Source: Cupriavidus sp. WKF15 (GTDB lineage: Bacteria; Pseudomonadota; Gammaproteobacteria; Burkholderiales; Burkholderiaceae). From it: a DNA stretch of 64,000 nt. The notes beneath the pieces were generated by a model. That model was not told where the DNA came from. It ran no database searches and saw nothing but the letters and a program-made list of their open reading frames with translations. Position numbers and translations under genes: made by a program. The DNA is taken from contig NZ_CP119572.1 of the NCBI RefSeq assembly GCF_029278605.1, forward strand, positions 2,418,001-2,482,000, in the 5' to 3' direction. Positions 1 to 64,000 of this stretch are shown piece after piece. The first letter of the stretch is position 1. Each line of letters opens with the position of its first letter.

Positions 1-866
1 TCAGGCGCCGCGTGGCAGCGCTCATGCCAGAGCTGGTAGAAGCGCATGCGCGGGAACGTGACCGGCGACGGCACCATGCGGATCGGCAGGTACTGCGCAT
101 AGTGCGCAGCAAACTGGCGGCCGGTGGTGAACACCATGTCGGTCTTCATCAGCACATATGGCACCAGCCCGAAATACGGCAGCGTCACCTGGATATTGCG
201 TTTGTACCCCTGTTCGGCCAGCGCCTGGTCGATCATGCTGCGCTGCATCGATGCATAGGGCGCGGGTGCCAGGTGAGGCATCTCCAGGTAGTGCTTGAGC
301 GTCAGCCCCTTGCGCGCCAGCGGATGCTGGGCGCCCAGCATGCAGACCACCTCGTCGTCGAACAGCGGCGAGATATGCAGGTGCTCCGGCGGCGACAGCC
401 AGTTGCCGACGACGATGTCCAGCTGGCCCTGCTCCAGGTCTTCAAGGAAGTCGCCCGACGAGGTCATGGGGTGCACGAACAGCTTGGCGCCAGGGGCCAG
501 CCGGCGCATGCGCTCGACGATGTTGGGCAGGAAGAAGGCGTCCAGGTAGTCCGGCGCGCCCAGGTGGAAGGTACGGGTGGTGGTGGCCGGGTCGAACTGC
601 TGCGGCGGCCGTGCGATGCGGTCCATCGCCGCCAGGCTCTGTTCGGCCAGCTCCAGCAGTTCGCGCCCGCGCTCGGTCGGCACCATGCCGCTTTTGCCCC
701 GCACCAAAATGGCGTCGCCGGTGATCTCGCGCAGGCGCTTGAGCGTATTGCTGATGGCCGGCTGCGACTGGCCCAGGCGCACGGCCGTGCGGGTCACGCT
801 CTGCTCGGTCAGCAGGGTGTGGAGCACCCGCAGCAAATAGGTATCGAGATGGTCGCGTCCGTGCAT
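1..866 (-). CDS. LysR-family transcriptional regulator, 3' end cut by window edge
   Basis: The reading frame runs leftward from an ATG at 866 and is still open at base 1, giving at least 288 residues of the roughly 300 usual for LysR proteins. The first 60 residues form a typical winged helix-turn-helix, with the motif LGQSQPAISNTLKRLRE near residue 32 and LVRGKSGMVPTERG after it. The rest reads as a LysR substrate-binding domain, with a segment PLARKGLTLKHYLEMPHLAP near its middle. It is divergent from xdhA with about 210 bases between the two starts. That arrangement suggests, but does not prove, that it controls the xanthine dehydrogenase operon in response to a purine or related ligand. 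Family assignment is secure; the ligand is not known. Confidence 0.9.
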   Translation of the reverse strand, partial: MHGRDHLDTYLLRVLHTLLTEQSVTRTAVRLGQSQPAISNTLKRLREITGDAILVRGKSGMVPTERGRELLELAEQSLAAMDRIARPPQQFDPATTTRTFHLGAPDYLDAFFLPNIVERMRRLAPGAKLFVHPMTSSGDFLEDLEQGQLDIVVGNWLSPPEHLHISPLFDDEVVCMLGAQHPLARKGLTLKHYLEMPHLAPAPYASMQRSMIDQALAEQGYKRNIQVTLPYFGLVPYVLMKTDMVFTTGRQFAAHYAQYLPIRMVPSPVTFPRMRFYQLWHERCHAAP

Positions 867-1021
867 GGCGATAGGGGTGCTGCCGGGGCTTGGCCGGGAG
901 CCTGGCGTGGGGGAAGGGAACGGCGCATAGTGTATGTCAGGCAACCCGCCATCGGTCAATCCGGGCGTGGGAGGGCCGATGGATGGGCTTTCTGATGGGG
1001 CATATCACCTGGGCCGAATAT

Positions 1022-1034
1022 TGCATGAATTGCA
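1022..1034. promoter_or_regulatory. Candidate LysR (T-N11-A) operator between the LysR gene and xdhA
   Basis: TGCATGAATTGCA fits the LysR box pattern T-N11-A and has dyad symmetry (TGCA on both sides). It lies 42-54 bases upstream of the xdhA start in the divergent intergenic region 867-1075. Such short palindromes occur by chance, so position is the main support. Confidence 0.35.
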
Positions 1035-1075
1035 CCGATGCTATGTTTCCGCCATCACAGAACGAGATAAAGACC

Positions 1076-2578
<1,503 letters not shown>

Positions 2579-2590
2579 GGAAAGATCGGC

Positions 2591-4963
2591 ATGAACAAGC
2601 AAACCGAACCCTTCCTGCTCGACGCCAGCGTGGCCGACGAGACCGTGCCGCAGGTCGGCATCTCGCGCCCGCACGAATCGGCGCACCTGCACGTGGCGGG
2701 CACCGCCACCTATACCGACGACATTCCCGAGCTGGCCGGCACGCTGCACGCGGCGCTCGGCATGAGCAGCCGCGCCCATGCCCGCATCAGGTCGATTTCG
2801 CTCGACAAGGTGCGCGCGGCGCCGGGCGTGGTCGACGTGCTGACCGTGGACGACATTCCCGGCGTCAACGACTGCGGCCCGATCATCCACGACGATCCGA
2901 TCCTGGCACGCGACGTGGTGCAGTTCATCGGCCAGCCGATCTTCGTGGTGGTGGCGACGTCGCACGATGCGGCGCGCCGCGCGGCAAGGCTAGGCGTCAT
3001 CGAATATGAAGACCTGCCCCCGGTGCTGTCGCCCGAGGCCGCGCACGCGGCGGGCAGCTACGTGCTGCCGCCGATGCACCTGACCCGCGGCGAGCCGGTT
3101 CAGCATATCGCCGCTGCCGCGCAGCGCGACGCCGGCAATATCCGCCTGGGCGGCCAGGAACAGTTCTACCTGGAAGGCCAGATCGCCTACGCCGCGCCGC
3201 GCGAAAACGACGGCATGCATGTGTGGTGCTCGACCCAGCACCCGACCGAGATGCAGCACGCCGTGGCCCACATGCTGGGCTGGCATGCGCACCAGGTGCT
3301 GGTGGAATGCCGCCGCATGGGCGGCGGCTTCGGCGGCAAGGAATCGCAATCGGCCATGTTCGCTTGCTGCGCATCGCTGGCGGCGTGGAAGCTGATGTGC
3401 CCGGTCAAACTGCGTCCGGACCGCGACGACGACATGATGATCACCGGCAAGCGCCATGACTTCGTGTTCGACTACGAGGTCGGCCACGACACGGAAGGCC
3501 GCATCGAAGGCGTAAAGATCGACATGGTGTCGCGCGCCGGCTTCTCGGCCGACCTGTCCGGCCCGGTGATGACCCGCGCGATCTGCCACTTCGACAACGC
3601 CTACTGGCTGCCGAACGTGCAGATCGACGGCTACTGCGGCAAGACCAACACGCAGAGCAATACCGCGTTCCGCGGCTTCGGCGGCCCGCAGGGCGCGTTC
3701 GCGATCGAGTACATCCTCGACAACGTGGCACGCAATGTCGGCAAGGACTCGCTGGACGTGCGCCGCGCCAACTTCTACGGCAAGACCGAGCGCAATGTCA
3801 CGCCGTATGGGCAGACCGTGGAAGACAACGTCATCCACGAACTGATCGACGAACTGGTGGCGACCAGCGAATACCGCGCGCGCCGCGCGGCCACGCGTGC
3901 GTTCAACGCGGCCAGCCCGGTCCTGAAGAAGGGCATCGCGATCACGCCGGTGAAGTTCGGCATCTCGTTCAACGTGGCCCACTACAACCAGGCCGGCGCG
4001 CTCGTGCACGTGTACAACGACGGCTCGGTGCTGGTGAACCACGGCGGCACCGAAATGGGCCAGGGCCTGAACACCAAGGTGGCGATGGTGGTGGCGCATG
4101 AACTGGGCATCCGCCTGGAGCGCGTGCGCGTGACCGCGACCGACACCAGCAAGGTGGCCAATACCTCGGCCACCGCCGCGTCGACGGGCGCCGACCTGAA
4201 CGGCAAGGCCGCGCAGGACGCCGCGCGCCAGATCCGCGAGCGCCTGGCTGCGTTCATCGCCCGCAAGGCGGGTGTCGAGGTCGATACCGTGCGCTTCAAC
4301 GACGATCTAGTCGTCGCCGGCGAACTGCGCGCGTCCTTCGGCGACCTCGCCCGCGAAGCCTATTTGGCGCGCGTGCAGCTGTGGTCCGACGGTTTCTACA
4401 CCACGCCCAAGCTGCACTGGGACCAGAAAAAGCTGCATGGCCGGCCGTTCTATTACTACGCTTACGGTGCGGCCTGCTCCGAGGTGCTGGTGGACACGCT
4501 GACCGGCGAATGGAAGCTGCTGCGCGCCGACGCCCTGCACGATGCGGGCAAGTCGCTGAACCCGGCCATCGACATCGGCCAGGTGGAGGGCGCCTTCATC
4601 CAGGGCATGGGCTGGCTGACGACCGAGGAACTGTGGTGGAACCAGGACGGCAAGCTGATGACGCATGCCCCGTCCACCTACAAGATCCCGACCATCAACG
4701 ACTGCCCGGAAGAATTCAACGTGCGCCTGTTCCAGAACCGGAACGTGGAAGACAGCATCCACCGCTCCAAGGCTGTGGGCGAACCGCCGCTGCTGCTGCC
4801 GTTCTCGGTGTTCTTCGCGATCCGCGACGCGATCGCGGCCGTGGGTGACTACCAGGTCAACCCGCCGCTGCGCGCACCGGCCACCAGCGAAGCCATCCTG
4901 GACGCCGTGGAAGCGGTACGCGAGGTACGGGCTATGCCCGAACGCGCCGCACAGCCGGCCTGA
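2591..4963 (+). CDS. xdhB: Xanthine dehydrogenase molybdopterin-binding large subunit
   Basis: This is the catalytic subunit that binds the molybdenum cofactor and hydroxylates hypoxanthine and xanthine. The product is 790 residues, normal for bacterial XdhB. Visible landmarks are GQEQFYLEGQ, the molybdopterin loop GGGFGGKESQ at residues 244-253, FRGFGGPQGA, GGTEMGQGLNTK, and VGEPP at 729-733, where E731 is the expected catalytic base. A strong ribosome site (gaggaaa) precedes the ATG, 12 bases after the xdhA stop. It works as a heterotetramer with XdhA, and the xdhC product is needed for cofactor insertion. Confidence 0.97.
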   Translation: MNKQTEPFLLDASVADETVPQVGISRPHESAHLHVAGTATYTDDIPELAGTLHAALGMSSRAHARIRSISLDKVRAAPGVVDVLTVDDIPGVNDCGPIIHDDPILARDVVQFIGQPIFVVVATSHDAARRAARLGVIEYEDLPPVLSPEAAHAAGSYVLPPMHLTRGEPVQHIAAAAQRDAGNIRLGGQEQFYLEGQIAYAAPRENDGMHVWCSTQHPTEMQHAVAHMLGWHAHQVLVECRRMGGGFGGKESQSAMFACCASLAAWKLMCPVKLRPDRDDDMMITGKRHDFVFDYEVGHDTEGRIEGVKIDMVSRAGFSADLSGPVMTRAICHFDNAYWLPNVQIDGYCGKTNTQSNTAFRGFGGPQGAFAIEYILDNVARNVGKDSLDVRRANFYGKTERNVTPYGQTVEDNVIHELIDELVATSEYRARRAATRAFNAASPVLKKGIAITPVKFGISFNVAHYNQAGALVHVYNDGSVLVNHGGTEMGQGLNTKVAMVVAHELGIRLERVRVTATDTSKVANTSATAASTGADLNGKAAQDAARQIRERLAAFIARKAGVEVDTVRFNDDLVVAGELRASFGDLAREAYLARVQLWSDGFYTTPKLHWDQKKLHGRPFYYYAYGAACSEVLVDTLTGEWKLLRADALHDAGKSLNPAIDIGQVEGAFIQGMGWLTTEELWWNQDGKLMTHAPSTYKIPTINDCPEEFNVRLFQNRNVEDSIHRSKAVGEPPLLLPFSVFFAIRDAIAAVGDYQVNPPLRAPATSEAILDAVEAVREVRAMPERAAQPA

Positions 4964-5128
4964 CGCGCGCGCCTGCCGGGCCCGCCGGACTTTCCCCCCT
5001 TGCCCGCCCGCCGACGGGCCAGGGGCCGGCCGCTCGCGCAGGCGCGCGCCACCCCCAGGCAGCCAACCGACAGCACGATTGACAACGAGACCGGCATGAG
5101 CCGGCGTCACCGACCAAAGGCCCCCGAC

Positions 5129-6121
5129 ATGCAGGATGCACCGCTCAAACCCTTCCGCTTCGCCGACGCCGCGCGCATGGTGCGCACCGGCGTGCCGGTG
5201 GCAATGGTCACCATCGTCGAAGTCAAGGGCTCCGCGCCGCGCGAGCCAGGCATCCGCATGCTGGTCAGCGCCAACGACCTGGTCGGGACCATCGGCGGCG
5301 GGCACCTGGAATGGCGCGGCATGGATATCGCGCGTGCCATGCTCGATGAAGGCAAGGAGCAGCGCCGCATCGAGCGCATTCCGCTGGGCCCGGCGCTGGG
5401 CCAATGCTGCGGCGGCGTCGTGCAACTGGCTTTCGAAGTCCTCGGCAAGGATGACCTGCACTGGCTGGATGCCGTGGAGGCCGCTTTTGCCGCGGGCAAG
5501 CCATTGCAGCGCTCGGTGCCGGCCCATGGTGCCGTGACCTTTGCGCAAGCCCGTGCGGTCGTGCCGGCCGTCACACTGGAAGCCGACGGCTCATGGACCG
5601 ACACCCTGGTGCCCGACGAAATGCACGTCGTGCTGTTCGGCGCGGGCCATGTCGGCCATGCCCTGGTGAAAGTCCTCGCCAACCTGCCCTGCCGCGTGCA
5701 CTGGGTCGACGAGCGCGACACACTGTTCCCGGCCGGCCTGCCCGACAACGTCGAGGCCGAGGCCAGCGACACGCCCGAAGCCGTGGTGGCACAGGCGCCC
5801 GCGGGCAGCTATTTCCTGGTCATGACGCACAGCCACGCGCTGGACCAGACCCTGTGCGAGGAGATCTTCCGGCGCACGGACTTCGCGTACTTCGGGCTGA
5901 TCGGGTCCAAGACCAAGCGCGCTCGCTTCGAACACCGGCTTGCGGACCATGGCGTCGACCCGGCACGCTTCCCGGAAATGACTTGCCCGATGGGGGTATC
6001 GGGGATCACAGACAAGGCTCCGGCTATGATTGCGGTAGCCATCGTCGCCCAGTTGCTGCAGGTCCGCGACCAGCGCCTCGCCGCGCTGCACGCGAGCCAC
6101 GGGGAGACGGTGCATCCGTAA
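5129..6121 (+). CDS. xdhC: Xanthine dehydrogenase accessory protein XdhC
   Basis: XdhC binds molybdenum cofactor, helps sulfurate it and delivers it to XdhB. The 330-residue product has the N-terminal XdhC/CoxI signature (VEVKGSAPREPGIRML) and the cysteine motif ALGQCCGG. A C-terminal Rossmann-like XdhC_C domain follows, with VLFGAGHVGHAL and FGLIGSKTKRARF. I chose the ATG at 5129 because the conserved domain begins right after it and aaagg lies upstream. An in-frame ATG at 5096 would add 11 residues. It is the third gene of the xdh operon, with a 165-base spacer after xdhB that shows no terminator. Confidence 0.95.
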   Translation: MQDAPLKPFRFADAARMVRTGVPVAMVTIVEVKGSAPREPGIRMLVSANDLVGTIGGGHLEWRGMDIARAMLDEGKEQRRIERIPLGPALGQCCGGVVQLAFEVLGKDDLHWLDAVEAAFAAGKPLQRSVPAHGAVTFAQARAVVPAVTLEADGSWTDTLVPDEMHVVLFGAGHVGHALVKVLANLPCRVHWVDERDTLFPAGLPDNVEAEASDTPEAVVAQAPAGSYFLVMTHSHALDQTLCEEIFRRTDFAYFGLIGSKTKRARFEHRLADHGVDPARFPEMTCPMGVSGITDKAPAMIAVAIVAQLLQVRDQRLAALHASHGETVHP

Positions 6122-6141
6122 CCACAAGACCGAGGCCCCCC

Positions 6142-7197
6142 ATGACCATCGATGCCGCGCTGGCGGACAAGATCCGCCGTACCCCCAAGGCTGAACTGCA
6201 CGTGCATATCGAAGGCACGCTCGAACCCGAGCTGATCTTCCGGCTGGCCCAGCGCAACCACGTGACCCTGCCCTACCCGAGCGTCGAGGCCCTGCGCGCG
6301 GCGTATGCATTCACCGACCTGCAATCGTTCCTGGATATCTACTACGCCGGCGCCAGCGTGCTGCTGACGGAGGAAGATTTCTTCGACATGACCATGGACT
6401 ACGTCAAGCGCGCCGTCGCCGACAACGTCCGCCATGCCGAGATCTTCTTCGATCCGCAGACCCATACCGCGCGCGGCGTGCCGATCGGCACCGTGATCGA
6501 CGGCATCGCCGACGCGCTGGCTCAGGCGCGCACCGAATACGATTTCTCGAGCAGCATGATCCTCTGCTTCCTGCGGCATCTGCCGGAGGAGGACGCATTC
6601 GCGACGCTGGAAGCCGCGCTGCCGTACCGTGACCGCTTCGTCGGCGTCGGGCTCGATTCTTCGGAACAAGGCAACCCGCCCGAGAAATTCGCGCGCGTGT
6701 TCGCGCGTGCCCGCGAACTCGGCCTGCACCTCGTGGCCCATGCCGGCGAGGAAGGCCCCGCGCAGTATGTCAGCGACGCGCTCGACATCCTCAAGGTCGA
6801 ACGCATCGACCACGGCGTGCGTTCGATCGACGATGCCGCGCTGATCGAGCGCCTGGCGCGCGAGCGCGTGGCGCTGACGGTATGTCCGCTGTCGAACCAG
6901 AAGCTCAAGGTGCACCCGGACCTGCGCGAGCATCCGCTCAAGCGCATGCTCGATGCCGGCGTCATGATCACGCTGCACTCGGACGACCCGGCCTACTTCG
7001 GCGGCTACATGAACGCCAACTGGGAAGCCACGTTCGAGGCGCTGCCGCTCGATGCCGCCGATGCCCACCAGCTCGCGCGCAACAGTTTTGAAGCGGCCTT
7101 CCTGCCCCCGGTGCAGAAAGCCGAGTTCCTGGCGGAAGTCGACCACTTCTGGTCGGCAACGCCCACTTCCCCGCCCGCCACGGCCCCTGCGGCCTGA
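6142..7197 (+). CDS. Adenine deaminase of the adenosine deaminase (ADD) family
   Basis: This is a zinc or iron TIM-barrel deaminase of 351 residues. Metal ligands are visible as H20 and H22 (ELHVHIEGT), H200 with E203 (AHAGEE) and D281 (LHSDDPAYFG). The segment FTDLQSFLDIYYAG and the overall sequence match the bacterial and fungal adenine deaminase branch better than true adenosine deaminase, so conversion of adenine to hypoxanthine is the likely reaction. Many databases would label it adenosine deaminase. It starts 20 bases after xdhC, so hypoxanthine produced here would feed directly into XdhAB. Confidence 0.88.
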   Translation: MTIDAALADKIRRTPKAELHVHIEGTLEPELIFRLAQRNHVTLPYPSVEALRAAYAFTDLQSFLDIYYAGASVLLTEEDFFDMTMDYVKRAVADNVRHAEIFFDPQTHTARGVPIGTVIDGIADALAQARTEYDFSSSMILCFLRHLPEEDAFATLEAALPYRDRFVGVGLDSSEQGNPPEKFARVFARARELGLHLVAHAGEEGPAQYVSDALDILKVERIDHGVRSIDDAALIERLARERVALTVCPLSNQKLKVHPDLREHPLKRMLDAGVMITLHSDDPAYFGGYMNANWEATFEALPLDAADAHQLARNSFEAAFLPPVQKAEFLAEVDHFWSATPTSPPATAPAA

Positions 7198-7216
7198 GCG
7201 CGGCGCATACCTATGC

Positions 7217-7243
7217 CCGGCCCTGCGCGCTTGCGCGGGCCGG
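7217..7243. other. Hairpin between adenine deaminase and guaD
   Basis: A GC-rich stem-loop (outer arms CCGGCCC and GGGCCGG, inner arms GCGC and GCGC, loop GCTT) sits in the 62-base spacer. There is no T-run, so it may be an RNA-stabilising hairpin or weak attenuator inside the operon rather than a terminator. Confidence 0.5.
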
Positions 7244-7259
7244 TCCCGAGAGACAGACC

Positions 7260-8582
7260 ATGACGACCACTCCCCCGACCCCGTCCATTACCCGCGCGAT
7301 CCGCGGCCGCGTGCTGCATTTCCTGCGCGACCCGCAGTTCCATGAGGACGCCTATCAGTATTGGGAGGATGGTCTGCTGATCGTCACGGCTGGCCGCATC
7401 GTCGCGGCCGGCGACTACACCGCGCTCGCATCGCGCATCCCGGCCGGCGCCGAGGTGGTGGACCACCGCGGCAAGCTGATCGTGCCGGGCTTTATCGACA
7501 CCCACGTGCACTACCCGCAGACCGACATCATCGCGTCGCCGTCGCCGGGCCTGCTGCACTGGCTGGACACCTACACCTTCCCCGAGGAACGCCGCTTTGC
7601 CGAGCCCGAATACGCGCGCGCGGTGGCCGGCTTTTTCACCGACGAACTGCTGCGCAACGGCACCACCAGCGCGGTGGTCTGGAGCACCGTGCACAAGGCC
7701 TCGGCCGAGGCGCTGTTTGCCGAGAGCGAGCAGCGCAACCTGCGCATGATCACCGGCAAGGTGATGATGGACCGCAACTGCCCCGAATTCCTGCGCGACA
7801 CCGCCGAAACCGGCGCGCGCGATTCGGCCGACCTGCTGTCGCGCTGGCATAACAAGGGCCGCCTGGCCTACGCCATCACGCCGCGTTTCGCGCCGACCTC
7901 GACCGAAGCGCAGCTTGCCGCGTGCGGCGAGCTGGCCAGGGCCTATCCGGACGCGTTCATCCAGACCCATGTGGCCGAGAACCGCGACGAGGTGAAGTGG
8001 GTGGCCGAACTGTTCCCGGACGCGCGCAGCTACCTGGACGTGTACGACCGCTACGGGCTGCTGCGCCCGGGCGCGTTCTACGGCCACGCGATCTACCTGG
8101 ACCAGGATGACCGCCGGCGCCTGGCCGACAGCGGCGCCGCGGTCGCGCACTGCCCGACCTCGAACCTGTTCCTCGGCAGCGGCTTCTACGACTTCCACCA
8201 GTCCGACGCCAACCGCCTGAACGTGACGCTGGCGACCGACGTCGGTGGCGGCACCTCGTTCTCGATGTTCCGCACCATGAACGCCGCGCACAAGGTCGCG
8301 CGCATGGGCGGCTACCACCTGACGGCGCTGCGCATGTTCTACCTGGCCACGCGCGCCGCGGCCGAGGCCCTGGGCTGGTCCGACCGCATCGGCAGCTTCA
8401 GCGAGGGCTGCGAGGCCGACTTCGTCGTGCTGGATCCGCAAGCCACGCCGCTGATTGCACGCCGCAGCGGCCGCTCCGAATCGCTGGAAGAACAGCTGTT
8501 CGCCTTTGCCATGCTCGGCGACGACCGCGTGATCGATAGCGTCTATGTGATGGGCGAGGCGGTGCAGGCGACGGTCATGTGA
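7260..8582 (+). CDS. guaD: Guanine deaminase
   Basis: GuaD hydrolyses guanine to xanthine and ammonia. The 440-residue protein is an amidohydrolase with the metal-binding HxH motif at H82 and H84 (FIDTHVHYPQTD). It also has the guanine-deaminase segment SPGLLHWLDTYTFPEE, QTHVAENRDEV, YGHAIYLDQDD and the late DVGGGTSFSMFRTM motif. It lies last in the xdhABC-adenine deaminase-guaD run, 62 bases after the preceding stop. Its product xanthine is the substrate of XdhAB, so the operon gathers both purine bases into urate formation. Confidence 0.96.
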   Translation: MTTTPPTPSITRAIRGRVLHFLRDPQFHEDAYQYWEDGLLIVTAGRIVAAGDYTALASRIPAGAEVVDHRGKLIVPGFIDTHVHYPQTDIIASPSPGLLHWLDTYTFPEERRFAEPEYARAVAGFFTDELLRNGTTSAVVWSTVHKASAEALFAESEQRNLRMITGKVMMDRNCPEFLRDTAETGARDSADLLSRWHNKGRLAYAITPRFAPTSTEAQLAACGELARAYPDAFIQTHVAENRDEVKWVAELFPDARSYLDVYDRYGLLRPGAFYGHAIYLDQDDRRRLADSGAAVAHCPTSNLFLGSGFYDFHQSDANRLNVTLATDVGGGTSFSMFRTMNAAHKVARMGGYHLTALRMFYLATRAAAEALGWSDRIGSFSEGCEADFVVLDPQATPLIARRSGRSESLEEQLFAFAMLGDDRVIDSVYVMGEAVQATVM

Positions 8583-8592
8583 TGACTGATCT

Positions 8593-8621
8593 ACCTGCGG
8601 CCGCACCGCGCGGCCGCAGGT
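8593..8621 (+). terminator. Likely transcription terminator after guaD
   Basis: A perfect 11-bp inverted repeat, 8593-8603 with 8611-8621 (acctgcggccg and its complement), starts 10 bases after the guaD stop codon. The following tract (cgttatta) is only moderately T-rich, so termination may be partial. Confidence 0.65.
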
Positions 8622-8651
8622 CGTTATTACCCGCGAGCGCTCCGGCATGAA

Positions 8652-8665
8652 TTGACGGGGGTCAA
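8652..8665. promoter_or_regulatory. FNR/CRP-family-like palindrome upstream of the desaturase
   Basis: TTGAC-GGGG-GTCAA is a perfect inverted repeat with the five-base arms and four-base spacer of FNR/ANR/Dnr sites (consensus TTGAT-N4-ATCAA). It ends 88 bases before the desaturase start, a normal distance for an operator. The site was recognised by eye only. Confidence 0.45.
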
Positions 8666-8753
8666 GACTCGGAGCGGCGAAGCCCTCTAACCTTTACGGT
8701 TCCGTTGCCGGCCAAATCAGGCCTTCAGCAACGCCTGCAACCTGAAGGTTTCC

Positions 8754-9896
8754 ATGACCACCACCGCTGCCACGCATCCCGAGGTAACGTTTGAAGCACC
8801 GGCCCGTGCCGACCAGCCGTTTCCTGAACCGATTGCCCCCGACCAGCCGCTGCCCTCGCGAAAGATCATCCGCGGCTGGCTGATCCCGCTGGGCCAGCGC
8901 AGCACGCCGCGCGCGCTGATGCTATTCGCCTTCGACTACCTGCTGTTCGCGGCCACGCTGGCCGGCATTGTGCTGGCCCCGCACTGGGCGGCCAAGCTCG
9001 GCCTGGGTGTGCTGGCCGGCCTGATCATCGCCCGGCTGTTCATCATCGGGCACGACGCCTGCCACCAGAGCCTGACGCCGCGCCGCGGCCTGAACAAGTG
9101 GCTGGGCCGCCTGACCTTCCTGCCGTCGCTGACGCCCTACAGCCTGTGGGAAGTCGGCCATAACGTCGTGCACCACGGCTACACCAACCTGAAGGGCTTC
9201 GACTTCGTCTGGGCGCCCTATTCGCTCGAGGAATTCCAGGCACTGCCGCGCTGGCGCCGGGTGATGGAGCGCATCTACCGCAACGGCTTCGGCGCCGGAC
9301 TGTACTACCTGATCGAGATCTGGTGGTTCAAGCTGTTCTTCCCGAGCAAGCGCCAGATGGCCACGCGCCGGCCCATCTTCATGGCCGACTGCGCGCTGGT
9401 GGCCGCCTTTGGCGTCGCGTGGATCGGCGCGCTGGTGTGGGCCGCACTGGCGACCGGGCAATCGGCCTGGATCATGGTCGGTGCCGGTTTCGTACTGCCG
9501 TTCCTGGTCTGGAACCTGACGGTCGGCTTCGTGCTGTACGTGCACCACACCCATACCAGCGTGGCGTGGTACGACACCAAGAGCATGTGGGCCAAGGCCC
9601 AGCCCTTCGTCTCGACCACCGTCCACCTGCGTTTTCGCCATGGCATCGGCTCGGCGCTGCACCACATCATGGAGCACACCGCGCACCACGTGGACATGAG
9701 CGTGCCGCTGTACCGCCTGAAGCGCGCCCAGGCGCTGCTGGAACACGCGCTGCCGGGCCGCATCATCATCGAGAACTTCTCGTGGCGCTGGTATTTCGAC
9801 ACCGCGCGCCGCTGCAAGCTGTACGACTTCAAGGCCCTGTGCTGGACCGACTTCCGCGGCCGCCGCACCAGCGAGCAGTCGCCGGTGCCGGCCTGA
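8754..9896 (+). CDS. Membrane-bound fatty acid desaturase (omega-6/delta-12 type)
   Basis: This is an integral-membrane di-iron desaturase that uses oxygen to introduce a double bond into acyl chains. The 380-residue protein has the three histidine clusters of the family: HDACH at 100-104, HNVVHH at 136-141 and HHIMEHTAHH at 303-312, with an extra HHTHT before the last. Hydrophobic segments lie around residues 55-95 and 215-265. The sequence resembles omega-6 or delta-12 desaturases, but regiospecificity cannot be read from the sequence. It is monocistronic, between the guaD terminator and the Mn riboswitch. Confidence 0.88.
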   Translation: MTTTAATHPEVTFEAPARADQPFPEPIAPDQPLPSRKIIRGWLIPLGQRSTPRALMLFAFDYLLFAATLAGIVLAPHWAAKLGLGVLAGLIIARLFIIGHDACHQSLTPRRGLNKWLGRLTFLPSLTPYSLWEVGHNVVHHGYTNLKGFDFVWAPYSLEEFQALPRWRRVMERIYRNGFGAGLYYLIEIWWFKLFFPSKRQMATRRPIFMADCALVAAFGVAWIGALVWAALATGQSAWIMVGAGFVLPFLVWNLTVGFVLYVHHTHTSVAWYDTKSMWAKAQPFVSTTVHLRFRHGIGSALHHIMEHTAHHVDMSVPLYRLKRAQALLEHALPGRIIIENFSWRWYFDTARRCKLYDFKALCWTDFRGRRTSEQSPVPA

Positions 9897-9940
9897 CAAG
9901 GCACGTTTTCCCGGCGGTGGACGCTCACCGCCGGCGCCGC

Positions 9941-9946
9941 TATAAT
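9941..9946 (+). promoter_or_regulatory. Promoter -10 element (TATAAT) of the Mn riboswitch transcript
   Basis: TATAAT followed by the GC-rich discriminator CGCGG sits about 12 bases upstream of the riboswitch 5' end. No clear -35 hexamer is seen. Confidence 0.6.
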
Positions 9947-9957
9947 CGCGGCTTCCA

Positions 9958-10115
9958 TTGGGGAGTAGCCGCCCTGCTCTGAACGCGCCGCGCAATGCGG
10001 AATCCGGCAGACAGGGGCGTACGTCAACAGACTTGACCGCTTGCGGTTATGGCGTGCGCAGCTCCGGACCCGGCTGGCCATCAGGCCCAGCCCGATCCAA
10101 GGCCTGGCGAGACCG
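9958..10115 (+). ncRNA. yybP-ykoY manganese riboswitch
   Basis: The leader begins with the conserved GGGGAGTAGC (9960-9969). It contains the second conserved block CGTCAACAGACTTG (10022-10035) and closes with CTGGCGAGACC (10104-10114). These are the hallmark internal-loop sequences of the yybP-ykoY class, which binds Mn2+ and generally turns expression on. A hairpin-forming stretch follows (acctttc at 10124-10130 with gaaaggt at 10143-10149) and could be the expression platform. The downstream gene is a UPF0016 Mn exporter, a standard target of this class, so sequence and context agree. Confidence 0.9.
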
Positions 10116-10202
10116 ATGACCATACCTTTCTGGCCGGGCCGGGAAAGGTGTGCGTCATTGGCATCTCGCGATGCATGCGGCCCGGGTTACTCACACAACA
10201 AC

Positions 10203-10778
10203 ATGGAAGCCTTCCTCGTCTCCACAGGCATCGTCGCGCTCGCCGAAATGGGCGACAAGACGCAGTTGCTCTCGCTCGTCCTGGCCGCACGCTATCGCAA
10301 GCCCCTTCCCATCATCCTTGGCATCCTGATCGCCACCGTCGTCAATCACGGCTTTGCCGGCGCACTGGGCGGATGGATCACGCACGTGCTCGGCGACACG
10401 CTGCTGCGCTGGATCCTGGGCCTGGGCTTCATCGCCATGGCCGGCTGGATGCTGATCCCCGACAAGTTCGACGACGAAGAGGAAGCCAAACCCGTCAAGG
10501 GCGCTCTCGGCATCCTGGCCACCACCATCGTCGCGTTCTTCTTTGCCGAGATGGGCGACAAGACCCAGATCGCCACTGTTGCGCTGGCCGCCCGCTTCAA
10601 CGGCGCGGTCCTGGCCGTGGTCGCCGGCACCACCTTCGGCATGATGCTGGCCAATGCGCCGGCCGTGCTGCTCGGCGACAAGTTCGCCAACAAGATGCCG
10701 ATCGGCCTCGTGCACAAGATCGCCGCCTGCATCTTCCTGGTGCTGGGCGTGCTGGCGCTGCTGAATATCGGCGGCTGA
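10203..10778 (+). CDS. Mn2+ exporter, UPF0016/TMEM165 (MneA-like) family
   Basis: This 191-residue inner-membrane protein of about six helices carries two copies of the family signature EMGDKTQ, at residues 15-21 and 116-122. The UPF0016 family (TMEM165/Gdt1, bacterial MneA) moves Mn2+ or Ca2+, and the acidic residues of the two motifs line the transport path. The ATG at 10203 places the first motif near the N-terminus as expected; the frame is open upstream only through the riboswitch. Control by the Mn riboswitch supports a role in relieving Mn excess. Confidence 0.92.
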
Positions 10779-10797
10779 CCTTCGCAAGCGCCATCAT

Positions 10798-10820
10798 GGG
10801 CGCGCCGGCTACACGCGCCC
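10798..10820 (+). terminator. Inverted repeat between the Mn exporter gene and ilvD
   Basis: gggcgcg (10798-10804) pairs with cgcgccc (10814-10820) 20 bases after the stop codon. There is no T-run, so this is a weak terminator candidate. Confidence 0.35.
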
Positions 10821-10830
10821 GGCGGTGTGG

Positions 10831-10836
10831 GATAAT
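10831..10836 (+). promoter_or_regulatory. Candidate -10 element for ilvD
   Basis: GATAAT followed by CGCGA lies 112 bases upstream of the ilvD start. It shares the -10 plus CGCG(G) pattern seen at several promoters in this window. Confidence 0.45.
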
Positions 10837-10947
10837 CGCGAGTTCTGCCCAGGGCGCAGCTCAAGAGGTTGTACGCACGGGCGCGCGAGGGGTCCCTATT
10901 CCCGTGGCCCCGGATCCTTTCTGCGATATCGACTCAACCACCCCACA

Positions 10948-12807
10948 ATGCCCGCATACCGTTCCAAGACTTCCACCGCCGGCCGCAACATGGCAGGTGC
11001 GCGCTCCCTGTGGCGCGCCACCGGCATGAAAGACGACGATTTCAACAAGCCGATCATCGCGGTGGTGAACTCGTTCACCCAGTTCGTGCCCGGCCACGTC
11101 CACCTGAAGGACCTGGGCCAGCTGGTCGCGCGCGAGATCGAGGCCGCCGGCGGCGTGGCCAAGGAATTCAACACCATCGCGGTCGATGACGGCATCGCCA
11201 TGGGCCACGACGGCATGCTCTATTCGCTGCCGAGCCGCGACATCATCGCCGACTCGGTCGAATACATGGTCAACGCGCACTGCGCCGACGCCATGGTGTG
11301 CATCTCGAACTGCGACAAGATCACCCCGGGCATGCTGATGGCAGCGATGCGCCTGAACATTCCCGTGATCTTCGTCTCGGGCGGCCCCATGGAAGCCGGC
11401 AAGACGCGCCTGGCCAACCCCGTCACCAAGGCCGTCGAATTCAAGAAGCTCGACCTCGTCGACGCCATGGTGATCGCCGCCGACTCGTCCTATTCCGACG
11501 CCGACGTGGCCGAGGTGGAGCGCTCCGCCTGCCCGACTTGCGGTTCCTGCTCGGGCATGTTCACGGCCAACTCGATGAACTGCCTGACCGAGGCGCTGGG
11601 CCTGTCGCTGCCCGGCAACGGCACGGTGGTCGCCACGCACGCGGACCGCGAGCAGCTGTTCAAGCGCGCCGGCAGCCGCATCGTCGAACTCGCCCGCCAG
11701 TACTACGAACAGGAGGACGCGCGCATCCTGCCGCGCTCGGTCGGCTTCAAGGCCTTCGAGAACGCGATGACGCTGGACATCGCCATGGGCGGCTCGACCA
11801 ACACCATCCTGCACCTGCTGGCGATTGCGCAAGAAGCCGGCATCGATTTCACGATGACCGACATCGACCGCCTGTCGCGCGTCGTGCCGCAGCTGTGCAA
11901 GGTCGCGCCCAACACCAACAAGTACCACATCGAGGATGTGCACCGCGCGGGCGGCATCATGGCGATCCTCGGCGAGCTTGAGCGCGCCGGCAAGCTGCAC
12001 ACCGATGTGCCGACCGTGCACGCCGCCACGCTCGGCGATGCGCTGAACCAGTGGGACATCACCCGCACGCAGGACGACGCCGTCAAGACCTTCTACATGG
12101 CCGGCCCGGCCGGCATTCCGACGCAGGTCGCATTCAGCCAGAACACGCGCTGGCCCAGCCTGGACCTGGACCGTGCCGAGGGCTGCATCCGCTCGTACGA
12201 GCACGCGTTCTCGAAGGAAGGCGGCCTGGCCGTGCTGACCGGCAATATCGCGCTCGATGGCTGCGTGGTGAAGACCGCCGGCGTCGATGAAAGCATCCTG
12301 GTGTTCGAGGGTTCGGCCCACGTTACCGAGTCGCAGGACGAAGCCGTCGAGAACATCCTCAACGACAAGGTCAAGGCCGGCGACGTGGTGATCGTGCGCT
12401 ACGAAGGTCCCAAGGGCGGCCCCGGCATGCAGGAAATGCTCTACCCGACGAGCTATATCAAGTCCAAGGGCCTGGGCAAGGCGTGCGCGCTGCTGACCGA
12501 CGGCCGCTTCTCGGGCGGCACCTCGGGTCTGTCCATCGGCCACTGCTCGCCGGAAGCGGCGGCTGGCGGCGCGATCGGCCTGGTGCGCGACGGCGACAAG
12601 ATCCGCATCGACATTCCGAACCGCACGATCAACGTGCTCGTGTCGGATGAGGAACTGGCACGCCGCCGCGCGGAGCAGAACGCCAAGGGGTGGAGGCCGG
12701 CCAAGGCGCGTCCGCGCAAGGTGTCGGCTGCGCTCAAGGCGTATGCGAAGCTGGTCATGTCGGCGGACAAGGGTGCGGTGCGGGATCTGTCGCTGCTGGA
12801 TGACTGA
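10948..12807 (+). CDS. ilvD: Dihydroxy-acid dehydratase
   Basis: IlvD dehydrates 2,3-dihydroxy-isovalerate and 2,3-dihydroxy-3-methylvalerate in valine and isoleucine synthesis. The 619-residue product matches the E. coli enzyme in length. It starts [20 protein letters not shown], the typical N-terminus, which decides the start over the longer open frame. Iron-sulfur ligands are expected at C122 (SNCDKITPG) and C195 ([12 protein letters not shown]). The late motif [16 protein letters not shown] is also present. It is a single gene closed by a strong terminator. Confidence 0.97.
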
Positions 12808-12839
12808 TTCGGTATGGGCTAGTGGTCCGCCTGAAGCAT

Positions 12840-12866
12840 AAGCCGCTCTTCGGAGCGGTTTTTTTT
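12840..12866 (+). terminator. Rho-independent terminator of ilvD
   Basis: Stem CCGCTC (12843-12848) with GAGCGG (12853-12858), loop TTCG, followed by eight T residues, starting 36 bases after the ilvD stop. Confidence 0.9.
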
Positions 12867-12895
12867 GGTTCCTCGGCGGGTTTTGGTGGTGACTG

Positions 12896-13074
12896 GATTG
12901 TCGTTCTTGGCGGGCGCCGCTGTTTCGCCGGCGTGGCCGGCGGGGGCTTTGTGGTGATGATTGGATCGGCGTTCCTCAGCCACGAAAACGCGTTTTTGGT
13001 TACTTTTGTCGCGAGACAAAAGTGACTCGCCGGCTACGCCGGCGAAACAGCAGCGCCCGCCAAGCACGACAACC
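12896..13074. repeat. Large imperfect inverted repeat enclosing a second hairpin
   Basis: The arms 12896-12940 and 13030-13074 match in 41 of 45 positions when one is reverse-complemented. Between them lies a second hairpin: acttttgtc (13002-13010) with gacaaaagt (13015-13023), loop gcga. The element sits in the 470-base stretch between ilvD and puuD that has no convincing gene. Short open frames across it are repeat-derived and not supported. It could be a dispersed palindromic repeat or a small non-autonomous element. Confidence 0.75.
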
Positions 13075-13135
13075 CCGTCATTACCCATTCCCCGCAATCC
13101 GGCGAAGAATCTCTCCCTCCCATCATGCCGAGCTC

Positions 13136-13160
13136 AAAAAAAACGGAGCCGAAGCCCCGT
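13136..13160 (-). terminator. Terminator for the uraH-puuD operon
   Basis: On the minus strand, ACGGGGC and GCTCCGT pair around a TTCG loop (one mismatch), followed by eight T residues (the A-run at 13136-13143). It lies 120 bases beyond the puuD stop. Confidence 0.75.
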
Positions 13161-13279
13161 TCAAACCCTCGCCGGTCCGGTACTGACGGCCGCCAGACTG
13201 CGCGACCACCGGACCGTCGATCACCGATGCTCAGTTTTCGTGGGCCCGCTCGCCGGCGAGCCCTCATGCTGAATGAAGA
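13161..13279. other. Non-coding spacer downstream of puuD
   Basis: Together with the terminator and inverted repeat above, this completes the gene-free stretch 12808-13279. I see no further gene or motif in these 119 bases. Confidence 0.5.
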
Positions 13280-14488
13280 TCAGTTCGTCGTCTTGGCACC
13301 GCCTTCAAACCACTGCCCCAGCAGCGCACGTTCGTCGTCCGTGATCTGCGTCACATTGCCCAGCGGCATGGCCTTCTGCTGGACAGCCTGCTGGTAGATC
13401 AGCTGGGCGTGCGCCTTGATCTCGTCGGCGGTGTCGAGCTTGATGCCCTTGGCCGCGGTCGGCATCATCTTCGGCGCTTCGGCGTGGCACTGCACGCAGC
13501 GCGTATTGATCACTTCCTGGACCTTGGTGAAGCTCACCGCGGTGGCAGCGGCTTCAGCACCGTTGCTGGCTACGACCGGACGCGGCTGCGGCGCGATCAA
13601 CACGGCCACTACGCCGAGCGCGGCAACGCCGGCAGCAGGCCACAGCACATTGATCTTGCCCTTGTGCTTCAGGATGAAGAACTGGCGGATCAGCACGCCG
13701 GCCAGCATGATCAGGATCAGCACCAGCCAGTTGTTCTTGGCGGCGTAGGTCATGCTGTAGTGGTTCGACAACATGGCGAACAGCACCGGCAGCGTGAAGT
13801 AGGTGTTGTGCACGCTGCGCTGCTTGCCGCGCTTGCCGTGGATCGGGTCCACCGGCTGGCCGGCTTTCAGTGCCGCCACGACCTTGCGCTGGCCCGGGAT
13901 GATCCACACCAGCACGTTGGCGCTCATGATCGTCGCCACCATCGCGCCGGTCAGCAGGAACGCCGCGCGGCCCGAGAAGATGTGGCAGGCGACGAAGGCC
14001 GCGGCCGCGATGTAGAGCGCCACCAGGATGCCGACCAGACGGTCGTTCTTGCCGAACAGGCGGCAGATGCTGTCATAGACGATCCAGCCGATCAGCAGGT
14101 ACGACACCGCGAAGCCGACGGCCGCGCCAGGGGACATGTCGAACACGCTCTTGTCGATCAGGAACGTGCTGGCGTTGAACAGGTACAGCACCACCAGCAG
14201 CGCGAAACCGCTCATCCAGGTCGAGTACGACTCCCAGTAGAACCAGTGCAGGTTCTCGGGCAGCGACTTCGGCGCGGTCAGGTACTTCTGCGGGTTGTAG
14301 AAGCCGCCGCCGTGCACGGCCCACAGCTCGCCGTCCACGCCCTTCTCCTTCAGGTCGGGGGCGATGGGCTTGGTCAGGCTGTTGTCCAGCCAGACGAAAT
14401 AGAACGAGGAACCGATCCATGCGATGGCGGTGATGACGTGCACCCACCGCAGCAGCATATTGGCCCAGTCGAGGATATAGCCTTCCAT
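13280..14488 (-). CDS. puuD: Urate hydroxylase PuuD (membrane domain plus cytochrome c)
   Basis: PuuD oxidises urate to 5-hydroxyisourate and replaces soluble uricase in many proteobacteria. The 402-residue protein has an N-terminal membrane domain with about eight helices, including WVHVITAIAWIGSSFYFVW, LHWFYWESYSTWMSGF and the late HNTYFTLPVLFAMLSNHY. A short linker near residue 300 leads to a cytochrome c domain with the heme site C331-V-Q-C334-H335 and a likely axial methionine in PKMMP. The heme suggests electrons pass to the respiratory chain rather than to oxygen directly. It lies 31 bases after uraH on the same strand. Confidence 0.96.
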   Translation of the reverse strand: MEGYILDWANMLLRWVHVITAIAWIGSSFYFVWLDNSLTKPIAPDLKEKGVDGELWAVHGGGFYNPQKYLTAPKSLPENLHWFYWESYSTWMSGFALLVVLYLFNASTFLIDKSVFDMSPGAAVGFAVSYLLIGWIVYDSICRLFGKNDRLVGILVALYIAAAAFVACHIFSGRAAFLLTGAMVATIMSANVLVWIIPGQRKVVAALKAGQPVDPIHGKRGKQRSVHNTYFTLPVLFAMLSNHYSMTYAAKNNWLVLILIMLAGVLIRQFFILKHKGKINVLWPAAGVAALGVVAVLIAPQPRPVVASNGAEAAATAVSFTKVQEVINTRCVQCHAEAPKMMPTAAKGIKLDTADEIKAHAQLIYQQAVQQKAMPLGNVTQITDDERALLGQWFEGGAKTTN

Positions 14489-14519
14489 GTCTTGTCTCCT
14501 GTTTCCCTAGACCACCGGA

Positions 14520-14873
14520 TCAGCTGCCGCGGTAGGTCGAGTACGACCACGGCGAAACCAGGAGCGGCACGTGGTAGTGCGCATTGGGGTCGGCAATGCC
14601 GAAACGCAGGGGCACGACGTTCAGGAACGCCGGTTCAGGCAGCTTCACGCCTTGCGCGCGGAAGTAGTCGCCCGCGGCGAACTCCAGCTCGTACTCGCCG
14701 ACGGCAAGGTCGGCGCCTTCCAGCAAGGGCTGGTCGCAACGGCCGTCGTGGTTGGTGACCACGGTCTTCAGCGTTTCGCGGCGATTGTTGACAATTTTAT
14801 GGAGAGTAATCGACATACCCTGGCCCGGCGTGCCGGCTGCGGTGTCGAGAACGTGGGTGGTCAAGCGTCCCAT
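14520..14873 (-). CDS. uraH: 5-hydroxyisourate hydrolase (transthyretin-like)
   Basis: This enzyme opens 5-hydroxyisourate to OHCU, the step after PuuD. The 117-residue protein begins MGRLTTHVLDTAAGTPG with the catalytic histidine of the TTHVLD motif. It has DGRCDQPLL and HYHVPLLVSPWSYSTYRGS; the C-terminal YRGS tetrapeptide separates the hydrolase from transthyretin. It is first in the uraH-puuD operon, divergent from a GntR regulator. A copy of the putative operator (ATTGTTGACAAT, 14784-14795) lies inside this coding sequence. Confidence 0.97.
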   Translation of the reverse strand: MGRLTTHVLDTAAGTPGQGMSITLHKIVNNRRETLKTVVTNHDGRCDQPLLEGADLAVGEYELEFAAGDYFRAQGVKLPEPAFLNVVPLRFGIADPNAHYHVPLLVSPWSYSTYRGS

Positions 14874-15109
14874 CGTATTGGTCCTTTTGCGATTGGGTTG
14901 TGAGGGGCGCCGCTGCCTTCACTAGCACCATATGTGGGAATGGTGCCCGCTCGGTACGTCATTTAACGCATCCCGGCGCCGGGTTGGTGCGTGGCGACAA
15001 TGCGCCTGCACCGGCCCGGTTGACAACTGAGGGATAACCCTTAGTTGTCGAAAACCTGATTCTGTTTTGTTGACAATATTGAATGCCTAACCAAATAATT
15101 GTCAACAAT
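14784..15109. promoter_or_regulatory. Divergent control region with repeated ATTGT-N2-ACAAT-type GntR operators
   Basis: The gap between uraH and the GntR gene (14874-15212) holds several matching sites. TTTGTTGACAAT (15066-15077) and ATTGTCAACAAT (15098-15109) form an 11-bp perfect inverted repeat. An imperfect 12-bp inverted repeat (15022-15033 with 15038-15049, one mismatch) is built around TTGACAA. The same 12-mer also occurs inside uraH at 14784-14795. FCD-type GntR proteins favour TNGT...ACNA palindromes, so these fit autoregulation and control of uraH-puuD. No clear -10 or -35 was assigned. Confidence 0.6.
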
Positions 15110-15212
15110 TTTCGGATCACCGCTTGCTGATAGCCGGGATTTCCCGGTGCCACAGACGGTGGTCCCGCAGGGGCCGCGGCCCGCTGTTTCCGTCCTACCG
15201 CTTGGTGCCAAG

Positions 15213-15962
15213 ATGTCCAAGAGCCTGAAGCTGATTGCCGGTGTCGCCGACGCCGCCCTGACCGAACAGAAATCCGAGAAGCCCGCACGCAAGGGCTCGG
15301 TCGAGGAGCGCATGTATCACGAGATCTACGACGCGATCATGGAGCACCGGCTGCCGCCGCGCACCAAGCTGACCGAGCATTCGCTTTGCGAGATCTATGC
15401 CACGGCACGGCACACGGTACGCAAGGTGCTGTCGCACCTGGCCGCTGACGGCATGGTGGACCTCGAACCCAACCGCGGCGCCTTTATCGCCAGCCCGTCC
15501 ACCGACGAGGCGCACGACATGTTCGAACTGCGCCAGATGATGGAACGCGCCGTGCTCGACAAGCTCGCCGCCATGCCCGACGTGAAGACCGTGATCGCGC
15601 CGCTGCGCAAGATGGTGGCCAGCGAGCGCCAGGCCTTCCTCACGCACGACCGTCCTACCTGGATCCGCCTGTCGGCCGAGTTCCACACCGCGCTGGCCGA
15701 GCTGTCCGGCAACGCGTTGCTGGTCAACATGATGCGCCGGCTGGTCTCGCGCACCACGCTGATGATCGCCAGCGTGGAAGCGCCCGGCAATAACGCGTGC
15801 TCGTTCGACGAGCACGAGGAAATCCTCGACGCACTGGAACAGGGCGATGCCGCGCTGGCCCAGTCGCGCATGGCGCACCACCTCGGCGCCTGCGCCGACC
15901 GCGTACAGCCCGACGATCCGGGCGCCTTCGATCTTCGCAGCGTGCTGGGCCGCTCCACCTAG
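15213..15962 (+). CDS. GntR-family (FCD) transcriptional regulator of urate catabolism (putative)
   Basis: The 249-residue protein has an N-terminal GntR winged helix (residues about 30-95: SVEERMYHEIYDAIMEHRL, then LTEHSLCEIYATARHTVRKV). An FCD ligand-binding domain follows, with DMFELRQMMERAVLDKLA and the metal-type histidines FHTALAELSGN and HEEILDALEQGD. The start ATG at 15213 is the first with acceptable spacing, though its ribosome site is weak; the frame is open to 15099, inside the operator region. It is divergent from uraH-puuD and precedes the permease, so it is the natural candidate regulator of the urate genes. The inducer is not known. Confidence 0.88.
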   Translation: MSKSLKLIAGVADAALTEQKSEKPARKGSVEERMYHEIYDAIMEHRLPPRTKLTEHSLCEIYATARHTVRKVLSHLAADGMVDLEPNRGAFIASPSTDEAHDMFELRQMMERAVLDKLAAMPDVKTVIAPLRKMVASERQAFLTHDRPTWIRLSAEFHTALAELSGNALLVNMMRRLVSRTTLMIASVEAPGNNACSFDEHEEILDALEQGDAALAQSRMAHHLGACADRVQPDDPGAFDLRSVLGRST

Positions 15963-16109
15963 CACGGTGTTCCCGCCGGCATCACAGAGCACGAGGCCTG
16001 GCAGCGCCGCCCATGACAGCGTCCTGAAGGACGCGGCGGCGGCGCTGTCCCAAAAGGAGGCCACGGAGGCCGGTGTTCCCATCAAACCAAAGGAGAGGAG
16101 ACACACCCA

Positions 16110-17516
16110 ATGACTTCCGCAAGCACCACGGTCCCGACGGACCTGACCAACGAGCGTTTGCCCTCCGGGCGCCTGCTCGCACTCGGACTGCAGCATGTGC
16201 TGGTGATGTATGCCGGAACCGTCGCTGTCCCCCTGATCATCGGTGGCGCGCTGAAGCTGCCCAAGGACCAGCTGGCTTTCCTGATCAACGCGGACCTGTT
16301 CGCCGCCGGCCTGGCCACGCTGATCCAGGCCTTCGGCTTCTGGAAGTTCGGCATCCGCATGCCCGTGATGATGGGCGTGACCTTTGCCTCGGTGGCGCCG
16401 ATGATCGCCATCGGCTCCGACCCGAACATCGGCCTGCTTGGCATCTATGGCGCGGTGATCGCCTCGGGCGTGTTCGGCATTCTGGTCGCACCGTTGATGG
16501 GCCGCATGCTTGGCTTGTTTCCGCCCGTGGTCACTGGCACCGTGATCACGCTGATCGGCGTGTCGCTGATGCGCGTGGGCATCAACTGGGCGGCCGGCGG
16601 CCAGCCGACCACGCGTGCGGTGATCGACGGCGTGGTCAAGGAAGTCCCCAACCTGGCCTACGGCGACCTGAGCAGCCTCGGCATTGCAGGGCTCACGCTG
16701 GCGATCATCCTGCTGCTGACCAAGTACGGCCGCGGCCTGGTGGCCAACTGCGCGGTGCTGCTCGGCATCATCGCCGGCACGCTGGTGGCCATGGCCATGG
16801 GCAAGGTCTCGTTCGAGGGCCTGGACGAAGCGAGCTTCGTTGCCGTCATCACGCCGCTGCACTTCGGCATCCCGACCTTCGAAGTGAGCGCGATCCTGTC
16901 GATGTGCATCGTCATGCTGATCACGCTGGTGGAATCGACCGGCATGTTCCTGGCGCTGTCGGACATCACCGGCAAGAAGCTCAGCAACGAAGAGCTGACC
17001 CGCGGCCTGCGCGCCGACGGCCTGGGCACGGTGATCGGCGGCGTCTTCAACACCTTCCCGTACACCTCGTTCTCGCAGAACGTGGGCCTGGTGACCGTGA
17101 CCGGCGTGCGCTCGCGCTATGTGGCGGCGGCCGGCGGCATCATCCTGATCGCGTTCGGCCTGTTCCCCAAGATGGCGCACGTGGTGGCATCGGTGCCGCA
17201 GTTCGTGCTCGGCGGTGCCGGCATCGTGATGTTCGGCATGGTGGCCGCCACCGGCATCCGCATCCTGGGCAGCTGCGATTTCAACCGCAACCGCCACAAC
17301 CTGTTCATCGTCGCCATCGCGATCGGCTTCGGCATGATCCCGACCCTGGCGCCGACGTTCTTCCAGTACCTGCCGAAGTGGACGGTCCCGTTCACCCACA
17401 GCGGGATCGTGCTCGGCACCATCGTGGCCGTGGCACTGAACCTCTTCTACAACGGCATCCAGTCGCGCGAAGAGGCCATGCGCAACGCGGCCGCGAATTC
17501 GCACGGCACGGAGTAA
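16110..17516 (+). CDS. NCS2-family purine permease (urate/xanthine type)
   Basis: This inner-membrane nucleobase:cation symporter has 468 residues and about 14 helices. NCS2 features are LQHVLVMYAGTVAVPLI near residue 30, the segment FSQNVGLVTVTGVRSRYV and the motif PQFVLGGAGIVMFGMV. The QN-VGLV sequence groups it with xanthine and uric acid transporters rather than uracil permeases. Position among puuD, uraH, puuE and uraD favours urate as a substrate. Two strong purine-rich stretches (aaaggagagg) precede the ATG. It lies 147 bases after the GntR gene without a visible terminator. Confidence 0.9.
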   Translation: MTSASTTVPTDLTNERLPSGRLLALGLQHVLVMYAGTVAVPLIIGGALKLPKDQLAFLINADLFAAGLATLIQAFGFWKFGIRMPVMMGVTFASVAPMIAIGSDPNIGLLGIYGAVIASGVFGILVAPLMGRMLGLFPPVVTGTVITLIGVSLMRVGINWAAGGQPTTRAVIDGVVKEVPNLAYGDLSSLGIAGLTLAIILLLTKYGRGLVANCAVLLGIIAGTLVAMAMGKVSFEGLDEASFVAVITPLHFGIPTFEVSAILSMCIVMLITLVESTGMFLALSDITGKKLSNEELTRGLRADGLGTVIGGVFNTFPYTSFSQNVGLVTVTGVRSRYVAAAGGIILIAFGLFPKMAHVVASVPQFVLGGAGIVMFGMVAATGIRILGSCDFNRNRHNLFIVAIAIGFGMIPTLAPTFFQYLPKWTVPFTHSGIVLGTIVAVALNLFYNGIQSREEAMRNAAANSHGTE

Positions 17517-17683
17517 TCGCAGCAACCGGGACCGCGGCCGACGCGGCGGCATGAATGGCACGCTCATTGCGTAGTCTGCAGCGCTTCCACGCACTGCAGC
17601 GTGCCGGCCGCCGCAAGGCACAGCGGTCCCAGGCCGATCCACCGCAAGGATGGACGGCCGGTTCCCTGAAGCAGATACGACCC

Positions 17684-18634
17684 ATGACAAAGCAGAACTA
17701 TCCACGCGATCTCATCGGCTACGGCGCCCGGCCGCCGCACGCCCGCTGGCCTGGCGGCGCGCGCGTCGCCCTGCAGTTCGTCCTCAACTACGAAGAGGGC
17801 GGCGAGAACTGCGTCCTGCACGGCGATGCCGCATCCGAGCAGTTCCTCTCCGAAATCGTCGGCGCCGCGGCCTACCCCGACCGCCACATGAGCATGGAGG
17901 GGATCTACGAATACGGCTCGCGCGCGGGCGTCTGGCGCATCCTGCGCGAGTTCGAGCGCCGCGGCCTGCCGCTGACCATTTTCGGCGTGTCGATGGCGCT
18001 GCAGCGCCATCCGGAACTCACGCGCGCGTTTGTGGAGCTGGGCCATGAGATCGCCTGCCACGGCTGGCGCTGGATCCACTACCAGAACATTGATGAAGCC
18101 ACCGAGCGCGAGCACATGCGCATCGGCATGCAGATCATCAAGGAGCTGACCGGCTCGATGCCGCTTGGCTGGTACACCGGCCGCGACAGCCCCAATACGC
18201 GCCGCCTGGTGGTGGAGCACGGCGGCCTGCTGTACGACTCGGACTACTACGGCGACGACCTGCCCTTCTGGACCGAAGTGGAAGTCACCGGCGGCGAGAA
18301 GAAGCCGCACCTCGTGGTGCCCTACACGCTCGACTCCAACGACATGCGCTTCGCCACGCCGCAGGGCTTCAATACGGGCGAGCAGTTTTTCCAGTACCTG
18401 AAGGATGCCTTCGACGTGCTGTACGAAGAAGGCGACCCCAGCGGCCTGGACCAGCCCAAGATGCTGTCGATCGGCATGCATTGCCGCCTGCTGGGCCGCC
18501 CGGGGCGCTTCCGCGCGCTGCAGCGCTTCCTCGACTATGTGCAGGGCCACGACAAGGTGTGGATCTGCCGGCGTGTCGATATCGCCCGCCACTGGGCCAC
18601 GACCCACCCCTACACTTCCCGCAACCAAGCATGA
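17684..18634 (+). CDS. puuE: Allantoinase PuuE (polysaccharide deacetylase family)
   Basis: PuuE hydrolyses allantoin to allantoate and is unrelated to the amidohydrolase-type allantoinases. The 316-residue protein starts MTKQNYPRDLIGYG, the family N-terminus, preferred over the longer open frame. It includes VNYEEGGE-like ALQFVLNYEEGGENC, FGVSMALQRHPEL, HEIACHGWRWIHYQ and YYGDDLPFW. Its ATG lies 167 bases after the permease stop, and its own stop overlaps the uraD start in an ATGA, so the two genes are probably translationally coupled. Confidence 0.96.
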   Translation: MTKQNYPRDLIGYGARPPHARWPGGARVALQFVLNYEEGGENCVLHGDAASEQFLSEIVGAAAYPDRHMSMEGIYEYGSRAGVWRILREFERRGLPLTIFGVSMALQRHPELTRAFVELGHEIACHGWRWIHYQNIDEATEREHMRIGMQIIKELTGSMPLGWYTGRDSPNTRRLVVEHGGLLYDSDYYGDDLPFWTEVEVTGGEKKPHLVVPYTLDSNDMRFATPQGFNTGEQFFQYLKDAFDVLYEEGDPSGLDQPKMLSIGMHCRLLGRPGRFRALQRFLDYVQGHDKVWICRRVDIARHWATTHPYTSRNQA

Positions 18635-19149
18635 GCCAGACCTACTCCATCGCCCAACTCAATGCCATGCCCGCCGCCGAATTCGTGACGGTGCTGGGTG
18701 GCCTGTATGAACACTCGCCGTGGTTCGCCGAAGCCGCCGCGGCGCAGCGCCCGTTCGCGAACGTGGCGGAACTGGCCGGCGCACTGCGCAAGGCCGTGGA
18801 TGAAGCGGGCACCGACGCGCAGGTCAAACTGGTGCGTGCCCACCCGGAGCTGGCCGGCAAGGCCGCGGTGCGCGGCGAGCTGACGGCCGAGTCCACGCGC
18901 GAACAGAGCGGCGCGGGCCTGAATCTTTGCACGCCCGAAGAATTCGAGCGACTGCAGTCGCTCAATGCGAACTACAACCAGAAGTTCGGCTTCCCGTTCA
19001 TCCTGGCCGTACGCGGCTATGACCGCGCCGGCATCATCAACGAGTTTGCCCGCCGCATCGACAACACGCCTGAAGCGGAGTTGCAAACTTGCATCAACCA
19101 GATCCATCGCATTGCGCAGTTCCGCCTTGACGACTTAGTATCCGGCTGA
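18631..19149 (+). CDS. uraD: OHCU decarboxylase
   Basis: UraD decarboxylates 2-oxo-4-hydroxy-4-carboxy-5-ureidoimidazoline to S-allantoin, completing the PuuD-UraH-UraD sequence. The 172-residue product has the catalytic histidine and glutamate region VRAHPELAGKAA and LTAESTREQSGAGL. The late FGFPFILAVRGYDRAGI and the final helical segment typical of the family follow. It overlaps puuE by four bases. No obvious terminator follows in the 196 bases before the porin. Confidence 0.97.
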   Translation: MSQTYSIAQLNAMPAAEFVTVLGGLYEHSPWFAEAAAAQRPFANVAELAGALRKAVDEAGTDAQVKLVRAHPELAGKAAVRGELTAESTREQSGAGLNLCTPEEFERLQSLNANYNQKFGFPFILAVRGYDRAGIINEFARRIDNTPEAELQTCINQIHRIAQFRLDDLVSG

Positions 19150-19345
19150 ACAAAAAAAGCGCCGCCTGTATAACAAAAACGCTGTACCCGATGCCGCCGG
19201 CACCCCGGCCCGCGACTGATGATGCGGGCCCGTCAACCGAGCCCAGACCAGGCGGCACCACAGAAGCGTAAAGACCAGAACAAGAACCCGACAGGGACCC
19301 AGTACACAACGTTCCAAGCAGGATCAAAACCACGGAGGTCTAAAC

Positions 19346-20434
19346 ATGCAGAAGCAGTACAAGCCGGCAATGAAGCTGGCAGCGATCGCGGCTACCCTTC
19401 TTTCCGGCACGGCCATGGCACAGTCCAGCGTGACGCTGTACGGCCAGGCCGATATGTTTGTCGGCGGCTTCAAGGACGTGGGCGGCGCGAGCCGCGCATG
19501 GGTCGCCAACTCGGGCGGCATGCAGACGTCGTACTGGGGCATCAAGGGTACGGAAGACCTGGGCAGCGGCAACAAGGCCATCTTCGACCTGAACGGCTTC
19601 TTCCGCACGGACTCGGGCAAGATGGGCCGCTTCGACGGCGACGCCATGTTCACGCGCAACGCCTACGTCGGCCTGCAGAACGACAAGTACGGTACCGTCA
19701 AGCTGGGCCGCAACACTACGCCCTACTTCATCTCGACCATCCTGTTCAACCCGCTGGTCGATTCGTACGTGTTCTCGCCGATGGTCTTCCACACGTACCT
19801 GGTCTCGCCGACGAACTCGATTCCCGGCAAGCTGAACGACCCGGGCATCATCGGCGATTCGGGCTGGAACAACTCGGTGCTGTACAGCACGCCTAACTTC
19901 GGCGGCCTCACCGCCAACGTGATCTATTCGTTCGGCGAGCAACCCGGCAAGACCAGCGAGAACAAGTGGGGCGGCAACCTGATGTACTTCAACGGCCCGT
20001 TCGCAGCCACGCTGGCCTACCAGCAGGTCAAGTTCAACATCCAGCCGGTGGGTGACCTGTTCGTGCCGACCGGCTTCGACAGGCAAGACGCCGTCCAGGG
20101 CGGCATCACGTACGATTTCCAGGTGGTCAAGCTGTTCGCGCAGGGCCAGTACATCAAGACCCGCATCAACGGCGCCGGCAACGGCGGCGACCTCAAGCAC
20201 ACCAACGGCCAGGTCGGCGTTTCGGTGCCGGTAGGCGCGGGCAGCGTGCTGGTCTCGTACGCCTACGACAAGACCAAGAATGACGTGACCGACTTCAAGC
20301 GCAACACCGCGGCCATCGCCTACGACTACAATCTGTCCAAGCGTACCGACGTCTACGCGGCGTACTATTACGACAAGCGCAACGACATGGAACACGGCGA
20401 CACGTTTGGCGTTGGCATGCGCCACAAGTTCTGA
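19346..20434 (+). CDS. Outer-membrane porin (betaproteobacterial general porin family)
   Basis: This is a trimeric 16-stranded porin of 362 residues. The signal peptide is residues 1 to about 25, with cleavage after AMA (LLSGTAMA-QSSVTLYGQ). The mature part starts with the classic SVTLYGQADMFVGG strand, carries WGIKGTEDLGSGNKAIFDL, and ends in RHKF with the terminal phenylalanine needed for outer-membrane assembly. A strong ribosome site (cggagg) precedes the ATG. Its position after the purine genes allows a role in purine uptake, but this family is general and the link is only positional. Confidence 0.94.
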   Translation: MQKQYKPAMKLAAIAATLLSGTAMAQSSVTLYGQADMFVGGFKDVGGASRAWVANSGGMQTSYWGIKGTEDLGSGNKAIFDLNGFFRTDSGKMGRFDGDAMFTRNAYVGLQNDKYGTVKLGRNTTPYFISTILFNPLVDSYVFSPMVFHTYLVSPTNSIPGKLNDPGIIGDSGWNNSVLYSTPNFGGLTANVIYSFGEQPGKTSENKWGGNLMYFNGPFAATLAYQQVKFNIQPVGDLFVPTGFDRQDAVQGGITYDFQVVKLFAQGQYIKTRINGAGNGGDLKHTNGQVGVSVPVGAGSVLVSYAYDKTKNDVTDFKRNTAAIAYDYNLSKRTDVYAAYYYDKRNDMEHGDTFGVGMRHKF

Positions 20435-20463
20435 CGCACCACACGGTACCGTCAGCTGCACTG

Positions 20464-20488
20464 AGCCCGCCGCCCGGCGGGCTTTTTT
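20464..20488 (+). terminator. Terminator of the porin gene
   Basis: AGCCCGCCG (20464-20472) pairs with CGGCGGGCT (20475-20483), followed by a run of T residues, 30 bases after the stop. Confidence 0.9.
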
Positions 20489-20672
20489 GTTGCCACTCAC
20501 GCATCACATCCGGCACGGCCGTGCCGCACTTATGTTGCAACGCCGCATAATCTGCCACGAACAGCGCGGATTGACAGCCATCGCTCCATAGGCGGATTCA
20601 ATTGGAAGCCGGCCGGCACGCTGCCTAGATTGGTTCTCCGGACTATTAAAACCACAGCGAGACAGGTGACTC

Positions 20673-20918
20673 ATGCGGCGAAATGCGAAGACCCGTTCCG
20701 AACTGATGGCCATCCTGAACCAGTGCCTGGATAACAACCCCGAATGCGGCGAATGTGAACTTCACGCGGTACGAATGCACCAGCCAGACCATACCGGCTG
20801 CAACTGGAGTGCGGAAGTGAACTTCCCGCAGGAGTATGTAGAGAATCTGGACACGCAGCTTGCGGCCGCCAGGTCGATCATCGTGGTCATGCGCGAGCAG
20901 TACAACGTGCTGCAATAG
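20673..20918 (+). CDS. Small hypothetical protein, 81 residues
   Basis: The frame from the ATG at 20673 encodes 81 residues with four cysteines (NQCLDNNPECGECE and later TGCNWS). The cysteines might suggest a metal site, but the spacing fits no zinc-finger pattern I know. The C-terminal half (QEYVENLDTQLAAARSIIVV) looks helical. It has its own space between the porin terminator and a strong bidirectional terminator, and its codon use fits the neighbours, so I regard it as a real gene. Function unknown. Confidence 0.65.
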   Translation: MRRNAKTRSELMAILNQCLDNNPECGECELHAVRMHQPDHTGCNWSAEVNFPQEYVENLDTQLAAARSIIVVMREQYNVLQ

Positions 20919-20952
20919 CAACCGGGCGCGGCGCGCCTTTGACGCACCACGG

Positions 20953-20983
20953 AAAAAGGCCGGGTCATCGACCCGGCCTTTTT
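20953..20983. terminator. Bidirectional terminator between the small gene and maeB
   Basis: A perfect 13-bp stem (20953-20965 with 20971-20983, loop catcg) has A residues on one side and T residues on the other, so it can stop transcription from both converging genes. Confidence 0.93.
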
Positions 20984-21011
20984 CATGCCTGCGAGAAAGA
21001 GGCGACCGCGC

Positions 21012-23342
21012 TTAGCGCAGCAAGGCGCTGGCGTTGGCCTCGGCCACCGCGACGGCGGTCATATTGACGATGCGGCGCGTCGTCGCCTGGGGGTTCAGGA
21101 TGTGCACCGGCTTGGCCGCGCCGAGCAGGATCGGGCCCACCGTCACGCCCTGCCCGCCCGTGATCTTGAGCAGGTTGAACGCGATGTTGGCCGCGTCCAG
21201 CGTCGGCATCACCAGCAGGTTGGCGCTGCCGGCCAGCTTGGTCGACGGCAGGAAGTGGCGGCGCACGTCCTCGTCCAGCGCGGCATCGCCCTGCATCTCG
21301 CCTTCGACTTCCAGGTCCGGGGCCACGCGGGCCAGGATCTCGGCGGCCTCGCGCATCTTGCGCGCCGACGGACGCGACGACGAACCGAACATCGAGTGCG
21401 ACATCAGCGCGACCTTCGGATGCAGGCCGAAGCGGCGGATTTCTTCCGCCGCCAGCTGCGTGATCGCGGCGAGTTCATCGGCGGTCGGGTCCTCGTTGAC
21501 GAAGGCGTCGGTGATGAACAGTGTGTGCTTCTCGAGCATCAGCGCGTTCAGCGCGGCAAACACCTTTGCGCCGGGCGCCAGGCCAATCACGTCGCGCACG
21601 TGTTCCAGGTGCGCCTCGAAACGGCCCACGGTACCGCACAGCAGCGCATCGGCATCGCCCATGTGCATCAGCATCGTGCCGATCAGCGTGTTGGAGCGGC
21701 GCAGCGCCACCTTGGCCATGTCGGGCGTGACGCCGTCGCGGCCGCGCAGCGCGTGGTAGGCCTCGTGGTAGGCGCGGTAGCGCGGGTCTTCTTCCGGGTT
21801 GACCAGGTCGAAGTCCACCCCGGCCTTGAGGCGCAGGCCCGCCTTCTCGATGCGCATCTGGATCACGTGCGGACGGCCGATCAGGGTCGGGCGCGCCAGG
21901 CCTTCGTCCACCACGCCCTGCACCGCGCGCAGCACGCGCTCTTCCTCGCCTTCGGCATAGGCGACTCGCTTGGGCGACGCCTTCGCGGCCGAGAACACCG
22001 GCTTCATGATCATGCCGGTGTGATAGACGTAGGTCGACAGCTGCTGGCGGTAGGCGTCCAGGTCCTTGATCGGACGCGTGGCCACGCCGGACTCTTCCGC
22101 GGCCTTGGCCACGGCCGGCGCAATCTTCTCGATCAGGCGCTGGTCGAACGGCGTCGGGATGATGTAGTCGGGGCCGAACTTCAGTTCACGGCCGCCGTAG
22201 GCCGCGGCGACTGCGTCGTTGAGTTCCGCTTCGGCCAGTTCGGCGATGGCCTTCACGCAGGCCAGCTTCATCGCTTCCGTGATCTTGGTGGCGCCGCAAT
22301 CGAGCGCGCCACGGAAGATGTACGGGAAGCACAGCACGTTGTTGACCTGGTTCGGGTAGTCCGAACGGCCGGTGGCGATGATGCAGTCCGGGCGCGCGGC
22401 CTTGGCCACTTCCGGGCGGATTTCCGGCTCGGGGTTGGCCAGCGCCAGGATGATGGGCTTGTCGGCCATGGTCTTGACCATCTCGGCGGTCAGCACGCCG
22501 GCGGTCGAGCAGCCCAGGAACACGTCCGCGCCCTTGACGATGTCGGCCAGCGTGCGGGCCGAGGTGTCCTGCGCGTAGCGGGCCTTGTTGGGTTCCATGT
22601 TGGCGTCGCGGCCGACATAGATCACGCCCTTCGAGTCCACCACCGAAATATTCTCGCGCTTCACGCCCAGGCTCACCATGGTGTCCAGGCAGGCGATGGC
22701 CGCCGCGCCGGCGCCCGACACGGCCAGCTTCACCGTGGCGACGTCCTTGCCGACCACCTTCAGGCCATTGAGCAGCGCCGCGGTCGAGATGATGGCCGTG
22801 CCGTGCTGGTCGTCATGGAAGACGGGAATGTTCATGCGCTCGCGCAGCTTCTGCTCGATGTAGAAGCATTCCGGCGCCTTGATGTCCTCGAGGTTCACGC
22901 CGCCCAGCGTGGGCTCCAGCGCGGCGACGATCTCGACGATCTTGTCCGGGTCGCGCGCGTCGAGCTCGATGTCGAACACGTCGATGCCGGCGAACTTCTT
23001 GAACAGGCAGCCCTTGCCTTCCATCACCGGCTTGCCGGCCAGCGGACCGATGTCGCCCAGGCCCAGCACGGCGGTACCGTTGGTGACCACGGCCACCAGG
23101 TTGGCGCGCGAGGTGTACTCGGCAGCGGTCGCCGGATCCTTGGCAATCTCCTCGCAGGCATAGGCCACGCCCGGCGAATACGCCAGCGACAGGTCGCGCT
23201 GGTTGGACAGCGCCTTGGTCGCGGTTACCTGGATCTTTCCCTTGGTGGGACTGCGGTGGTATTCCAGCGCAGCGAGGCGCAATTGCGCTTCAGGACTGTT
23301 CGGGGCATGTTGCGGTGCATCACCGCTGGTCTTGCTGCTCAT
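21012..23342 (-). CDS. maeB: NADP-dependent malic enzyme with C-terminal phosphotransacetylase-like domain
   Basis: MaeB oxidatively decarboxylates malate to pyruvate with NADP. The 776-residue length is that of the large malic enzymes, which fuse a malic enzyme domain (residues about 1-430) to an inactive phosphotransacetylase-like domain. Visible motifs are [26 protein letters not shown], a Rossmann motif [13 protein letters not shown] and, in the second half, [13 protein letters not shown] chose the start at MSSKTSGD because the frame upstream (to 23408) has no family similarity. A TAGAAT-like -10 lies at 23476-23481 on the minus strand. Confidence 0.95.
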
Positions 23343-23475
23343 TGGCTCGTCCGGAAAATGGCCCGGCACCGGTGCCCGCGCGTATCCCACCATGAACGCA
23401 GCGGGCACGACGGCCGGCAGCGAGGGGCAGCATCCTGACGGGCTCCGGCAGTATGGGGCCGGAAAATCGAGCAGC

Positions 23476-23481
23476 TATTCT
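23476..23481 (-). promoter_or_regulatory. Candidate -10 element for maeB
   Basis: TAGAAT on the minus strand, about 134 bases upstream of the chosen maeB start, within the 267-base gap between maeB and the DUF4136 gene. A convincing -35 was not found. Confidence 0.35.
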
Positions 23482-23609
23482 AGCCCACGGTTGCGGCGCC
23501 GAAACCACCCGTTTCGACCGTTAAGTCGCGTTTTTGGCCGAATATCGCAGCAAAACAGCTTTTACCAATGCGTATGCAATGGCACGCCAATGTATATGCT
23601 TCGTCGGCG

Positions 23610-24281
23610 CTACTTGGGGGCCGGTTTTGCATCCGCCGGAGCCGCCGCAGCCGAGCCCTCATCGACCGGCAAGGTCACGCGCCGGGGCCTGCCGCTCTCG
23701 CCCGGAAACTCCGTGAAGGCGCTGCGGATCAGGTACGGCATCATCGCCGCGGGGTTGCCGCTCTCGGTCTGGTTCTGCGCGCTCACCTGGTAGACACGCT
23801 GTCCGGTCTTCGCATCCTTGAAATATACGTTCAGGCTGGCGAAGGTCACCGGCACGTCGCGCACGACGGTCTGGGGTGGCCAGTAGCCAGGCCAGCCCCA
23901 TGGGCCCCACGGCCGGTAGTAGCCGTACGGTCCCCAGTACGGTCCCCACGGGCCATACCACGGGTCCGGGTAGACCGTTTCCGCCACGCGCACCATGCCG
24001 GGCGCCGCGTTGTACTCCATGCTCACGCGGTAGCGCGCCTGCTTGTCGGGCACCTGCTCGAAGCCGATCCCGGCCAGCGCGCTGGCCAGCCATTGCTCAT
24101 AGGTCTGGCGCTCGAGCTGGGCCGCCTGCTCGGGCGTGCGCTCGAAGCTGTAGGTGCGCGGCGCGTCGTTCTGCCAGCCCGGCTGCCGGAAGGCGGTGAC
24201 ATCGGTCACCACCGTGCTGGCACAGCCAGTCAGCAGCATGGCGCCGGCCAGCGCCATCGACGCGGCCAGCGCGCGCCACAT
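23610..24281 (-). CDS. DUF4136-family lipoprotein
   Basis: The 223-residue product begins MWRALAASMALAGAMLLTGC, a lipoprotein signal with the lipobox LTGC, so the mature protein should start at C20 and be lipid-anchored. A DUF4136 domain follows (FRQPGWQNDAPRTYSFER, then LASALAGIGFEQV). It also has an unusual glycine, tyrosine and tryptophan-rich stretch (DPWYGPWGPYWGPYGYY) around residues 120-140. The last 20 residues are alanine and proline rich. Function is unknown for the family. It is divergent from pepN. Confidence 0.85.
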   Translation of the reverse strand: MWRALAASMALAGAMLLTGCASTVVTDVTAFRQPGWQNDAPRTYSFERTPEQAAQLERQTYEQWLASALAGIGFEQVPDKQARYRVSMEYNAAPGMVRVAETVYPDPWYGPWGPYWGPYGYYRPWGPWGWPGYWPPQTVVRDVPVTFASLNVYFKDAKTGQRVYQVSAQNQTESGNPAAMMPYLIRSAFTEFPGESGRPRRVTLPVDEGSAAAAPADAKPAPK

Positions 24282-24509
24282 CCCATACTCGCCATCGCGG
24301 TGGCCGCCCGTGCCACCGCCCGCCCATTGCCACATATTCAATGCCTCGCTTGTTGTTGATCTGACGTGTCTCTCAGACCACGCCATCGTGCCGGAATTCC
24401 CGCTAGGCCCTGCGGCCTACCCCTTGGCTACAATGGTTACTTCAGCGCCGTGCTGCGCCCCGCGGGCCGGCACGCGCGCTTTCACGGTCTTCCGAAGACA
24501 GGATTCCCC

Positions 24510-27209
24510 ATGCTGCGCACCGATACGCCCGTTACCGTCTATCGCAAGGACTATACCCCGCCCGCCTTCACCATCGACCACGTCGAACTGGTTCTGGACC
24601 TGGATCCGCAACGCACCATCGTGACCAGCACGCTGCGCTTCGCGCGCCATGCGGCCGCGGCCGCCGACGCGCCGCTGGTGCTCGCCGGCGAGGATCTCGA
24701 ACTGATCGGCGTGAGCGTGGATGGCAAACCCGTTGCCAACGCTACCCAGCAGGCGGGCACGCTGACGCTGCCCGGCCTGCCCGCGCAGGGAACGCTGGAG
24801 ATCACCGCGGCCTGCCAGCCGGCGGCCAACACCTCGCTGTCGGGGCTCTACGTCTCGAACGGCAACTTCTTCACGCAGTGCGAAGCCGAGGGCTTCCGCC
24901 GCATCACCTATTTCCTGGACCGGCCCGATGTCATGGCCACCTACCGCGTGACGCTGCGCGCCGACCGCGCGGCCTGTCCGGTGCTGCTGTCCAACGGCAA
25001 CCTCGTCAGCGAACGCGAACTGCCTGGCGGCCGCCACGAAGCGGTGTGGGAAGACCCGTTCCGCAAGCCGTCGTACCTGTTCGCGCTGGTGGCCGGCAAG
25101 CTCGAGCGCATCGAGGAACGCATCCAGTCCGCCTCCGGCAAGGACAAGCTGCTGCAGGTCTGGGTCGAGGCGCGCGACCTCGACAAGACCCGCCACGCCA
25201 TGGATTCGCTGATCCATGCGATCCGCTGGGACGAGCAGCGCTTCGGGCTGGAACTGGACCTGGACCGCTTCATGATCGTCGCCGTCGGCGACTTCAACAT
25301 GGGCGCGATGGAGAACAAGGGCCTGAACATCTTCAACACGAAATACGTGCTGGCCAATGCGCAGACCGCCACCGATGTCGACTTCGCCAATATCGAGGCC
25401 GTGGTCGGCCACGAGTACTTCCACAACTGGACCGGCAACCGCGTGACCTGCCGCGACTGGTTCCAGCTCTCGCTCAAGGAAGGCCTGACCGTGTTCCGCG
25501 ACCAGGAATTCTCGGCCGACATGATGGGCTCGGAATCGGGCCGCGCGGTCAAGCGCATCGAAGACGTGCGCGTGCTGCGCCAGGTGCAGTTCCCCGAAGA
25601 CGCCGGCCCCATGGCGCACCCGGTGCGCCCGGACAGCTACGAGGAAATCAACAACTTCTACACCGTCACGGTGTACGAGAAAGGCGCCGAAGTCGTACGC
25701 ATGTACCAGACCCTGCTGGGCCGCGACGGCTTCCGCAAGGGCATGGACCTGTACTTCCAGCGCCACGACGGCCAGGCCGTTGCCTGCGATGATTTCCGTG
25801 CCGCGATGGCGGATGCCAATGGCCGCGACCTCACGCAGTTCGGCCTCTGGTACAGCCAGGCCGGCACCCCGGTAGTCACCGCGCGCACGGCATGGAACGC
25901 CGATGATGGCAGCCTGACGCTGAGCTTGTCGCAGCGTTGCCCGAAGGTCGGGATCGAAACGCGCGCCGGCACGCCCGAGAAGCAGCCCTTCCACATCCCG
26001 TTCGCGATCGGCCTGCTCGGCGCCGATGGCCATGACCTGCCGCTGCAGCTCGAAGGCGAGGCCGCGGCCGGCGCCACCACGCGCGTGCTCGATTTCACTC
26101 AGGCCGAGCAGACCTTCCGCTTTATCAACCTGCCGCGCGGCGCGGCGGCGCCGCTGCCGTCGCTGCTGCGCAATTTCTCGGCACCGGTCATCGTCGATGC
26201 CGAATACACGGACGCCCAGCTCACGTTCCTGCTGGCCCACGACAGCGACGCGTTCAACCGCTGGGAAGCCGGCCAGCGCCTGGCCACGCGCGCGCTGCTG
26301 CAACTCGTGGCCGACGTGCAGGCCGGCCGCGACCTGAAGCTCGATCCGGCGCTGGTCAGTGCCATGCGCACCGTGCTCAATGACGACCGCCTGAGCCCCG
26401 CGTTCCGCGAGCAGGCCCTGGTACTGCCGTCCGAAGCCTATCTGGCCGAGCGCATGGGCGTGGCCGACCCGGCCGCCATCCACCTGGCGCGCCAGTTCAT
26501 GCGCGCGGGCCTGGCCCATGCGCTGCAGGCCGACTGGCTGGCGGCCTACGAGGCTAACGCCACGCCGGGCGCGTACAGCCCGGATGCTGACTCGGCTTCT
26601 CGCCGCGCGCTGCGCAACCTGGCGCTCGGCTACCTGGTCGAGAGCGGCAGCGACGCCATGCTGCAGCTGGCCGGCGAGCAGTACCAGAAGGCCGACAACA
26701 TGACCGACCGCTTTGCCGCACTCTCGGCGCTGGTCAACAGTTTCGCGCCGGGACGCGAAGCGGCGCTCGCCGACTTCTATGAACGCTTCGAGGATGATGC
26801 GCTGGTCATCGACAAATGGTTCTCGCTACAGGGCATGCAGCGCGGCGAGGTCGGCCCGCACGCCGGCAAGCGCACCATCGACACCGTGCGCGCGCTGATG
26901 GAGCACCCCGCCTTCAACCTGCGCAACCCGAACCGCGCCCGCGCGCTGATCTTCAGCTTCTGCTCGGGCAACCCCGCGCAGTTCCATGCGGCGGACGGTT
27001 CCGGCTACCGCTTCTGGGCCGACCAGGTGCTGGCGCTCGATGCGATCAACCCGCAGGTCGCGGCGCGACTGGCACGTGTCCTGGATCGCTGGCAGAAGTA
27101 CGAGCCGGCCTTGCGCGAACGCATGCGCGCGGAACTGGAGCGTGTGTCGGCATCGGCCTCGCTGTCGCGCGACGTGCGCGAGATCGTCGGCAAGTCGCTC
27201 GCCACCTGA
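24510..27209 (+). CDS. pepN: Aminopeptidase N (M1 family zinc protease)
   Basis: PepN removes N-terminal residues from peptides in the cytoplasm during protein turnover. The 899-residue protein shows the exopeptidase motif GAMENKG (265-271) and the zinc site HEYFH (H301, H305) with E324 as the third ligand. The start MLRTDTPVTVYRKDYTPP matches the family N-terminus; the frame upstream to 24366 overlaps the divergent promoter and is not conserved in character. A possible -10 (TACAAT, 24429-24434) lies in the spacer. Confidence 0.96.
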   Translation: MLRTDTPVTVYRKDYTPPAFTIDHVELVLDLDPQRTIVTSTLRFARHAAAAADAPLVLAGEDLELIGVSVDGKPVANATQQAGTLTLPGLPAQGTLEITAACQPAANTSLSGLYVSNGNFFTQCEAEGFRRITYFLDRPDVMATYRVTLRADRAACPVLLSNGNLVSERELPGGRHEAVWEDPFRKPSYLFALVAGKLERIEERIQSASGKDKLLQVWVEARDLDKTRHAMDSLIHAIRWDEQRFGLELDLDRFMIVAVGDFNMGAMENKGLNIFNTKYVLANAQTATDVDFANIEAVVGHEYFHNWTGNRVTCRDWFQLSLKEGLTVFRDQEFSADMMGSESGRAVKRIEDVRVLRQVQFPEDAGPMAHPVRPDSYEEINNFYTVTVYEKGAEVVRMYQTLLGRDGFRKGMDLYFQRHDGQAVACDDFRAAMADANGRDLTQFGLWYSQAGTPVVTARTAWNADDGSLTLSLSQRCPKVGIETRAGTPEKQPFHIPFAIGLLGADGHDLPLQLEGEAAAGATTRVLDFTQAEQTFRFINLPRGAAAPLPSLLRNFSAPVIVDAEYTDAQLTFLLAHDSDAFNRWEAGQRLATRALLQLVADVQAGRDLKLDPALVSAMRTVLNDDRLSPAFREQALVLPSEAYLAERMGVADPAAIHLARQFMRAGLAHALQADWLAAYEANATPGAYSPDADSASRRALRNLALGYLVESGSDAMLQLAGEQYQKADNMTDRFAALSALVNSFAPGREAALADFYERFEDDALVIDKWFSLQGMQRGEVGPHAGKRTIDTVRALMEHPAFNLRNPNRARALIFSFCSGNPAQFHAADGSGYRFWADQVLALDAINPQVAARLARVLDRWQKYEPALRERMRAELERVSASASLSRDVREIVGKSLAT

Positions 27210-27214
27210 CGCCA

Positions 27215-27245
27215 GAGGGCCGGCACCGGTGCGGCGCCGGCCCTC
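27215..27245 (+). terminator. Inverted repeat after pepN
   Basis: A perfect 10-bp stem (27215-27224 with 27236-27245) begins five bases after the pepN stop. There is no T-run, so it is only a possible terminator or RNA-end hairpin. Confidence 0.45.
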
Positions 27246-27255
27246 GCGGGACATG

Positions 27256-27261
27256 TAGAAT
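27256..27261 (+). promoter_or_regulatory. Candidate -10 element of fbp
   Basis: TAGAAT followed by TGCGG, ending 24 bases before the fbp ATG. This implies a short leader containing the ribosome site aaggag. Confidence 0.5.
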
Positions 27262-27285
27262 TGCGGCCATCCAAGGAGAACCATC

Positions 27286-28305
27286 ATGACTCGCATCAGC
27301 CTGACCCGATACCTGGTCGAGGAGCAGCGCAAGCACAACACGATCCAGCCCGAACTGCGGCTGCTGATCGAAGTGGTGGCGCGCGCCTGCAAGGCCATTT
27401 CCAATTCCGTCAACAAGGGCGCGCTGGCCGGCGTGCTCGGCTCGGCCGGCACCGGCAACGTTCAGGGCGAAACCCAGCAGAAGCTGGACGTGATCGCCAA
27501 TGAAGTGCTGCTCGACGCCAACGAATGGGGCGGCCACCTCGCCGCCATGGCCTCGGAAGAAATGGAATCGTTCTACGAGATTCCCAACCGCTATCCGAAG
27601 GGCGAATACCTGCTGATGTTCGATCCGCTCGACGGTTCGTCTAACATCGACGTCAACGTGTCGATCGGCACCATCTTCTCCGTGCTGCACATGCCCAAGC
27701 CCGGCCAGACCGTGACCGAGGCCGACTTCCTGCAGCCCGGCACGCACCAGGTCGCCGCCGGCTACGCCGTGTATGGCCCGCAGACCACGCTGGTACTGAC
27801 CGTCGGCAACGGCGTGCACGTGTTCACGCTCGACCGCGAAGCCGGCAGCTTCGTGCTGACCCAGTCCGATGTGCAGATTCCCGAAGACACCAAGGAATTC
27901 GCCATCAATATGTCCAATATGCGCCACTGGGCCCCGCCCGTGCGCAAGTACATCGACGAATGCCTGGCCGGCGAGGAAGGCCCGCGCGGCAAGAACTTCA
28001 ACATGCGCTGGATCGCCTCGATGGTCGCCGACGTGCACCGCATCCTCACGCGCGGCGGCATCTTCATGTACCCGTGGGACAAGCGCGAGCCCCAGAAGGC
28101 CGGCAAGCTGCGCCTGATGTATGAAGCGAACCCGATGGCGATGCTGGTCGAGCAGGCCGGCGGCGCGGCCACCAACGGCCATATCCGCATCCTGGATGTG
28201 CAGCCCGAAAAGCTGCACCAGCGCGTGTCGGTGATCCTGGGGTCGAAGAACGAAGTGGAACGCGTCACGCGCTACCACCACGAAGCCGCTGCCCAGCAGG
28301 GCTGA
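27286..28305 (+). CDS. fbp: Fructose-1,6-bisphosphatase class I
   Basis: Fbp hydrolyses fructose 1,6-bisphosphate to fructose 6-phosphate in gluconeogenesis. The 339-residue protein has the class I metal sites: ASEEME (E of the first Mg site) and [20 protein letters not shown]. Later motifs are [12 protein letters not shown] and the C-terminal [22 protein letters not shown] strong ribosome site (aaggag) sits eight bases before the ATG. There are no Calvin-cycle genes nearby, so a gluconeogenic role is favoured. Confidence 0.97.
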
Positions 28306-28332
28306 CGCCACCGGGCATCAGCCTGCTCCTGA

Positions 28333-28360
28333 CAAGGCGCCTTCGGGCGCCTTGTTTGCT
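28333..28360 (+). terminator. Terminator of fbp
   Basis: CAAGGCGCC (28333-28341) pairs with GGCGCCTTG (28346-28354) around a TTCG loop, followed by a T-rich tract. Confidence 0.88.
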
Positions 28361-28493
28361 TTTCGCCGGCAGGTACCGACCCCCGGGGCGACGTCGCCAG
28401 CGATCCGCGATGACCCGCCCGACACAGAAAGTATTGCAGTGAAGTACGAGCGCTGCTATTATTGCGGGCTGTTCCAGTTCAACGGAACGTGTT

Positions 28494-28569
28494 GCCGAAG
28501 TAGCTCAGTCGGTAGAGCAGCTCATTCGTAATGAGAAGGTCGGGGGTTCGATTCCTCTCTTCGGCACCA
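28494..28569 (+). tRNA. tRNA-Thr (anticodon CGT)
   Basis: A complete cloverleaf of 76 bases: acceptor GCCGAAG with CTTCGGC, D-arm AGCTCAGTCGGTAGAGC, anticodon loop TTCGTAA giving CGT, T-arm GGGGGTTCGATTCCTC-type, discriminator A and an encoded CCA. A TATTAT -10 with TGCGG lies at 28457-28462. The 3' end contains the 17-bp sequence repeated at 29806-29822, so the gene served as an integration site. Confidence 0.96.
28547..28563 (+). repeat. attL-like direct repeat (tRNA-Thr 3' end)
   Basis: The 17-bp sequence TTCGATTCCTCTCTTCG within the T-arm and acceptor of the tRNA recurs exactly at 29806-29822. Integrases of the tyrosine family commonly use this part of tRNA genes as attB. Confidence 0.8.
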
Positions 28570-28676
28570 TCGCAAAGGGTCTACACTGACCCGAAAGCCA
28601 GTCCTGGCAAGGGTTGCAAGGATTCCGACGCTGTGTGTGGGTACCACTTAGAGTACCTCAGGAGTACCACACGGCT

Positions 28677-29030
28677 ATGGCTATCATCCCCCTCACCGCC
28701 ATCCTGTCAGTCAAGGTCAGATACCTTTGGCTGAAGAGCCCCACGGGTTCGTTCTATTTCAAGCGCAGAATCCCCGAAGACATACAGCCCTACCTTGGCG
28801 GCAAGACGTTCATCCAGGAGTGTCTGCATACCAGAGACCCCAAGGAAGCAGCCAGGAAGAAGCACACACCACCAGGGCAAGGAAGACTGCCACTTTCCCT
28901 TTTAACTACCTGATAGAACACCTAGGCGACAGAGATATCAGGAAGTACCGAAGGGCAGACGCAAACGAATTCGTCAAACACCTGCTCACTGGCGGTCACG
29001 GCAAGAAGCCAATCGCTAGCCTCCCCGTCC
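28677..29030 (+). pseudogene. Broken tyrosine recombinase/integrase fragment
   Basis: An ATG at 28677 opens a frame whose start (VRYLWLKSPTGSFYFKRRIP, then HTRDPKEAARKKH) is the N-terminal domain of phage-type integrases that recognise arm sites. The frame stops at 28913. A stretch in another frame (NYLIEHLGDRDIRKYRRADA, from 28904) looks like the next, SAM-like DNA-binding domain, out of register with the first. The catalytic domain with the R-H-R-Y residues is absent. It lies about 110 bases downstream of the tRNA-Thr, the usual integrase position, so it is a dead remnant of an integrated element. Confidence 0.75.
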
Positions 29031-29098
29031 GACAGTTCCCTCATGCTGGCCTTCTTTGCGAACTTGCCGAATCAGCTAAATTCGTCGTCCCTGTCAGA

Positions 29099-29281
29099 TC
29101 AAGCATCGGCAGCAACGGTCATAGGGCTCTTGGTGGCCGTGGTTGCCCTAGCCCGGTTGACGTTGTACGAGTTGCCCGAGTTATCCGTGCAGGTGTACAT
29201 GTTCTGCGAGCCAAAGCAAGCGGTATTCGCCGACCCGGCAGCCACGCACAGGATGGCGGCTGCAAACGTGATCTTGTTCAT
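29099..29281 (-). CDS. Small secreted phage-like protein, 60 residues
   Basis: The protein begins with a hydrophobic signal-like segment (ITFAAAILCVAAGSANT), followed by a short extracytoplasmic part with CTDNSGNSYNVNR. I have the impression that similar short secreted proteins with a DNSGNSYNV-type motif occur in prophage and accessory regions of Burkholderiaceae; that is recollection, not a search. A purine-rich stretch (gggggga) lies upstream of the ATG. It may be shortened at its 3' end. Function unknown. Confidence 0.5.
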   Translation of the reverse strand: MNKITFAAAILCVAAGSANTACFGSQNMYTCTDNSGNSYNVNRARATTATKSPMTVAADA

Positions 29282-29362
29282 TCCCCCCCGTTCTGTTCAG
29301 AGTTGACCCTACTCGGCCTGCACCGAGCATGAAGATCGTCCACGCCTGAATGGCAAAAGAAA

Positions 29363-29382
29363 AGCCCGTTGAGTGGCGGGCT
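29363..29382 (-). terminator. Minus-strand terminator after the 49-residue gene
   Basis: AGCCCG (29363-29368) and CGGGCT (29377-29382) form a hairpin. On the minus strand it ends in a T-rich tract, 14 bases past the stop of the gene at 29396. Confidence 0.65.
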
Positions 29383-29395
29383 CGCCAGCGGGGAA

Positions 29396-29545
29396 TTAAT
29401 CGGTGAAGTGGATCAAACGATCCCACCAATAGCGGAACCCGCGCCCAGGGACTGCGCTCCGTGCCAATCCTTTGTGGAAGATGGCCCGGAGGAGGTAGGC
29501 ATAGATGGCAAGCACCGCCCCGAGGAACATAAGTGATCCGATCAT
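29396..29545 (-). CDS. Very small membrane protein, 49 residues
   Basis: An ATG at 29545, preceded on the minus strand by a good ribosome site (ggaggg, about eight bases away), opens a frame of 49 codons. The N-terminal half is one hydrophobic helix (SLMFLGAVLAIYAYLLRAIF) and the C-terminal half is basic and aromatic (GRGFRYWWDRLIHFTD), so a single-pass inner-membrane protein is likely. A hairpin terminator follows directly. Both flanks lie within the tRNA-Thr element remnant. I do not recognise a family; a phage-derived small protein is plausible. Confidence 0.55.
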   Translation of the reverse strand: MIGSLMFLGAVLAIYAYLLRAIFHKGLARSAVPGRGFRYWWDRLIHFTD

Positions 29546-29805
29546 GGCGGAGCCCTCCGTGCGGAATGGCCATATCTCATTCTATGCCTGCCTAGTTTGC
29601 GCGCGGGCAACAAAAAGCCCGCCGAATGGCGGGCTCCTAGGCATCGCTTGCCAACGCTGGCGCAAGAATGGTCACCAGAAGGTGCCGACTCGCCTCACGA
29701 ACCTGCTCCACGTGCCGGCACCAAAAAAATTTGGGGGTATGTTAGGGGGTATGAATCAGCAAGAAACGACTCGGATTTATGCTGGAAGCCTACCAGGAGG
29801 ATCTT
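29546..29805. other. Gene-free part of the element remnant
   Basis: No convincing coding frame is seen between the 49-residue gene and the right-hand repeat. The stretch holds one strong minus-strand hairpin (29612-29635) and G- and T-rich sequence (29730-29755), less GC-rich than the surrounding chromosome. Confidence 0.5.
29612..29635 (-). terminator. Strong minus-strand terminator inside the element remnant
   Basis: Perfect 8-bp stem AGCCCGCC (29616-29623) with GGCGGGCT (29628-29635), and a T-run on the minus strand (A residues at 29612-29616). No minus-strand gene is seen between it and the element's right end, so the gene it served has probably been lost. Confidence 0.8.
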
Positions 29806-29822
29806 TTCGATTCCTCTCTTCG
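29806..29822 (+). repeat. attR-like direct repeat of the tRNA-Thr 3' end
   Basis: An exact 17-bp copy of 28547-28563, about 1.26 kb downstream. It is followed within a few bases by a hairpin and T-tract that would make sense as the original terminator of the tRNA gene. Confidence 0.8.
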
Positions 29823-29825
29823 CCC

Positions 29826-29849
29826 AGCCCATCCGGTTGGGCTTTGTTT
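29826..29849 (+). terminator. Displaced tRNA-Thr terminator
   Basis: AGCCCA (29826-29831) and TGGGCT (29838-29843) pair, followed by TTGTTT. It lies immediately after the right-hand repeat, where the original sequence downstream of the tRNA should resume. Confidence 0.6.
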
Positions 29850-29931
29850 CTGGACGATGCACGGCATCAGCACGAGCCCTGCAGGCCCCTCTCAAGGCCT
29901 CGCCTGCCCCCCCAATTACCGCTACCCCCAC

Positions 29932-30600
29932 TCAGCGCGACTTGAACACCGGATGGCGCGCACACGCCGCGAGCACGATGCGCTCGGACTGCGCAAGGTA
30001 GTCCTGAAGCGCGGTAGCAGCCTCGTCGAGCTTTCCCGCCTCGAATAATTGCAGAATGTGCCGGTTCATCTCCACATATGGAGCGTGGAGGAATTCGGGA
30101 TCCTGCAACATGCCGAAGGCCAGGCGCAGCTCTGCCAGCAGGCGCGAGAACATCTCGTTCAAGCGCTCGCTGTCGGCCAGCTCCACGACGGCCATGTGGA
30201 ACTCCATGTTGGCCGTGCCTACGCCCTGCCAGTCGCCCTGGTCGCGGCATTCCGACGCCATATCGACCGCCCTGTGCAGGTGCTTGCCTGCCGGATGCCG
30301 CGGATACGCCTGGCGCAACGCCTGGCACTCGATCAGCCGGCGCACGCGGTAGATATCGATGATGGCCGCGATGCTGGGGATGGCCACCGCAACGCCGCGG
30401 TTGGGCTCATGCTTGAGCAGCCCCTCCTTGGTCAGCAGGCGAAAGATCTCGCGAAGGGTATTGCGAGAAATCTGGAAACTCTCGCTCAACGCCGCTTCCG
30501 ACAAGCGCTGCCCGGGCGCGAACTCGCCATGCACGATCTTCTGGCGAATGAGCTCCGCCACGCGCTCGGTCAGGTTCCTCGTGTCAGCACTCGATGTCAT
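29932..30600 (-). CDS. GntR-family (FCD) transcriptional regulator
   Basis: The 222-residue protein has a GntR winged helix at residues about 8-75 (LTERVAELIRQKIVHGEF, LSEAALSESFQISRNTLREI) and an FCD effector domain. The FCD domain shows IYRVRRLIECQAL, the acidic and histidine motif NMEFHMAVVELADSE and the late NRHILQLFEAGKLDEAA. It is divergent from the MFS-DUF1445-KipIA-carboxylase operon and is the likely local regulator. The candidate operator ATTGTTCAACAAT lies in the shared spacer. Confidence 0.88.
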   Translation of the reverse strand: MTSSADTRNLTERVAELIRQKIVHGEFAPGQRLSEAALSESFQISRNTLREIFRLLTKEGLLKHEPNRGVAVAIPSIAAIIDIYRVRRLIECQALRQAYPRHPAGKHLHRAVDMASECRDQGDWQGVGTANMEFHMAVVELADSERLNEMFSRLLAELRLAFGMLQDPEFLHAPYVEMNRHILQLFEAGKLDEAATALQDYLAQSERIVLAACARHPVFKSR

Positions 30601-30971
30601 CTCTTATGGGGCTCGCATTGGGAGGTGCCGGCCAGACGCCGGGCCGGAAGCGTGGAATGTTAGCGCACTTTGATGACGCAAATGCCCCGCCCTGATGAAC
30701 GGAATGCACCGATTTGGTGACAAGAGGGCATGGCTTGTCTGGCTAGGTGTATACCTTAACTGCCAATACGGTCAAATTGTTCAACAATAATTACGTTCTG
30801 GTTGAGCTATATGTGATTTTTACCCCCACATGGCATGCAGATTGCTAAACCGGACCACATGACTGCAGCGCTGGATCCCGGCACCGCAGGCTGACCCGGA
30901 CATCGTTGCGAAGGCTGGCGCGCAACAACGTCCTCCAACATCCGACGTCTTCCCCGAAGGAGAACGCAACC
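30601..30971. promoter_or_regulatory. Divergent intergenic region between the GntR gene and the MFS operon
   Basis: This 371-base spacer is clearly more AT-rich in 30740-30830 than its surroundings. It holds AGGTGTATACCT (30745-30756) with AGGT/ACCT arms, and the perfect palindrome ATTGTTCAACAAT (30776-30788). A good ribosome site (gaaggaga) lies just before the MFS start. No clear -10 and -35 pair was assigned. Confidence 0.6.
30776..30788. promoter_or_regulatory. Candidate GntR operator (perfect 13-bp palindrome)
   Basis: ATTGTT-C-AACAAT fits the FCD-GntR operator pattern (TNGT...ACNA). It sits between the divergent regulator (start at 30600) and the MFS operon (start at 30972). Confidence 0.6.
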
Positions 30972-32261
30972 ATGTGGCTTAAGGAAACCAACCGGGAGGA
31001 GCGCAGAACGCTCTTCGCCGCATTCGTCGGTTATGGCGTCGATGCCTTCGACTACATGATCTACACGTTCATGATCCCTACCTTCATCCTGGTATGGGGC
31101 ATGACCAAGGCCGAGGCTGGCTACATCGCCACCGGCGCGCTCATCAGTTCCGCGCTCGGCGGATGGCTGGCCGGCATCCTGGCCGACAAGTACGGCCGCG
31201 TCCGGATCCTTCAGCTCACGGTGCTCTGGTTCAGCCTGTTCACGTTCCTGAGCGGATTCACGCAGTCCCCCGAGCAGCTGTTCGTCACGCGCATGCTGCA
31301 GGGGCTGGGGTTCGGCGGTGAATGGTCCGTCGGCTCGGTGCTGATTGCCGAGATGATCCGTGCCCGCCACCGCGGCAAGGCCGTCGGGCTGGTGCAGAGC
31401 AGCTGGGCAGTGGGCTGGGGCATTTCCGCCATTGCCTTCTGGGCGGTCTATGCTCTGTTCGATCAGCAATATGCATGGCGTGTGCTGTTCTGGCTGGGCG
31501 CGGTGCCGGCCCTGTTCATCCTCTACATCCGCCGCAACATCAGCGAGCCCGAGGTGTACCGCGAAACCAAGGCCAGGCTCGCGCGCACGGGGCAGAGCAA
31601 CAGCTTCATGCTGATCTTCAAGCCTGGTGTACTCGGTGTCACGGTGATGGCAAGCCTGCTGGCAACCGGCATGCAAGGGGCCTACTATTCCGTGACGACC
31701 TGGCTGCCCACCTACCTCAAGATGGAGCGCCATCTCTCCGTGCTCAACACCAGCGGCTACCTGATGGTGCTGATTGCCGGCTCTTTTGCGGGCTACCTGA
31801 CCAGCGCGTGGCTTTCCGACCGCCTTGGGCGCCGGCGCTGCTTCATGCTGTTCGCAGTGAGCGCGGCAGTTCTCGTGATCTGCTACACCCAGCTGCCCAT
31901 TACCGATGCGGCCATGCTTGTCCTGGGCTTCCCGCTTGGGTTCTTCCTGTCGGGCATCTTTTCAGGCATGGGGGCCTACCTGACGGAACTGTTCCCCAGC
32001 CACATCCGCGGCTCCGGCCAGGGCTTTTGCTACAACTTCGGACGGGCCGTGGGCGCGGTGTTTCCCGCGATGATCGGGCACATGAGCACGTCGATGCCGC
32101 TCGGTACGGCAATCGGATACCTGGCTGCCGGCGCGTACGGGCTGGTCGTGATCGCCTGCCTGCTGCTGCCGGAAACCCAGGGGCGCGAGCTGACGAACGA
32201 GCCCGAAGCCGCCGATCCGGTGCTCGTGCCCGCCACCCCGGGCCAGGTTCCCGATCGCTGA
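30972..32261 (+). CDS. MFS transporter (metabolite:H+ symporter / sialate-lactate-like family)
   Basis: This 429-residue, 12-helix inner-membrane transporter has the MFS loop motif [11 protein letters not shown] after helix 2, with its second-half counterpart [11 protein letters not shown]. It also has the conserved [13 protein letters not shown] and [20 protein letters not shown], typical of organic-acid:H+ symporters. It is first in an operon with DUF1445, KipI-KipA and biotin carboxylase genes. It therefore probably imports the compound they process, perhaps an organic or amino-acid-derived acid. A strong ribosome site gaaggaga precedes the ATG. The substrate is unknown. Confidence 0.9.
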
Positions 32262-32311
32262 GTCGGGGCTTCAATGCCGACAAGCCTGAATCGCGCCAGC
32301 AAGGAACCCTC

Positions 32312-33130
32312 ATGACAAGCACAAGCAATATGTTCGACGATCTCCGCACCACAGCCGTCGCAGCGGCAAGGGCCGCACGCGCTGCGTATCGTGCCGGCAA
32401 GATCGCTCCCACGGCGGGCGTGGCGCCCGGCATGACGCAGGCCAACATGATCGCGCTGCCGCGCGACTGGGCCTGGGACTTTCTCCTCTATGCCCAGCGC
32501 AATCCCAAGGCTTGCCCGGTGCTCGACGTGATCGAAGCGGGAGCGCACCACACCGTGCTGGCCGATGGCGCCGACATCCGCACCGACATTCCGCTGTACC
32601 GCGTGTGGCGTGACGGCAGGCTCGCTGAAGAAGTCGCCGACGCCACGCCGCTCTGGCAGGAGCATCCCGACCTTGTCACGTTCCTGATCGGCTGCAGCTT
32701 CACGTTCGAGACGCCGTTGCAGGAAGCGGGAATCGAGGTACGCCACATCGCGGACGGCTGCAACGTACCGATGTATCGCACCAATCGCCAATGTCGCCCC
32801 GCGGGGCGCCTGCACGGCGAGATGGTGGTGTCCATGCGGCCCATTCCCGCCGGCCGCGTCGCTGACGCCGCGATGATCTCTGGACGCTTCCCGTCAGTGC
32901 ACGGCGCCCCTGTCCATGTGGGCGACCCCGGCGCGCTGGGCATCGCCGACCTCCACCGCCCCGACTTCGGCGATGCCGTGCGTATCGAGCCGGGCGAGAT
33001 CCCCGTCTTCTGGGCCTGCGGCGTCACCCCGCAGGCTGCCGTGATGGCTTCCGGCGTGCCGTTCGCCGTGACCCACGCCCCCGGCCATATGTTCATCACC
33101 GATGTGCCCGACAGCACCTACCACGTCTGA
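32312..33130 (+). CDS. DUF1445/UPF0317 protein, putative hydro-lyase or D-glutamate cyclase-like (YcsI family)
   Basis: The 272-residue protein matches the YcsI/UPF0317 family. Conserved segments are [56 protein letters not shown] and the C-terminal [15 protein letters not shown] and [11 protein letters not shown]. Mammalian D-glutamate cyclase, which forms 5-oxo-D-proline, contains a related domain. In Bacillus the family member ycsI sits beside kipI and kipA. The ATG at 32312 has aaggaac upstream. The same neighbours here support a role in oxoproline or related lactam metabolism, but the reaction in bacteria is unproven. Confidence 0.87.
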
Positions 33131-33148
33131 TTGCTTCCGGAGCCTGCA

Positions 33149-34810
33149 TTGCGCTTTCTTCCTGTCTCCCTGAATGCGTTGCTGGTGGAGCTGTCCGGCC
33201 TGGACCAGACTCTGGCCCTGCTGACCTCGCTGCAGCGCGATCCCCTGCCAGGCGTGGACGAACTGGTCCCTGCCGCGCGCACGATCCTCGTGCGCTTCCG
33301 GCCCGCTGCCGTGAGTCTGGCGACGCTGGTGCAAGCCATCGCCTCGCGCGACCTGGCAGCGCGCGCCGAGCGCGGCGGCACGCTGGTTGAAATCCCCGTG
33401 CGCTATGACGGCGAGGACCTGGCGGAGGTAGCGCAACGGCTGGGCCTCACACCCGAGGAAGTCGTACGGCGGCACACGGGCAGCGAATACACCGTGGCCT
33501 TCACCGGCTTTGCCCCGGGCTTCGCCTATCTCTCCGGCGGCCACCCCAGTCTCGATGTGCCGCGCCGAAGCACCCCGCGCACGCGCATTCCGGCCGGCGC
33601 CGTGGGTCTGGCCGGCACCTTCAGCGGCGTATATCCGCAGGCCAGCCCGGGCGGCTGGCAGATCATCGGCGTGACGCCGGTGGCCATGTGGGACCTGGGC
33701 CGCGACCAGCCCGCGCTGCTGCAGCCCGGCTACCGCGTGCGTTTTGTCGATATCGCCACGCTGGATGACGAAGCGGAAACGGGCCGCCGGGCAGGCGCCT
33801 CGAATCACGCCATCGCGGCGCCGGGCAACGGCCGCACCCGCGACATGCTGGCCCCGGGGCAAACCGCACTCCAGGTCAGGGCTACCGGCCTGCTGACCGT
33901 ATTCCAGGACCTGGGCCGCCATGGCCAGGCCGGTCAGGGGGTCTCGGCCTCCGGCGCCATGGACCAGGCCGCGCTCAAGGCGGCCAACCGCCTCGTGGGC
34001 AACCCCGGCAACGGCGCGGCGCTCGAAACCGTGGGCGGCGGCCTGCAACTGCAGAGTCTTGGCGAGACCGTGGTCGCCGTCACCGGCGCCGACGCGCCCC
34101 TGACCCTGCGCACGGCGGATGGCCGCCAATGGTGCCCGCCGTCGCACCAGGCCCTGGCCCTGGCCGATGGCGACGTGCTCGGCATCGGCCAGCCCGCTGC
34201 CGGCGCGCGCTGCTATGTGGCCGCGCGCGGCGGCTTTGCCGTCGCGCCCGTGCTCGGCAGCTGTGCCACCGACACCCTGGCCGGCGTGGGTCCCGCGCCG
34301 CTGGCGGTGGGCGATGTGCTGGGCCTGCACCCCGCTCCGGCCAGCGCCGTGGTCGGCGAACCGACCCTGCCCGCCGCGGACCTGCCTACGCTGGAGCAGG
34401 AGGTAGTGCTGGACGTGGTCATGGGCCCCCGCACCGACTGGTTCACGCCGCAGGCCGTGGCCTGCCTGGCCGCGCAGCGCTGGCAGGTGACGCCCCAGTC
34501 CAATCGCGTCGGCCTGCGCCTGGCCGGCGACACGCCGCTGGAGCGCGCCATCGGCGGCGAGCTGCCGAGCGAAGGCACGGCCCTGGGCGCATTGCAGGTG
34601 CCTCCCAGCGGGCAGCCCGTGCTGTTCCTGGCCGACCATCCGCTCACCGGCGGCTACCCCGTGATTGCCACGGTAGCCCCGTATCACCTCGACCGCGCCG
34701 GCCAGATTCCCGTGGGCGCGTGGCTGCGCTTCAATCCGATCCGCGCCTTTGCAGAACTCTCTACGGCTGCCGCCCCGGGCGAGGCCGGCACTTTCCGAGC
34801 ACCCCGATGA
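33149..34810 (+). CDS. KipI-KipA (PxpB-PxpC-like) fusion; carboxyltransferase-type AHS1-AHS2 domains
   Basis: The 553-residue protein fuses a KipI/AHS1 domain (residues 1 to about 210: [48 protein letters not shown]) to a KipA/AHS2 domain (from about 240: [55 protein letters not shown]). In Bacillus and E. coli these are separate 5-oxoprolinase subunits; in urea carboxylase they form the carboxyltransferase. The likely start is TTG at 33149, giving the family N-terminus MRFLPVSL, with ccggag six bases before it; an upstream TTG at 33131 is possible. It overlaps the next gene by four bases (ATGA). Confidence 0.9.
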
Positions 34811-36537
34811 AAAAAGTCCTGATTGCCAACCGCGGCGAGATCGCCGTCCGTGTCATCCGCGCCTGTGCCGACTACGGCGTGCAGTCCGTTGCCGTCTATG
34901 CCAACGCCGACATCGACGCCCTGCACGCGCGCATGGCCGACGAAGCTTACGGGCTGGATGGCGAGCGTCCGGCCGATACCTACCTGAACATTGCCAAGCT
35001 GCTGGAGATCGCCCGCAAGAGCGGTGCCGATGCCGTCCATCCGGGCTATGGCTTCCTGTCGGAGAGCGAGGCCTTTGCCCAGGCCGTGATCGACGCCGGG
35101 CTGCGCTGGATCGGGCCGTCGCCGGCCACCATCGCGAAGCTCGGCAACAAGGTCGAAGCCCGCAAGATCGCGCTGCAGGTAGGCGCCCCGCTGGTGGCCG
35201 GCACGCCCGACCCCGTCAAGGATGCCGACGAGGTACTGGCGTTTGCCGAACAGTACGGCCTGCCCATCATCATCAAGGCCGCGTTTGGCGGCGGCGGCCG
35301 GGGCATGAAGATCGCCTGGCGCATGGATGAAGTCGAGGAGCTCTATCACTCTGCCTCGCGCGAAGCCGTCGCGGCGTTCGGCCGCGGCGAGTGCTTTGTC
35401 GAACAGTTTCTCGACAAGCCGCGACATATCGAGGCCCAGGTGCTGGCCGACGCCCATGGCAACGTGGTGGTGCTCGGCACCCGCGACTGTTCCCTGCAGC
35501 GCCGCAACCAGAAGCTGGTGGAAGAAGCGCCGGCGCCGTTCCTGACCGATGCGCAACGCGAGCGCATCCATGCCTCCGCACGCGACATCTGCGCCGCTGC
35601 CGGCTACACCAGCGCGGGCACCGTGGAATTCCTGCTGAGTGCCGGCGGCGTGATCTCGTTCCTGGAGGTCAACACCCGCCTGCAGGTGGAGCATCCCGTC
35701 ACCGAACAGACCACCGGCATCGACCTCGTGGTCGAGCAGTTGCGCGTGGCCGACGGCCTGCCGCTCACCATCACCAGGACGCCCGCCCCGCTGGGCCACG
35801 CCATCGAGTTCCGCATCAATGCCGAGGACGTGGGCCGCGGCTTCCTGCCCACGCCGGGCCCGGTACAGCGCTTCGATCCCCCGTCCGGCCCGGGCGTGCG
35901 CGTGGACGCCGGCGTGCAGTCGGGTTCCGTCGTGCCGGGCACCTTCGACTCGCTGATGGCCAAGCTCATCGTCACCGGGGTCACGCGCGAACAGGCACTG
36001 ACCCGCGCGCGCCGTGCGTTGCGCGAGTTCCGTATCGAAGGCGTCGCTTCCGTGCTGCCCTTCCACCGCGCCGTGATCGATCACGCCGACTTCGCTGGTG
36101 CGGATGGCTTCAACGTGCACACCCGCTGGATCGAATCCGACTTCGCCGAACCGCTGGCCGCTGCCGCGCGCGCCGAGCCCCAACCCGATGGCAGCCTGCT
36201 GCGCACGGCCATCGAGATCGATGGCCGCCGCGTGGTGCTGGGCCTGCCGGCTCAGCTGCTGGGCGGACTGGCCAATGCGCAGGCGGCAAACCCTGCCGTG
36301 ACGCCGGGGGAGACAGTCGCAGTCGATACCCGCGATGTACCGGCCCCCGTCGCCGGGACCGTGCATGCCTGGAAGGTGGCCGAGGGCGACCAGGTCGAGG
36401 AAGGACAACTGATCGCCGTCATGGAGGCCATGAAGATGGAGATGCAGGTCCACGCGCATCGCGCTGGCCGCATTGCGTTGCGCACGGCCGCGGGCATCTT
36501 CGTGGCGGCGGGGCTGCCGATCGCGACCATCGACTGA
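34807..36537 (+). CDS. Biotin carboxylase fused to a biotin carboxyl carrier domain
   Basis: The 576-residue protein has a complete biotin carboxylase (residues 1 to about 450). It shows [29 protein letters not shown], the ATP-grasp loop [27 protein letters not shown] and [15 protein letters not shown] linker follows, then a C-terminal biotinyl domain with EAMKMEM, in which the middle K is the biotinylation site. There is no carboxyltransferase domain. Translation is coupled to the KipI-KipA gene by an ATGA overlap, so the AHS1-AHS2 protein is the obvious partner. A simple acetyl-CoA carboxylase subunit is unlikely because no accA or accD partner is present. Confidence 0.92.
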
Positions 36538-36596
36538 GCACCTGCCAGGCGGGTCCGGATTTGCGCCGGACCTGCCACCGGGGACACCACGGCGAG

Positions 36597-38153
36597 CTAG
36601 CTCGCCAACACGTTCACCGCATCCTCCAGCGCCTGCGCCTGCTGCTTGAGCCCCATCGCTGCCGCAGCCGATTCCTCGACCAGCGCCGCGTTCATCTGCG
36701 TGATCTGGGTCATCTGCTCGACCGCCGCGCTGGTCTGCTCGATCTCCACGCTCTGCCCGCGGCTGGCATTGGCGATGGCGGAGATCGTCCGCGTCAGCGC
36801 CGACACCGATTGCTCCACGCGATCCATCTCGCTGCCGGCGCTGATGGCCGCCTCGCTGCTAGCCTGCACGACTTCGAGCGAGTTTTCGATCAGCGCCTTG
36901 ATCTGCTTCGCCGCCGTTTCGGCGCGCTGGGCCAGTGACCTCACCTCCCCCGCCACGACGGCAAAGCCACGTCCGTGCTGGCCCGCGCGGGCGGCCTCGA
37001 CGGCGGCATTCAGTGCGAGCAGGTTGGTCTGGATGGCGATGTCGTCGATCACCGAGGTGATCTCGGCGATCTTGCGCGATTGCGTGGTCAGCCGCTCCAT
37101 CAGCGACGCCGAGCGGCGCACGCCGCCCGCCGCCGAAGAGGCTGCCTCGGCGGTACGGCGCCCTTCCTGGTGGGCCTGCTCCGCGTCGCTGGCGTTCTGC
37201 CGCGCGGTTTCGGTGATCTGCGCCAGCGTGGCCGTGGTTTCCTCGATGGCACTGGCCTGCTGCTCGGTGCGCTCCGACAGGTCGGCATTGCCGCTGGCCA
37301 GCCCGGCCGAGGACTGCCACACGCTCTCGATCGAGTTGCGCGTATCGAGCAGCACGCCCACCAGCCGCGCGTTCATCTGGTTCAGGAAGCGGCCGAGCAG
37401 CCGCGTCTGCGCATCGCCGCATTCGGGGAAGCGGTGCTGCAACTGGCCGGATAACACGGCCAGCGCGCTGCGGTTCAGGCGCATGACGGGCCGCAGGATA
37501 TTGAGCGCAAGATAGCACGCGGCCGCTGCGCACATGGCCACCGCCGCGCCAGCCAGCCCCCACGTGACTGCAGGAGGCGCTGCCCAGAGGGTCGCACTCG
37601 CCGCCGCCAGCCCGATCAGCAGGACCTGCACGCACTGGACGACCAGCAGCCGCGCCACCACGGGCAGCCGCAACAGGCGCTGCACCAGGCCGGCCGCGCC
37701 CTTGCGGCATGCCTCGCCGCCGGATAGCCGCCAGCGGGACCGCTCCTCGCGCTTCAGGTCGGCATAGAGCCTTGTCGCCGCGGCAATCTGCGCCTGCGTG
37801 GGTGCGGTTCTCACCGACAGGTAGGCCACGGCCTCGCCGTCCTGGAGCACCGGCGTGACGTTGGCGAGCACCCAGTAGAAGCCGCCGTCCTTGCGGCGGT
37901 TCTTGACCACGCCAGACCAGGGCGTGCCGGCACGGATGGTCGCCCACATATCGGCGAAGGCCGCGGCCGGCATGTCCGGGTGGCGGATGATGTTCTGCGG
38001 CTGGCCCATGACTTCGGCACGGTCATAGCCGCTGCTGCGGAAGAATGCCTGGTTGGCGTACTCGATATTGCCTTGCGTATCGGTCCTGGTGATGATGACT
38101 TCGTCCGATGGCAATCGGTATTCCTGTTCGGTGACCGGCAAATTCAATCTCAT
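36597..38153 (-). CDS. Aer-like methyl-accepting chemotaxis protein (PAS plus MCP signalling domain)
   Basis: The 518-residue protein starts [15 protein letters not shown] and has an N-terminal PAS domain of the aerotaxis type ([52 protein letters not shown]). Two hydrophobic segments follow, around residues 180-235. The cytoplasmic methyl-accepting domain holds the highly conserved hairpin tip [20 protein letters not shown] and [19 protein letters not shown]. Aer-type PAS domains bind FAD and sense redox state; that is inferred here from similarity. The frame is open further upstream, but without recognisable similarity. It converges with the carboxylase operon. Confidence 0.92.
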
Positions 38154-38480
38154 GTTGCTGGTTGTCTGTTCTGATGCAACCTTGACCCCGACTTCTCTTG
38201 CGAAGCCGCCCCTGATTTCCCGCCCGACCCCTGCATTGCCGGACTCCGCGGGGCAGTATTCCCGATGGGGTGCTTCAGGACGAGACGGCCCGCGGCGAAC
38301 ATCGCAGCAACTTGATGGCGCGCAAATGCCGGCCACGGCTACCCCTTCGGACGGATTGCATTCGCGCAGGCATTGGCCCGCCTGGTACGCCGGCAAGCTG
38401 CAAGGAAAAGGCCCCGGAAGCGCGGCGCTTGCGGGGCCTTTTCGTGTCTGCGGCAACCAACACCGGCGCCGCGACGCCAG
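38154..38480. other. Intergenic region between the chemoreceptor and SRPBCC genes
   Basis: This 327-base stretch should contain the chemoreceptor promoter. I found no convincing sigma-28 site or gene. It includes the bidirectional hairpin at 38406-38442 described separately. Confidence 0.5.
38406..38442. terminator. Terminator downstream of the SRPBCC gene
   Basis: AAAAGGCCCCG (38406-38416) pairs with CGGGGCCTTTT (38432-38442). The internal segment can form its own small stem. A and T runs at the two ends suit termination in both directions. Confidence 0.85.
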
Positions 38481-38954
38481 CTACTTCAGCGACTGCGCAT
38501 AGGCTTCGAGCTGGGTCATGCAGGTACCCCACCCGTCGAAGAAACCCATCTGCTCATGCTGGTCGCGCGAGGCCTTGTCCTTGTGCAGCACCGTGGCCAC
38601 GTAGCGGGTGTGCTCGCCCTCATCGTCCATGGTGATGTACGCGGTCATCGGCAGCCACGGGTTGTCGGCCGGACGCCAGCCGGCCACCAGCGCCGAGGTC
38701 CAGACGATGCGCGAACGCGGCACCACGTCAAGGAAGACGCCGGGGTTGTCGCTGGTTTCGCCGCCGGGGCCGCGCATCAGCGTGTGGAAGGCTCCGCCCG
38801 GCGCGAGATCGAAGGCGAGGACCTCGGTGGTCCACGGCTTCGGGCACCACCATTCCTTCAGGTGGCTCGGGTCTGTCCAGGCTTTCCAGACGAGATCGCG
38901 CGGTGCCTTCAGCACGCGAGAGATTTCAAGGTCGAGGTCCTGCTTAATGCCCAT
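38481..38954 (-). CDS. SRPBCC/AHSA1-domain protein
   Basis: The 157-residue protein is a START-like (SRPBCC) domain of the AHSA1 group: LEISRVLKAPRDLVWKAWTD, LKEWWCPKPWTTEV and the C-terminal GFFDGWGTCMTQLEAYAQ helix. These proteins bind small hydrophobic ligands in a helix-grip fold, and many are paired with ArsR regulators. The start overlaps the end of the arsR-like gene by 11 bases, so the two are translated together. The ligand is not predictable. Confidence 0.9.
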   Translation of the reverse strand: MGIKQDLDLEISRVLKAPRDLVWKAWTDPSHLKEWWCPKPWTTEVLAFDLAPGGAFHTLMRGPGGETSDNPGVFLDVVPRSRIVWTSALVAGWRPADNPWLPMTAYITMDDEGEHTRYVATVLHKDKASRDQHEQMGFFDGWGTCMTQLEAYAQSLK

Positions 38955-39291
38955 CGCGAGTCTCCTTCGAATGCAGCGCTTCGACATAGGCAGCCAGGCG
39001 ATCGGTGCGCGCCTCACAGATCGCCCGCTGTTCCGCCAGCCATGTCTCGGCGGCCTGCATCGTCGCCGGTTCCAGTTCGCACATGCGCACGCGCCCCTGC
39101 TTGTGCGAGCGCACCAGCCCGCTGCGCTCGAGCACGCCCAGGTGCTTCAGGAACGATGGCAACGCCATGGCAAATGGCGCGGCCAGTTCCTTGACCGAGG
39201 CAGCGCCCTGTCCGAGCCGGCTGACGATGGCACGACGCGTGGGATCCCCCAATGCGAGGAAGACCGGGTCGAGCGGAAAATAGTTAGCCAT
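38944..39291 (-). CDS. ArsR-family transcriptional regulator
   Basis: The 115-residue winged helix protein begins MANYFPLDPVFLALGDPTRR, followed by AIVSRLGQGAASVKELAAPF and the recognition helix region MALPSFLKHLGVLERSGLVR. It lacks the CXC metal-binding motif of the ArsR metal sensors and belongs to the group that pairs with SRPBCC proteins. A perfect palindrome covers its start codon, suggesting tight self-repression. Confidence 0.92.
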   Translation of the reverse strand: MANYFPLDPVFLALGDPTRRAIVSRLGQGAASVKELAAPFAMALPSFLKHLGVLERSGLVRSHKQGRVRMCELEPATMQAAETWLAEQRAICEARTDRLAAYVEALHSKETRDGH

Positions 39292-39303
39292 GTGGCTAAC
39301 TAT
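39280..39303. promoter_or_regulatory. Palindromic operator on the arsR start codon
   Basis: ATAGTTAGCCA-TG-TGGCTAACTAT is a perfect 11-bp inverted repeat with a two-base centre. It includes the ArsR start codon (39289-39291 on the minus strand). Size and symmetry fit an ArsR-dimer site. Confidence 0.75.
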
Positions 39304-39383
39304 ATCCCGAAACGCAAGGACGTCAAGGGCGGAGAAGTCACAACCGGGATCGGGGGCGATCGGAGCGATCAGGCAAGCGGGCC

Positions 39384-39414
39384 AAAAAAGGAAGGCCAGC
39401 GCGAGCTGGCCTTC
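39384..39414 (-). terminator. Minus-strand terminator for the DUF342 gene
   Basis: A perfect 10-bp stem (39391-39400 with 39405-39414, loop gcga) with a T-run on the minus strand (A residues at 39384-39389), 170 bases after the DUF342 stop. The rest of 39304-39586 shows no gene. Confidence 0.8.
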
Positions 39415-39586
39415 AGCGATTCAGTGCCACGTGAGTCGGTTCCGTGTAACGCTTCCACAGATTGCTGGTCCGCTTCCGCATTCACTGCCCAACACTAGCC
39501 ATCGCCTATCCTGCGGCACCCCAGGACACGTCTGCAGCTTAGTACAAAATCCGCCGGATGGTGTCGGCAGGCTGCAGCCATGCGGG

Positions 39587-41209
39587 TCAGGTCACGGCGA
39601 TGCGGTCGTCGACGAGGCGGATCTGCCCGCCGGGCTTGTCCTCCATCACCTTGAGCACGCGGTTGCCCACCTGCAGCGTCACGCCGCCGTGGATGCGGCG
39701 GCCGGCGTCGATCACGGCGCCTGCCGCGGGCTGCATCTGCTCCCCGAGCCTGGCGAGCTTCTCCTCGAGCTCGAACAGGTCGCGCGTCGACTTGAACAGC
39801 GTGGCACGCGCCTTCTCGCGCAGGTCGCCGACCGCACGTTCCGGGTTCTTGGCGAAGAACGCTACCAGCTGCTTGACCTTGTTCTGCTCCTCCAGCAGAC
39901 GCCGGCGGTCCGTCTCGAGCGCCGCGCGCTGGGCGTCCGCGTACGGGTTCAGGCCTACCTGCACAATGGTGGCGCTGCCCGCCGGCGCGCCGAACACGGC
40001 CGCTCGCACCGCGAGCAAGGCGCGGCTGCGGCCGCCGCTGATGCTGCCCATGCCGCTGCTTCCGCCCACGACGATGCGCTCGCCCGCGGCCACGTCACTC
40101 TGGCGGATGCCGCTTTCGACGGTAACCTCCGTGCCGGCCTCGACCACCGCGTTCTCGATGAAACGCGCCTGGACCGCGCCCTGGCAGCGCACGCTGGCCC
40201 GGCTGATGGTCCCGGTCGCGTCCGCATGCCCGTGCCCGGTTTCGGCTTTGCCGATGATGCCGCCCTTGACCACGATGCTGCCGCCAGCCTCGATCGTGGC
40301 GGCCTCGATGACGCCATCCACCAGCACATCGCCGGTGACCTTCACCGACATGCCGGTGCGGATGTCGCCCGAGACGCGCAGCGTGCCGTCGAACGCCACA
40401 TTGCCCGAGTGCAGGTCGACGGATTCCACCTGCACCACCGGACTGACCGACGTGCCATGGATGCCCACCACCGGCGAGCCCGCCAGGACTGCGACCAGCA
40501 GGTTCGGATCGTCGGGATCGGCGGCGGCACCGGTCAGGCCTTCGGCGAACGGCGTGTCTTCGACCGGATCGGCAGCCAGTGCCTTGCCAAAGACGTCGAC
40601 GCCGTCGCTGCCGGGCTCGGCCGGGATGCGCCGCATCAGCGGCGTGCCTGGGGTGACCAGCGTCAGGCTGCCCAGTTCGCGCAGGTCCATGGGGGCATCG
40701 TCGTCGGCCTGCGCGGGCTTGCGGGGCTCCAGCAGGTTGACGAAGCGCGCCGGCTGGCCTTGTCGCGGGGCGATGCCCGCCGCGATCTCGCGCAGTTCGC
40801 AGCTGCCTTCCGCCAGCGTGGCTTCCAGCACCAGCGACTGGATCTGGGCCGTCACGCCACGTTCGGCGACGGCACGCCGGATGTCGGCCCCGGTGATCGG
40901 GCGGCCGCCTTCCGGACGCATCAGCGTGAGGCGGACGGCCAGGCGATCGTCGCTGATATCGAGTTCAAACGCGCCATCGATGAGCGCGCCGACCGTGGCA
41001 TCGATCTCGCGATCCGCGCGCTGGCACTGGCTGAGGAATTGCGCAATGGCGCGCGGGTCCAGCCGTGCCTGTTCCCAGCCATGGCTCGCCAGGCACTCCC
41101 GGAGCGCCGTATGGTCCGGAGGCAGCTGGCCCGTCTCGGGCACATAGCGTGCCCGCACCTGCTCGCCTGGCTCGCTGAGCTCCAGGCGCAAACCCGACTC
41201 GTGACTCAT
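39587..41209 (-). CDS. FapA/DUF342-family polymerising protein
   Basis: The 540-residue product has the FapA N-terminal region (SLTLVTPGTPLMRRIPAEPG, DVFGKALAADP). A right-handed beta-helix follows, built from repeats such as GNVAFDGTLRVSGDIRTGM, DGVIEAATIEAGGSIVVKGG and AVVEAGTEVTVESGI. It ends with a long C-terminal coiled-coil-like segment rich in K, E and R (about residues 425-490). In other bacteria DUF342/FapA proteins influence surface attachment, sporulation or signalling. The start MSHESGLRL has gggggactc before it. Function here is unknown. Confidence 0.88.
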   Translation of the reverse strand: MSHESGLRLELSEPGEQVRARYVPETGQLPPDHTALRECLASHGWEQARLDPRAIAQFLSQCQRADREIDATVGALIDGAFELDISDDRLAVRLTLMRPEGGRPITGADIRRAVAERGVTAQIQSLVLEATLAEGSCELREIAAGIAPRQGQPARFVNLLEPRKPAQADDDAPMDLRELGSLTLVTPGTPLMRRIPAEPGSDGVDVFGKALAADPVEDTPFAEGLTGAAADPDDPNLLVAVLAGSPVVGIHGTSVSPVVQVESVDLHSGNVAFDGTLRVSGDIRTGMSVKVTGDVLVDGVIEAATIEAGGSIVVKGGIIGKAETGHGHADATGTISRASVRCQGAVQARFIENAVVEAGTEVTVESGIRQSDVAAGERIVVGGSSGMGSISGGRSRALLAVRAAVFGAPAGSATIVQVGLNPYADAQRAALETDRRRLLEEQNKVKQLVAFFAKNPERAVGDLREKARATLFKSTRDLFELEEKLARLGEQMQPAAGAVIDAGRRIHGGVTLQVGNRVLKVMEDKPGGQIRLVDDRIAVT

Positions 41210-41469
41210 GAGTCCCCCAAGGTTCCCTTTGTGCGGCAGGCCACTCTCTGCCCAACCCGCCAAGGCGCAGTTGAGCAGCCTAGTGCGGCTTCACCCGCAC
41301 CTCCGCTTGTGGTCAATCGATTACCTACGGCAGCTGACAATAAAACTTGAGGCAGGACAAACTCGGACCATGCATAGAAGTACCGGATCACCATGGCAGA
41401 CTGGCGGAGCGTTTTCGGTAAACTATCGGCTTCCGAGGCGCGCCCGCCGCCTCCCGCATTCCCGCAGTC

Positions 41470-42303
41470 ATGGCAAATACCCACGAAATCCGCCCCGGCC
41501 AGTCGATCGAGCTGCTCAAGGAACTCCATATCCTGACGCGCGACGGCAAGATGAACCAGGACAGCCGGCGCAAGCTCAAGCAGGTCTACCACCTGTTCCA
41601 GTTCATCGAACCGCTGCTGCAAGAGGTCAAGTCCGAGCGCGATGCCGTCACGCTGGTCGACCACGGCGCCGGCAAGTCATACCTGGGCTTCATCCTGTAC
41701 GACCTGTTCTTCAAGAGCCTGCACGACCAGTCGCACATCTTCGGCATCGAAACGCGCGAGGAACTGGTGCAGAACTCGCAGGCACTGGCAACGCGCCTGG
41801 GTTTTCCGGGCATGTCCTTCCTGAACCTCTCGGTGGCGGACTCCATCGCCTCGCCGGCGCTGCCCCCGACCGTCGACGTGGTCACGGCGCTGCATGCCTG
41901 CAATACCGCCACCGACGACGCCATCCGCTTCGCGCTGGCCAAGCGCGCCCGGCACATCGTGCTGGTGCCGTGCTGCCAGGCCGAAGTCGCGAGCGTGCTG
42001 CGCAAGAACAAGGGACGCCTGCTCGCCGGCAACCCGCTGACCGAGATCTGGCGCCATCCGCTGCACACGCGTGAATTCGGCAGCCAGGTGACCAATGTGC
42101 TGCGCTGCCTGCAGCTCGAAGCGCACGGCTACCAGGTCAGCGTGACCGAGCTGGTCGGCTGGGAGCACTCGATGAAAAACGAGCTGATCATTGCCCAGTT
42201 CAAGGACCTGCCGCGCCGCCGCCCGGCCGAGCGGCTGGAAAGCGTGCTCGGCACGCTGGGGCTGGAAGACATGCGCGAGCGGTTCTTCACGACGCCCGCT
42301 TGA
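41470..42303 (+). CDS. Class I SAM-dependent methyltransferase (Methyltransf_32-like)
   Basis: The 277-residue protein has a SAM-binding motif I (VTLVDHGAGKSYLGFIL), an acidic motif II region (FGIETREELVQNSQ) and the motif ALHACNTATDDAIRFAL followed by VLVPCCQAEVA. The last two resemble enzymes of the METTL25/TRMT13-like group that modify RNA. The substrate cannot be deduced. The stop codon lies within a run of GAGCGG repeats. Confidence 0.8.
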   Translation: MANTHEIRPGQSIELLKELHILTRDGKMNQDSRRKLKQVYHLFQFIEPLLQEVKSERDAVTLVDHGAGKSYLGFILYDLFFKSLHDQSHIFGIETREELVQNSQALATRLGFPGMSFLNLSVADSIASPALPPTVDVVTALHACNTATDDAIRFALAKRARHIVLVPCCQAEVASVLRKNKGRLLAGNPLTEIWRHPLHTREFGSQVTNVLRCLQLEAHGYQVSVTELVGWEHSMKNELIIAQFKDLPRRRPAERLESVLGTLGLEDMRERFFTTPA

Positions 42304-42331
42304 GCGGGAGCGGGAGCGGGAGCGGGAGCGG
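42302..42331 (+). repeat. Tandem GAGCGG hexamer repeat (5 copies)
   Basis: Five perfect copies of GAGCGG begin inside the methyltransferase stop codon and end five bases before the stop of the convergent DUF1415 gene. Copy number could vary by slippage without altering either protein. Confidence 0.85.
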
Positions 42332-42336
42332 CGACG

Positions 42337-42921
42337 CTACGCGTCCGACTTGGGCGGCACGTCGTCGTCACCGTCCATCCAGCGCTGCCAGCCAGCGTGG
42401 CCCAGGCGGCGCAGGGTTGCCATATTGCGCTCGTAGATATCGGCCGCATCGGGATACGCTTCGGCGGCACGCGCAATGCTGTCCTCGCGCAGCAGATGCA
42501 GGATGGGATACGGCGCGCGGTTGGTGTAGTTTTCGATATCGTCCGGCTCCGTCCCCTCGAACTGGTACTGCGGGTGGAAGCTCGCGATCTGCAACGTGCC
42601 TTCCAGGCGCAGGCTCCCGAGCAACCGGTCCGCGAAATAGAGAAAGTCGTTGAACTCGAGGAAATCGGCCAGCGCTTCAGGCACGATCAGCAGCGTGGTA
42701 TCGACCTGTGCCGTGTCGGTCTCGGCCAGCAGCTTCAGTTCGCGCTCCAGTTCGTCGAGCAAGTCTGCAGCTTGCGTTGCATCGCTGACCACGTAGCGGA
42801 CCTGCTCTTTCACATACACGCTCTTGGCAAAGGGGCAGAGATTGAGCCCGATCACCGCGCGCGCCAGCCAATGGCGCGTGGCGGCAATGACGGCATCTTG
42901 ATGGCTGGCGGAAGACGGCAT
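42337..42921 (-). CDS. DUF1415-family protein
   Basis: The 194-residue protein starts MPSSASHQDAVIAATRHWLA and has the family signature VIGLNLCPFAKSVYVKEQVR, a later LLIVPEALADFLEFNDFL, QIASFHPQYQFEGT and NRAPYPILHLLRED. The N-terminal CPFAK motif is characteristic. Function of the family is unknown. The frame is open far upstream, but that part is antisense to the next gene and not similar to the family. It is divergent from the flavoprotein at 43016. Confidence 0.92.
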   Translation of the reverse strand: MPSSASHQDAVIAATRHWLARAVIGLNLCPFAKSVYVKEQVRYVVSDATQAADLLDELERELKLLAETDTAQVDTTLLIVPEALADFLEFNDFLYFADRLLGSLRLEGTLQIASFHPQYQFEGTEPDDIENYTNRAPYPILHLLREDSIARAAEAYPDAADIYERNMATLRRLGHAGWQRWMDGDDDVPPKSDA

Positions 42922-42968
42922 GGCGGCAAGGCAAGGACAAAGCACCATTTTAGCGCTGCCGCAGGCTC

Positions 42969-42974
42969 TATAAT
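42969..42974 (+). promoter_or_regulatory. Candidate -10 element of the flavoprotein gene at 43016
   Basis: TATAAT followed by CCGCGG, 41 bases upstream of the ATG. It shows the same -10 plus CGCGG pattern as other promoters in the window. Confidence 0.55.
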
Positions 42975-43015
42975 CCGCGGCGTAGCAAGTCCCTGCCATC
43001 CTTTCCCGCATTGCC

Positions 43016-44299
43016 ATGCCGTCCACCGATACCCCGTCCGCCGCGCCTGCCACCCTGCCGGTTGAAGCCGCAGTGATTGGCGGCGGCCCCGCTGGCCTGA
43101 TGGCGGCCGAGGTGCTGACCGCGCATGGCGTGCGCGTGCATGTGTTCGATGCCATGCCCTCGGTGGGGCGCAAGTTCCTGATGGCCGGCAAGAGCGGCAT
43201 GAACCTGACCCATGCCGAACCCGAGCCGGCATTCCTTGCGCGCTATGGCGAACGCACCGACCGGATCGCGCCGATGCTGGCGGACTTCGGCGCGCAGGCC
43301 TTGCGCGATTGGGTGCACGGGTTGGGCATCGAGACCTTCGTCGGCAGCTCCGGTCGCGTCTTTCCGACCGACATGAAGGCCGCGCCGATGCTGCGCGCGT
43401 GGCTGCACCGGCTGCGTGAAAGCGCCGTGCAGTTCCATATGCGGCATCGCTGGCTCGGCTGGACTGACGATGCGGCGCGCGCGCTGCGCTTCGCCACGCC
43501 GCACGGCGAACAACACGTGCAGGCAAATGCCGTGGTACTAGGACTGGGGGGCGCAAGCTGGTCGCGGCTCGGCTCCGATGGCGCATGGGTGCCGCTGCTC
43601 GCACAGCATGGCGTCGATATCGCCGCGCTGCGGTCGGCGAACTGCGGCTTCGATGTCGACTGGAGCGCAATGTTCTCCGAGCGCCACGCCGGCCACCCGG
43701 TCAAACCCGTCGCGCTGGCGGTGACCGACACGCAGGGCAACACGCATTATCGCCAGGGCGAGTTCGTGATCAGCGCGGGCGGCATCGAAGGCAGTCTGGT
43801 CTACGCGCTGTCCGCGCCCATCCGCGACCGGATCGATCGCGACGGCGAAGCCGTCATCCACCTGGACCTTCTGCCCGGCCATGACGCACCGCGCGTGCTG
43901 GCCGAGGTCTCGCATCCGCGCGGCTCGCGTTCGCTGTCGAGCCACCTGCAGAGCCGGCTGGGCATCACCGGCGTGAAGGCCGGCCTGCTGCGCGAGTGCC
44001 TGTCGAAGGAAGCCATGCAGGACACCGCGACACTGGCCGCGTCGATCAAGGCGCTGCCGCTGCGCCTGTTGCGCGCGCGGCCGATCGACGAGGTCATCAG
44101 CTGCGCGGGCGGCGTACGTTTTGAAGCGATGAACGCCAGCCTGATGCTCGATGCGCTGCCGGGCGTGTTCTGCGCCGGCGAGATGCTGGACTGGGAAGCG
44201 CCGACCGGCGGCTACCTGCTTACGGCCTGCTTCGCGAGCGGCCGCACCGCCGGCCTGGGCGCGGCGCAGTGGCTGGTGTCTTCCCGTTCGGCGCGCTGA
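43016..44299 (+). CDS. FAD-dependent oxidoreductase, HI0933-like (TIGR03862 type)
   Basis: The 427-residue flavoprotein begins with a dinucleotide-binding motif (AAVIGGGPAGLMAAEVL, then VHVFDAMPSVGRKFLMAGKS). It shows GRVFPTDMKAAPMLRAWL, FVISAGGIEGSLVYALS and the C-terminal FCAGEMLDWEAPTGGYLLT. These are typical of HI0933-like flavoproteins, whose reaction is undefined. Its stop codon lies directly against the stop of the opposite flavoprotein gene. Confidence 0.9.
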   Translation: MPSTDTPSAAPATLPVEAAVIGGGPAGLMAAEVLTAHGVRVHVFDAMPSVGRKFLMAGKSGMNLTHAEPEPAFLARYGERTDRIAPMLADFGAQALRDWVHGLGIETFVGSSGRVFPTDMKAAPMLRAWLHRLRESAVQFHMRHRWLGWTDDAARALRFATPHGEQHVQANAVVLGLGGASWSRLGSDGAWVPLLAQHGVDIAALRSANCGFDVDWSAMFSERHAGHPVKPVALAVTDTQGNTHYRQGEFVISAGGIEGSLVYALSAPIRDRIDRDGEAVIHLDLLPGHDAPRVLAEVSHPRGSRSLSSHLQSRLGITGVKAGLLRECLSKEAMQDTATLAASIKALPLRLLRARPIDEVISCAGGVRFEAMNASLMLDALPGVFCAGEMLDWEAPTGGYLLTACFASGRTAGLGAAQWLVSSRSAR

Positions 44300-45916
44300 T
44301 CAGCGGCCGTTGACGATCGCCAGGGCGACGGCCTCGGCCACTTCGATGCCGTCGATCGCGGCCGAGTAAATCCCGCCCGCATAGCCGGCGCCCTCGCCGG
44401 CCGGATACAGGCCTTCTACATTCACGCTCTGGTAGTCCGCCTTGCGCTCGATGCGCAGCGGCGACGACGTGCGCGTCTCCACACCGGTCAGCACCGCATC
44501 GTGCATGGCAAAGCCGGCGATCTTCTTGTCGAGCTCCGGCAGGGCTTCACGAATGGCCTCGATGACGTAGTCGGGCAGCGAGGTGCTGAGGTCGGTCGGC
44601 GTCACGCCCGGCTTGTACGACGGCTCGACCGAACCGAGCGAAGTCGACGGCCGGCGCGCGATGAAGTCGCCTACCAGCTGGCCCGGTGCGTTGTAGTTGC
44701 GTCCGCCCAGTTCAAACGCGCGCTCTTCCCATTTGCGCTGGAACTCGATGCCGGCCAGCGGTCCGCCGGGGTAGTCCTGTGGCGTGATGCCCACCACGAT
44801 GCCCGCGTTCGCGTTGCGCTCCGCGCGCTTGTACTGGCTCATGCCATTGGTCACCACGCGGCCCGGCTCCGAGGCGGCGGCGACGACGGTGCCGCCCGGG
44901 CACATGCAGAAGCTGTACACCGAACGGCCGTTGCTGCAGTGGTGCACCACCTTGTAGTCGGCCGCGCCGAGCAGCTTGTTGCCGGCGAACTTGCCAAAGC
45001 GGCTGCGGTTGATCAGGCCCTGCGGGTGCTCGATGCGGAAACCGAGCGAGAACGGCTTGGCCTCCATGAACACGCCGCGGTCATGCAGCACCTGGAAGGT
45101 GTCGCGCGCGCTGTGCCCCACCGCCAGGATGACGTGCCCGGCCGGCAGGTACTCGCCCGTGGACAGCTTCAGGCCGCGCAGCTTGCCGCGTTCGATGTCG
45201 AAGTCGTCGACGCGGGTCTCGAAGCGGACCTCGCCGCCGAGCTCGCGGATCTCCGCGCGCATCTTTTCGACCATGCTCACCAGCCGGAACGTGCCGATAT
45301 GCGGACGCGCCTTGTACAGGATGTCTTCCGGCGCGCCGGCGCGCACGAACTCGTTGAGCACCTTGCGGCCATAGTGCTTCGGATCCTTGATCTGGCTGTA
45401 CAGCTTGCCGTCGGAGAATGTGCCCGCGCCGCCTTCGCCGAACTGGACGTTCGACTCCGGGTTGAGCACGCTCTTGCGCCACAGGCCGAAGGTGTCCTTG
45501 GTGCGCTCCCGCACTTCCTTGCCGCGCTCGAGGATGATCGGGCGGAAACCCATCTGCGCCAGGAGCAGGCCGGCCAGCAGGCCGCACGGCCCCATGCCGA
45601 TCACCACCGGACGTGGCGTATTGCCGCCCTGCGGCGCCTGCGCGACGAAGCGGTAAGCCATGTCGGGCGTCACGCTCCAGTTCGGCTTGCCGGCCATGCG
45701 GCGGATCGCGGCGGGCTCGTCCTTCACCTCGATGTCGATGATGTAGGTGAGCTTGATGTCCGAGCGCTTGCGCGCGTCATGCGCGCGGCGGAACACGGTG
45801 TACTGCACAAGCCCGTCGCCCTTCACGCCGATTTGCGCAAGCGCGCTGCGCACGGCGCGGTCGAGATCGTCTTCGGTGTGTTCGAGGGAGAGCTTGAGTT
45901 CGGAAAGGCGGAGCAT
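44300..45916 (-). CDS. FAD-dependent oxidoreductase (uncharacterised flavoprotein family)
   Basis: The 538-residue protein starts MLRLSELKLSLEHTEDDLDR and has an N-terminal helical region before the FAD domain. Motifs include VVIGMGPCGLLAGLLLAQMG, GEGGAGTFSDGKLYSQI, CMCPGGTVVAAASEPGRVVT, SLGSVEPSYKPGVT and the C-terminal GLYPAGEGAGYAGGI. Such proteins are widespread and are often labelled NAD(P)/FAD-dependent oxidoreductase; the reaction is not known. It is unrelated in detail to the neighbouring HI0933-like gene despite both binding FAD. Confidence 0.9.
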   Translation of the reverse strand: MLRLSELKLSLEHTEDDLDRAVRSALAQIGVKGDGLVQYTVFRRAHDARKRSDIKLTYIIDIEVKDEPAAIRRMAGKPNWSVTPDMAYRFVAQAPQGGNTPRPVVIGMGPCGLLAGLLLAQMGFRPIILERGKEVRERTKDTFGLWRKSVLNPESNVQFGEGGAGTFSDGKLYSQIKDPKHYGRKVLNEFVRAGAPEDILYKARPHIGTFRLVSMVEKMRAEIRELGGEVRFETRVDDFDIERGKLRGLKLSTGEYLPAGHVILAVGHSARDTFQVLHDRGVFMEAKPFSLGFRIEHPQGLINRSRFGKFAGNKLLGAADYKVVHHCSNGRSVYSFCMCPGGTVVAAASEPGRVVTNGMSQYKRAERNANAGIVVGITPQDYPGGPLAGIEFQRKWEERAFELGGRNYNAPGQLVGDFIARRPSTSLGSVEPSYKPGVTPTDLSTSLPDYVIEAIREALPELDKKIAGFAMHDAVLTGVETRTSSPLRIERKADYQSVNVEGLYPAGEGAGYAGGIYSAAIDGIEVAEAVALAIVNGR

Positions 45917-46038
45917 GGAAAACCTGCGAGGATGCGGCCACAGTCGTGGCCGGAACGGCCGCGTCCCCGCGTCACAGGACCTCGGGAGCGGGCCAGAAGA
46001 ATGGCAATCGGCCGGGCAAGGCCGGCCGGTGCGCCATT

Positions 46039-46404
46039 CTAGCGGGTTTCCGCCTCGACGGGGCCCGCGGCGCCCGGCCAGGCACGGCGACGCAGCCATC
46101 CAGCCAGCCCGCGCCATGTGCGCTGCCAGGCGCCCGGCGCGGGCTCTTGCCACATCACTTCGGCCGCGCCGTTGGCCGTCACCGTCAGCCAGCCGCGTTC
46201 GGCGAGCACCAGAACCGCTCCGGGCAGCAGCCGATGGCACAGGTCGAAGGTGCCGACAGCGGCCCATTGCAGAGGCAAGGCCACCTCGACACGGCCCTCC
46301 GTCACGTGAATGACGGTGCCGCGCGCAGCGTGGCGCCTTAGCGCCTGGCCCGGTCCGAGCGCATAGCGGATCGGCGCGTTCAGTGTGGGAATCGGGGCTG
46401 GCAT
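46039..46404 (-). CDS. Small DUF2917-like hypothetical protein
   Basis: The 121-residue product has a beta-rich core (YALGPGQALRRHAARGTVIH, VEVALPLQWAAVGTFDL, LPGAVLVLAERGWLTVTANG) and an arginine- and tryptophan-rich tail. Similar proteins next to GntR or MocR regulators in this group are often assigned to DUF2917. I chose the ATG at 46404 because the preceding codons to 46488 lie in the divergent promoter. Function unknown; it is divergent from the MocR gene. Confidence 0.65.
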   Translation of the reverse strand: MPAPIPTLNAPIRYALGPGQALRRHAARGTVIHVTEGRVEVALPLQWAAVGTFDLCHRLLPGAVLVLAERGWLTVTANGAAEVMWQEPAPGAWQRTWRGLAGWLRRRAWPGAAGPVEAETR

Positions 46405-46582
46405 GAGCGGCTCCTTGGCGTGGTTCGGACGAGAACCCAGCGTATCGGCGCCCCCTCGGTCCACACAGCCACAGCGGGACTGCCTCATGACCGGAACAGT
46501 GCAGATTTTTTTGCTCTGTTACGATGCAGAAGCTCGCCTTCTGTATCTGTTCGCGCCCGCGTCAACCGGGCGATCATGCCGC

Positions 46583-48019
46583 ATGGATTCCGCGCCGCTC
46601 TACCAGCAACTCGCCGACCGCTATCGCCAGGCCATCCGCACGGGCACGCTGGCGCCAGGCCACCGCATGCCGTCGGTGCGGGCCCTGATGACCACCCATG
46701 ACGTGAGCCTGTCGACCGCGCTGCAGGCGTGCCGCCAGCTTGAGAGCGACGGCCTGCTGGAAGCCCGGCCGCGCTCGGGCTACTTCGTGCGCGCAGCCGC
46801 GCCCCTGCGCCTGGCGCCGCTCAGCGAGCCGGCGGCAACGCTGCCCGACCCGGCCCAATACATCGGCATGCACCAGCGCATCTCGTCCGTGCTCGCGCGC
46901 AGCCAGCAGGACCCGTCGACCTTCAGCCTCGGTGGCGCCCGCGGGGCGCCGTCGCTCTATCCTCTCGCCGCGCTCCAGCAGGCAGCCGCGCGCATCCTGC
47001 GGCGCGACGCCACGCTCTATGGCGAAGCCGCGGCACCGCGCGGCCAGCCGGCCCTGCGCGCCGCGCTGGCCCGGCTGGCGCTGCGCAGCCGCTTCACGCT
47101 GTCGCCCGACGAAGTGCTCATCACCCACGGCTGCACCGAGGCCCTGCAACTGGCGCTGCGCGCCGTGGCCGGGCCGGGTGACGTGATTGCGGTGGAATCG
47201 CCCACCTACTACGGCCTGCTGCAGATCCTGGAAAGCCTGGGCATGCGTGCGCTCGAGATCCCCTGCAGCGCGCAGACCGGTCTTTCGCTGGAAGCCCTGG
47301 AACTGGCCGTGCGCACCTACGACAACATCCGCGCCGTGGTGGCCATGCCCAACCTGCAGAACCCGCTCGGCTCGGTCATGCCGGACGCCCACAAGATCCG
47401 GCTGGTGCAATGGTGCGAGGATCACGGCGTGCCGCTGATCGAGGACGACTGCCTGTCCGCCACCGCCGACCTCGACACGCCGCTGGCCGCCGCGAAGGCA
47501 TGGGACCGCACCGGCAACGTGATCTACTGCTCGTCGGTGCACAAGGTGCTGGCGCCCGGCGTGCGGCTTGGCTGGATTGCCGGCGGCAAATGGCATGCGC
47601 GCGTGGAAATGCTGAAGTTCGCGCTGTCGCGCCCCAACGAGATGTTGTCCCAGGCGGCCGTCGCCGAATTCATGGCGACGGGCGGGTATGAACGCCACCT
47701 GCGGCGGCTGCGCGTGGCGCTGCGCCAGCAGCGTGAATGGACGGCCCAGGTGATCGCCGCGACTTTCCCCACCGGCACGCGGCTGACGCTGCCGCGCGGG
47801 GGCTTCCATCTGTGGGTCGAGCTGCCCGAAGGCGTTTCATCCGAAGCGGTGTTCGAGCAGGCCTTGCGCGAAGGCATCTATGTAGCACCAGGCCTGATGT
47901 TTTCCAATTCCCCGCGCGGCGACGGCTTTGTGCGCATCAACTGCGGCACGCCATATTCGGCACAACTCGAGCACGCGCTTGGCACCGTGGCGGCGGTCGT
48001 CCACAGGCTGGCGGCGTAG
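46583..48019 (+). CDS. MocR-type regulator (GntR DNA-binding domain plus aminotransferase domain)
   Basis: The 478-residue protein has a GntR winged helix (residues 1-75: LYQQLADRYRQAIRTGTLAP, MPSVRALMTTHDVSLSTALQ). A fold-type I aminotransferase domain follows, with ITHGCTEALQLALRAVAGPG, YYGLLQILESLG, a PLP-pocket MPNLQNPLGSVMP and the PLP lysine in SSVHKVLAPGVRLGW. MocR proteins use PLP as a ligand-sensing cofactor and usually control a nearby gene. Here the divergent DUF2917-like gene is the candidate, with a 178-base shared spacer that includes two TGCAG-containing direct repeats (near 46500 and 46525). Confidence 0.92.
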   Translation: MDSAPLYQQLADRYRQAIRTGTLAPGHRMPSVRALMTTHDVSLSTALQACRQLESDGLLEARPRSGYFVRAAAPLRLAPLSEPAATLPDPAQYIGMHQRISSVLARSQQDPSTFSLGGARGAPSLYPLAALQQAAARILRRDATLYGEAAAPRGQPALRAALARLALRSRFTLSPDEVLITHGCTEALQLALRAVAGPGDVIAVESPTYYGLLQILESLGMRALEIPCSAQTGLSLEALELAVRTYDNIRAVVAMPNLQNPLGSVMPDAHKIRLVQWCEDHGVPLIEDDCLSATADLDTPLAAAKAWDRTGNVIYCSSVHKVLAPGVRLGWIAGGKWHARVEMLKFALSRPNEMLSQAAVAEFMATGGYERHLRRLRVALRQQREWTAQVIAATFPTGTRLTLPRGGFHLWVELPEGVSSEAVFEQALREGIYVAPGLMFSNSPRGDGFVRINCGTPYSAQLEHALGTVAAVVHRLAA

Positions 48020-48211
48020 CGGGGCCGCCTGATTCCCGGGCACCGCCGCGCCAACCCGCGCGGCACTCGCGTTTTTGCAACACCGCTCCCTTATTCGCTG
48101 GCGCTGCCCTATCCTTGCCGCTGGCGTGGCCGGCCGCTTTCTGGTGATCCCCGGACTGATGGCCGGTTCGCCGCTGCACCAATGCGATATGGATAACAAG
48201 AAGAAGGGAGA

Positions 48212-49687
48212 ATGGCCTTGCGCAGTGCAACCGCGGCGTCGCGCGTCGACGACGACTACCAGACCCTGTTTCAACTGGCGCCGGTCTCGCTCTGGCTGGA
48301 AGACTTCAGCGCCGTGCGCGAGCACTTAGAGCGGCTGCGCGCCGAAGGGGTGACGGATTTGCGGGCCTACCTGCGGGCCAACCCGGATGAAGTGGCGCAC
48401 TGCTCGTCGCTGATCCGCGTGATCTCGGTGAACCGCCGCACGCTGGAGCTGTTTCGCGCCGCCGACCTCGCCGACCTCGTCGCCAATCTCGACACCGTGT
48501 TCCGCGACGACATGTTCGACCAGCACGTCGAAGAGCTCGGCCAGCTCTGGGACGGCGGCAACCGCTTCACCAGCCAGACCGTGAACTACACGCTCGAAGG
48601 CGAGCGCCTCGATATCCGCCTGGAAGCCACCGTCATGCCCGGGCATGAGGCCATGTGGGACCGCGTGCTGCTGTCGATCGAGGACATCACCACGCGCATG
48701 CGCACCGAGCGCGAACTGCGCCGCAGCGAGCAATACGCGCTGGGGCTGTTCGAGCATTCGCCGGTGTCGCTGTGGGTGGAGGACTTCAGCGTCGTCAAGA
48801 TGCTGCTCGATGAAGTGCGCGCGGCCGGCATTACGGATTTCCGCACCTTCCTCAACGTGCACCCGGATTTCGTGTCGCGCTGCATGCAGGAGATCCGCGT
48901 GCTCGACGTCAACCAGCAGACGCTGCAGATGTTCGGCGCGGGATCCAAGCAAATCCTGCTTTCCCGCCTCGGCGACGTGTTCCGCGACGACATGCGCATC
49001 CACTTCGCCGAGCAGCTGATCGACCTGTGGCACGAGAAGCTCTGGCAGCAGCGCGAGGTCATCAACTACGCGCTGGACGGGCGCCCGGTCGACGTCTTCA
49101 TGCAATGGTCGGTGTTCCCCGGCCACGAACAGGACTGGGACCAGGTGCTGGTGTCGCTCACCGATATCACGGCCCGTAAGAAGGCGGAGGCCTATGTCGA
49201 GTTCCTGGGCAAGCACGACGTACTGACCAAGCTGTACAACCGCGCCTACTACGAGGATGAACTGGCCCGCCTGGGCCGCAAGGGCCCGTGGCCGGTCAGC
49301 GTCATCGCCGTGGACCTGAACGGGTTGAAGGTCGTCAACGACCAGTTCGGGCACGGTGACGGCGATGCGCTGCTGCGGCGCGCCGGCGAGGTACTGAAGA
49401 AGGCCGTGGGCGAACAGGTCTGCGTGGCGCGCATTGGCGGCGACGAGTTCATGGCGCTGCTGCCGGGCCGCGACGATCGTGGTGCCGCCACGGTGGTCGA
49501 GCAGATCGAGAAGGTGGTGGAACTGAACAACCAGTTCTATCCGGGCACCGCGCTGAGCCTTTCCATCGGCCACGCGACCTGCCATCAGGGTGATCGCCTC
49601 AGCGACACCGTGAAGGTCGCCGACAGCCGCATGTATGACGCCAAGCATGCCCACTACGAAGCCCAGGACGAGCGTCGGCGGGACTGA
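48212..49687 (+). CDS. Diguanylate cyclase with two tandem sensor repeats
   Basis: The 491-residue protein makes cyclic di-GMP if active. Its C-terminal GGDEF domain (about residues 325-480) has the intact signature GGDEF at 409-413. The N-terminal part consists of two PAS-like units about 160 residues apart, with nearly identical openings PVSLWLEDFS (24-33) and PVSLWVEDFS (184-193), a sign of internal duplication. No membrane segment is visible, so it should be cytoplasmic. The ATG at 48212 has its Shine-Dalgarno sequence (ggGAGa) very close; an in-frame TTG at 48218 has better spacing. The inhibitory RXXD motif is not obvious. Confidence 0.92.
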   Translation: MALRSATAASRVDDDYQTLFQLAPVSLWLEDFSAVREHLERLRAEGVTDLRAYLRANPDEVAHCSSLIRVISVNRRTLELFRAADLADLVANLDTVFRDDMFDQHVEELGQLWDGGNRFTSQTVNYTLEGERLDIRLEATVMPGHEAMWDRVLLSIEDITTRMRTERELRRSEQYALGLFEHSPVSLWVEDFSVVKMLLDEVRAAGITDFRTFLNVHPDFVSRCMQEIRVLDVNQQTLQMFGAGSKQILLSRLGDVFRDDMRIHFAEQLIDLWHEKLWQQREVINYALDGRPVDVFMQWSVFPGHEQDWDQVLVSLTDITARKKAEAYVEFLGKHDVLTKLYNRAYYEDELARLGRKGPWPVSVIAVDLNGLKVVNDQFGHGDGDALLRRAGEVLKKAVGEQVCVARIGGDEFMALLPGRDDRGAATVVEQIEKVVELNNQFYPGTALSLSIGHATCHQGDRLSDTVKVADSRMYDAKHAHYEAQDERRRD

Positions 49688-49704
49688 GTCCGTCATCCCA
49701 ATGC

Positions 49705-49733
49705 AAAAGAGCCGGCATCAGCCGGCTCTTTTT
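49705..49733. terminator. Bidirectional terminator after the diguanylate cyclase
   Basis: A perfect 12-bp stem (49705-49716 with 49721-49732, loop atca), flanked by A and T runs. It is shared with the convergent hydroxylase gene. Confidence 0.93.
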
Positions 49734-49758
49734 GTCTTCACACCGGCACGGGCCGTGC

Positions 49759-50661
49759 TTACAGGTAGATGATCAGCGCGATGCCCGCGATGATCAGCCC
49801 GAACTTCGTCACGTAGTACAGCTTGCGGTTCCACGCCTTGTAGCGGCGGCGGTATTGCCCGGCCAGCCAGACGAAGCGGAACAGCTTGTTGATCACGCCG
49901 GTCTGGTCGTTCTCGTCGTTGGGCGAACTTGCCGCGGTCATGACCTTGCGGCCCAGCCAGTGATTGATCTTGCTGGCCCAGCCAAAGCGCATCGGGCGCT
50001 CGATGTCGCAGAACAGGATCAGCCGGTTGGCATCGCTCTTGTTCTCGGCCCAGTGCAGGTAGGTCTCGTCGAACACCACGCCCTGCCCGTCGCGCCAGCT
50101 GTGGCGCTCGCCGTCGACCTCGATAAAGCAGCGGTCGTCGTTCGGCGTGGCCAGGCCCAGGTGATAGCGCAGGGAACCGGCGAACGGGTCGCGGTGCGGG
50201 TTGAGCTTGCCGCCCGGCGGCAGTTCCGCGAACATCGCGGCCTTCACGCTGGGGATGCCTTGCAGCAGGGCCACGGTCTTCGGGCACAGCGCCTCGGCCG
50301 ATGGATGCTGGGCTTCGTACCACTTCAGGTAAAAGCGCTTCCAGCCGTTCTTGAAGAACGAATTGAAGCCCGCGTCGTCGTTCTTCTCGGCGGCCTTGAT
50401 CTTGCGCATCGCGGCCAGGGCCAGGCCCTCGTCACGGATTTCCGGCCACGCTGCCCGGATCCGTTCCAGGTCCGGGAAGTTGTCGACCGGGATGTAGGGC
50501 GTGCGCGGCACTCCCGAGAAGGCATACATGAAGCAGTTGATCGGCGCGACCAGCGCCGAATGGTCGAGCAGCTGTCGCCAGATGCGCAGTCGCGCCTTGC
50601 CGCGGAAGTGCACATACAGGATGGCGCCGAGATAGCTGGCGACGATAATCCACTTGATCAC
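49759..50661 (-). CDS. Aspartyl/asparaginyl beta-hydroxylase family, LpxO-like
   Basis: The 300-residue protein is a 2-oxoglutarate and Fe(II)-dependent dioxygenase of the LpxO type, which hydroxylates fatty chains of lipid A. It has an N-terminal membrane segment (WIIVASYLGAILYVHF) and another at the C-terminus (FGLIIAGIALIIYL). Iron-site motifs are LNPHRDPFAGSLRYHLGL and DETYLHWAENKS. The start is a GTG at 50661 (VIKWIIVAS) with the ribosome site gggagaa; the frame upstream reaches 50793 but is not family-like. LpxO function is inferred from similarity. Confidence 0.88.
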   Translation of the reverse strand: MIKWIIVASYLGAILYVHFRGKARLRIWRQLLDHSALVAPINCFMYAFSGVPRTPYIPVDNFPDLERIRAAWPEIRDEGLALAAMRKIKAAEKNDDAGFNSFFKNGWKRFYLKWYEAQHPSAEALCPKTVALLQGIPSVKAAMFAELPPGGKLNPHRDPFAGSLRYHLGLATPNDDRCFIEVDGERHSWRDGQGVVFDETYLHWAENKSDANRLILFCDIERPMRFGWASKINHWLGRKVMTAASSPNDENDQTGVINKLFRFVWLAGQYRRRYKAWNRKLYYVTKFGLIIAGIALIIYL

Positions 50662-50806
50662 CCGAATTTCTCCCAGGCGGCTACAGGCCCGCACGCACGG
50701 AACGCGCGCAGCCGGGGCCGGAGCCAAAGCGCCTATTTTAAGCGAAATGGTGGACTTGCCGCACCGTGATAGGCTGCGGCACATGGCCATCACCGCCGCG
50801 CGCGAA

Positions 50807-51112
50807 CTAGCCGCGCGACTGGCGTGAAATGCGCTCGATCAGCGCGCGCGCATCGTCGGGCATGCCCTGCAGGGTCAGCAGCCTGGCGTTGAGGACAAGG
50901 TTTTCCAGCACCAGCTTGGCGGTGGACGCCCACATTGTCGCCAGCTGGGCCTCGGCGGGCATGCCAGAAGCCTCCAGCTCGTTCGAGCGCTCGGCAATGA
51001 GCCGGCATGCAAGCTGGCGCAGCGCCGCATCGTCGAACGGCAGGTTGGCATAGTCGATCGGGTCTTCCTTCTCGACCTCGACCATGAGTTGCATCAGGAT
51101 GTCTTCGGTCAT
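50807..51112 (-). CDS. Hypothetical protein, 101 residues
   Basis: The product starting MTEDILMQLMVEVEKEDPID is acidic at its N-terminus and largely helical (DDAALRQLACRLIAERSNEL, TMWASTAKLVLENLVLNARL). No motif or membrane segment is visible and I do not recognise a family. It lies between the hydroxylase and another small minus-strand gene. Codon use is typical of the genome, which supports it being real. Confidence 0.6.
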   Translation of the reverse strand: MTEDILMQLMVEVEKEDPIDYANLPFDDAALRQLACRLIAERSNELEASGMPAEAQLATMWASTAKLVLENLVLNARLLTLQGMPDDARALIERISRQSRG

Positions 51113-51148
51113 CGGCAAGCGCTCCTGGCAATCCATTTTCCATCCGCG

Positions 51149-51319
51149 TCAGACGCGGAAATCCGCAGCCATGTCGACATCGGTGCGCGCCTCAAGCCGG
51201 CCCGAACGGCACGCGGCCACGAAGCGCTCGTAATCCTTTTCGACCTGGTCGGCATAGCTGTTCGAATAGGCTACCAGCAATTGCGGAATGAGGCAGCCAG
51301 AGCACCGGCTGCATCGCAT
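51149..51319 (-). CDS. Small hypothetical protein with paired cysteines
   Basis: From an ATG at 51319 the frame encodes 56 residues, beginning MRCSRCSGCLIPQLL, with three cysteines that could form part of a zinc site. The rest (EKDYERFVAACRSGRLEART) is polar and helical. The frame is open upstream to 51499; the true start is uncertain. It precedes the 101-residue gene on the same strand, so the two may be co-transcribed. Low confidence. Confidence 0.35.
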   Translation of the reverse strand: MRCSRCSGCLIPQLLVAYSNSYADQVEKDYERFVAACRSGRLEARTDVDMAADFRV

Positions 51320-51539
51320 CTCAGGGATATCACTCTCTTCCCCAAGCGGCGGCAGATGATACGCTGCCGGCTGCTCCCGGGGGCGACCAACCCAGGAAGT
51401 GATGCACCCCGCACGATATCGATAGCGGTGTTGCGTATCATGAGTTTTTGCGCCTTTCGCGAGCGCGTCGCAAGATGCACTGAACAAAGCGAGTGACATG
51501 CAGTCTTACTCACTCGCAACCCAACGAAGAGTCGCGTTC

Positions 51540-51842
51540 ATGACCAAGCGTTTGTTGTCCGCCATGCGTCAGTACGCATGGTTTGCCGGTGTCAAACACC
51601 ACGTCGTCCAGGGTGTCGAAGCCCTGGCCGAGTTGCTCAAGTCCCCTTCTGCCGCGGCCCGCGCGGTTGCCGCCATCATTGCCGAGACCGAACATGGAGT
51701 TCAGGTCTGGGTGTCGTACTTCGGCAAGCCGCTCGACCCGCACACCAACTATGTACTCTGGCCTGCCCGGGCCTTGCGTCCTGCGCGCCGCCGCGTCCAG
51801 CCCTTGCCGCTGGAACACATGCGGCGCTCGCGGGACGACTGA
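51540..51842 (+). CDS. Hypothetical protein, 100 residues
   Basis: The frame from the ATG at 51540 (MTKRLLSAMRQYAWFAGVKH) continues to 51842. The first half is helical and alanine rich (VQGVEALAELLKSPSAAARA). The second contains GVQVWVSYFGKPLDPHTNYVL and a basic tail. An in-frame ATG at 51498 could also serve as start. No family recognised. Confidence 0.5.
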   Translation: MTKRLLSAMRQYAWFAGVKHHVVQGVEALAELLKSPSAAARAVAAIIAETEHGVQVWVSYFGKPLDPHTNYVLWPARALRPARRRVQPLPLEHMRRSRDD

Positions 51843-51936
51843 ATGCCGGCCTTCGGGCCTGGCGGCATGCGTACTGGAAGGGGCTCGCCCCTTCACTACA
51901 ATGACCTTGTGTTCCCGTCGTCGACAAGGAGCGGAC

Positions 51937-52206
51937 ATGCCCGAACCGAAACATGACGAAGCGCTGGTCAATCTCTATCTCGAACGCATTTCGGCGCTTT
52001 CAGTCAGCGCATTCGATGGCGCTGATGTCAGCGGCGAGCTGGATGAGATCGCGCGCGAAGCCGTGTCGCGCAGCGCTGCGGACAGCGGCACGCTGAGCGT
52101 GCTCGCGAGCCGCCTGCGAGAACGCGCCGAAGCGGCCGACCGCGAAGGTCAACCGCTCGTACGCGACACCTTCACTCTCGCCGCGAAGCTCATGGCATCG
52201 AACTAA
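51937..52206 (+). CDS. Hypothetical protein, 89 residues
   Basis: An excellent ribosome site (aaggagcggac) precedes the ATG at 51937, and TACAAT at 51897-51902 may be a -10. The product (MPEPKHDEALVNLYLERISA and later LASRLRERAEAADREGQP) is acidic and fully helical. No family recognised. A good translation signal and matching codon use make it likely to be a real gene. Confidence 0.65.
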   Translation: MPEPKHDEALVNLYLERISALSVSAFDGADVSGELDEIAREAVSRSAADSGTLSVLASRLRERAEAADREGQPLVRDTFTLAAKLMASN

Positions 52207-52316
52207 GAGCACGCCACAATCGATCAGGTACGCCTGGTCCGGACGAATGCCATCCGCGCATGCAATGCGTGCGTGGATACGTCAATCTGCGCGATGCGCT
52301 ATCGAAGTCTTTCAGG

Positions 52317-52337
52317 AAAAAAACGGCCGAACGGCCT
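52317..52337 (-). terminator. Terminator of the initiator tRNA gene
   Basis: A short GGCC-GTTC-GGCC hairpin on the minus strand is followed by seven T residues (A-run 52317-52323), 25 bases past the tRNA 3' end. Confidence 0.7.
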
Positions 52338-52362
52338 GAGGTACCAAACGCGCTGAAGGCGC

Positions 52363-52438
52363 TGGTTGCGGGGGCAGGACTTGAACCTGCGACCTTCGGG
52401 TTATGAGCCCGACGAGCTGCCAACTGCTCCACCCCGCG
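52363..52438 (-). tRNA. Initiator tRNA-Met (anticodon CAT)
   Basis: A 76-base cloverleaf on the minus strand with acceptor CGCGGGG and CCCCGCA, so the first base pair is the C1-A72 mismatch that marks initiator tRNA. The anticodon stem has the three G-C pairs (TCGGG with CCCGA) of initiators, and the loop is CTCATAA. CCA is encoded. Confidence 0.95.
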
Positions 52439-52547
52439 TCTGAAGGAGATGAATTATGAAGCATTTGCGCGCAGCTGGCAAGTGATTTTTTCACTGCGCG
52501 CGAAAGTTATGGGCGCATGGGCGCTAGTCCCAAGAGAAGATTCGACT

Positions 52548-52787
52548 TCATGCTATGCGTCGCAACTTCCCTTCCGACCCCGTTTCAGCGAGGACGGCTT
52601 CGATGTACTGGTTCACCTGGTCGAGAGCTTCGAGCTTCGTATCGAAGGGATGGCTCGGAAACGGATTGTGCCGTGGCGCCAGTACCTCGCCATCCTGCCG
52701 TTGAATAATCTCTACCACGATCGACCACTTGCCCTTGGGCAAGCCAATCACTTCGTAGATGATTTTGTAGCCTTCAAATTCCGGCAT
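52548..52787 (-). CDS. Small hypothetical protein, 79 residues
   Basis: An ATG at 52787 with the ribosome site aggagt opens a frame for 79 residues. It begins MPEFEGYKIIYEVIGLPKGK, followed by WSIVVEIIQRQDGEV and a helical end (LEALDQVNQYIEAVLAE). The beta-beta-alpha outline resembles small stress-associated or surface-binding domains common in Burkholderiaceae, but I do not assign a family. Note the neighbouring gene of similar size on the same strand. Confidence 0.6.
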   Translation of the reverse strand: MPEFEGYKIIYEVIGLPKGKWSIVVEIIQRQDGEVLAPRHNPFPSHPFDTKLEALDQVNQYIEAVLAETGSEGKLRRIA

Positions 52788-53001
52788 GGCGTGTACTCCT
52801 TTATTGCGTGGCGGACCGGACATCGACCGCCTCCATCTCCAGAGTAGGAGCGCACCCCCCAGGACGAAAATGATTTACGTCAATCAACGCTGATCAACGA
52901 AGATCGCAGCATGATATAAGCCGTTGCATGCAGCGAAATAATCGAACCCCATGCTGAAGCGGGCCCATGCAGGCCGCATACACCCGGCAACGCATGACAG
53001 G

Positions 53002-53286
53002 CTATTTGCCTGACCCGACGATCCGATCGACAAGCGCATAGCCGGCGCTGAACGCCGCGACTTCCGCCGCGTGGCGCGTCGCAAACTGCTGCATGCCGCT
53101 GACGAGCAGTTCCGTGTCGCCCGCATCGGCGGGATCCATGCCCTCCTGGCAAACACGAACCTCATAAGCCCAGCGCGCCGACCCCCCCATGCTGACCACG
53201 CCATCGTGGTCAGCATGCTGCTGCGTCACGAGCACATAGACGTCCATGCCGCGATACGCTTCCACACGCCATTCGATTTGCGCCAT
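53002..53286 (-). CDS. Small hypothetical protein, 94 residues
   Basis: A strong ribosome site (aaggagatcgac) precedes the ATG at 53286. The product begins MAQIEWRVEAYRGMDVYVLV, has a central RWAYEVRVCQEGMDPADAG strand region and ends in a helix (AAEVAAFSAGYALVDRIVG). Size and outline resemble the 79-residue neighbour, but clear sequence identity is not seen. Function unknown. Confidence 0.65.
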   Translation of the reverse strand: MAQIEWRVEAYRGMDVYVLVTQQHADHDGVVSMGGSARWAYEVRVCQEGMDPADAGDTELLVSGMQQFATRHAAEVAAFSAGYALVDRIVGSGK

Positions 53287-53491
53287 GTCGATCTCCTTGC
53301 GCGAGACTGTCGCACTTTCTTTCGAGCCTAGGTGCACCCCCGAGCGACGGCAAGGTACGCGCACCACCATCAGCGGATTGCACGCGATGAAATGAGGAAC
53401 AAGAGGAAGCGTTGCGCGAGACAGGCGGCCGGAGATATGAAAGGCCGCAAGAGCGCGATAATGAAACCGGTGCGGGAATACGCGGAAATAA

Positions 53492-53521
53492 AAAAGGGCT
53501 TCCGTTTCCGGAAGCCCTTTT
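53492..53521 (-). terminator. Terminator of the tRNA-Arg gene
   Basis: A perfect 13-bp stem (53492-53504 with 53509-53521, loop tttc) with flanking A and T runs, 13 bases past the tRNA 3' end on the minus strand. Confidence 0.9.
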
Positions 53522-53534
53522 CTTTCTACATAGG

Positions 53535-53611
53535 TGGCGCGGCTGGCAGGATTCGAACCCACGACCCCTTGGTTCGTAGCCAAGTACTCTATCCAACTGA
53601 GCTACAGCCGC
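53535..53611 (-). tRNA. tRNA-Arg (anticodon ACG)
   Basis: A 77-base cloverleaf on the minus strand with acceptor GCGGCTG and CAGCCGC, D-arm AGCTCAGTTGGATAGAGT, anticodon loop CTACGAA (ACG), T-arm with GGGTTCGAATCC, and an encoded CCA. Confidence 0.96.
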
Positions 53612-53711
53612 ACTCGAGAAATGAGATTATATCTGAGTTTTCATTTTTGGGAACCCCCTTCTGCACTTTTTTTCGTTTTTCTTGCCAGCGCGGGCTGCCG
53701 GCATGGTTTTC

Positions 53712-53717
53712 TATAAT
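53712..53717 (+). promoter_or_regulatory. Candidate -10 element of greB
   Basis: TATAAT lies 26 bases upstream of the chosen greB start. No well-spaced -35 was found. Confidence 0.45.
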
Positions 53718-53743
53718 GGCAGACCGAAGATGTGATTCCGACC

Positions 53744-54310
53744 ATGAACAAGGCATTTGTCAAAGAATCGTCCGGTGACGACGAGGACGATCTCCCCGAA
53801 GGCGCTACTCCACTGCCCGCCGGGACGAAGAACTACATCACCGCGGACGGCTACAACCGCCTGCGCAACGAACTGATGCAGCTCATTGACGTCGAGCGTC
53901 CCGACGTCGTGCAGATCGTGTCGTGGGCCGCCTCCAATGGCGACCGCTCCGAGAACGGCGATTACCTCTATGGCAAGAAGCGCCTGCGCGAGATCGATCG
54001 ACGCATCCGTTTCCTGACCCGTCGCCTGGACAAGGCCGAAGTGGTCGACCCGTCCCTGCAGGGCGACAACGACCAGATCTTCTTCGGCGCGACCGTCACC
54101 TACGCCAACCAGTCCGGCGAGGAAACGACCATTACCATCGTCGGCATGGATGAGGTGGATCTCGACACGAACCACGTGAGCTGGATCTCGCCGGTCGCCA
54201 AGGCACTGATCAAGGCGCGTGAAGGCGATACCGTGGCACTGCGCACGCCGGCCGGGGTGGAACAGATCGATATCCTGGAAGTCAGCTATCCGCCGCGCGC
54301 GGCGGACTGA
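53744..54310 (+). CDS. greB: Transcription elongation factor GreB
   Basis: GreB rescues backtracked RNA polymerase by stimulating transcript cleavage. The 188-residue protein has a slightly extended acidic N-terminus (SSGDDEDDLPEGA). It is followed by NYITADGYNRLRNELMQLID, the coiled-coil tip SNGDRSENGDYLYGKKRLRE with its acidic residues, and the C-terminal domain (FFGATVTYANQSGEETTITI, SWISPVAKALIKAREGD). A GTG at 53732 is an alternative start. A TATAAT -10 lies at 53712-53717. Confidence 0.94.
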   Translation: MNKAFVKESSGDDEDDLPEGATPLPAGTKNYITADGYNRLRNELMQLIDVERPDVVQIVSWAASNGDRSENGDYLYGKKRLREIDRRIRFLTRRLDKAEVVDPSLQGDNDQIFFGATVTYANQSGEETTITIVGMDEVDLDTNHVSWISPVAKALIKAREGDTVALRTPAGVEQIDILEVSYPPRAAD

Positions 54311-54327
54311 TTGCACAACGGCGGCGC

Positions 54328-56886
54328 TCAGCCGTCGTTGCGGTCGCGGAAGATGCGGATCACGTCCGGATTGCGTCGCAGGGCGCGCATCACGTTGGCC
54401 AGGTGCAGGCGATTCTGTACCTGGATGATGAACTGCATGTAGGTGGCTTCCTGGTGGCTGCCGTCCTGCTGCTCCATCGACACGTGCGCCACGTTGGCGT
54501 CGGCCGAGGTCAGGTCCGCGGCCACGCGGGCAACGATGCCCTTGACGTTGCGCACCATGACCTTGATCGACACGTCGAACGCGCGCGCGGTCTTCTTCGC
54601 CCACATGACGTCGATCCAGTGTTCCGGGTCCTTGCTGTGCAGGCGCTTGGCCACCTTGCAGTCCTGCACGTGGATCTGCAGGCCTTCACCCTTGCCGAGG
54701 TAGCCAACGATCGGATCGCCCGGGATTGCGCGGCAGCACACCGGGAACAGGATCGACATGCCCTCGTCGCCCGTGATCGGCACCGCCGGCGCCTCTTCGC
54801 CAGAGAAGGTCTGCACCGCCGCCAGCAGCGCGCTGTCGACATCGCCGGACAGCTCCTGCAGCAGGATCTCCATGCGCTTGGCCACCACGGCGGGCACGCG
54901 CCGGCCCAGCGCCAGGTCGGCAAAGATGTCTTCGCGGTGCTTGTTGCCGGTCCACTGGATCATGCGCTCCCACACCGACTGCGGCACGGCCTTCAACTCG
55001 ATGCCGAGCTGGCGCGCCGACTGTTCGAGCAGGCGCTCGCCGAGCTGTATCGCCTCGTCGAGCTTGGTGGTCTTCAGGTAGTGGCGGATGGCCGCGCGCG
55101 CCTTGCCGGTGCGCACGAACGACAGCCATGCAGGGTTCGGCTTGGAATACGGCGCCGTCACCACCTCGACGATGTCGCCGCTCTTGAGCTCCGTGCGCAG
55201 CGGCAGCAGCTCGTTGTTGATCTTCACGGCGACGCACTGGTTGCCCAGGTCGCTGTGCACCGCGTAGGCAAAGTCCAGCGCGGTGGCACCGCGCGGCAAT
55301 GCGCGGATATGGCCCTTGGGCGTAAACACGTAGACCGCGTCGGGGAACAGGTCAATCTTGACGTGCTCGAGGAATTCCTGCGAATCGCCGGTCTGGCTCT
55401 GGATATCGAGCAGCGATTGCAGCCACTGGTGCGCCTGCTGCTGGATGTCATTCGCATGATCCGCCTGCGTCTTGTACATCCAGTGCGCGGCCACGCCGGC
55501 CTCGGCGATCTGGTGCATTTCGCGCGTGCGGATCTGGAACTCCACCGGCGTGCCGAACGGGCCCACCAGCGTCGTATGCAGCGACTGGTAGCCGTTGATC
55601 TTCGGGATCGCGATGTAGTCCTTGAACTTGCCCGGCATCGGCTTGTACAGGCCATGCAGTGCACCCATCGCCATGTAGCAGTGCATCTGCGTTTCCACGA
55701 CCACGCGGAAACCGTACACGTCCAGCACCTGCGAGAACGACAACTGCTTGTCGTGCATCTTGCGGTAGATGCTGTAGAGCGTCTTCTCGCGGCCGGACAG
55801 TTCCGCGACGATGCCAGCGTCGGCCAGCCCCTTCTGCGCGGCCTCGAGGATGCGCTTGACCACCTCGCGGCGGTTGCCGCGCGCGGCCTTCACGGCTTTT
55901 TCGAGCGTGGCGTAGCGGAAGGGCGAGCCGACCTTGAACGACAGCTCCTGCAGCTCGCGGTAGATCGTGTTGAGACCGAGCCTGTGCGCGATCGGCGCAT
56001 AGATCTCCATGGTCTCGAGCGCGATGCGGCGGCGCTTCTCCGGCGGCACGAAGTCGAGCGTGCGCATATTGTGCGTACGGTCGGCCAGCTTCACCAGGAT
56101 CACGCGCACGTCGCGCGCCATGGCGAGCAGCATCTTGCGGAAGCTCTCCGCCTGCGCCTGCTCGCGGCTCTGGAATTCGAGCTTGTCCAGCTTGGTCAGG
56201 CCATCGACCAGTTCGGCGACCTTGGGGCCGAATCTCTCGGCCAGTTCGCTCTTGGTGATGCCCTGGTCTTCCATCACGTCATGCAGCAGCGCCGCCATGA
56301 TGGACTGCACATCGAGCCGCCAGTCCGCGCATAGTTCGGCCACCGCCACCGGGTGGGTGATGTACGGTTCGCCGCTCTGGCGGTACTGGCCCAGGTGGGC
56401 CTCGTCGGAAAACTGGAAGGCTTCGCGTACGCGTGCCTGGTCCGGCGCCTTGAGGTAGGCCAGCTTCTCCATCAGCCGCGAGATCGAGATGACCTGCTGG
56501 CGCGGCGGCACCGCGGGCTGCGAGGTCGGCCCGAAGAAATGCCGGTATGACTGCGCCAGCACAGCGTCGATGAAGAGGCTGTCGGCTGTCGGTGGCGTCG
56601 GCGCCTCGTGCACGGCCGTCAACTCGTCTTGCATCGATGATGCGGGCGCCATGCGCGCCTTGCCCTGCGCCATCGGCGGCACGACGGCACGCTCGCCGAC
56701 AACATCGTTGCCGAGCGGATCAGGAAGATTGGGAGCGCCGGTGCGCGCGGTCACGGATGCCTGGCCAGAAGGAGAACGCTTACGCGCGGACGCCGCTCCG
56801 GCATCGCTGCCCGTCTCGCCGCGCGGGTGCGCGGCGCCGGCCTGCTGGCCGGGAGCGACGGTTGAGGATGGCTGTGACGAAGGCAT
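54328..56886 (-). CDS. spoT: Bifunctional (p)ppGpp synthetase/hydrolase SpoT (Rel) with long N-terminal extension
   Basis: This enzyme makes and degrades (p)ppGpp in the stringent response. Past a variable N-terminal part of about 130 residues (rich in A, P, S and Q), the HD hydrolase domain shows SGEPYITHPVAVAEL and the intact HDVMED motif. The synthetase domain shows YSIYRKMHDKQLSF and YGFRVVVETQMHCY, then the TGS domain VFTPKGHIRALPRGATALDF and a C-terminal ACT domain. At 852 residues it is about 150 longer than E. coli SpoT. It follows rpoZ and gmk, the classical order. Confidence 0.95.
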   Translation of the reverse strand: MPSSQPSSTVAPGQQAGAAHPRGETGSDAGAASARKRSPSGQASVTARTGAPNLPDPLGNDVVGERAVVPPMAQGKARMAPASSMQDELTAVHEAPTPPTADSLFIDAVLAQSYRHFFGPTSQPAVPPRQQVISISRLMEKLAYLKAPDQARVREAFQFSDEAHLGQYRQSGEPYITHPVAVAELCADWRLDVQSIMAALLHDVMEDQGITKSELAERFGPKVAELVDGLTKLDKLEFQSREQAQAESFRKMLLAMARDVRVILVKLADRTHNMRTLDFVPPEKRRRIALETMEIYAPIAHRLGLNTIYRELQELSFKVGSPFRYATLEKAVKAARGNRREVVKRILEAAQKGLADAGIVAELSGREKTLYSIYRKMHDKQLSFSQVLDVYGFRVVVETQMHCYMAMGALHGLYKPMPGKFKDYIAIPKINGYQSLHTTLVGPFGTPVEFQIRTREMHQIAEAGVAAHWMYKTQADHANDIQQQAHQWLQSLLDIQSQTGDSQEFLEHVKIDLFPDAVYVFTPKGHIRALPRGATALDFAYAVHSDLGNQCVAVKINNELLPLRTELKSGDIVEVVTAPYSKPNPAWLSFVRTGKARAAIRHYLKTTKLDEAIQLGERLLEQSARQLGIELKAVPQSVWERMIQWTGNKHREDIFADLALGRRVPAVVAKRMEILLQELSGDVDSALLAAVQTFSGEEAPAVPITGDEGMSILFPVCCRAIPGDPIVGYLGKGEGLQIHVQDCKVAKRLHSKDPEHWIDVMWAKKTARAFDVSIKVMVRNVKGIVARVAADLTSADANVAHVSMEQQDGSHQEATYMQFIIQVQNRLHLANVMRALRRNPDVIRIFRDRNDG

Positions 56887-56962
56887 GGGGACGGCCCCTG
56901 GAATCCGGTTGCTGGATGTGCGCGCACACGATGCAAGGATGAACCACAGGCCGCCCGGGAAA

Positions 56963-57166
56963 TCAGGTCGGGACCTTCTTGAGCATCTCGATGCCGACCT
57001 GGCCCGAGGCGATCTCGCGCAGGGCAACCACAGTGGGCTTGTCCTTCGCTTCCACCTTCGGGGTGTGGCCCTGCACCAGCTGGCGGGCACGGTACGTGGC
57101 CGCCAGGGCGAGCTCAAAGCGGTTCGGGATGTGTTTCAGACAATCTTCGACGGTAATACGCGCCAT
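56963..57166 (-). CDS. rpoZ: RNA polymerase omega subunit
   Basis: The 67-residue protein begins [20 protein letters not shown], the canonical omega start, with [17 protein letters not shown] and [15 protein letters not shown]. Omega helps assemble RNA polymerase and forms part of a ppGpp site, which fits its place between gmk and spoT. The ATG at 57166 is preceded by aaggtggattt. The frame is open to 57250 but only through the spacer. Confidence 0.97.
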
Positions 57167-57256
57167 ATCAAATCCACCTTGGGACAAAACCTGTTGGGTT
57201 GCTATTTTACAGCACCGCGCGGGAATCGCCCGGCGGCGCCCCGCGCGCATCAGCGC

Positions 57257-57907
57257 TCAGTGAATGCCAAGCTCGATAAAGAGCTCGGCGTGGCGCGCCT
57301 TTTGCGACGAAAAGCGCAGGCGCGTGGCGCGCACCACATTGCGCAGTTCCTCGAGCGCATCGTCGAACACCTCGTTGATGATGACGTAATCCGACTCGGA
57401 CGCATGCGACATTTCGCTGCCGGCGGCCAGCAGGCGCCGCACGATCACGTTCGGCTCGTCCTGCCCGCGCTTCTTCAGACGCTCTTCCAGCGCTGTCAGC
57501 GACGGCGGCAGGATGAAGATCTCCATCGCATTGGAGAAGCGCTTGTGCACCTGCTGCGCGCCCTGCCAGTCGATCTCGAGCAGCACGTCGTTGCCCTGCG
57601 CCATCTGCTCCTCGATCCACACTCGCGAAGTCGCGTAGTAGTTGCCGTGGACTTCCGCCCACTCGAGGAATTCGCCGCGATCACGCGCGGCGCGGAACTT
57701 GTCCACGGAACAGAAATGGTACTCGCGACCGTCCTGCTCGCCGGGGCGCGGCGCGCGCGTGGTGTGGGAGATCGACAACCGGATCGCCGGGTCCTGCGCA
57801 AGCAGTGCGTTGACCAGGGTCGACTTGCCGGCTCCGGAGGGTGCCACCACCATGAACAGGTTGCCGGGGTAGACGGTATCGATGGCAGTGTGGGGCGTAT
57901 CGCTCAT
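57257..57907 (-). CDS. gmk: Guanylate kinase
   Basis: Gmk phosphorylates GMP to GDP. The 216-residue protein has the P-loop [17 protein letters not shown] and the GMP-binding region [20 protein letters not shown]. It also shows [33 protein letters not shown], and the lid and C-terminal region [18 protein letters not shown]. It heads the gmk-rpoZ-spoT run on the minus strand, 62 bases downstream of yicC. Confidence 0.97.
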
Positions 57908-57969
57908 GTGAATTCTTTGGATCTTCAGGCGTCGTGGCGCCAGGTGAAACGTCGTGCGTTGGACAGGTG

Positions 57970-58905
57970 TTACTCGAGGTTCTGGATCTGCTCGCGCATC
58001 TGCTCGATCAGCAGCTTGAGCTCCATCGATGCGTCGGCCAACTCCTTGGCGGCTGCCTTGGAACCCAGCGTGTTGGCCTCGCGGTTGAGCTCCTGCATCA
58101 TGAAATCCAGCCGCTTGCCGACCTGCCCGCCCTTCTTCAGGATATGACGGGTTTCATTCAGGTGTGCCTGCAGGCGCGACAGTTCCTCGGCAATGTCGAT
58201 GCGGATGCCGTAGACCGTGGCCTCCTGTCGGATACGCTCGGCGATCTCGTCGCGGCTCATCGACGGCATGCCGGCCGGCGCCGCCAGGTTGAACGCTTCC
58301 TGCAGGCGCTCGGTCAGCTTGCCCTGATGATGGGCGATCAGCTGCGGAATGGCAGGCGTGAGCCGTTCGACGATGGCCAGCATCGTATCGATACGCTCCA
58401 TCAGCGTGGCCTTGAGCGCATCGCCCTCGCGGCGGCGCGCTTCGCGCAGCTGGTCCAGCGCTTCGCGCGCGGCGCCCATCACGGCTTCGCGCAGCGCGTC
58501 CTGGGACAGCTCGGGCTCGACCAGCACGCCGGGCCAGCGCAGGATCTCGCCCATGCGCAACGTACCCGCCGTCGGGAAGGTATTCGCCACGGTCGATTCC
58601 AGTGCGCGGATCTGGCCCAGCAGGCCCTCATTGAGCGCCAGCGTGGCGCCGCCGGTATCGGTGCGCTGCAGGTTGATGCGGCATTCGAGCTTGCCGCGCG
58701 ACAGTTCGGCCATCAGCATCTCGCGCAGCGCCGGCTCAAAGGCGCGGCACTCTTCGGGGGCGCGGAACAACAGGTCGAGAAAACGCGAATTGACAGTCCG
58801 GAATTCCACCGAAACGGAAGCCGTCCTGCCGCTGGGCTCACCCTGCGCGTTTGTCAGCGGCGCCTGGCGGGTTGCCAGGCCATAACCTGTCATGCTGTGG
58901 ATCAT
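57970..58905 (-). CDS. yicC: YicC/YloC-family endoribonuclease
   Basis: The 311-residue protein starts [14 protein letters not shown], the signature N-terminus, and includes [35 protein letters not shown] and the C-terminal [20 protein letters not shown] with [18 protein letters not shown]. The family acts on RNA and was long listed as a stress-induced protein. It commonly precedes gmk, as here. Confidence 0.95.
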
Positions 58906-59061
58906 TAATATTCTCGCGAAATGGCGCGGCCCCGGGGGTAGGCTGGGGCCGCAGCAAGGGCGTCTTGTATCCGCCGAAATGGGGCCACAATGCCCGCTAT
59001 TGTGTTCTTTACAAGTGACCGATTAGCCGTGACAATCCGAGGCAAATCCGGTCCGATTCCT

Positions 59062-60126
59062 ATGACAGAGTCCAAGGGCGCTACACAACCCAAGAGTGCA
59101 CCGCTGCCCGTCGGCACGCTGTTGTCCAACTACCGTATTGTAAAGAAGTTGGCCAGCGGGGGGTTTAGTTTCGTCTACCTCGCCACGGACGAGACCGGCG
59201 CACCGGTCGCCATCAAGGAATACCTGCCCTCGTCGCTGGCGCGCCGCAATCCCGGCGAACTGATCCCGATGGTGCCCGAGGAAAACGCGGCGTCGTTCCG
59301 CCTGGGCCTGAAATACTTCTTCGAAGAAGGCCGCTCGCTGGCCCGCATCTCGCATCACAGCGTCGTCCGCGTGGTGAACTTCTTCCGCGAGAACTCGACC
59401 GTCTACATGGTGATGAACTATGAGATGGGCAAGACGCTGCAGGAGCACATCCTGGCCGCGCGCCAGCAGGGCCGCGCCAAGGTGCTGCGCGAACACTTCA
59501 TCCGCAAGGTCTTCCATGACCTGATGAGCGGCCTGCGCGAAGTCCATATCCACAAGCTGCTGCACCTGGACATCAAGCCCGGCAACATCTACCTGCGCGA
59601 AGACGAATCACCGATCCTGCTTGATTTCGGCGCCGCGCGGCAAACCCTCACCATGGAAGCCAAGCGCTTCCAGCCGATGTACACCCCGGGTTTCGCCGCG
59701 CCCGAACTCTACGGCAAGCACAACGAGCTCGGGCCCTGGACCGACGTCTACAGCCTGGGCGCGACGCTCTATGCCTGCATGGCCGGCATGCCGCCGCAGG
59801 AAGCCAACCAGCGCGAAAAGGACGACCGCATGGGCGACGCCATCACGCGCCTGCGCAGCAGCTACACCAACGGCCTCGTCGACCTGGTCGAATGGTGCCT
59901 GCGGCTCGCTCCGGCGGAGCGCCCGCAGAGCGTCTTCCGCCTGCAAAAGGAGTTGCGCGAGCAAACCAACGCGCTCGGCGAGCAAGCCGCCCAGATGGCG
60001 CCGCCCGCCCCCGCGGATCGCGCGGAGCGGACCGGCCCGTCCAGCCGCTTCCTGAACCTGCTGCGCCGCCGCGATGACACGGCAGGCGCCCCCGCGCGCC
60101 AGCCCGCGGACACAAGCGGCGACTAA
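59062..60126 (+). CDS. Hanks-type serine/threonine protein kinase
   Basis: The 354-residue protein has a full kinase domain: glycine loop LASGGFSFVYLATD, the ATP lysine K52 (APVAIKEYL), catalytic loop HLDIKPGN at 168-175 (D170, K172, N175) and DFG at 188-190. It also has the APE-like FAAPELYG and DVYSLGATLYACMAG. The catalytic loop reads HLD where eukaryotic kinases have HRD; this is common in bacterial kinases. The C-terminal 60 residues are proline and arginine rich and show no membrane helix, so it should be cytoplasmic. A PP2C phosphatase gene follows 50 bases later. The ATG at 59062 is preferred over upstream starts that lack similarity. Confidence 0.93.
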   Translation: MTESKGATQPKSAPLPVGTLLSNYRIVKKLASGGFSFVYLATDETGAPVAIKEYLPSSLARRNPGELIPMVPEENAASFRLGLKYFFEEGRSLARISHHSVVRVVNFFRENSTVYMVMNYEMGKTLQEHILAARQQGRAKVLREHFIRKVFHDLMSGLREVHIHKLLHLDIKPGNIYLREDESPILLDFGAARQTLTMEAKRFQPMYTPGFAAPELYGKHNELGPWTDVYSLGATLYACMAGMPPQEANQREKDDRMGDAITRLRSSYTNGLVDLVEWCLRLAPAERPQSVFRLQKELREQTNALGEQAAQMAPPAPADRAERTGPSSRFLNLLRRRDDTAGAPARQPADTSGD

Positions 60127-60176
60127 ATCACTCACAGTCCCGCATTTCCGAACCGAACCCTTCCGAAACAGCCAAC

Positions 60177-61091
60177 ATGCGATTCTCCGTCTATCAGGAA
60201 AGCAGGAAAGGCGGCCGCCGCATCAACCAGGACCGCATGGGCTATTGCTTCACGCGCGATGCCCTGCTGATGGTCCTGGCCGACGGCCTGGGCGGCCATG
60301 CCTTCGGCGAAGTCGCCGCGCAGCAGGCACTGCAGACGCTGGCGCGCCAGTTCCAGACCCAGGCCCGCCCGGTCATCCGCAACCCGGCGGATTTCCTGCA
60401 GGACACCATCATGCTGGCGCACCGGGAGATCCACCGTTACGCGGAAGCGCACCGGCTTTCGGACGTGCCGCGCACGACCGTGGTCTGCTGCCTGATACAG
60501 CATGGCCAGATTCACTGGGCCCATGCCGGCGACTCGCGCTTCTACATGGTGCGCAAGGGCCGGCTTCTGACGCGTACGCGCGACCACTCGAAGATCGAGA
60601 ACCTGCTGCAGCAGGAACGCGTGCTGCCCATGGAAGTGGCCAACCACCCCGAGCGCAACAAGCTCTACAACTGCCTCGGGTCGCCCAACCTGCCGCTGAT
60701 CGACATCGGCGGTCCGGTGCGGCTCGAGCCGGGCGATGTTGCGCTGCTGGGTTCCGACGGCTTGTGGGGACCGCTTGAAGAGCCGGAGATCGTGGACAGG
60801 CTCACCAGGCTCTCGGTCGTGCAGGCGGTACCCGAACTGATTACGCGCGCGCTGGAAAAAGCCGGCGAAGGTGCCGACAACACCACCGGCATCGCCATGA
60901 TGTGGGAACTCGACGCCAGCGCAACGGGCGACGAATCCGTCATGACCGACACCCTGCCGCTGAACGCCTTCACGACCTCCATTCTCGAACGACCGGGCAC
61001 GGAGGCCGACCTGCTCTCCGAAGAGGAAATCGAGCGCTCCATCGCCGAGATCCGCGCGGCCATCGACAAGACCAGCAACCTGATGCGCTGA
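60177..61091 (+). CDS. PP2C-family serine/threonine phosphatase
   Basis: The 304-residue protein has PP2C metal-site motifs: RRINQDRMGYCFTRDA (D19), MVLADGLGGHAFGEVAAQQA (D36, G37), HWAHAGDSRFYMVRKGRLL, ALLGSDGLWGPLEEPE and GADNTTGIAMMWEL. It should reverse phosphorylations made by the adjacent kinase. The C-terminal 60 residues extend past the catalytic core and are acidic (EADLLSEEEIERSIAEIRAA). The ATG at 60177 has a weak ribosome site. Confidence 0.93.
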   Translation: MRFSVYQESRKGGRRINQDRMGYCFTRDALLMVLADGLGGHAFGEVAAQQALQTLARQFQTQARPVIRNPADFLQDTIMLAHREIHRYAEAHRLSDVPRTTVVCCLIQHGQIHWAHAGDSRFYMVRKGRLLTRTRDHSKIENLLQQERVLPMEVANHPERNKLYNCLGSPNLPLIDIGGPVRLEPGDVALLGSDGLWGPLEEPEIVDRLTRLSVVQAVPELITRALEKAGEGADNTTGIAMMWELDASATGDESVMTDTLPLNAFTTSILERPGTEADLLSEEEIERSIAEIRAAIDKTSNLMR

Positions 61092-61150
61092 GCACGCCAG
61101 CCGGTAATGGCGGGAAGGCGGGAAGGCGGGCACGCAAAGCCCGCCAGGGT

Positions 61151-61156
61151 TAGAAT
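61151..61156 (+). promoter_or_regulatory. Candidate -10 element of rph
   Basis: TAGAAT followed by CGCGG, 34 bases upstream of the rph start. This would let rph-rdgB-hemW be expressed apart from the kinase and phosphatase genes. Confidence 0.5.
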
Positions 61157-61190
61157 CGCGGTCTCCACCCGATTCGAGCGAACCACTCCC

Positions 61191-61910
61191 ATGCGACCCA
61201 GCGGACGCGCAGCCGATGCGCTGCGTTCTATCAGCCTGACCCGTCACTACACCCGCCACGCCGAAGGCTCCGTCTTGTGTGCCTTTGGCGATACCAAGGT
61301 GCTGTGCACCGCCAGCGTGCTGTCCAAGGTGCCGCCGCACAAAAAAGGCAGCGGCGAAGGCTGGGTCACGGCCGAATACGGCATGCTGCCGCGCGCCACG
61401 CATACGCGCTCGGACCGCGAAGCCGCGCGCGGCAAGCAGACCGGCCGCACCCAGGAAATCCAGCGACTGATCGGCCGCGCCATGCGCTCGGTTTTCGACC
61501 TGGCCGCGCTGGGCGAATACACGTTGCACCTCGACTGCGACGTGCTGCAGGCCGACGGCGGCACCCGTACGGCGGCCATCACCGGCGCGTTCGTGGCCGC
61601 GCATGACGCGGTCTCGGCCATGCTGCGCAACGGCCAGCTCAGCGCCAGCCCGATCCGCGACTTCGTCGCGGCCGTCTCGGTCGGCATGGTCGACGGCGTG
61701 CCGGTGCTGGACCTGGACTATGCCGAGGACAGCAACTGCGATACCGACATGAACGTGGTCATGACCGGCAGCGGCGGCTTCGTCGAGGTGCAAGGCACCG
61801 CCGAAGGCACGCCCTTCAGCCGCGCCGACCTCGACGCCATGACGCGCCTGGCCGAAGCCGGCATCGCGCAACTGGTCCGGCACCAGCGCCAGGCGCTGGG
61901 CCTGGCCTGA
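61191..61910 (+). CDS. rph: Ribonuclease PH
   Basis: RNase PH trims tRNA 3' ends with phosphate. The 239-residue protein begins [20 protein letters not shown] and shows [38 protein letters not shown], the arginine-rich [40 protein letters not shown] and [15 protein letters not shown]. The upstream open frame to 61107 is not conserved. It is followed by rdgB after 15 bases. Confidence 0.97.
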
Positions 61911-61925
61911 AGGACGCTGCACACC

Positions 61926-62543
61926 ATGCAACGCCTGGTCCTGGCCTCAAACAATCCTGGCAAGCTGCGTGAATTCGGCGCGCTGCTGGCCCCGCTCGGC
62001 TTTGATGTCGTATCGCAAGGCGAGTTGGGTGTCCCCGAAGCCGAAGAGCCGTTCGGCACCTTCGTCGAGAACGCGCTGGCCAAGGCCAGGCACGCCAGCC
62101 GGCTGGCCGGCATGCCCGCGCTGGCCGACGATTCGGGCATCTGCGTGCAGGCGCTCGACGGTGCCCCGGGCGTCTACTCGGCGCGCTACGCGCAGATGGC
62201 CGGCCGGGCCAATTCCGACGCCGCCAACAACGCGCACCTGATCTCGCAACTCGCCGGCAAGCTGAACCGCCGCGCGCATTACTACTGCGTGCTGGTCTTC
62301 GTCCGGCATGCCGCGGATCCCTGCCCCATCATCGCCGAAGGCGTATGGCATGGCGAAGTCGTCGATGCCCCGCGCGGTGCCGGCGGCTTCGGCTACGACG
62401 CGCATTTCCTGCTGCCGGAGCTGGGCAAGACCGCCGCCGAACTGCCCGCCGAAGAAAAGAACGCAGTCAGCCATCGCGCACTGGCGCTGCGTTCGCTGGC
62501 GGCACGGCTGCAGACCGAAAGCCGCGGGCAGGCAGCGCGATGA
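61926..62543 (+). CDS. rdgB: XTP/dITP diphosphatase (non-canonical purine NTP pyrophosphatase)
   Basis: RdgB removes dITP, XTP and dXTP from the nucleotide pool. The 205-residue product has the substrate-binding start LVLASNNPGKLREFGALL, then EPFGTFVENALAKARHASRL, the catalytic ALADDSGICVQALDGAPGVY, GGFGYDAHFLLPELG and the C-terminal KNAVSHRALALR. It overlaps hemW by an ATGA. Confidence 0.97.
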   Translation: MQRLVLASNNPGKLREFGALLAPLGFDVVSQGELGVPEAEEPFGTFVENALAKARHASRLAGMPALADDSGICVQALDGAPGVYSARYAQMAGRANSDAANNAHLISQLAGKLNRRAHYYCVLVFVRHAADPCPIIAEGVWHGEVVDAPRGAGGFGYDAHFLLPELGKTAAELPAEEKNAVSHRALALRSLAARLQTESRGQAAR

Positions 62544-63781
62544 TTCCGATCGTACCGGCCAGCACATCGCCGGCCGCGCCCGCCGACAACACGCAACTCT
62601 GGCTCAAGCCCGGCCAGATCGCGCTGCCGGGCTCGCCGCCGCTGTCGCTCTACGTGCATGTGCCGTGGTGCGTGCGCAAGTGTCCCTACTGCGATTTCAA
62701 TTCGCATGCGGTGCCTGGCAAGGACGGCACCCACGACATTCCGGAAGACGCCTACCTGGACGCCTTGCGCGCCGACCTGGAGCAATCGCTGCCGCTGGTA
62801 TGGGGCCGCCCGGTCCATACGGTCTTCATTGGCGGCGGCACACCGAGCCTGCTGTCCGCGGCCGGCATGGACCGGCTGCTATCGGATATCCGTGCACTGC
62901 TGCCGCTCGATGCCGACGCCGAGATCACGATGGAGGCCAACCCGGGAACGTTCGAGGCCGAACGCTTCGCCAGCTACCGCGCGAGCGGCGTGAACCGGCT
63001 TTCTATCGGGATCCAGAGCTTCAACGACAGCCACCTGCAGGCGCTCGGCCGCATCCACGGCGAACGCGAGGCACGCGCGGCCATCGACATCGCGCAGCGC
63101 AGCTTCGACAACATCAACCTCGACCTGATGTACGCGCTGCCCGGCCAGACCATGGAGCAGTGCCGCGACGACCTCGAGACTGCGCTGTCGTATGGCACCG
63201 CGCACCTGTCGCTCTACCACCTGACGCTGGAGCCCAACACGCTGTTCGCCAAGTACCCGCCCGCGCTGCCGGACGACGACCTGGCCTATGAGATGCAGGA
63301 CCTGATCGAAGCGCGCACGGCCCAGGCCGGCTATCGTCATTACGAGACCTCCGCCTACGCGCGCGCGCATCGCGAAGCGCGGCACAACCTGAACTACTGG
63401 CGCTTTGGCGACTACCTTGGCATTGGCGCCGGTGCGCACGGCAAGCTGTCCTTCCCCAACCGCGTCCTGCGCCAGATGCGGCACAAGCATCCGGCCACCT
63501 ACATGGCGCAGGCCGTGGCCGGCAGCGCGGTGCAGGAAGCGCGCGAAGTCGGCGCGGATGAGCTGCCATTCGAGTTCATGCTCAACGCGCTGCGGCTGAC
63601 CGACGGCGTGCCGGCATCGAGCTTCCACGACATGACGGGACTGCCGCTGCACGCCATCAGCCGGCAGCTCGCGGCGGCGGAGAAGAAGGGATTGATTGAC
63701 GCCGACCCCACGGTAATCCGCCCGACCGAACTCGGACGACGCTTCCTCAATGACCTGCAGGAGATGTTCCTGAAAGACTGA
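62540..63781 (+). CDS. hemW: Radical SAM protein HemW (heme chaperone, CPO-III-like)
   Basis: The 413-residue protein has the radical SAM cluster C44-VRK-C48-PY-C51, VFIGGGTPSLL, MEANPGTFEAERF, RLSIGIQSFNDSHLQALGR and LDLMYALPGQTMEQC. The HemW C-terminal part (LNYWRFGDYLGIGAGAHGKL, FEFMLNALRLTDGVP) follows. It lacks the additional residues of true coproporphyrinogen dehydrogenase and fits HemW, which traffics heme. Coupled to rdgB by the ATGA overlap. Confidence 0.94.
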   Translation: MIPIVPASTSPAAPADNTQLWLKPGQIALPGSPPLSLYVHVPWCVRKCPYCDFNSHAVPGKDGTHDIPEDAYLDALRADLEQSLPLVWGRPVHTVFIGGGTPSLLSAAGMDRLLSDIRALLPLDADAEITMEANPGTFEAERFASYRASGVNRLSIGIQSFNDSHLQALGRIHGEREARAAIDIAQRSFDNINLDLMYALPGQTMEQCRDDLETALSYGTAHLSLYHLTLEPNTLFAKYPPALPDDDLAYEMQDLIEARTAQAGYRHYETSAYARAHREARHNLNYWRFGDYLGIGAGAHGKLSFPNRVLRQMRHKHPATYMAQAVAGSAVQEAREVGADELPFEFMLNALRLTDGVPASSFHDMTGLPLHAISRQLAAAEKKGLIDADPTVIRPTELGRRFLNDLQEMFLKD

Positions 63782-63808
63782 GGACGGCGACGCGCCTGGC
63801 ACGAAAGT

Positions 63809-63839
63809 ACGAAGGCCACGGCATTGCCGTGGCCTTCGT
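63809..63839. terminator. Bidirectional terminator after hemW
   Basis: A perfect 14-bp stem (63809-63822 with 63826-63839, loop att), located between hemW and the convergent partial gene. It has only short T tracts. Confidence 0.85.
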
Positions 63840-63862
63840 TGCTTGGTCGACCTTAACCGGGA

Positions 63863-64000
63863 TCAGTACGGCACGGCCATGTCATTGGCCACGCGGGCGC
63901 GCATGCCGACCTGCAAGTTGCCAAGGTTGCTCTGCGTCACGGTGGCAACCCGGCCATCGTCGAGCCGGACATTGACGCGATAGGCGGTTTGCGTATTGCT
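63863..64000 (-). CDS. 3' end of a minus-strand gene, probably a glycine-zipper lipoprotein
   Basis: The last 46 codons read SNTQTAYRVNVRLDDGRVAT, then VTQSNLGNLQVGMRARVAND and MAVPY. This pattern (YRVNVRLDDG...VTQ...L.VG.R.RV) is typical of the C-terminus of glycine-zipper 2TM-domain outer-membrane lipoproteins (SlyB-like). The gene start lies outside the window. Confidence 0.7.
   Translation of the reverse strand, partial: SNTQTAYRVNVRLDDGRVATVTQSNLGNLQVGMRARVANDMAVPY

Follow-up and report, generated by a model that had tools for sequence, protein, structure and literature searches.

An operon of Cupriavidus sp. WKF15 appears, from its gene content and that of its relatives, to encode the ATP-using half, or activating component, of a biotin-dependent 5-oxoprolinase, with PxpA supplied in trans; we give this reading a probability of about 0.6. 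Opening of the pyroglutamate lactam ring, at the expense of ATP and with biotin as cofactor, is the probable role of this gene set. The set itself is common among relatives, and the operon without pxpA is a Cupriavidus variant. The operon lies in the window, the whole stretch of 64,000 nucleotides that was analysed, with the following features.

29932..30600, minus strand: GntR-FCD regulator gene (PF00392 and PF07729), divergent, PxpR-like by position and operator
30776..30788, no strand given: operator in the GntR–MFS gap, the 13-bp palindrome ATTGTTCAACAAT, which is also the exact core of the PxpR site in C. glutamicum
30972..32261, plus strand: MFS transporter gene (PF07690)
32312..33130, plus strand: DUF1445/UPF0317 gene, Pfam name D-Glu_cyclase (PF07286, E 2.7e-68; NF003969 above cut-off)
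33131..34810, plus strand: KipI-KipA (PxpB-PxpC-like) carboxyltransferase fusion (PF02682 and PF02626; TIGR00370 above cut-off)
34807..36537, plus strand: AccA3-like biotin carboxylase (BC) with a C-terminal biotinyl (BCCP) domain (PF00289/PF02786/PF02785/PF00364)
36433..36435, plus strand: AAG codon for lysine 543 in EAMKM, the predicted biotinylation site, from motif position and a codon check

The GntR-FCD gene is a member of the same unit as the closely packed MFS, DUF1445, fused KipI-KipA and BC-BCCP genes. For those four genes Pfam domains confirmed the content and order first proposed in a sequence-only reading, to which the GntR-FCD gene is an addition, and the coupling of BC-BCCP to the fusion proposed there takes the form of an ATGA overlap between the fusion stop and the BC-BCCP start. 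The fusion ORF runs from the TTG at 33131; the TTG at 33149 is the likelier start, given the 553 aa of the database protein (P0001) and a family consensus, beginning MRFLPV, that starts there. Judged from the encoded proteins, the domain set of a biotin-dependent carboxylase is present, with BC, biotinyl and carboxyltransferase domains and intact BC and biotinylation (EAMKM) motifs; lysine 543 of BC-BCCP is the predicted biotinylation site. The MFS protein, a probable 5-oxoproline importer, occupies the place of the Nramp/PxpT-type or DUF969/DUF979 transporters of other loci. The DUF1445 protein, which has solved relatives (2pif, 3db9), is a putative D-glutamate cyclase by its PF07286 match. 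Gene calls and a domain search of the locus revealed no pxpA in the operon, as had been noted earlier, and Hydantoinase A/B domains (OplA-type 5-oxoprolinase, CapAB) are absent from the Pfam matches of the operon. Two Hydantoinase_B genes are present elsewhere in the genome.

The operon was compared with 80 named relatives, the best 80 of at least 581 confirmed. BC-BCCP adjoins the KipI-KipA fusion in 79 of these 80 loci, a recurrence that excludes chance as the source of the pairing, and the window has the same biotin-type organization, KipIA followed by a dedicated BC-BCCP of the same clade (support 100/99). A GntR relative is located upstream in 68 of the 80, pyroglutamyl peptidase (pcp) is present in 13, and 57 carry a transporter of the Nramp (PxpT/YcsG-type) or DUF969/979 kind. 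The system is found across Pseudomonadota and in some Actinomycetota, and its members carry database names as different as 'allophanate hydrolase', 'KipI family sensor histidine kinase inhibitor', '5-oxoprolinase subunit PxpB' and 'acetyl-CoA carboxylase'. As pxpA is directly upstream in 78 of these best 80, its absence from the window operon is not a trait of the system. The conserved set without pxpA that the sequence-only reading had envisaged was seen, among the loci sampled, only in Cupriavidus; pxpA absence as a defining trait was discarded on these 78 loci and on the loss of the gene inside Cupriavidus.

A PxpR-type 5-oxoproline regulon calls for the operator agATTGTTCAACAATct between gntR and the transporter, and the 13-bp core is present there; ATTGTTNAACAAT is found once in the 7.38-Mb genome. 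According to one report, the C. glutamicum PxpR operator was tested by mutation and the regulator binds 5-oxoproline with a KD of 0.73 uM (PMC13274462). Operators were scored in the 69 of the best 80 relatives (of at least 581) that have a minus-strand GntR call, the other 11 being left out, and in 67 of the 69 at least 10 of 12 positions are matched beside the GntR gene; control stretches reach at most 9. The operator was missed in L018 (6/12; its one GntR call falls on a distant gene) and in L022 (9/12). Of 26 Cupriavidus loci, 25 have a perfect copy between GntR and the gene that follows, and the operator is kept in 12 of 12 genus loci without an intact pxpA. G015 (locus L127), the sole genus genome with its only KipA and PxpA in such an operon, has no perfect copy. 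The shared operator shows a common DNA recognition and suggests 5-oxoproline as the ligand of the window GntR.

The fusion exceeds the cut-off of the PxpB equivalog (TIGR00370; 149.4 versus 145.55 bits) and falls below that of the PxpC equivalog (NF045499; 164 versus 500 bits), and the window operon does not have pxpA, pxpB and pxpC together in one locus, as canonical PxpABC does. Against the urea carboxylase model TIGR02712 (cut-off 1303.85), the fusion and BC-BCCP, which are two chains, score only 163.8 and 496.7 bits. In a KipA tree, the window clade joins the KipA of PDB 9yx5 with support 99/94, and an 88/81 split, of no more than moderate support, places both on the urea-carboxylase side with canonical PxpC opposite. 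The 9yx5 chains, known from their names, are a KipI/KipA pair and the BC-BCCP subunit AccA3; the window BC-BCCP matches AccA3 (5mlk) over its full length with 724 bits.

Twenty-six Cupriavidus fusion loci were chosen by eye and then confirmed by tblastn, with L140 and L141 (split KipI/KipA, divergent pxpA) excluded from the count. Intact pxpA is absent from 12 of the 26, with fragments remaining in two (L116, L117), and the losses fall on up to four branches, of which at least two are forced. The absence of pxpA is a derived loss inside Cupriavidus, with the remainder of the operon kept. KipIA and BC-BCCP have near-full query coverage in all 26 loci; the KipIA alignments of L115, L120, L126, L129 and L132 contain one stop that, given open frames of 546-680 aa, is read as the end of the protein. 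The dN/dS of KipIA is 0.206 in pxpA-less loci versus 0.192 otherwise, and that of BC 0.121 versus 0.095, with ranges in the pxpA-less loci of 0.13-0.35 and 0.04-0.20, respectively; KipI-KipA and BC-BCCP are under purifying selection after pxpA loss. The named-relative and genus sets share strains (for example, L006 is L122 and L007 is L123) and their counts are therefore not independent.

Another PxpA is encoded elsewhere in all 12 genomes with a pxpA-less operon. In the window genome, where the operon itself lacks the gene, the single pxpA (C1:131068-131766) stands beside a separate pxpB and pxpC in a complete canonical pxpBCA locus, outside the window operon, that also carries DUF969/979 and pcp. 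PxpA is present in 60 of 60 genus genomes and, in a class-wide sample, in each of the 15 genomes that have a stand-alone KipA, one of these 15 PxpA matches (G208) containing a stop. Stand-alone KipA and urea carboxylase were separated in that sample by open-frame length, and G178 (668 aa) and G107 (783 aa) were set aside as urea-carboxylase-like.

The operator, the pcp and Nramp/DUF969/979 neighbours, the KipA tree and 9yx5 all point to a biotin-dependent enzyme with 5-oxoproline as its likely substrate; the class-wide presence of PxpA alongside stand-alone KipA speaks for dependence on PxpA, and the low dN/dS without pxpA also counts in favour. The substrate, chemistry, regulation by 5-oxoproline and PxpA sharing are inferred. 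BC-BCCP would charge its own biotin with a carboxyl group from ATP and bicarbonate, the KipI-KipA carboxyltransferase would move this group onto the amide of 5-oxoproline, and PxpA would hydrolyse the labile carboxy-lactam to glutamate and CO2; with CO2 released at this step, bicarbonate would be recycled. In this Cupriavidus lineage PxpA would come from the separate canonical pxpBCA locus, and the PxpR-like GntR presumably represses the operon until 5-oxoproline appears. The two-protein biotin enzyme of the sequence-only reading thus survives as kin to urea carboxylase and PxpABC, with 5-oxoproline its likely substrate, but shorn of pxpA absence as a hallmark. Counting against the biotin-type 5-oxoprolinase are the slightly higher dN/dS without pxpA, the moderate support for the split from canonical PxpC, the operator exceptions in L018, L022 and L127, and the canonical pxpBCA locus already in the genome, which would make a second L-5-oxoprolinase redundant. 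In addition, according to PMC8453981, no requirement for bicarbonate was reported in early oxoprolinase work.

Two systems in one genome would also be accounted for were the operon to open 5-oxo-D-proline, either taken up or made from D-glutamate, with the DUF1445 protein handling D-glutamate or 5-oxo-D-proline and canonical pxpBCA serving the L form. We consider this unlikely. In the best 80 of at least 581 relatives, DUF1445 (42 loci) is never found with pcp (13 loci), which makes the L form, but this exclusivity tracks transporter type and phylogeny, and 37 of the 38 loci without DUF1445 retain KipIA and BC-BCCP. Within Cupriavidus, DUF1445 is mostly gone from L119, which has also lost MFS, and L115 and L120 have only a diverged copy (52% identity) outside the operon. 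The D-glutamate cyclisation earlier suggested for the DUF1445 protein is itself weak: mammalian D-glutamate cyclase carries DUF1445 and DUF4392 domains and, in the accessible text, its activity is not ascribed to DUF1445 (PMC5339696).

A two-protein biotin carboxylase that acts, independently of PxpA, on a different lactam or amide, such as urea or guanidine, would suit a domain set that is the same as that of urea carboxylase (compare L086) and an operon pxpA that is dispensable in the Cupriavidus lineage while the remainder is conserved. This is distinctly improbable given the 5-oxoproline-type operator and pcp neighbours, scores for both proteins below the urea-carboxylase cut-off, and the constant company of PxpA wherever a stand-alone KipA was sampled. 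The missing allophanate hydrolase gene, already remarked on for the locus, holds genome-wide, with 0 of 16 matches above the TIGR02713 cut-off; the whole genome has two PF02626 genes, neither as long as urea carboxylase. Urea/guanidine carboxylase as such was rejected on the two chains, this absence and the operator. An operon in decay, redundant with the canonical locus, with pxpA first to go and the rest following, could be read into the stepwise erosion from pxpA fragments (L116, L117) to none and then to L119, and into the slightly raised dN/dS, but has very little likelihood: KipIA and BC-BCCP are near-complete in every genus locus, the operator persists without pxpA, and the low dN/dS ranges led us to reject plain decay.

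As summarised in the accessible text of PMC8453981, the P. putida 5-oxoprolinase of Seddon, Li and Meister has two components; A, two polypeptides (64 and 51 kDa) forming a hexamer of dimers, is a 5-oxoproline-dependent ATPase, B is separate and required for hydrolysis, and a mass of 82 kDa is also reported. That summary, in the same text, mentions neither genes nor biotin. In 13 Pseudomonas loci the calculated masses, which depend on script-picked start codons, are 61-62 kDa for BC-BCCP, 56-58 kDa for KipIA and 27 kDa for PxpA (times three, about 81). P. capeferrum and P. fulva we take to be members of the P. putida group. The operon type may correspond to component A. More tentatively, the P. 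putida enzyme could be BC-BCCP plus KipIA (A, likely alpha6beta6) and PxpA (B), with A a biotin-dependent lactam carboxylase spending ATP on a labile carboxy-5-oxoproline and, in Cupriavidus, B outsourced to the biotin-free 5-oxoprolinase locus. If so, biotin would serve a hydrolytic reaction in which CO2 is an activator that is regenerated, which predicts a class of biotin enzymes whose net reaction is hydrolysis rather than carboxylation; the long-purified enzyme gains candidate genes, and repeated pxpA loss becomes a natural experiment on subunit roles. Paired KipI/KipA-like genes were still unstudied as of 2011, according to PMC3199775, and the literature matches listed, covering titles and the starts of abstracts, with subscription papers and preprints outside, included none that describes a 5-oxoprolinase made of KipI/KipA and a biotin carboxylase.

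The window operon resembles canonical PxpABC (E. coli, B. subtilis kip, C. glutamicum pxpTABC) in its PxpB/PxpC-type domains, and the locus type shares with those loci a GntR regulator and operator, and pcp and transporter neighbours; the Bacillus locus presumably also has a DUF1445 gene, as here. Unlike canonical PxpABC, the window has a PxpB-PxpC fusion, a dedicated BC-BCCP and no pxpA in the operon, and its KipA is on a branch separate from canonical PxpC. Among the nearest solved relatives of the two parts are 9yx5, a KipI/KipA carboxyltransferase with BC-BCCP, and 3mml, the same KipI/KipA alone, both of which we take to be mycobacterial (M. smegmatis); in 9yx5 KipI and KipA are unfused and BC-BCCP is acyl-CoA carboxylase alpha3, whereas in the window they are fused and the BC-BCCP is dedicated to the operon. 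Urea/guanidine carboxylase and urea amidolyase are one chain (as in L086), with allophanate hydrolase in the case of urea, neither of which applies to the window, but they have the same BC, carboxyltransferase (AHS1-AHS2) and BCCP domains and lie on the same side of the KipA tree.

The operon of the window lies in a 7.38 Mb genome on three contigs, with Cupriavidus proteins as its closest named matches, and consists of a GntR-FCD regulator gene (minus strand), an operator, MFS transporter and DUF1445 genes, a KipI-KipA fusion (KipIA) and a biotin carboxylase with a C-terminal biotinyl domain (BC-BCCP). Rechecked gene and domain calls agree with the coordinates and domain assignments of the sequence-only reading. 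The fusion ORF directly abuts DUF1445, with a likely start 18 bases downstream, and is joined to BC-BCCP by an ATGA overlap. Upstream, at 28494-29332, a tRNA-Thr(CGT) directly precedes an apparently broken gene (DUF6538, PF20172), presumably for a tyrosine integrase, perhaps an old integration scar. A FapA-family protein (PF03961) is encoded at 39587-41263 (-), adjoining a methyltransferase gene.

In the KipA tree, the fusion's KipA half clusters with KipA chain 3mml (support 99/94), which we take to be from M. smegmatis, and both fall with urea carboxylases, split from canonical PxpC and others at 88/81, on long branches. Of solved structures, AccA3-type proteins come nearest to the BC-BCCP of the window, with 724 bits for 5mlk (residues 2-574) and 722 for the sequence in PDB 9yx5, against 449 for the next match. 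Judged by chain names alone, 9yx5 includes KipI and KipA (chains V and W, 'allophanate hydrolase subunits') together with the AccA3 BC-BCCP sequence. The operon is real and conserved, and probably encodes the activating component of a biotin-dependent 5-oxoprolinase.

Among the best 80 named of at least 581 confirmed relatives (Burkholderiales, Pseudomonas, Rhizobiales, Enterobacterales and Actinomycetota), 79 have BC-BCCP downstream of and next to the fusion. In the remaining one, an actinobacterium, pxpA and KipIA (L081:4965-7396) have no BC-BCCP nearby, as if relying, like the KipI/KipA pair of 9yx5, on a shared one. The gene set without pxpA, previously proposed as a conserved set, is not supported as such, as pxpA lies upstream in 78 of the 80, C. 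numazuensis and C. lacunae being the two without. DUF1445 is present in 42 loci and pcp (pyroglutamyl peptidase) in 13, never together in one biotin-type locus (Fisher p 1.7e-5, relatedness uncorrected). Each accompanies its own transporter type: Nramp occurs in 36 loci (33 with DUF1445), MFS in 9 (8 with DUF1445) and DUF969/979 in 21 (none with DUF1445, 12 with pcp); 14 loci have none of the three (DUF1445 in 1, pcp in 1).

The fusion is present in 26 of 60 Cupriavidus genomes, with operon pxpA present in 14 and not intact in 12. Fragments of pxpA remain in L116 and L117; in L119, which lacks pxpA, the MFS gene is gone too and DUF1445 mostly so. L115 and L120 retain GntR, operator, KipIA and BC-BCCP, with a diverged DUF1445 and MFS pair upstream. 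Outgroups carry pxpA, and four pxpA changes are needed on the KipIA and BC tree, two forced by well-supported branches. The absence of pxpA is thus derived, reflecting a loss specific to this lineage. Median NG86 dN/dS values without and with pxpA, from non-independent pairs, are 0.206 versus 0.192 for KipIA and 0.121 versus 0.095 for BC (66 and 91 pairs each), and 0.086 versus 0.061 for DUF1445 (36 and 45 pairs); the enzyme is therefore retained, at most slightly relaxed. Two Cupriavidus genomes (L140, L141) have a third KipI/KipA type (33-41% identity) with pxpA divergent from KipI/KipA.

The window genome has a second, canonical system, confirmed by a Pfam check:

L002:7376-12250 (G000:C1 ~129.4-134.2 kb), complete pxpB-pxpC-pxpA-DUF969-DUF979-pcp locus
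C1:131068-131766, pxpA within this locus, the sole PxpA gene of the genome

Lipoyl-synthesis genes adjoin this locus. The genome has just two PF02626 genes, one DUF1445 gene and no allophanate hydrolase above the cut-off. Two Hydantoinase_B (OplA/CapAB-type) genes (G000:C2:1392538-1394136 and C2:1070213-1071952) are possible further lactam hydrolases. Another PxpA is encoded elsewhere in 12/12 Cupriavidus genomes without intact operon pxpA, which has no statistical weight alone because 13/14 of the others have one too. Across 185 class-wide genomes, including the window genome, PxpA is found in all 15 with a stand-alone KipA (not of urea-carboxylase length), one match containing a stop, and in the remaining 170 there is one weak, broken match (G168). 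PxpA thus seems to be required somewhere in the genome, and this co-occurrence supports supply in trans, short of proof. L127 (G015) is the sole Cupriavidus genome with no KipA or PxpA other than those in the biotin-type operon.

As described in PMC13274462, the C. glutamicum GntR repressor PxpR binds 5-oxoproline (KD 726 nM), has its site at agATTGTTCAACAATct and controls pxpTABC. The putative operator in the window, ATTGTTCAACAAT at 30776-30788, is the single occurrence of the pattern in the entire genome. Of 69 relatives scored, 39 match perfectly and 28 at 10 or 11 of 12 positions, with at most 9 of 12 in control stretches 2 kb off. Within Cupriavidus, 25 of the 26 fusion loci, including 12/12 without intact pxpA, have a perfect copy in the gap separating GntR from the following gene; L127 is the one that has none. 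Since the C. glutamicum system is of the biotin-free kind, one regulon type appears to serve both enzymes.

For the P. putida 5-oxoprolinase, PMC8453981 describes two components: A, built of 64- and 51-kDa polypeptides as a hexamer of dimers, whose ATPase activity depends on 5-oxoproline, and B, of 82 kDa, which is necessary for hydrolysis. It considers the enzyme maybe related to PxpABC. In the mechanism we propose, biotin would become carboxylated, the carboxyl would move to the lactam amide, PxpA would hydrolyse the carboxylated lactam and CO2 would be released. This would account for component A alone consuming ATP with 5-oxoproline; against it, early work reported no bicarbonate requirement, according to PMC8453981. 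The KipI-KipA fusion is present in P. capeferrum and P. fulva, and masses calculated for 13 Pseudomonas loci are 61.1-62.1 kDa for BC-BCCP, 56.1-57.6 kDa for KipIA and 26.5-27.4 kDa for PxpA. The P. putida masses are a good fit for BC-BCCP and a PxpA trimer, whereas the 51-kDa polypeptide is only a fair fit for KipIA.
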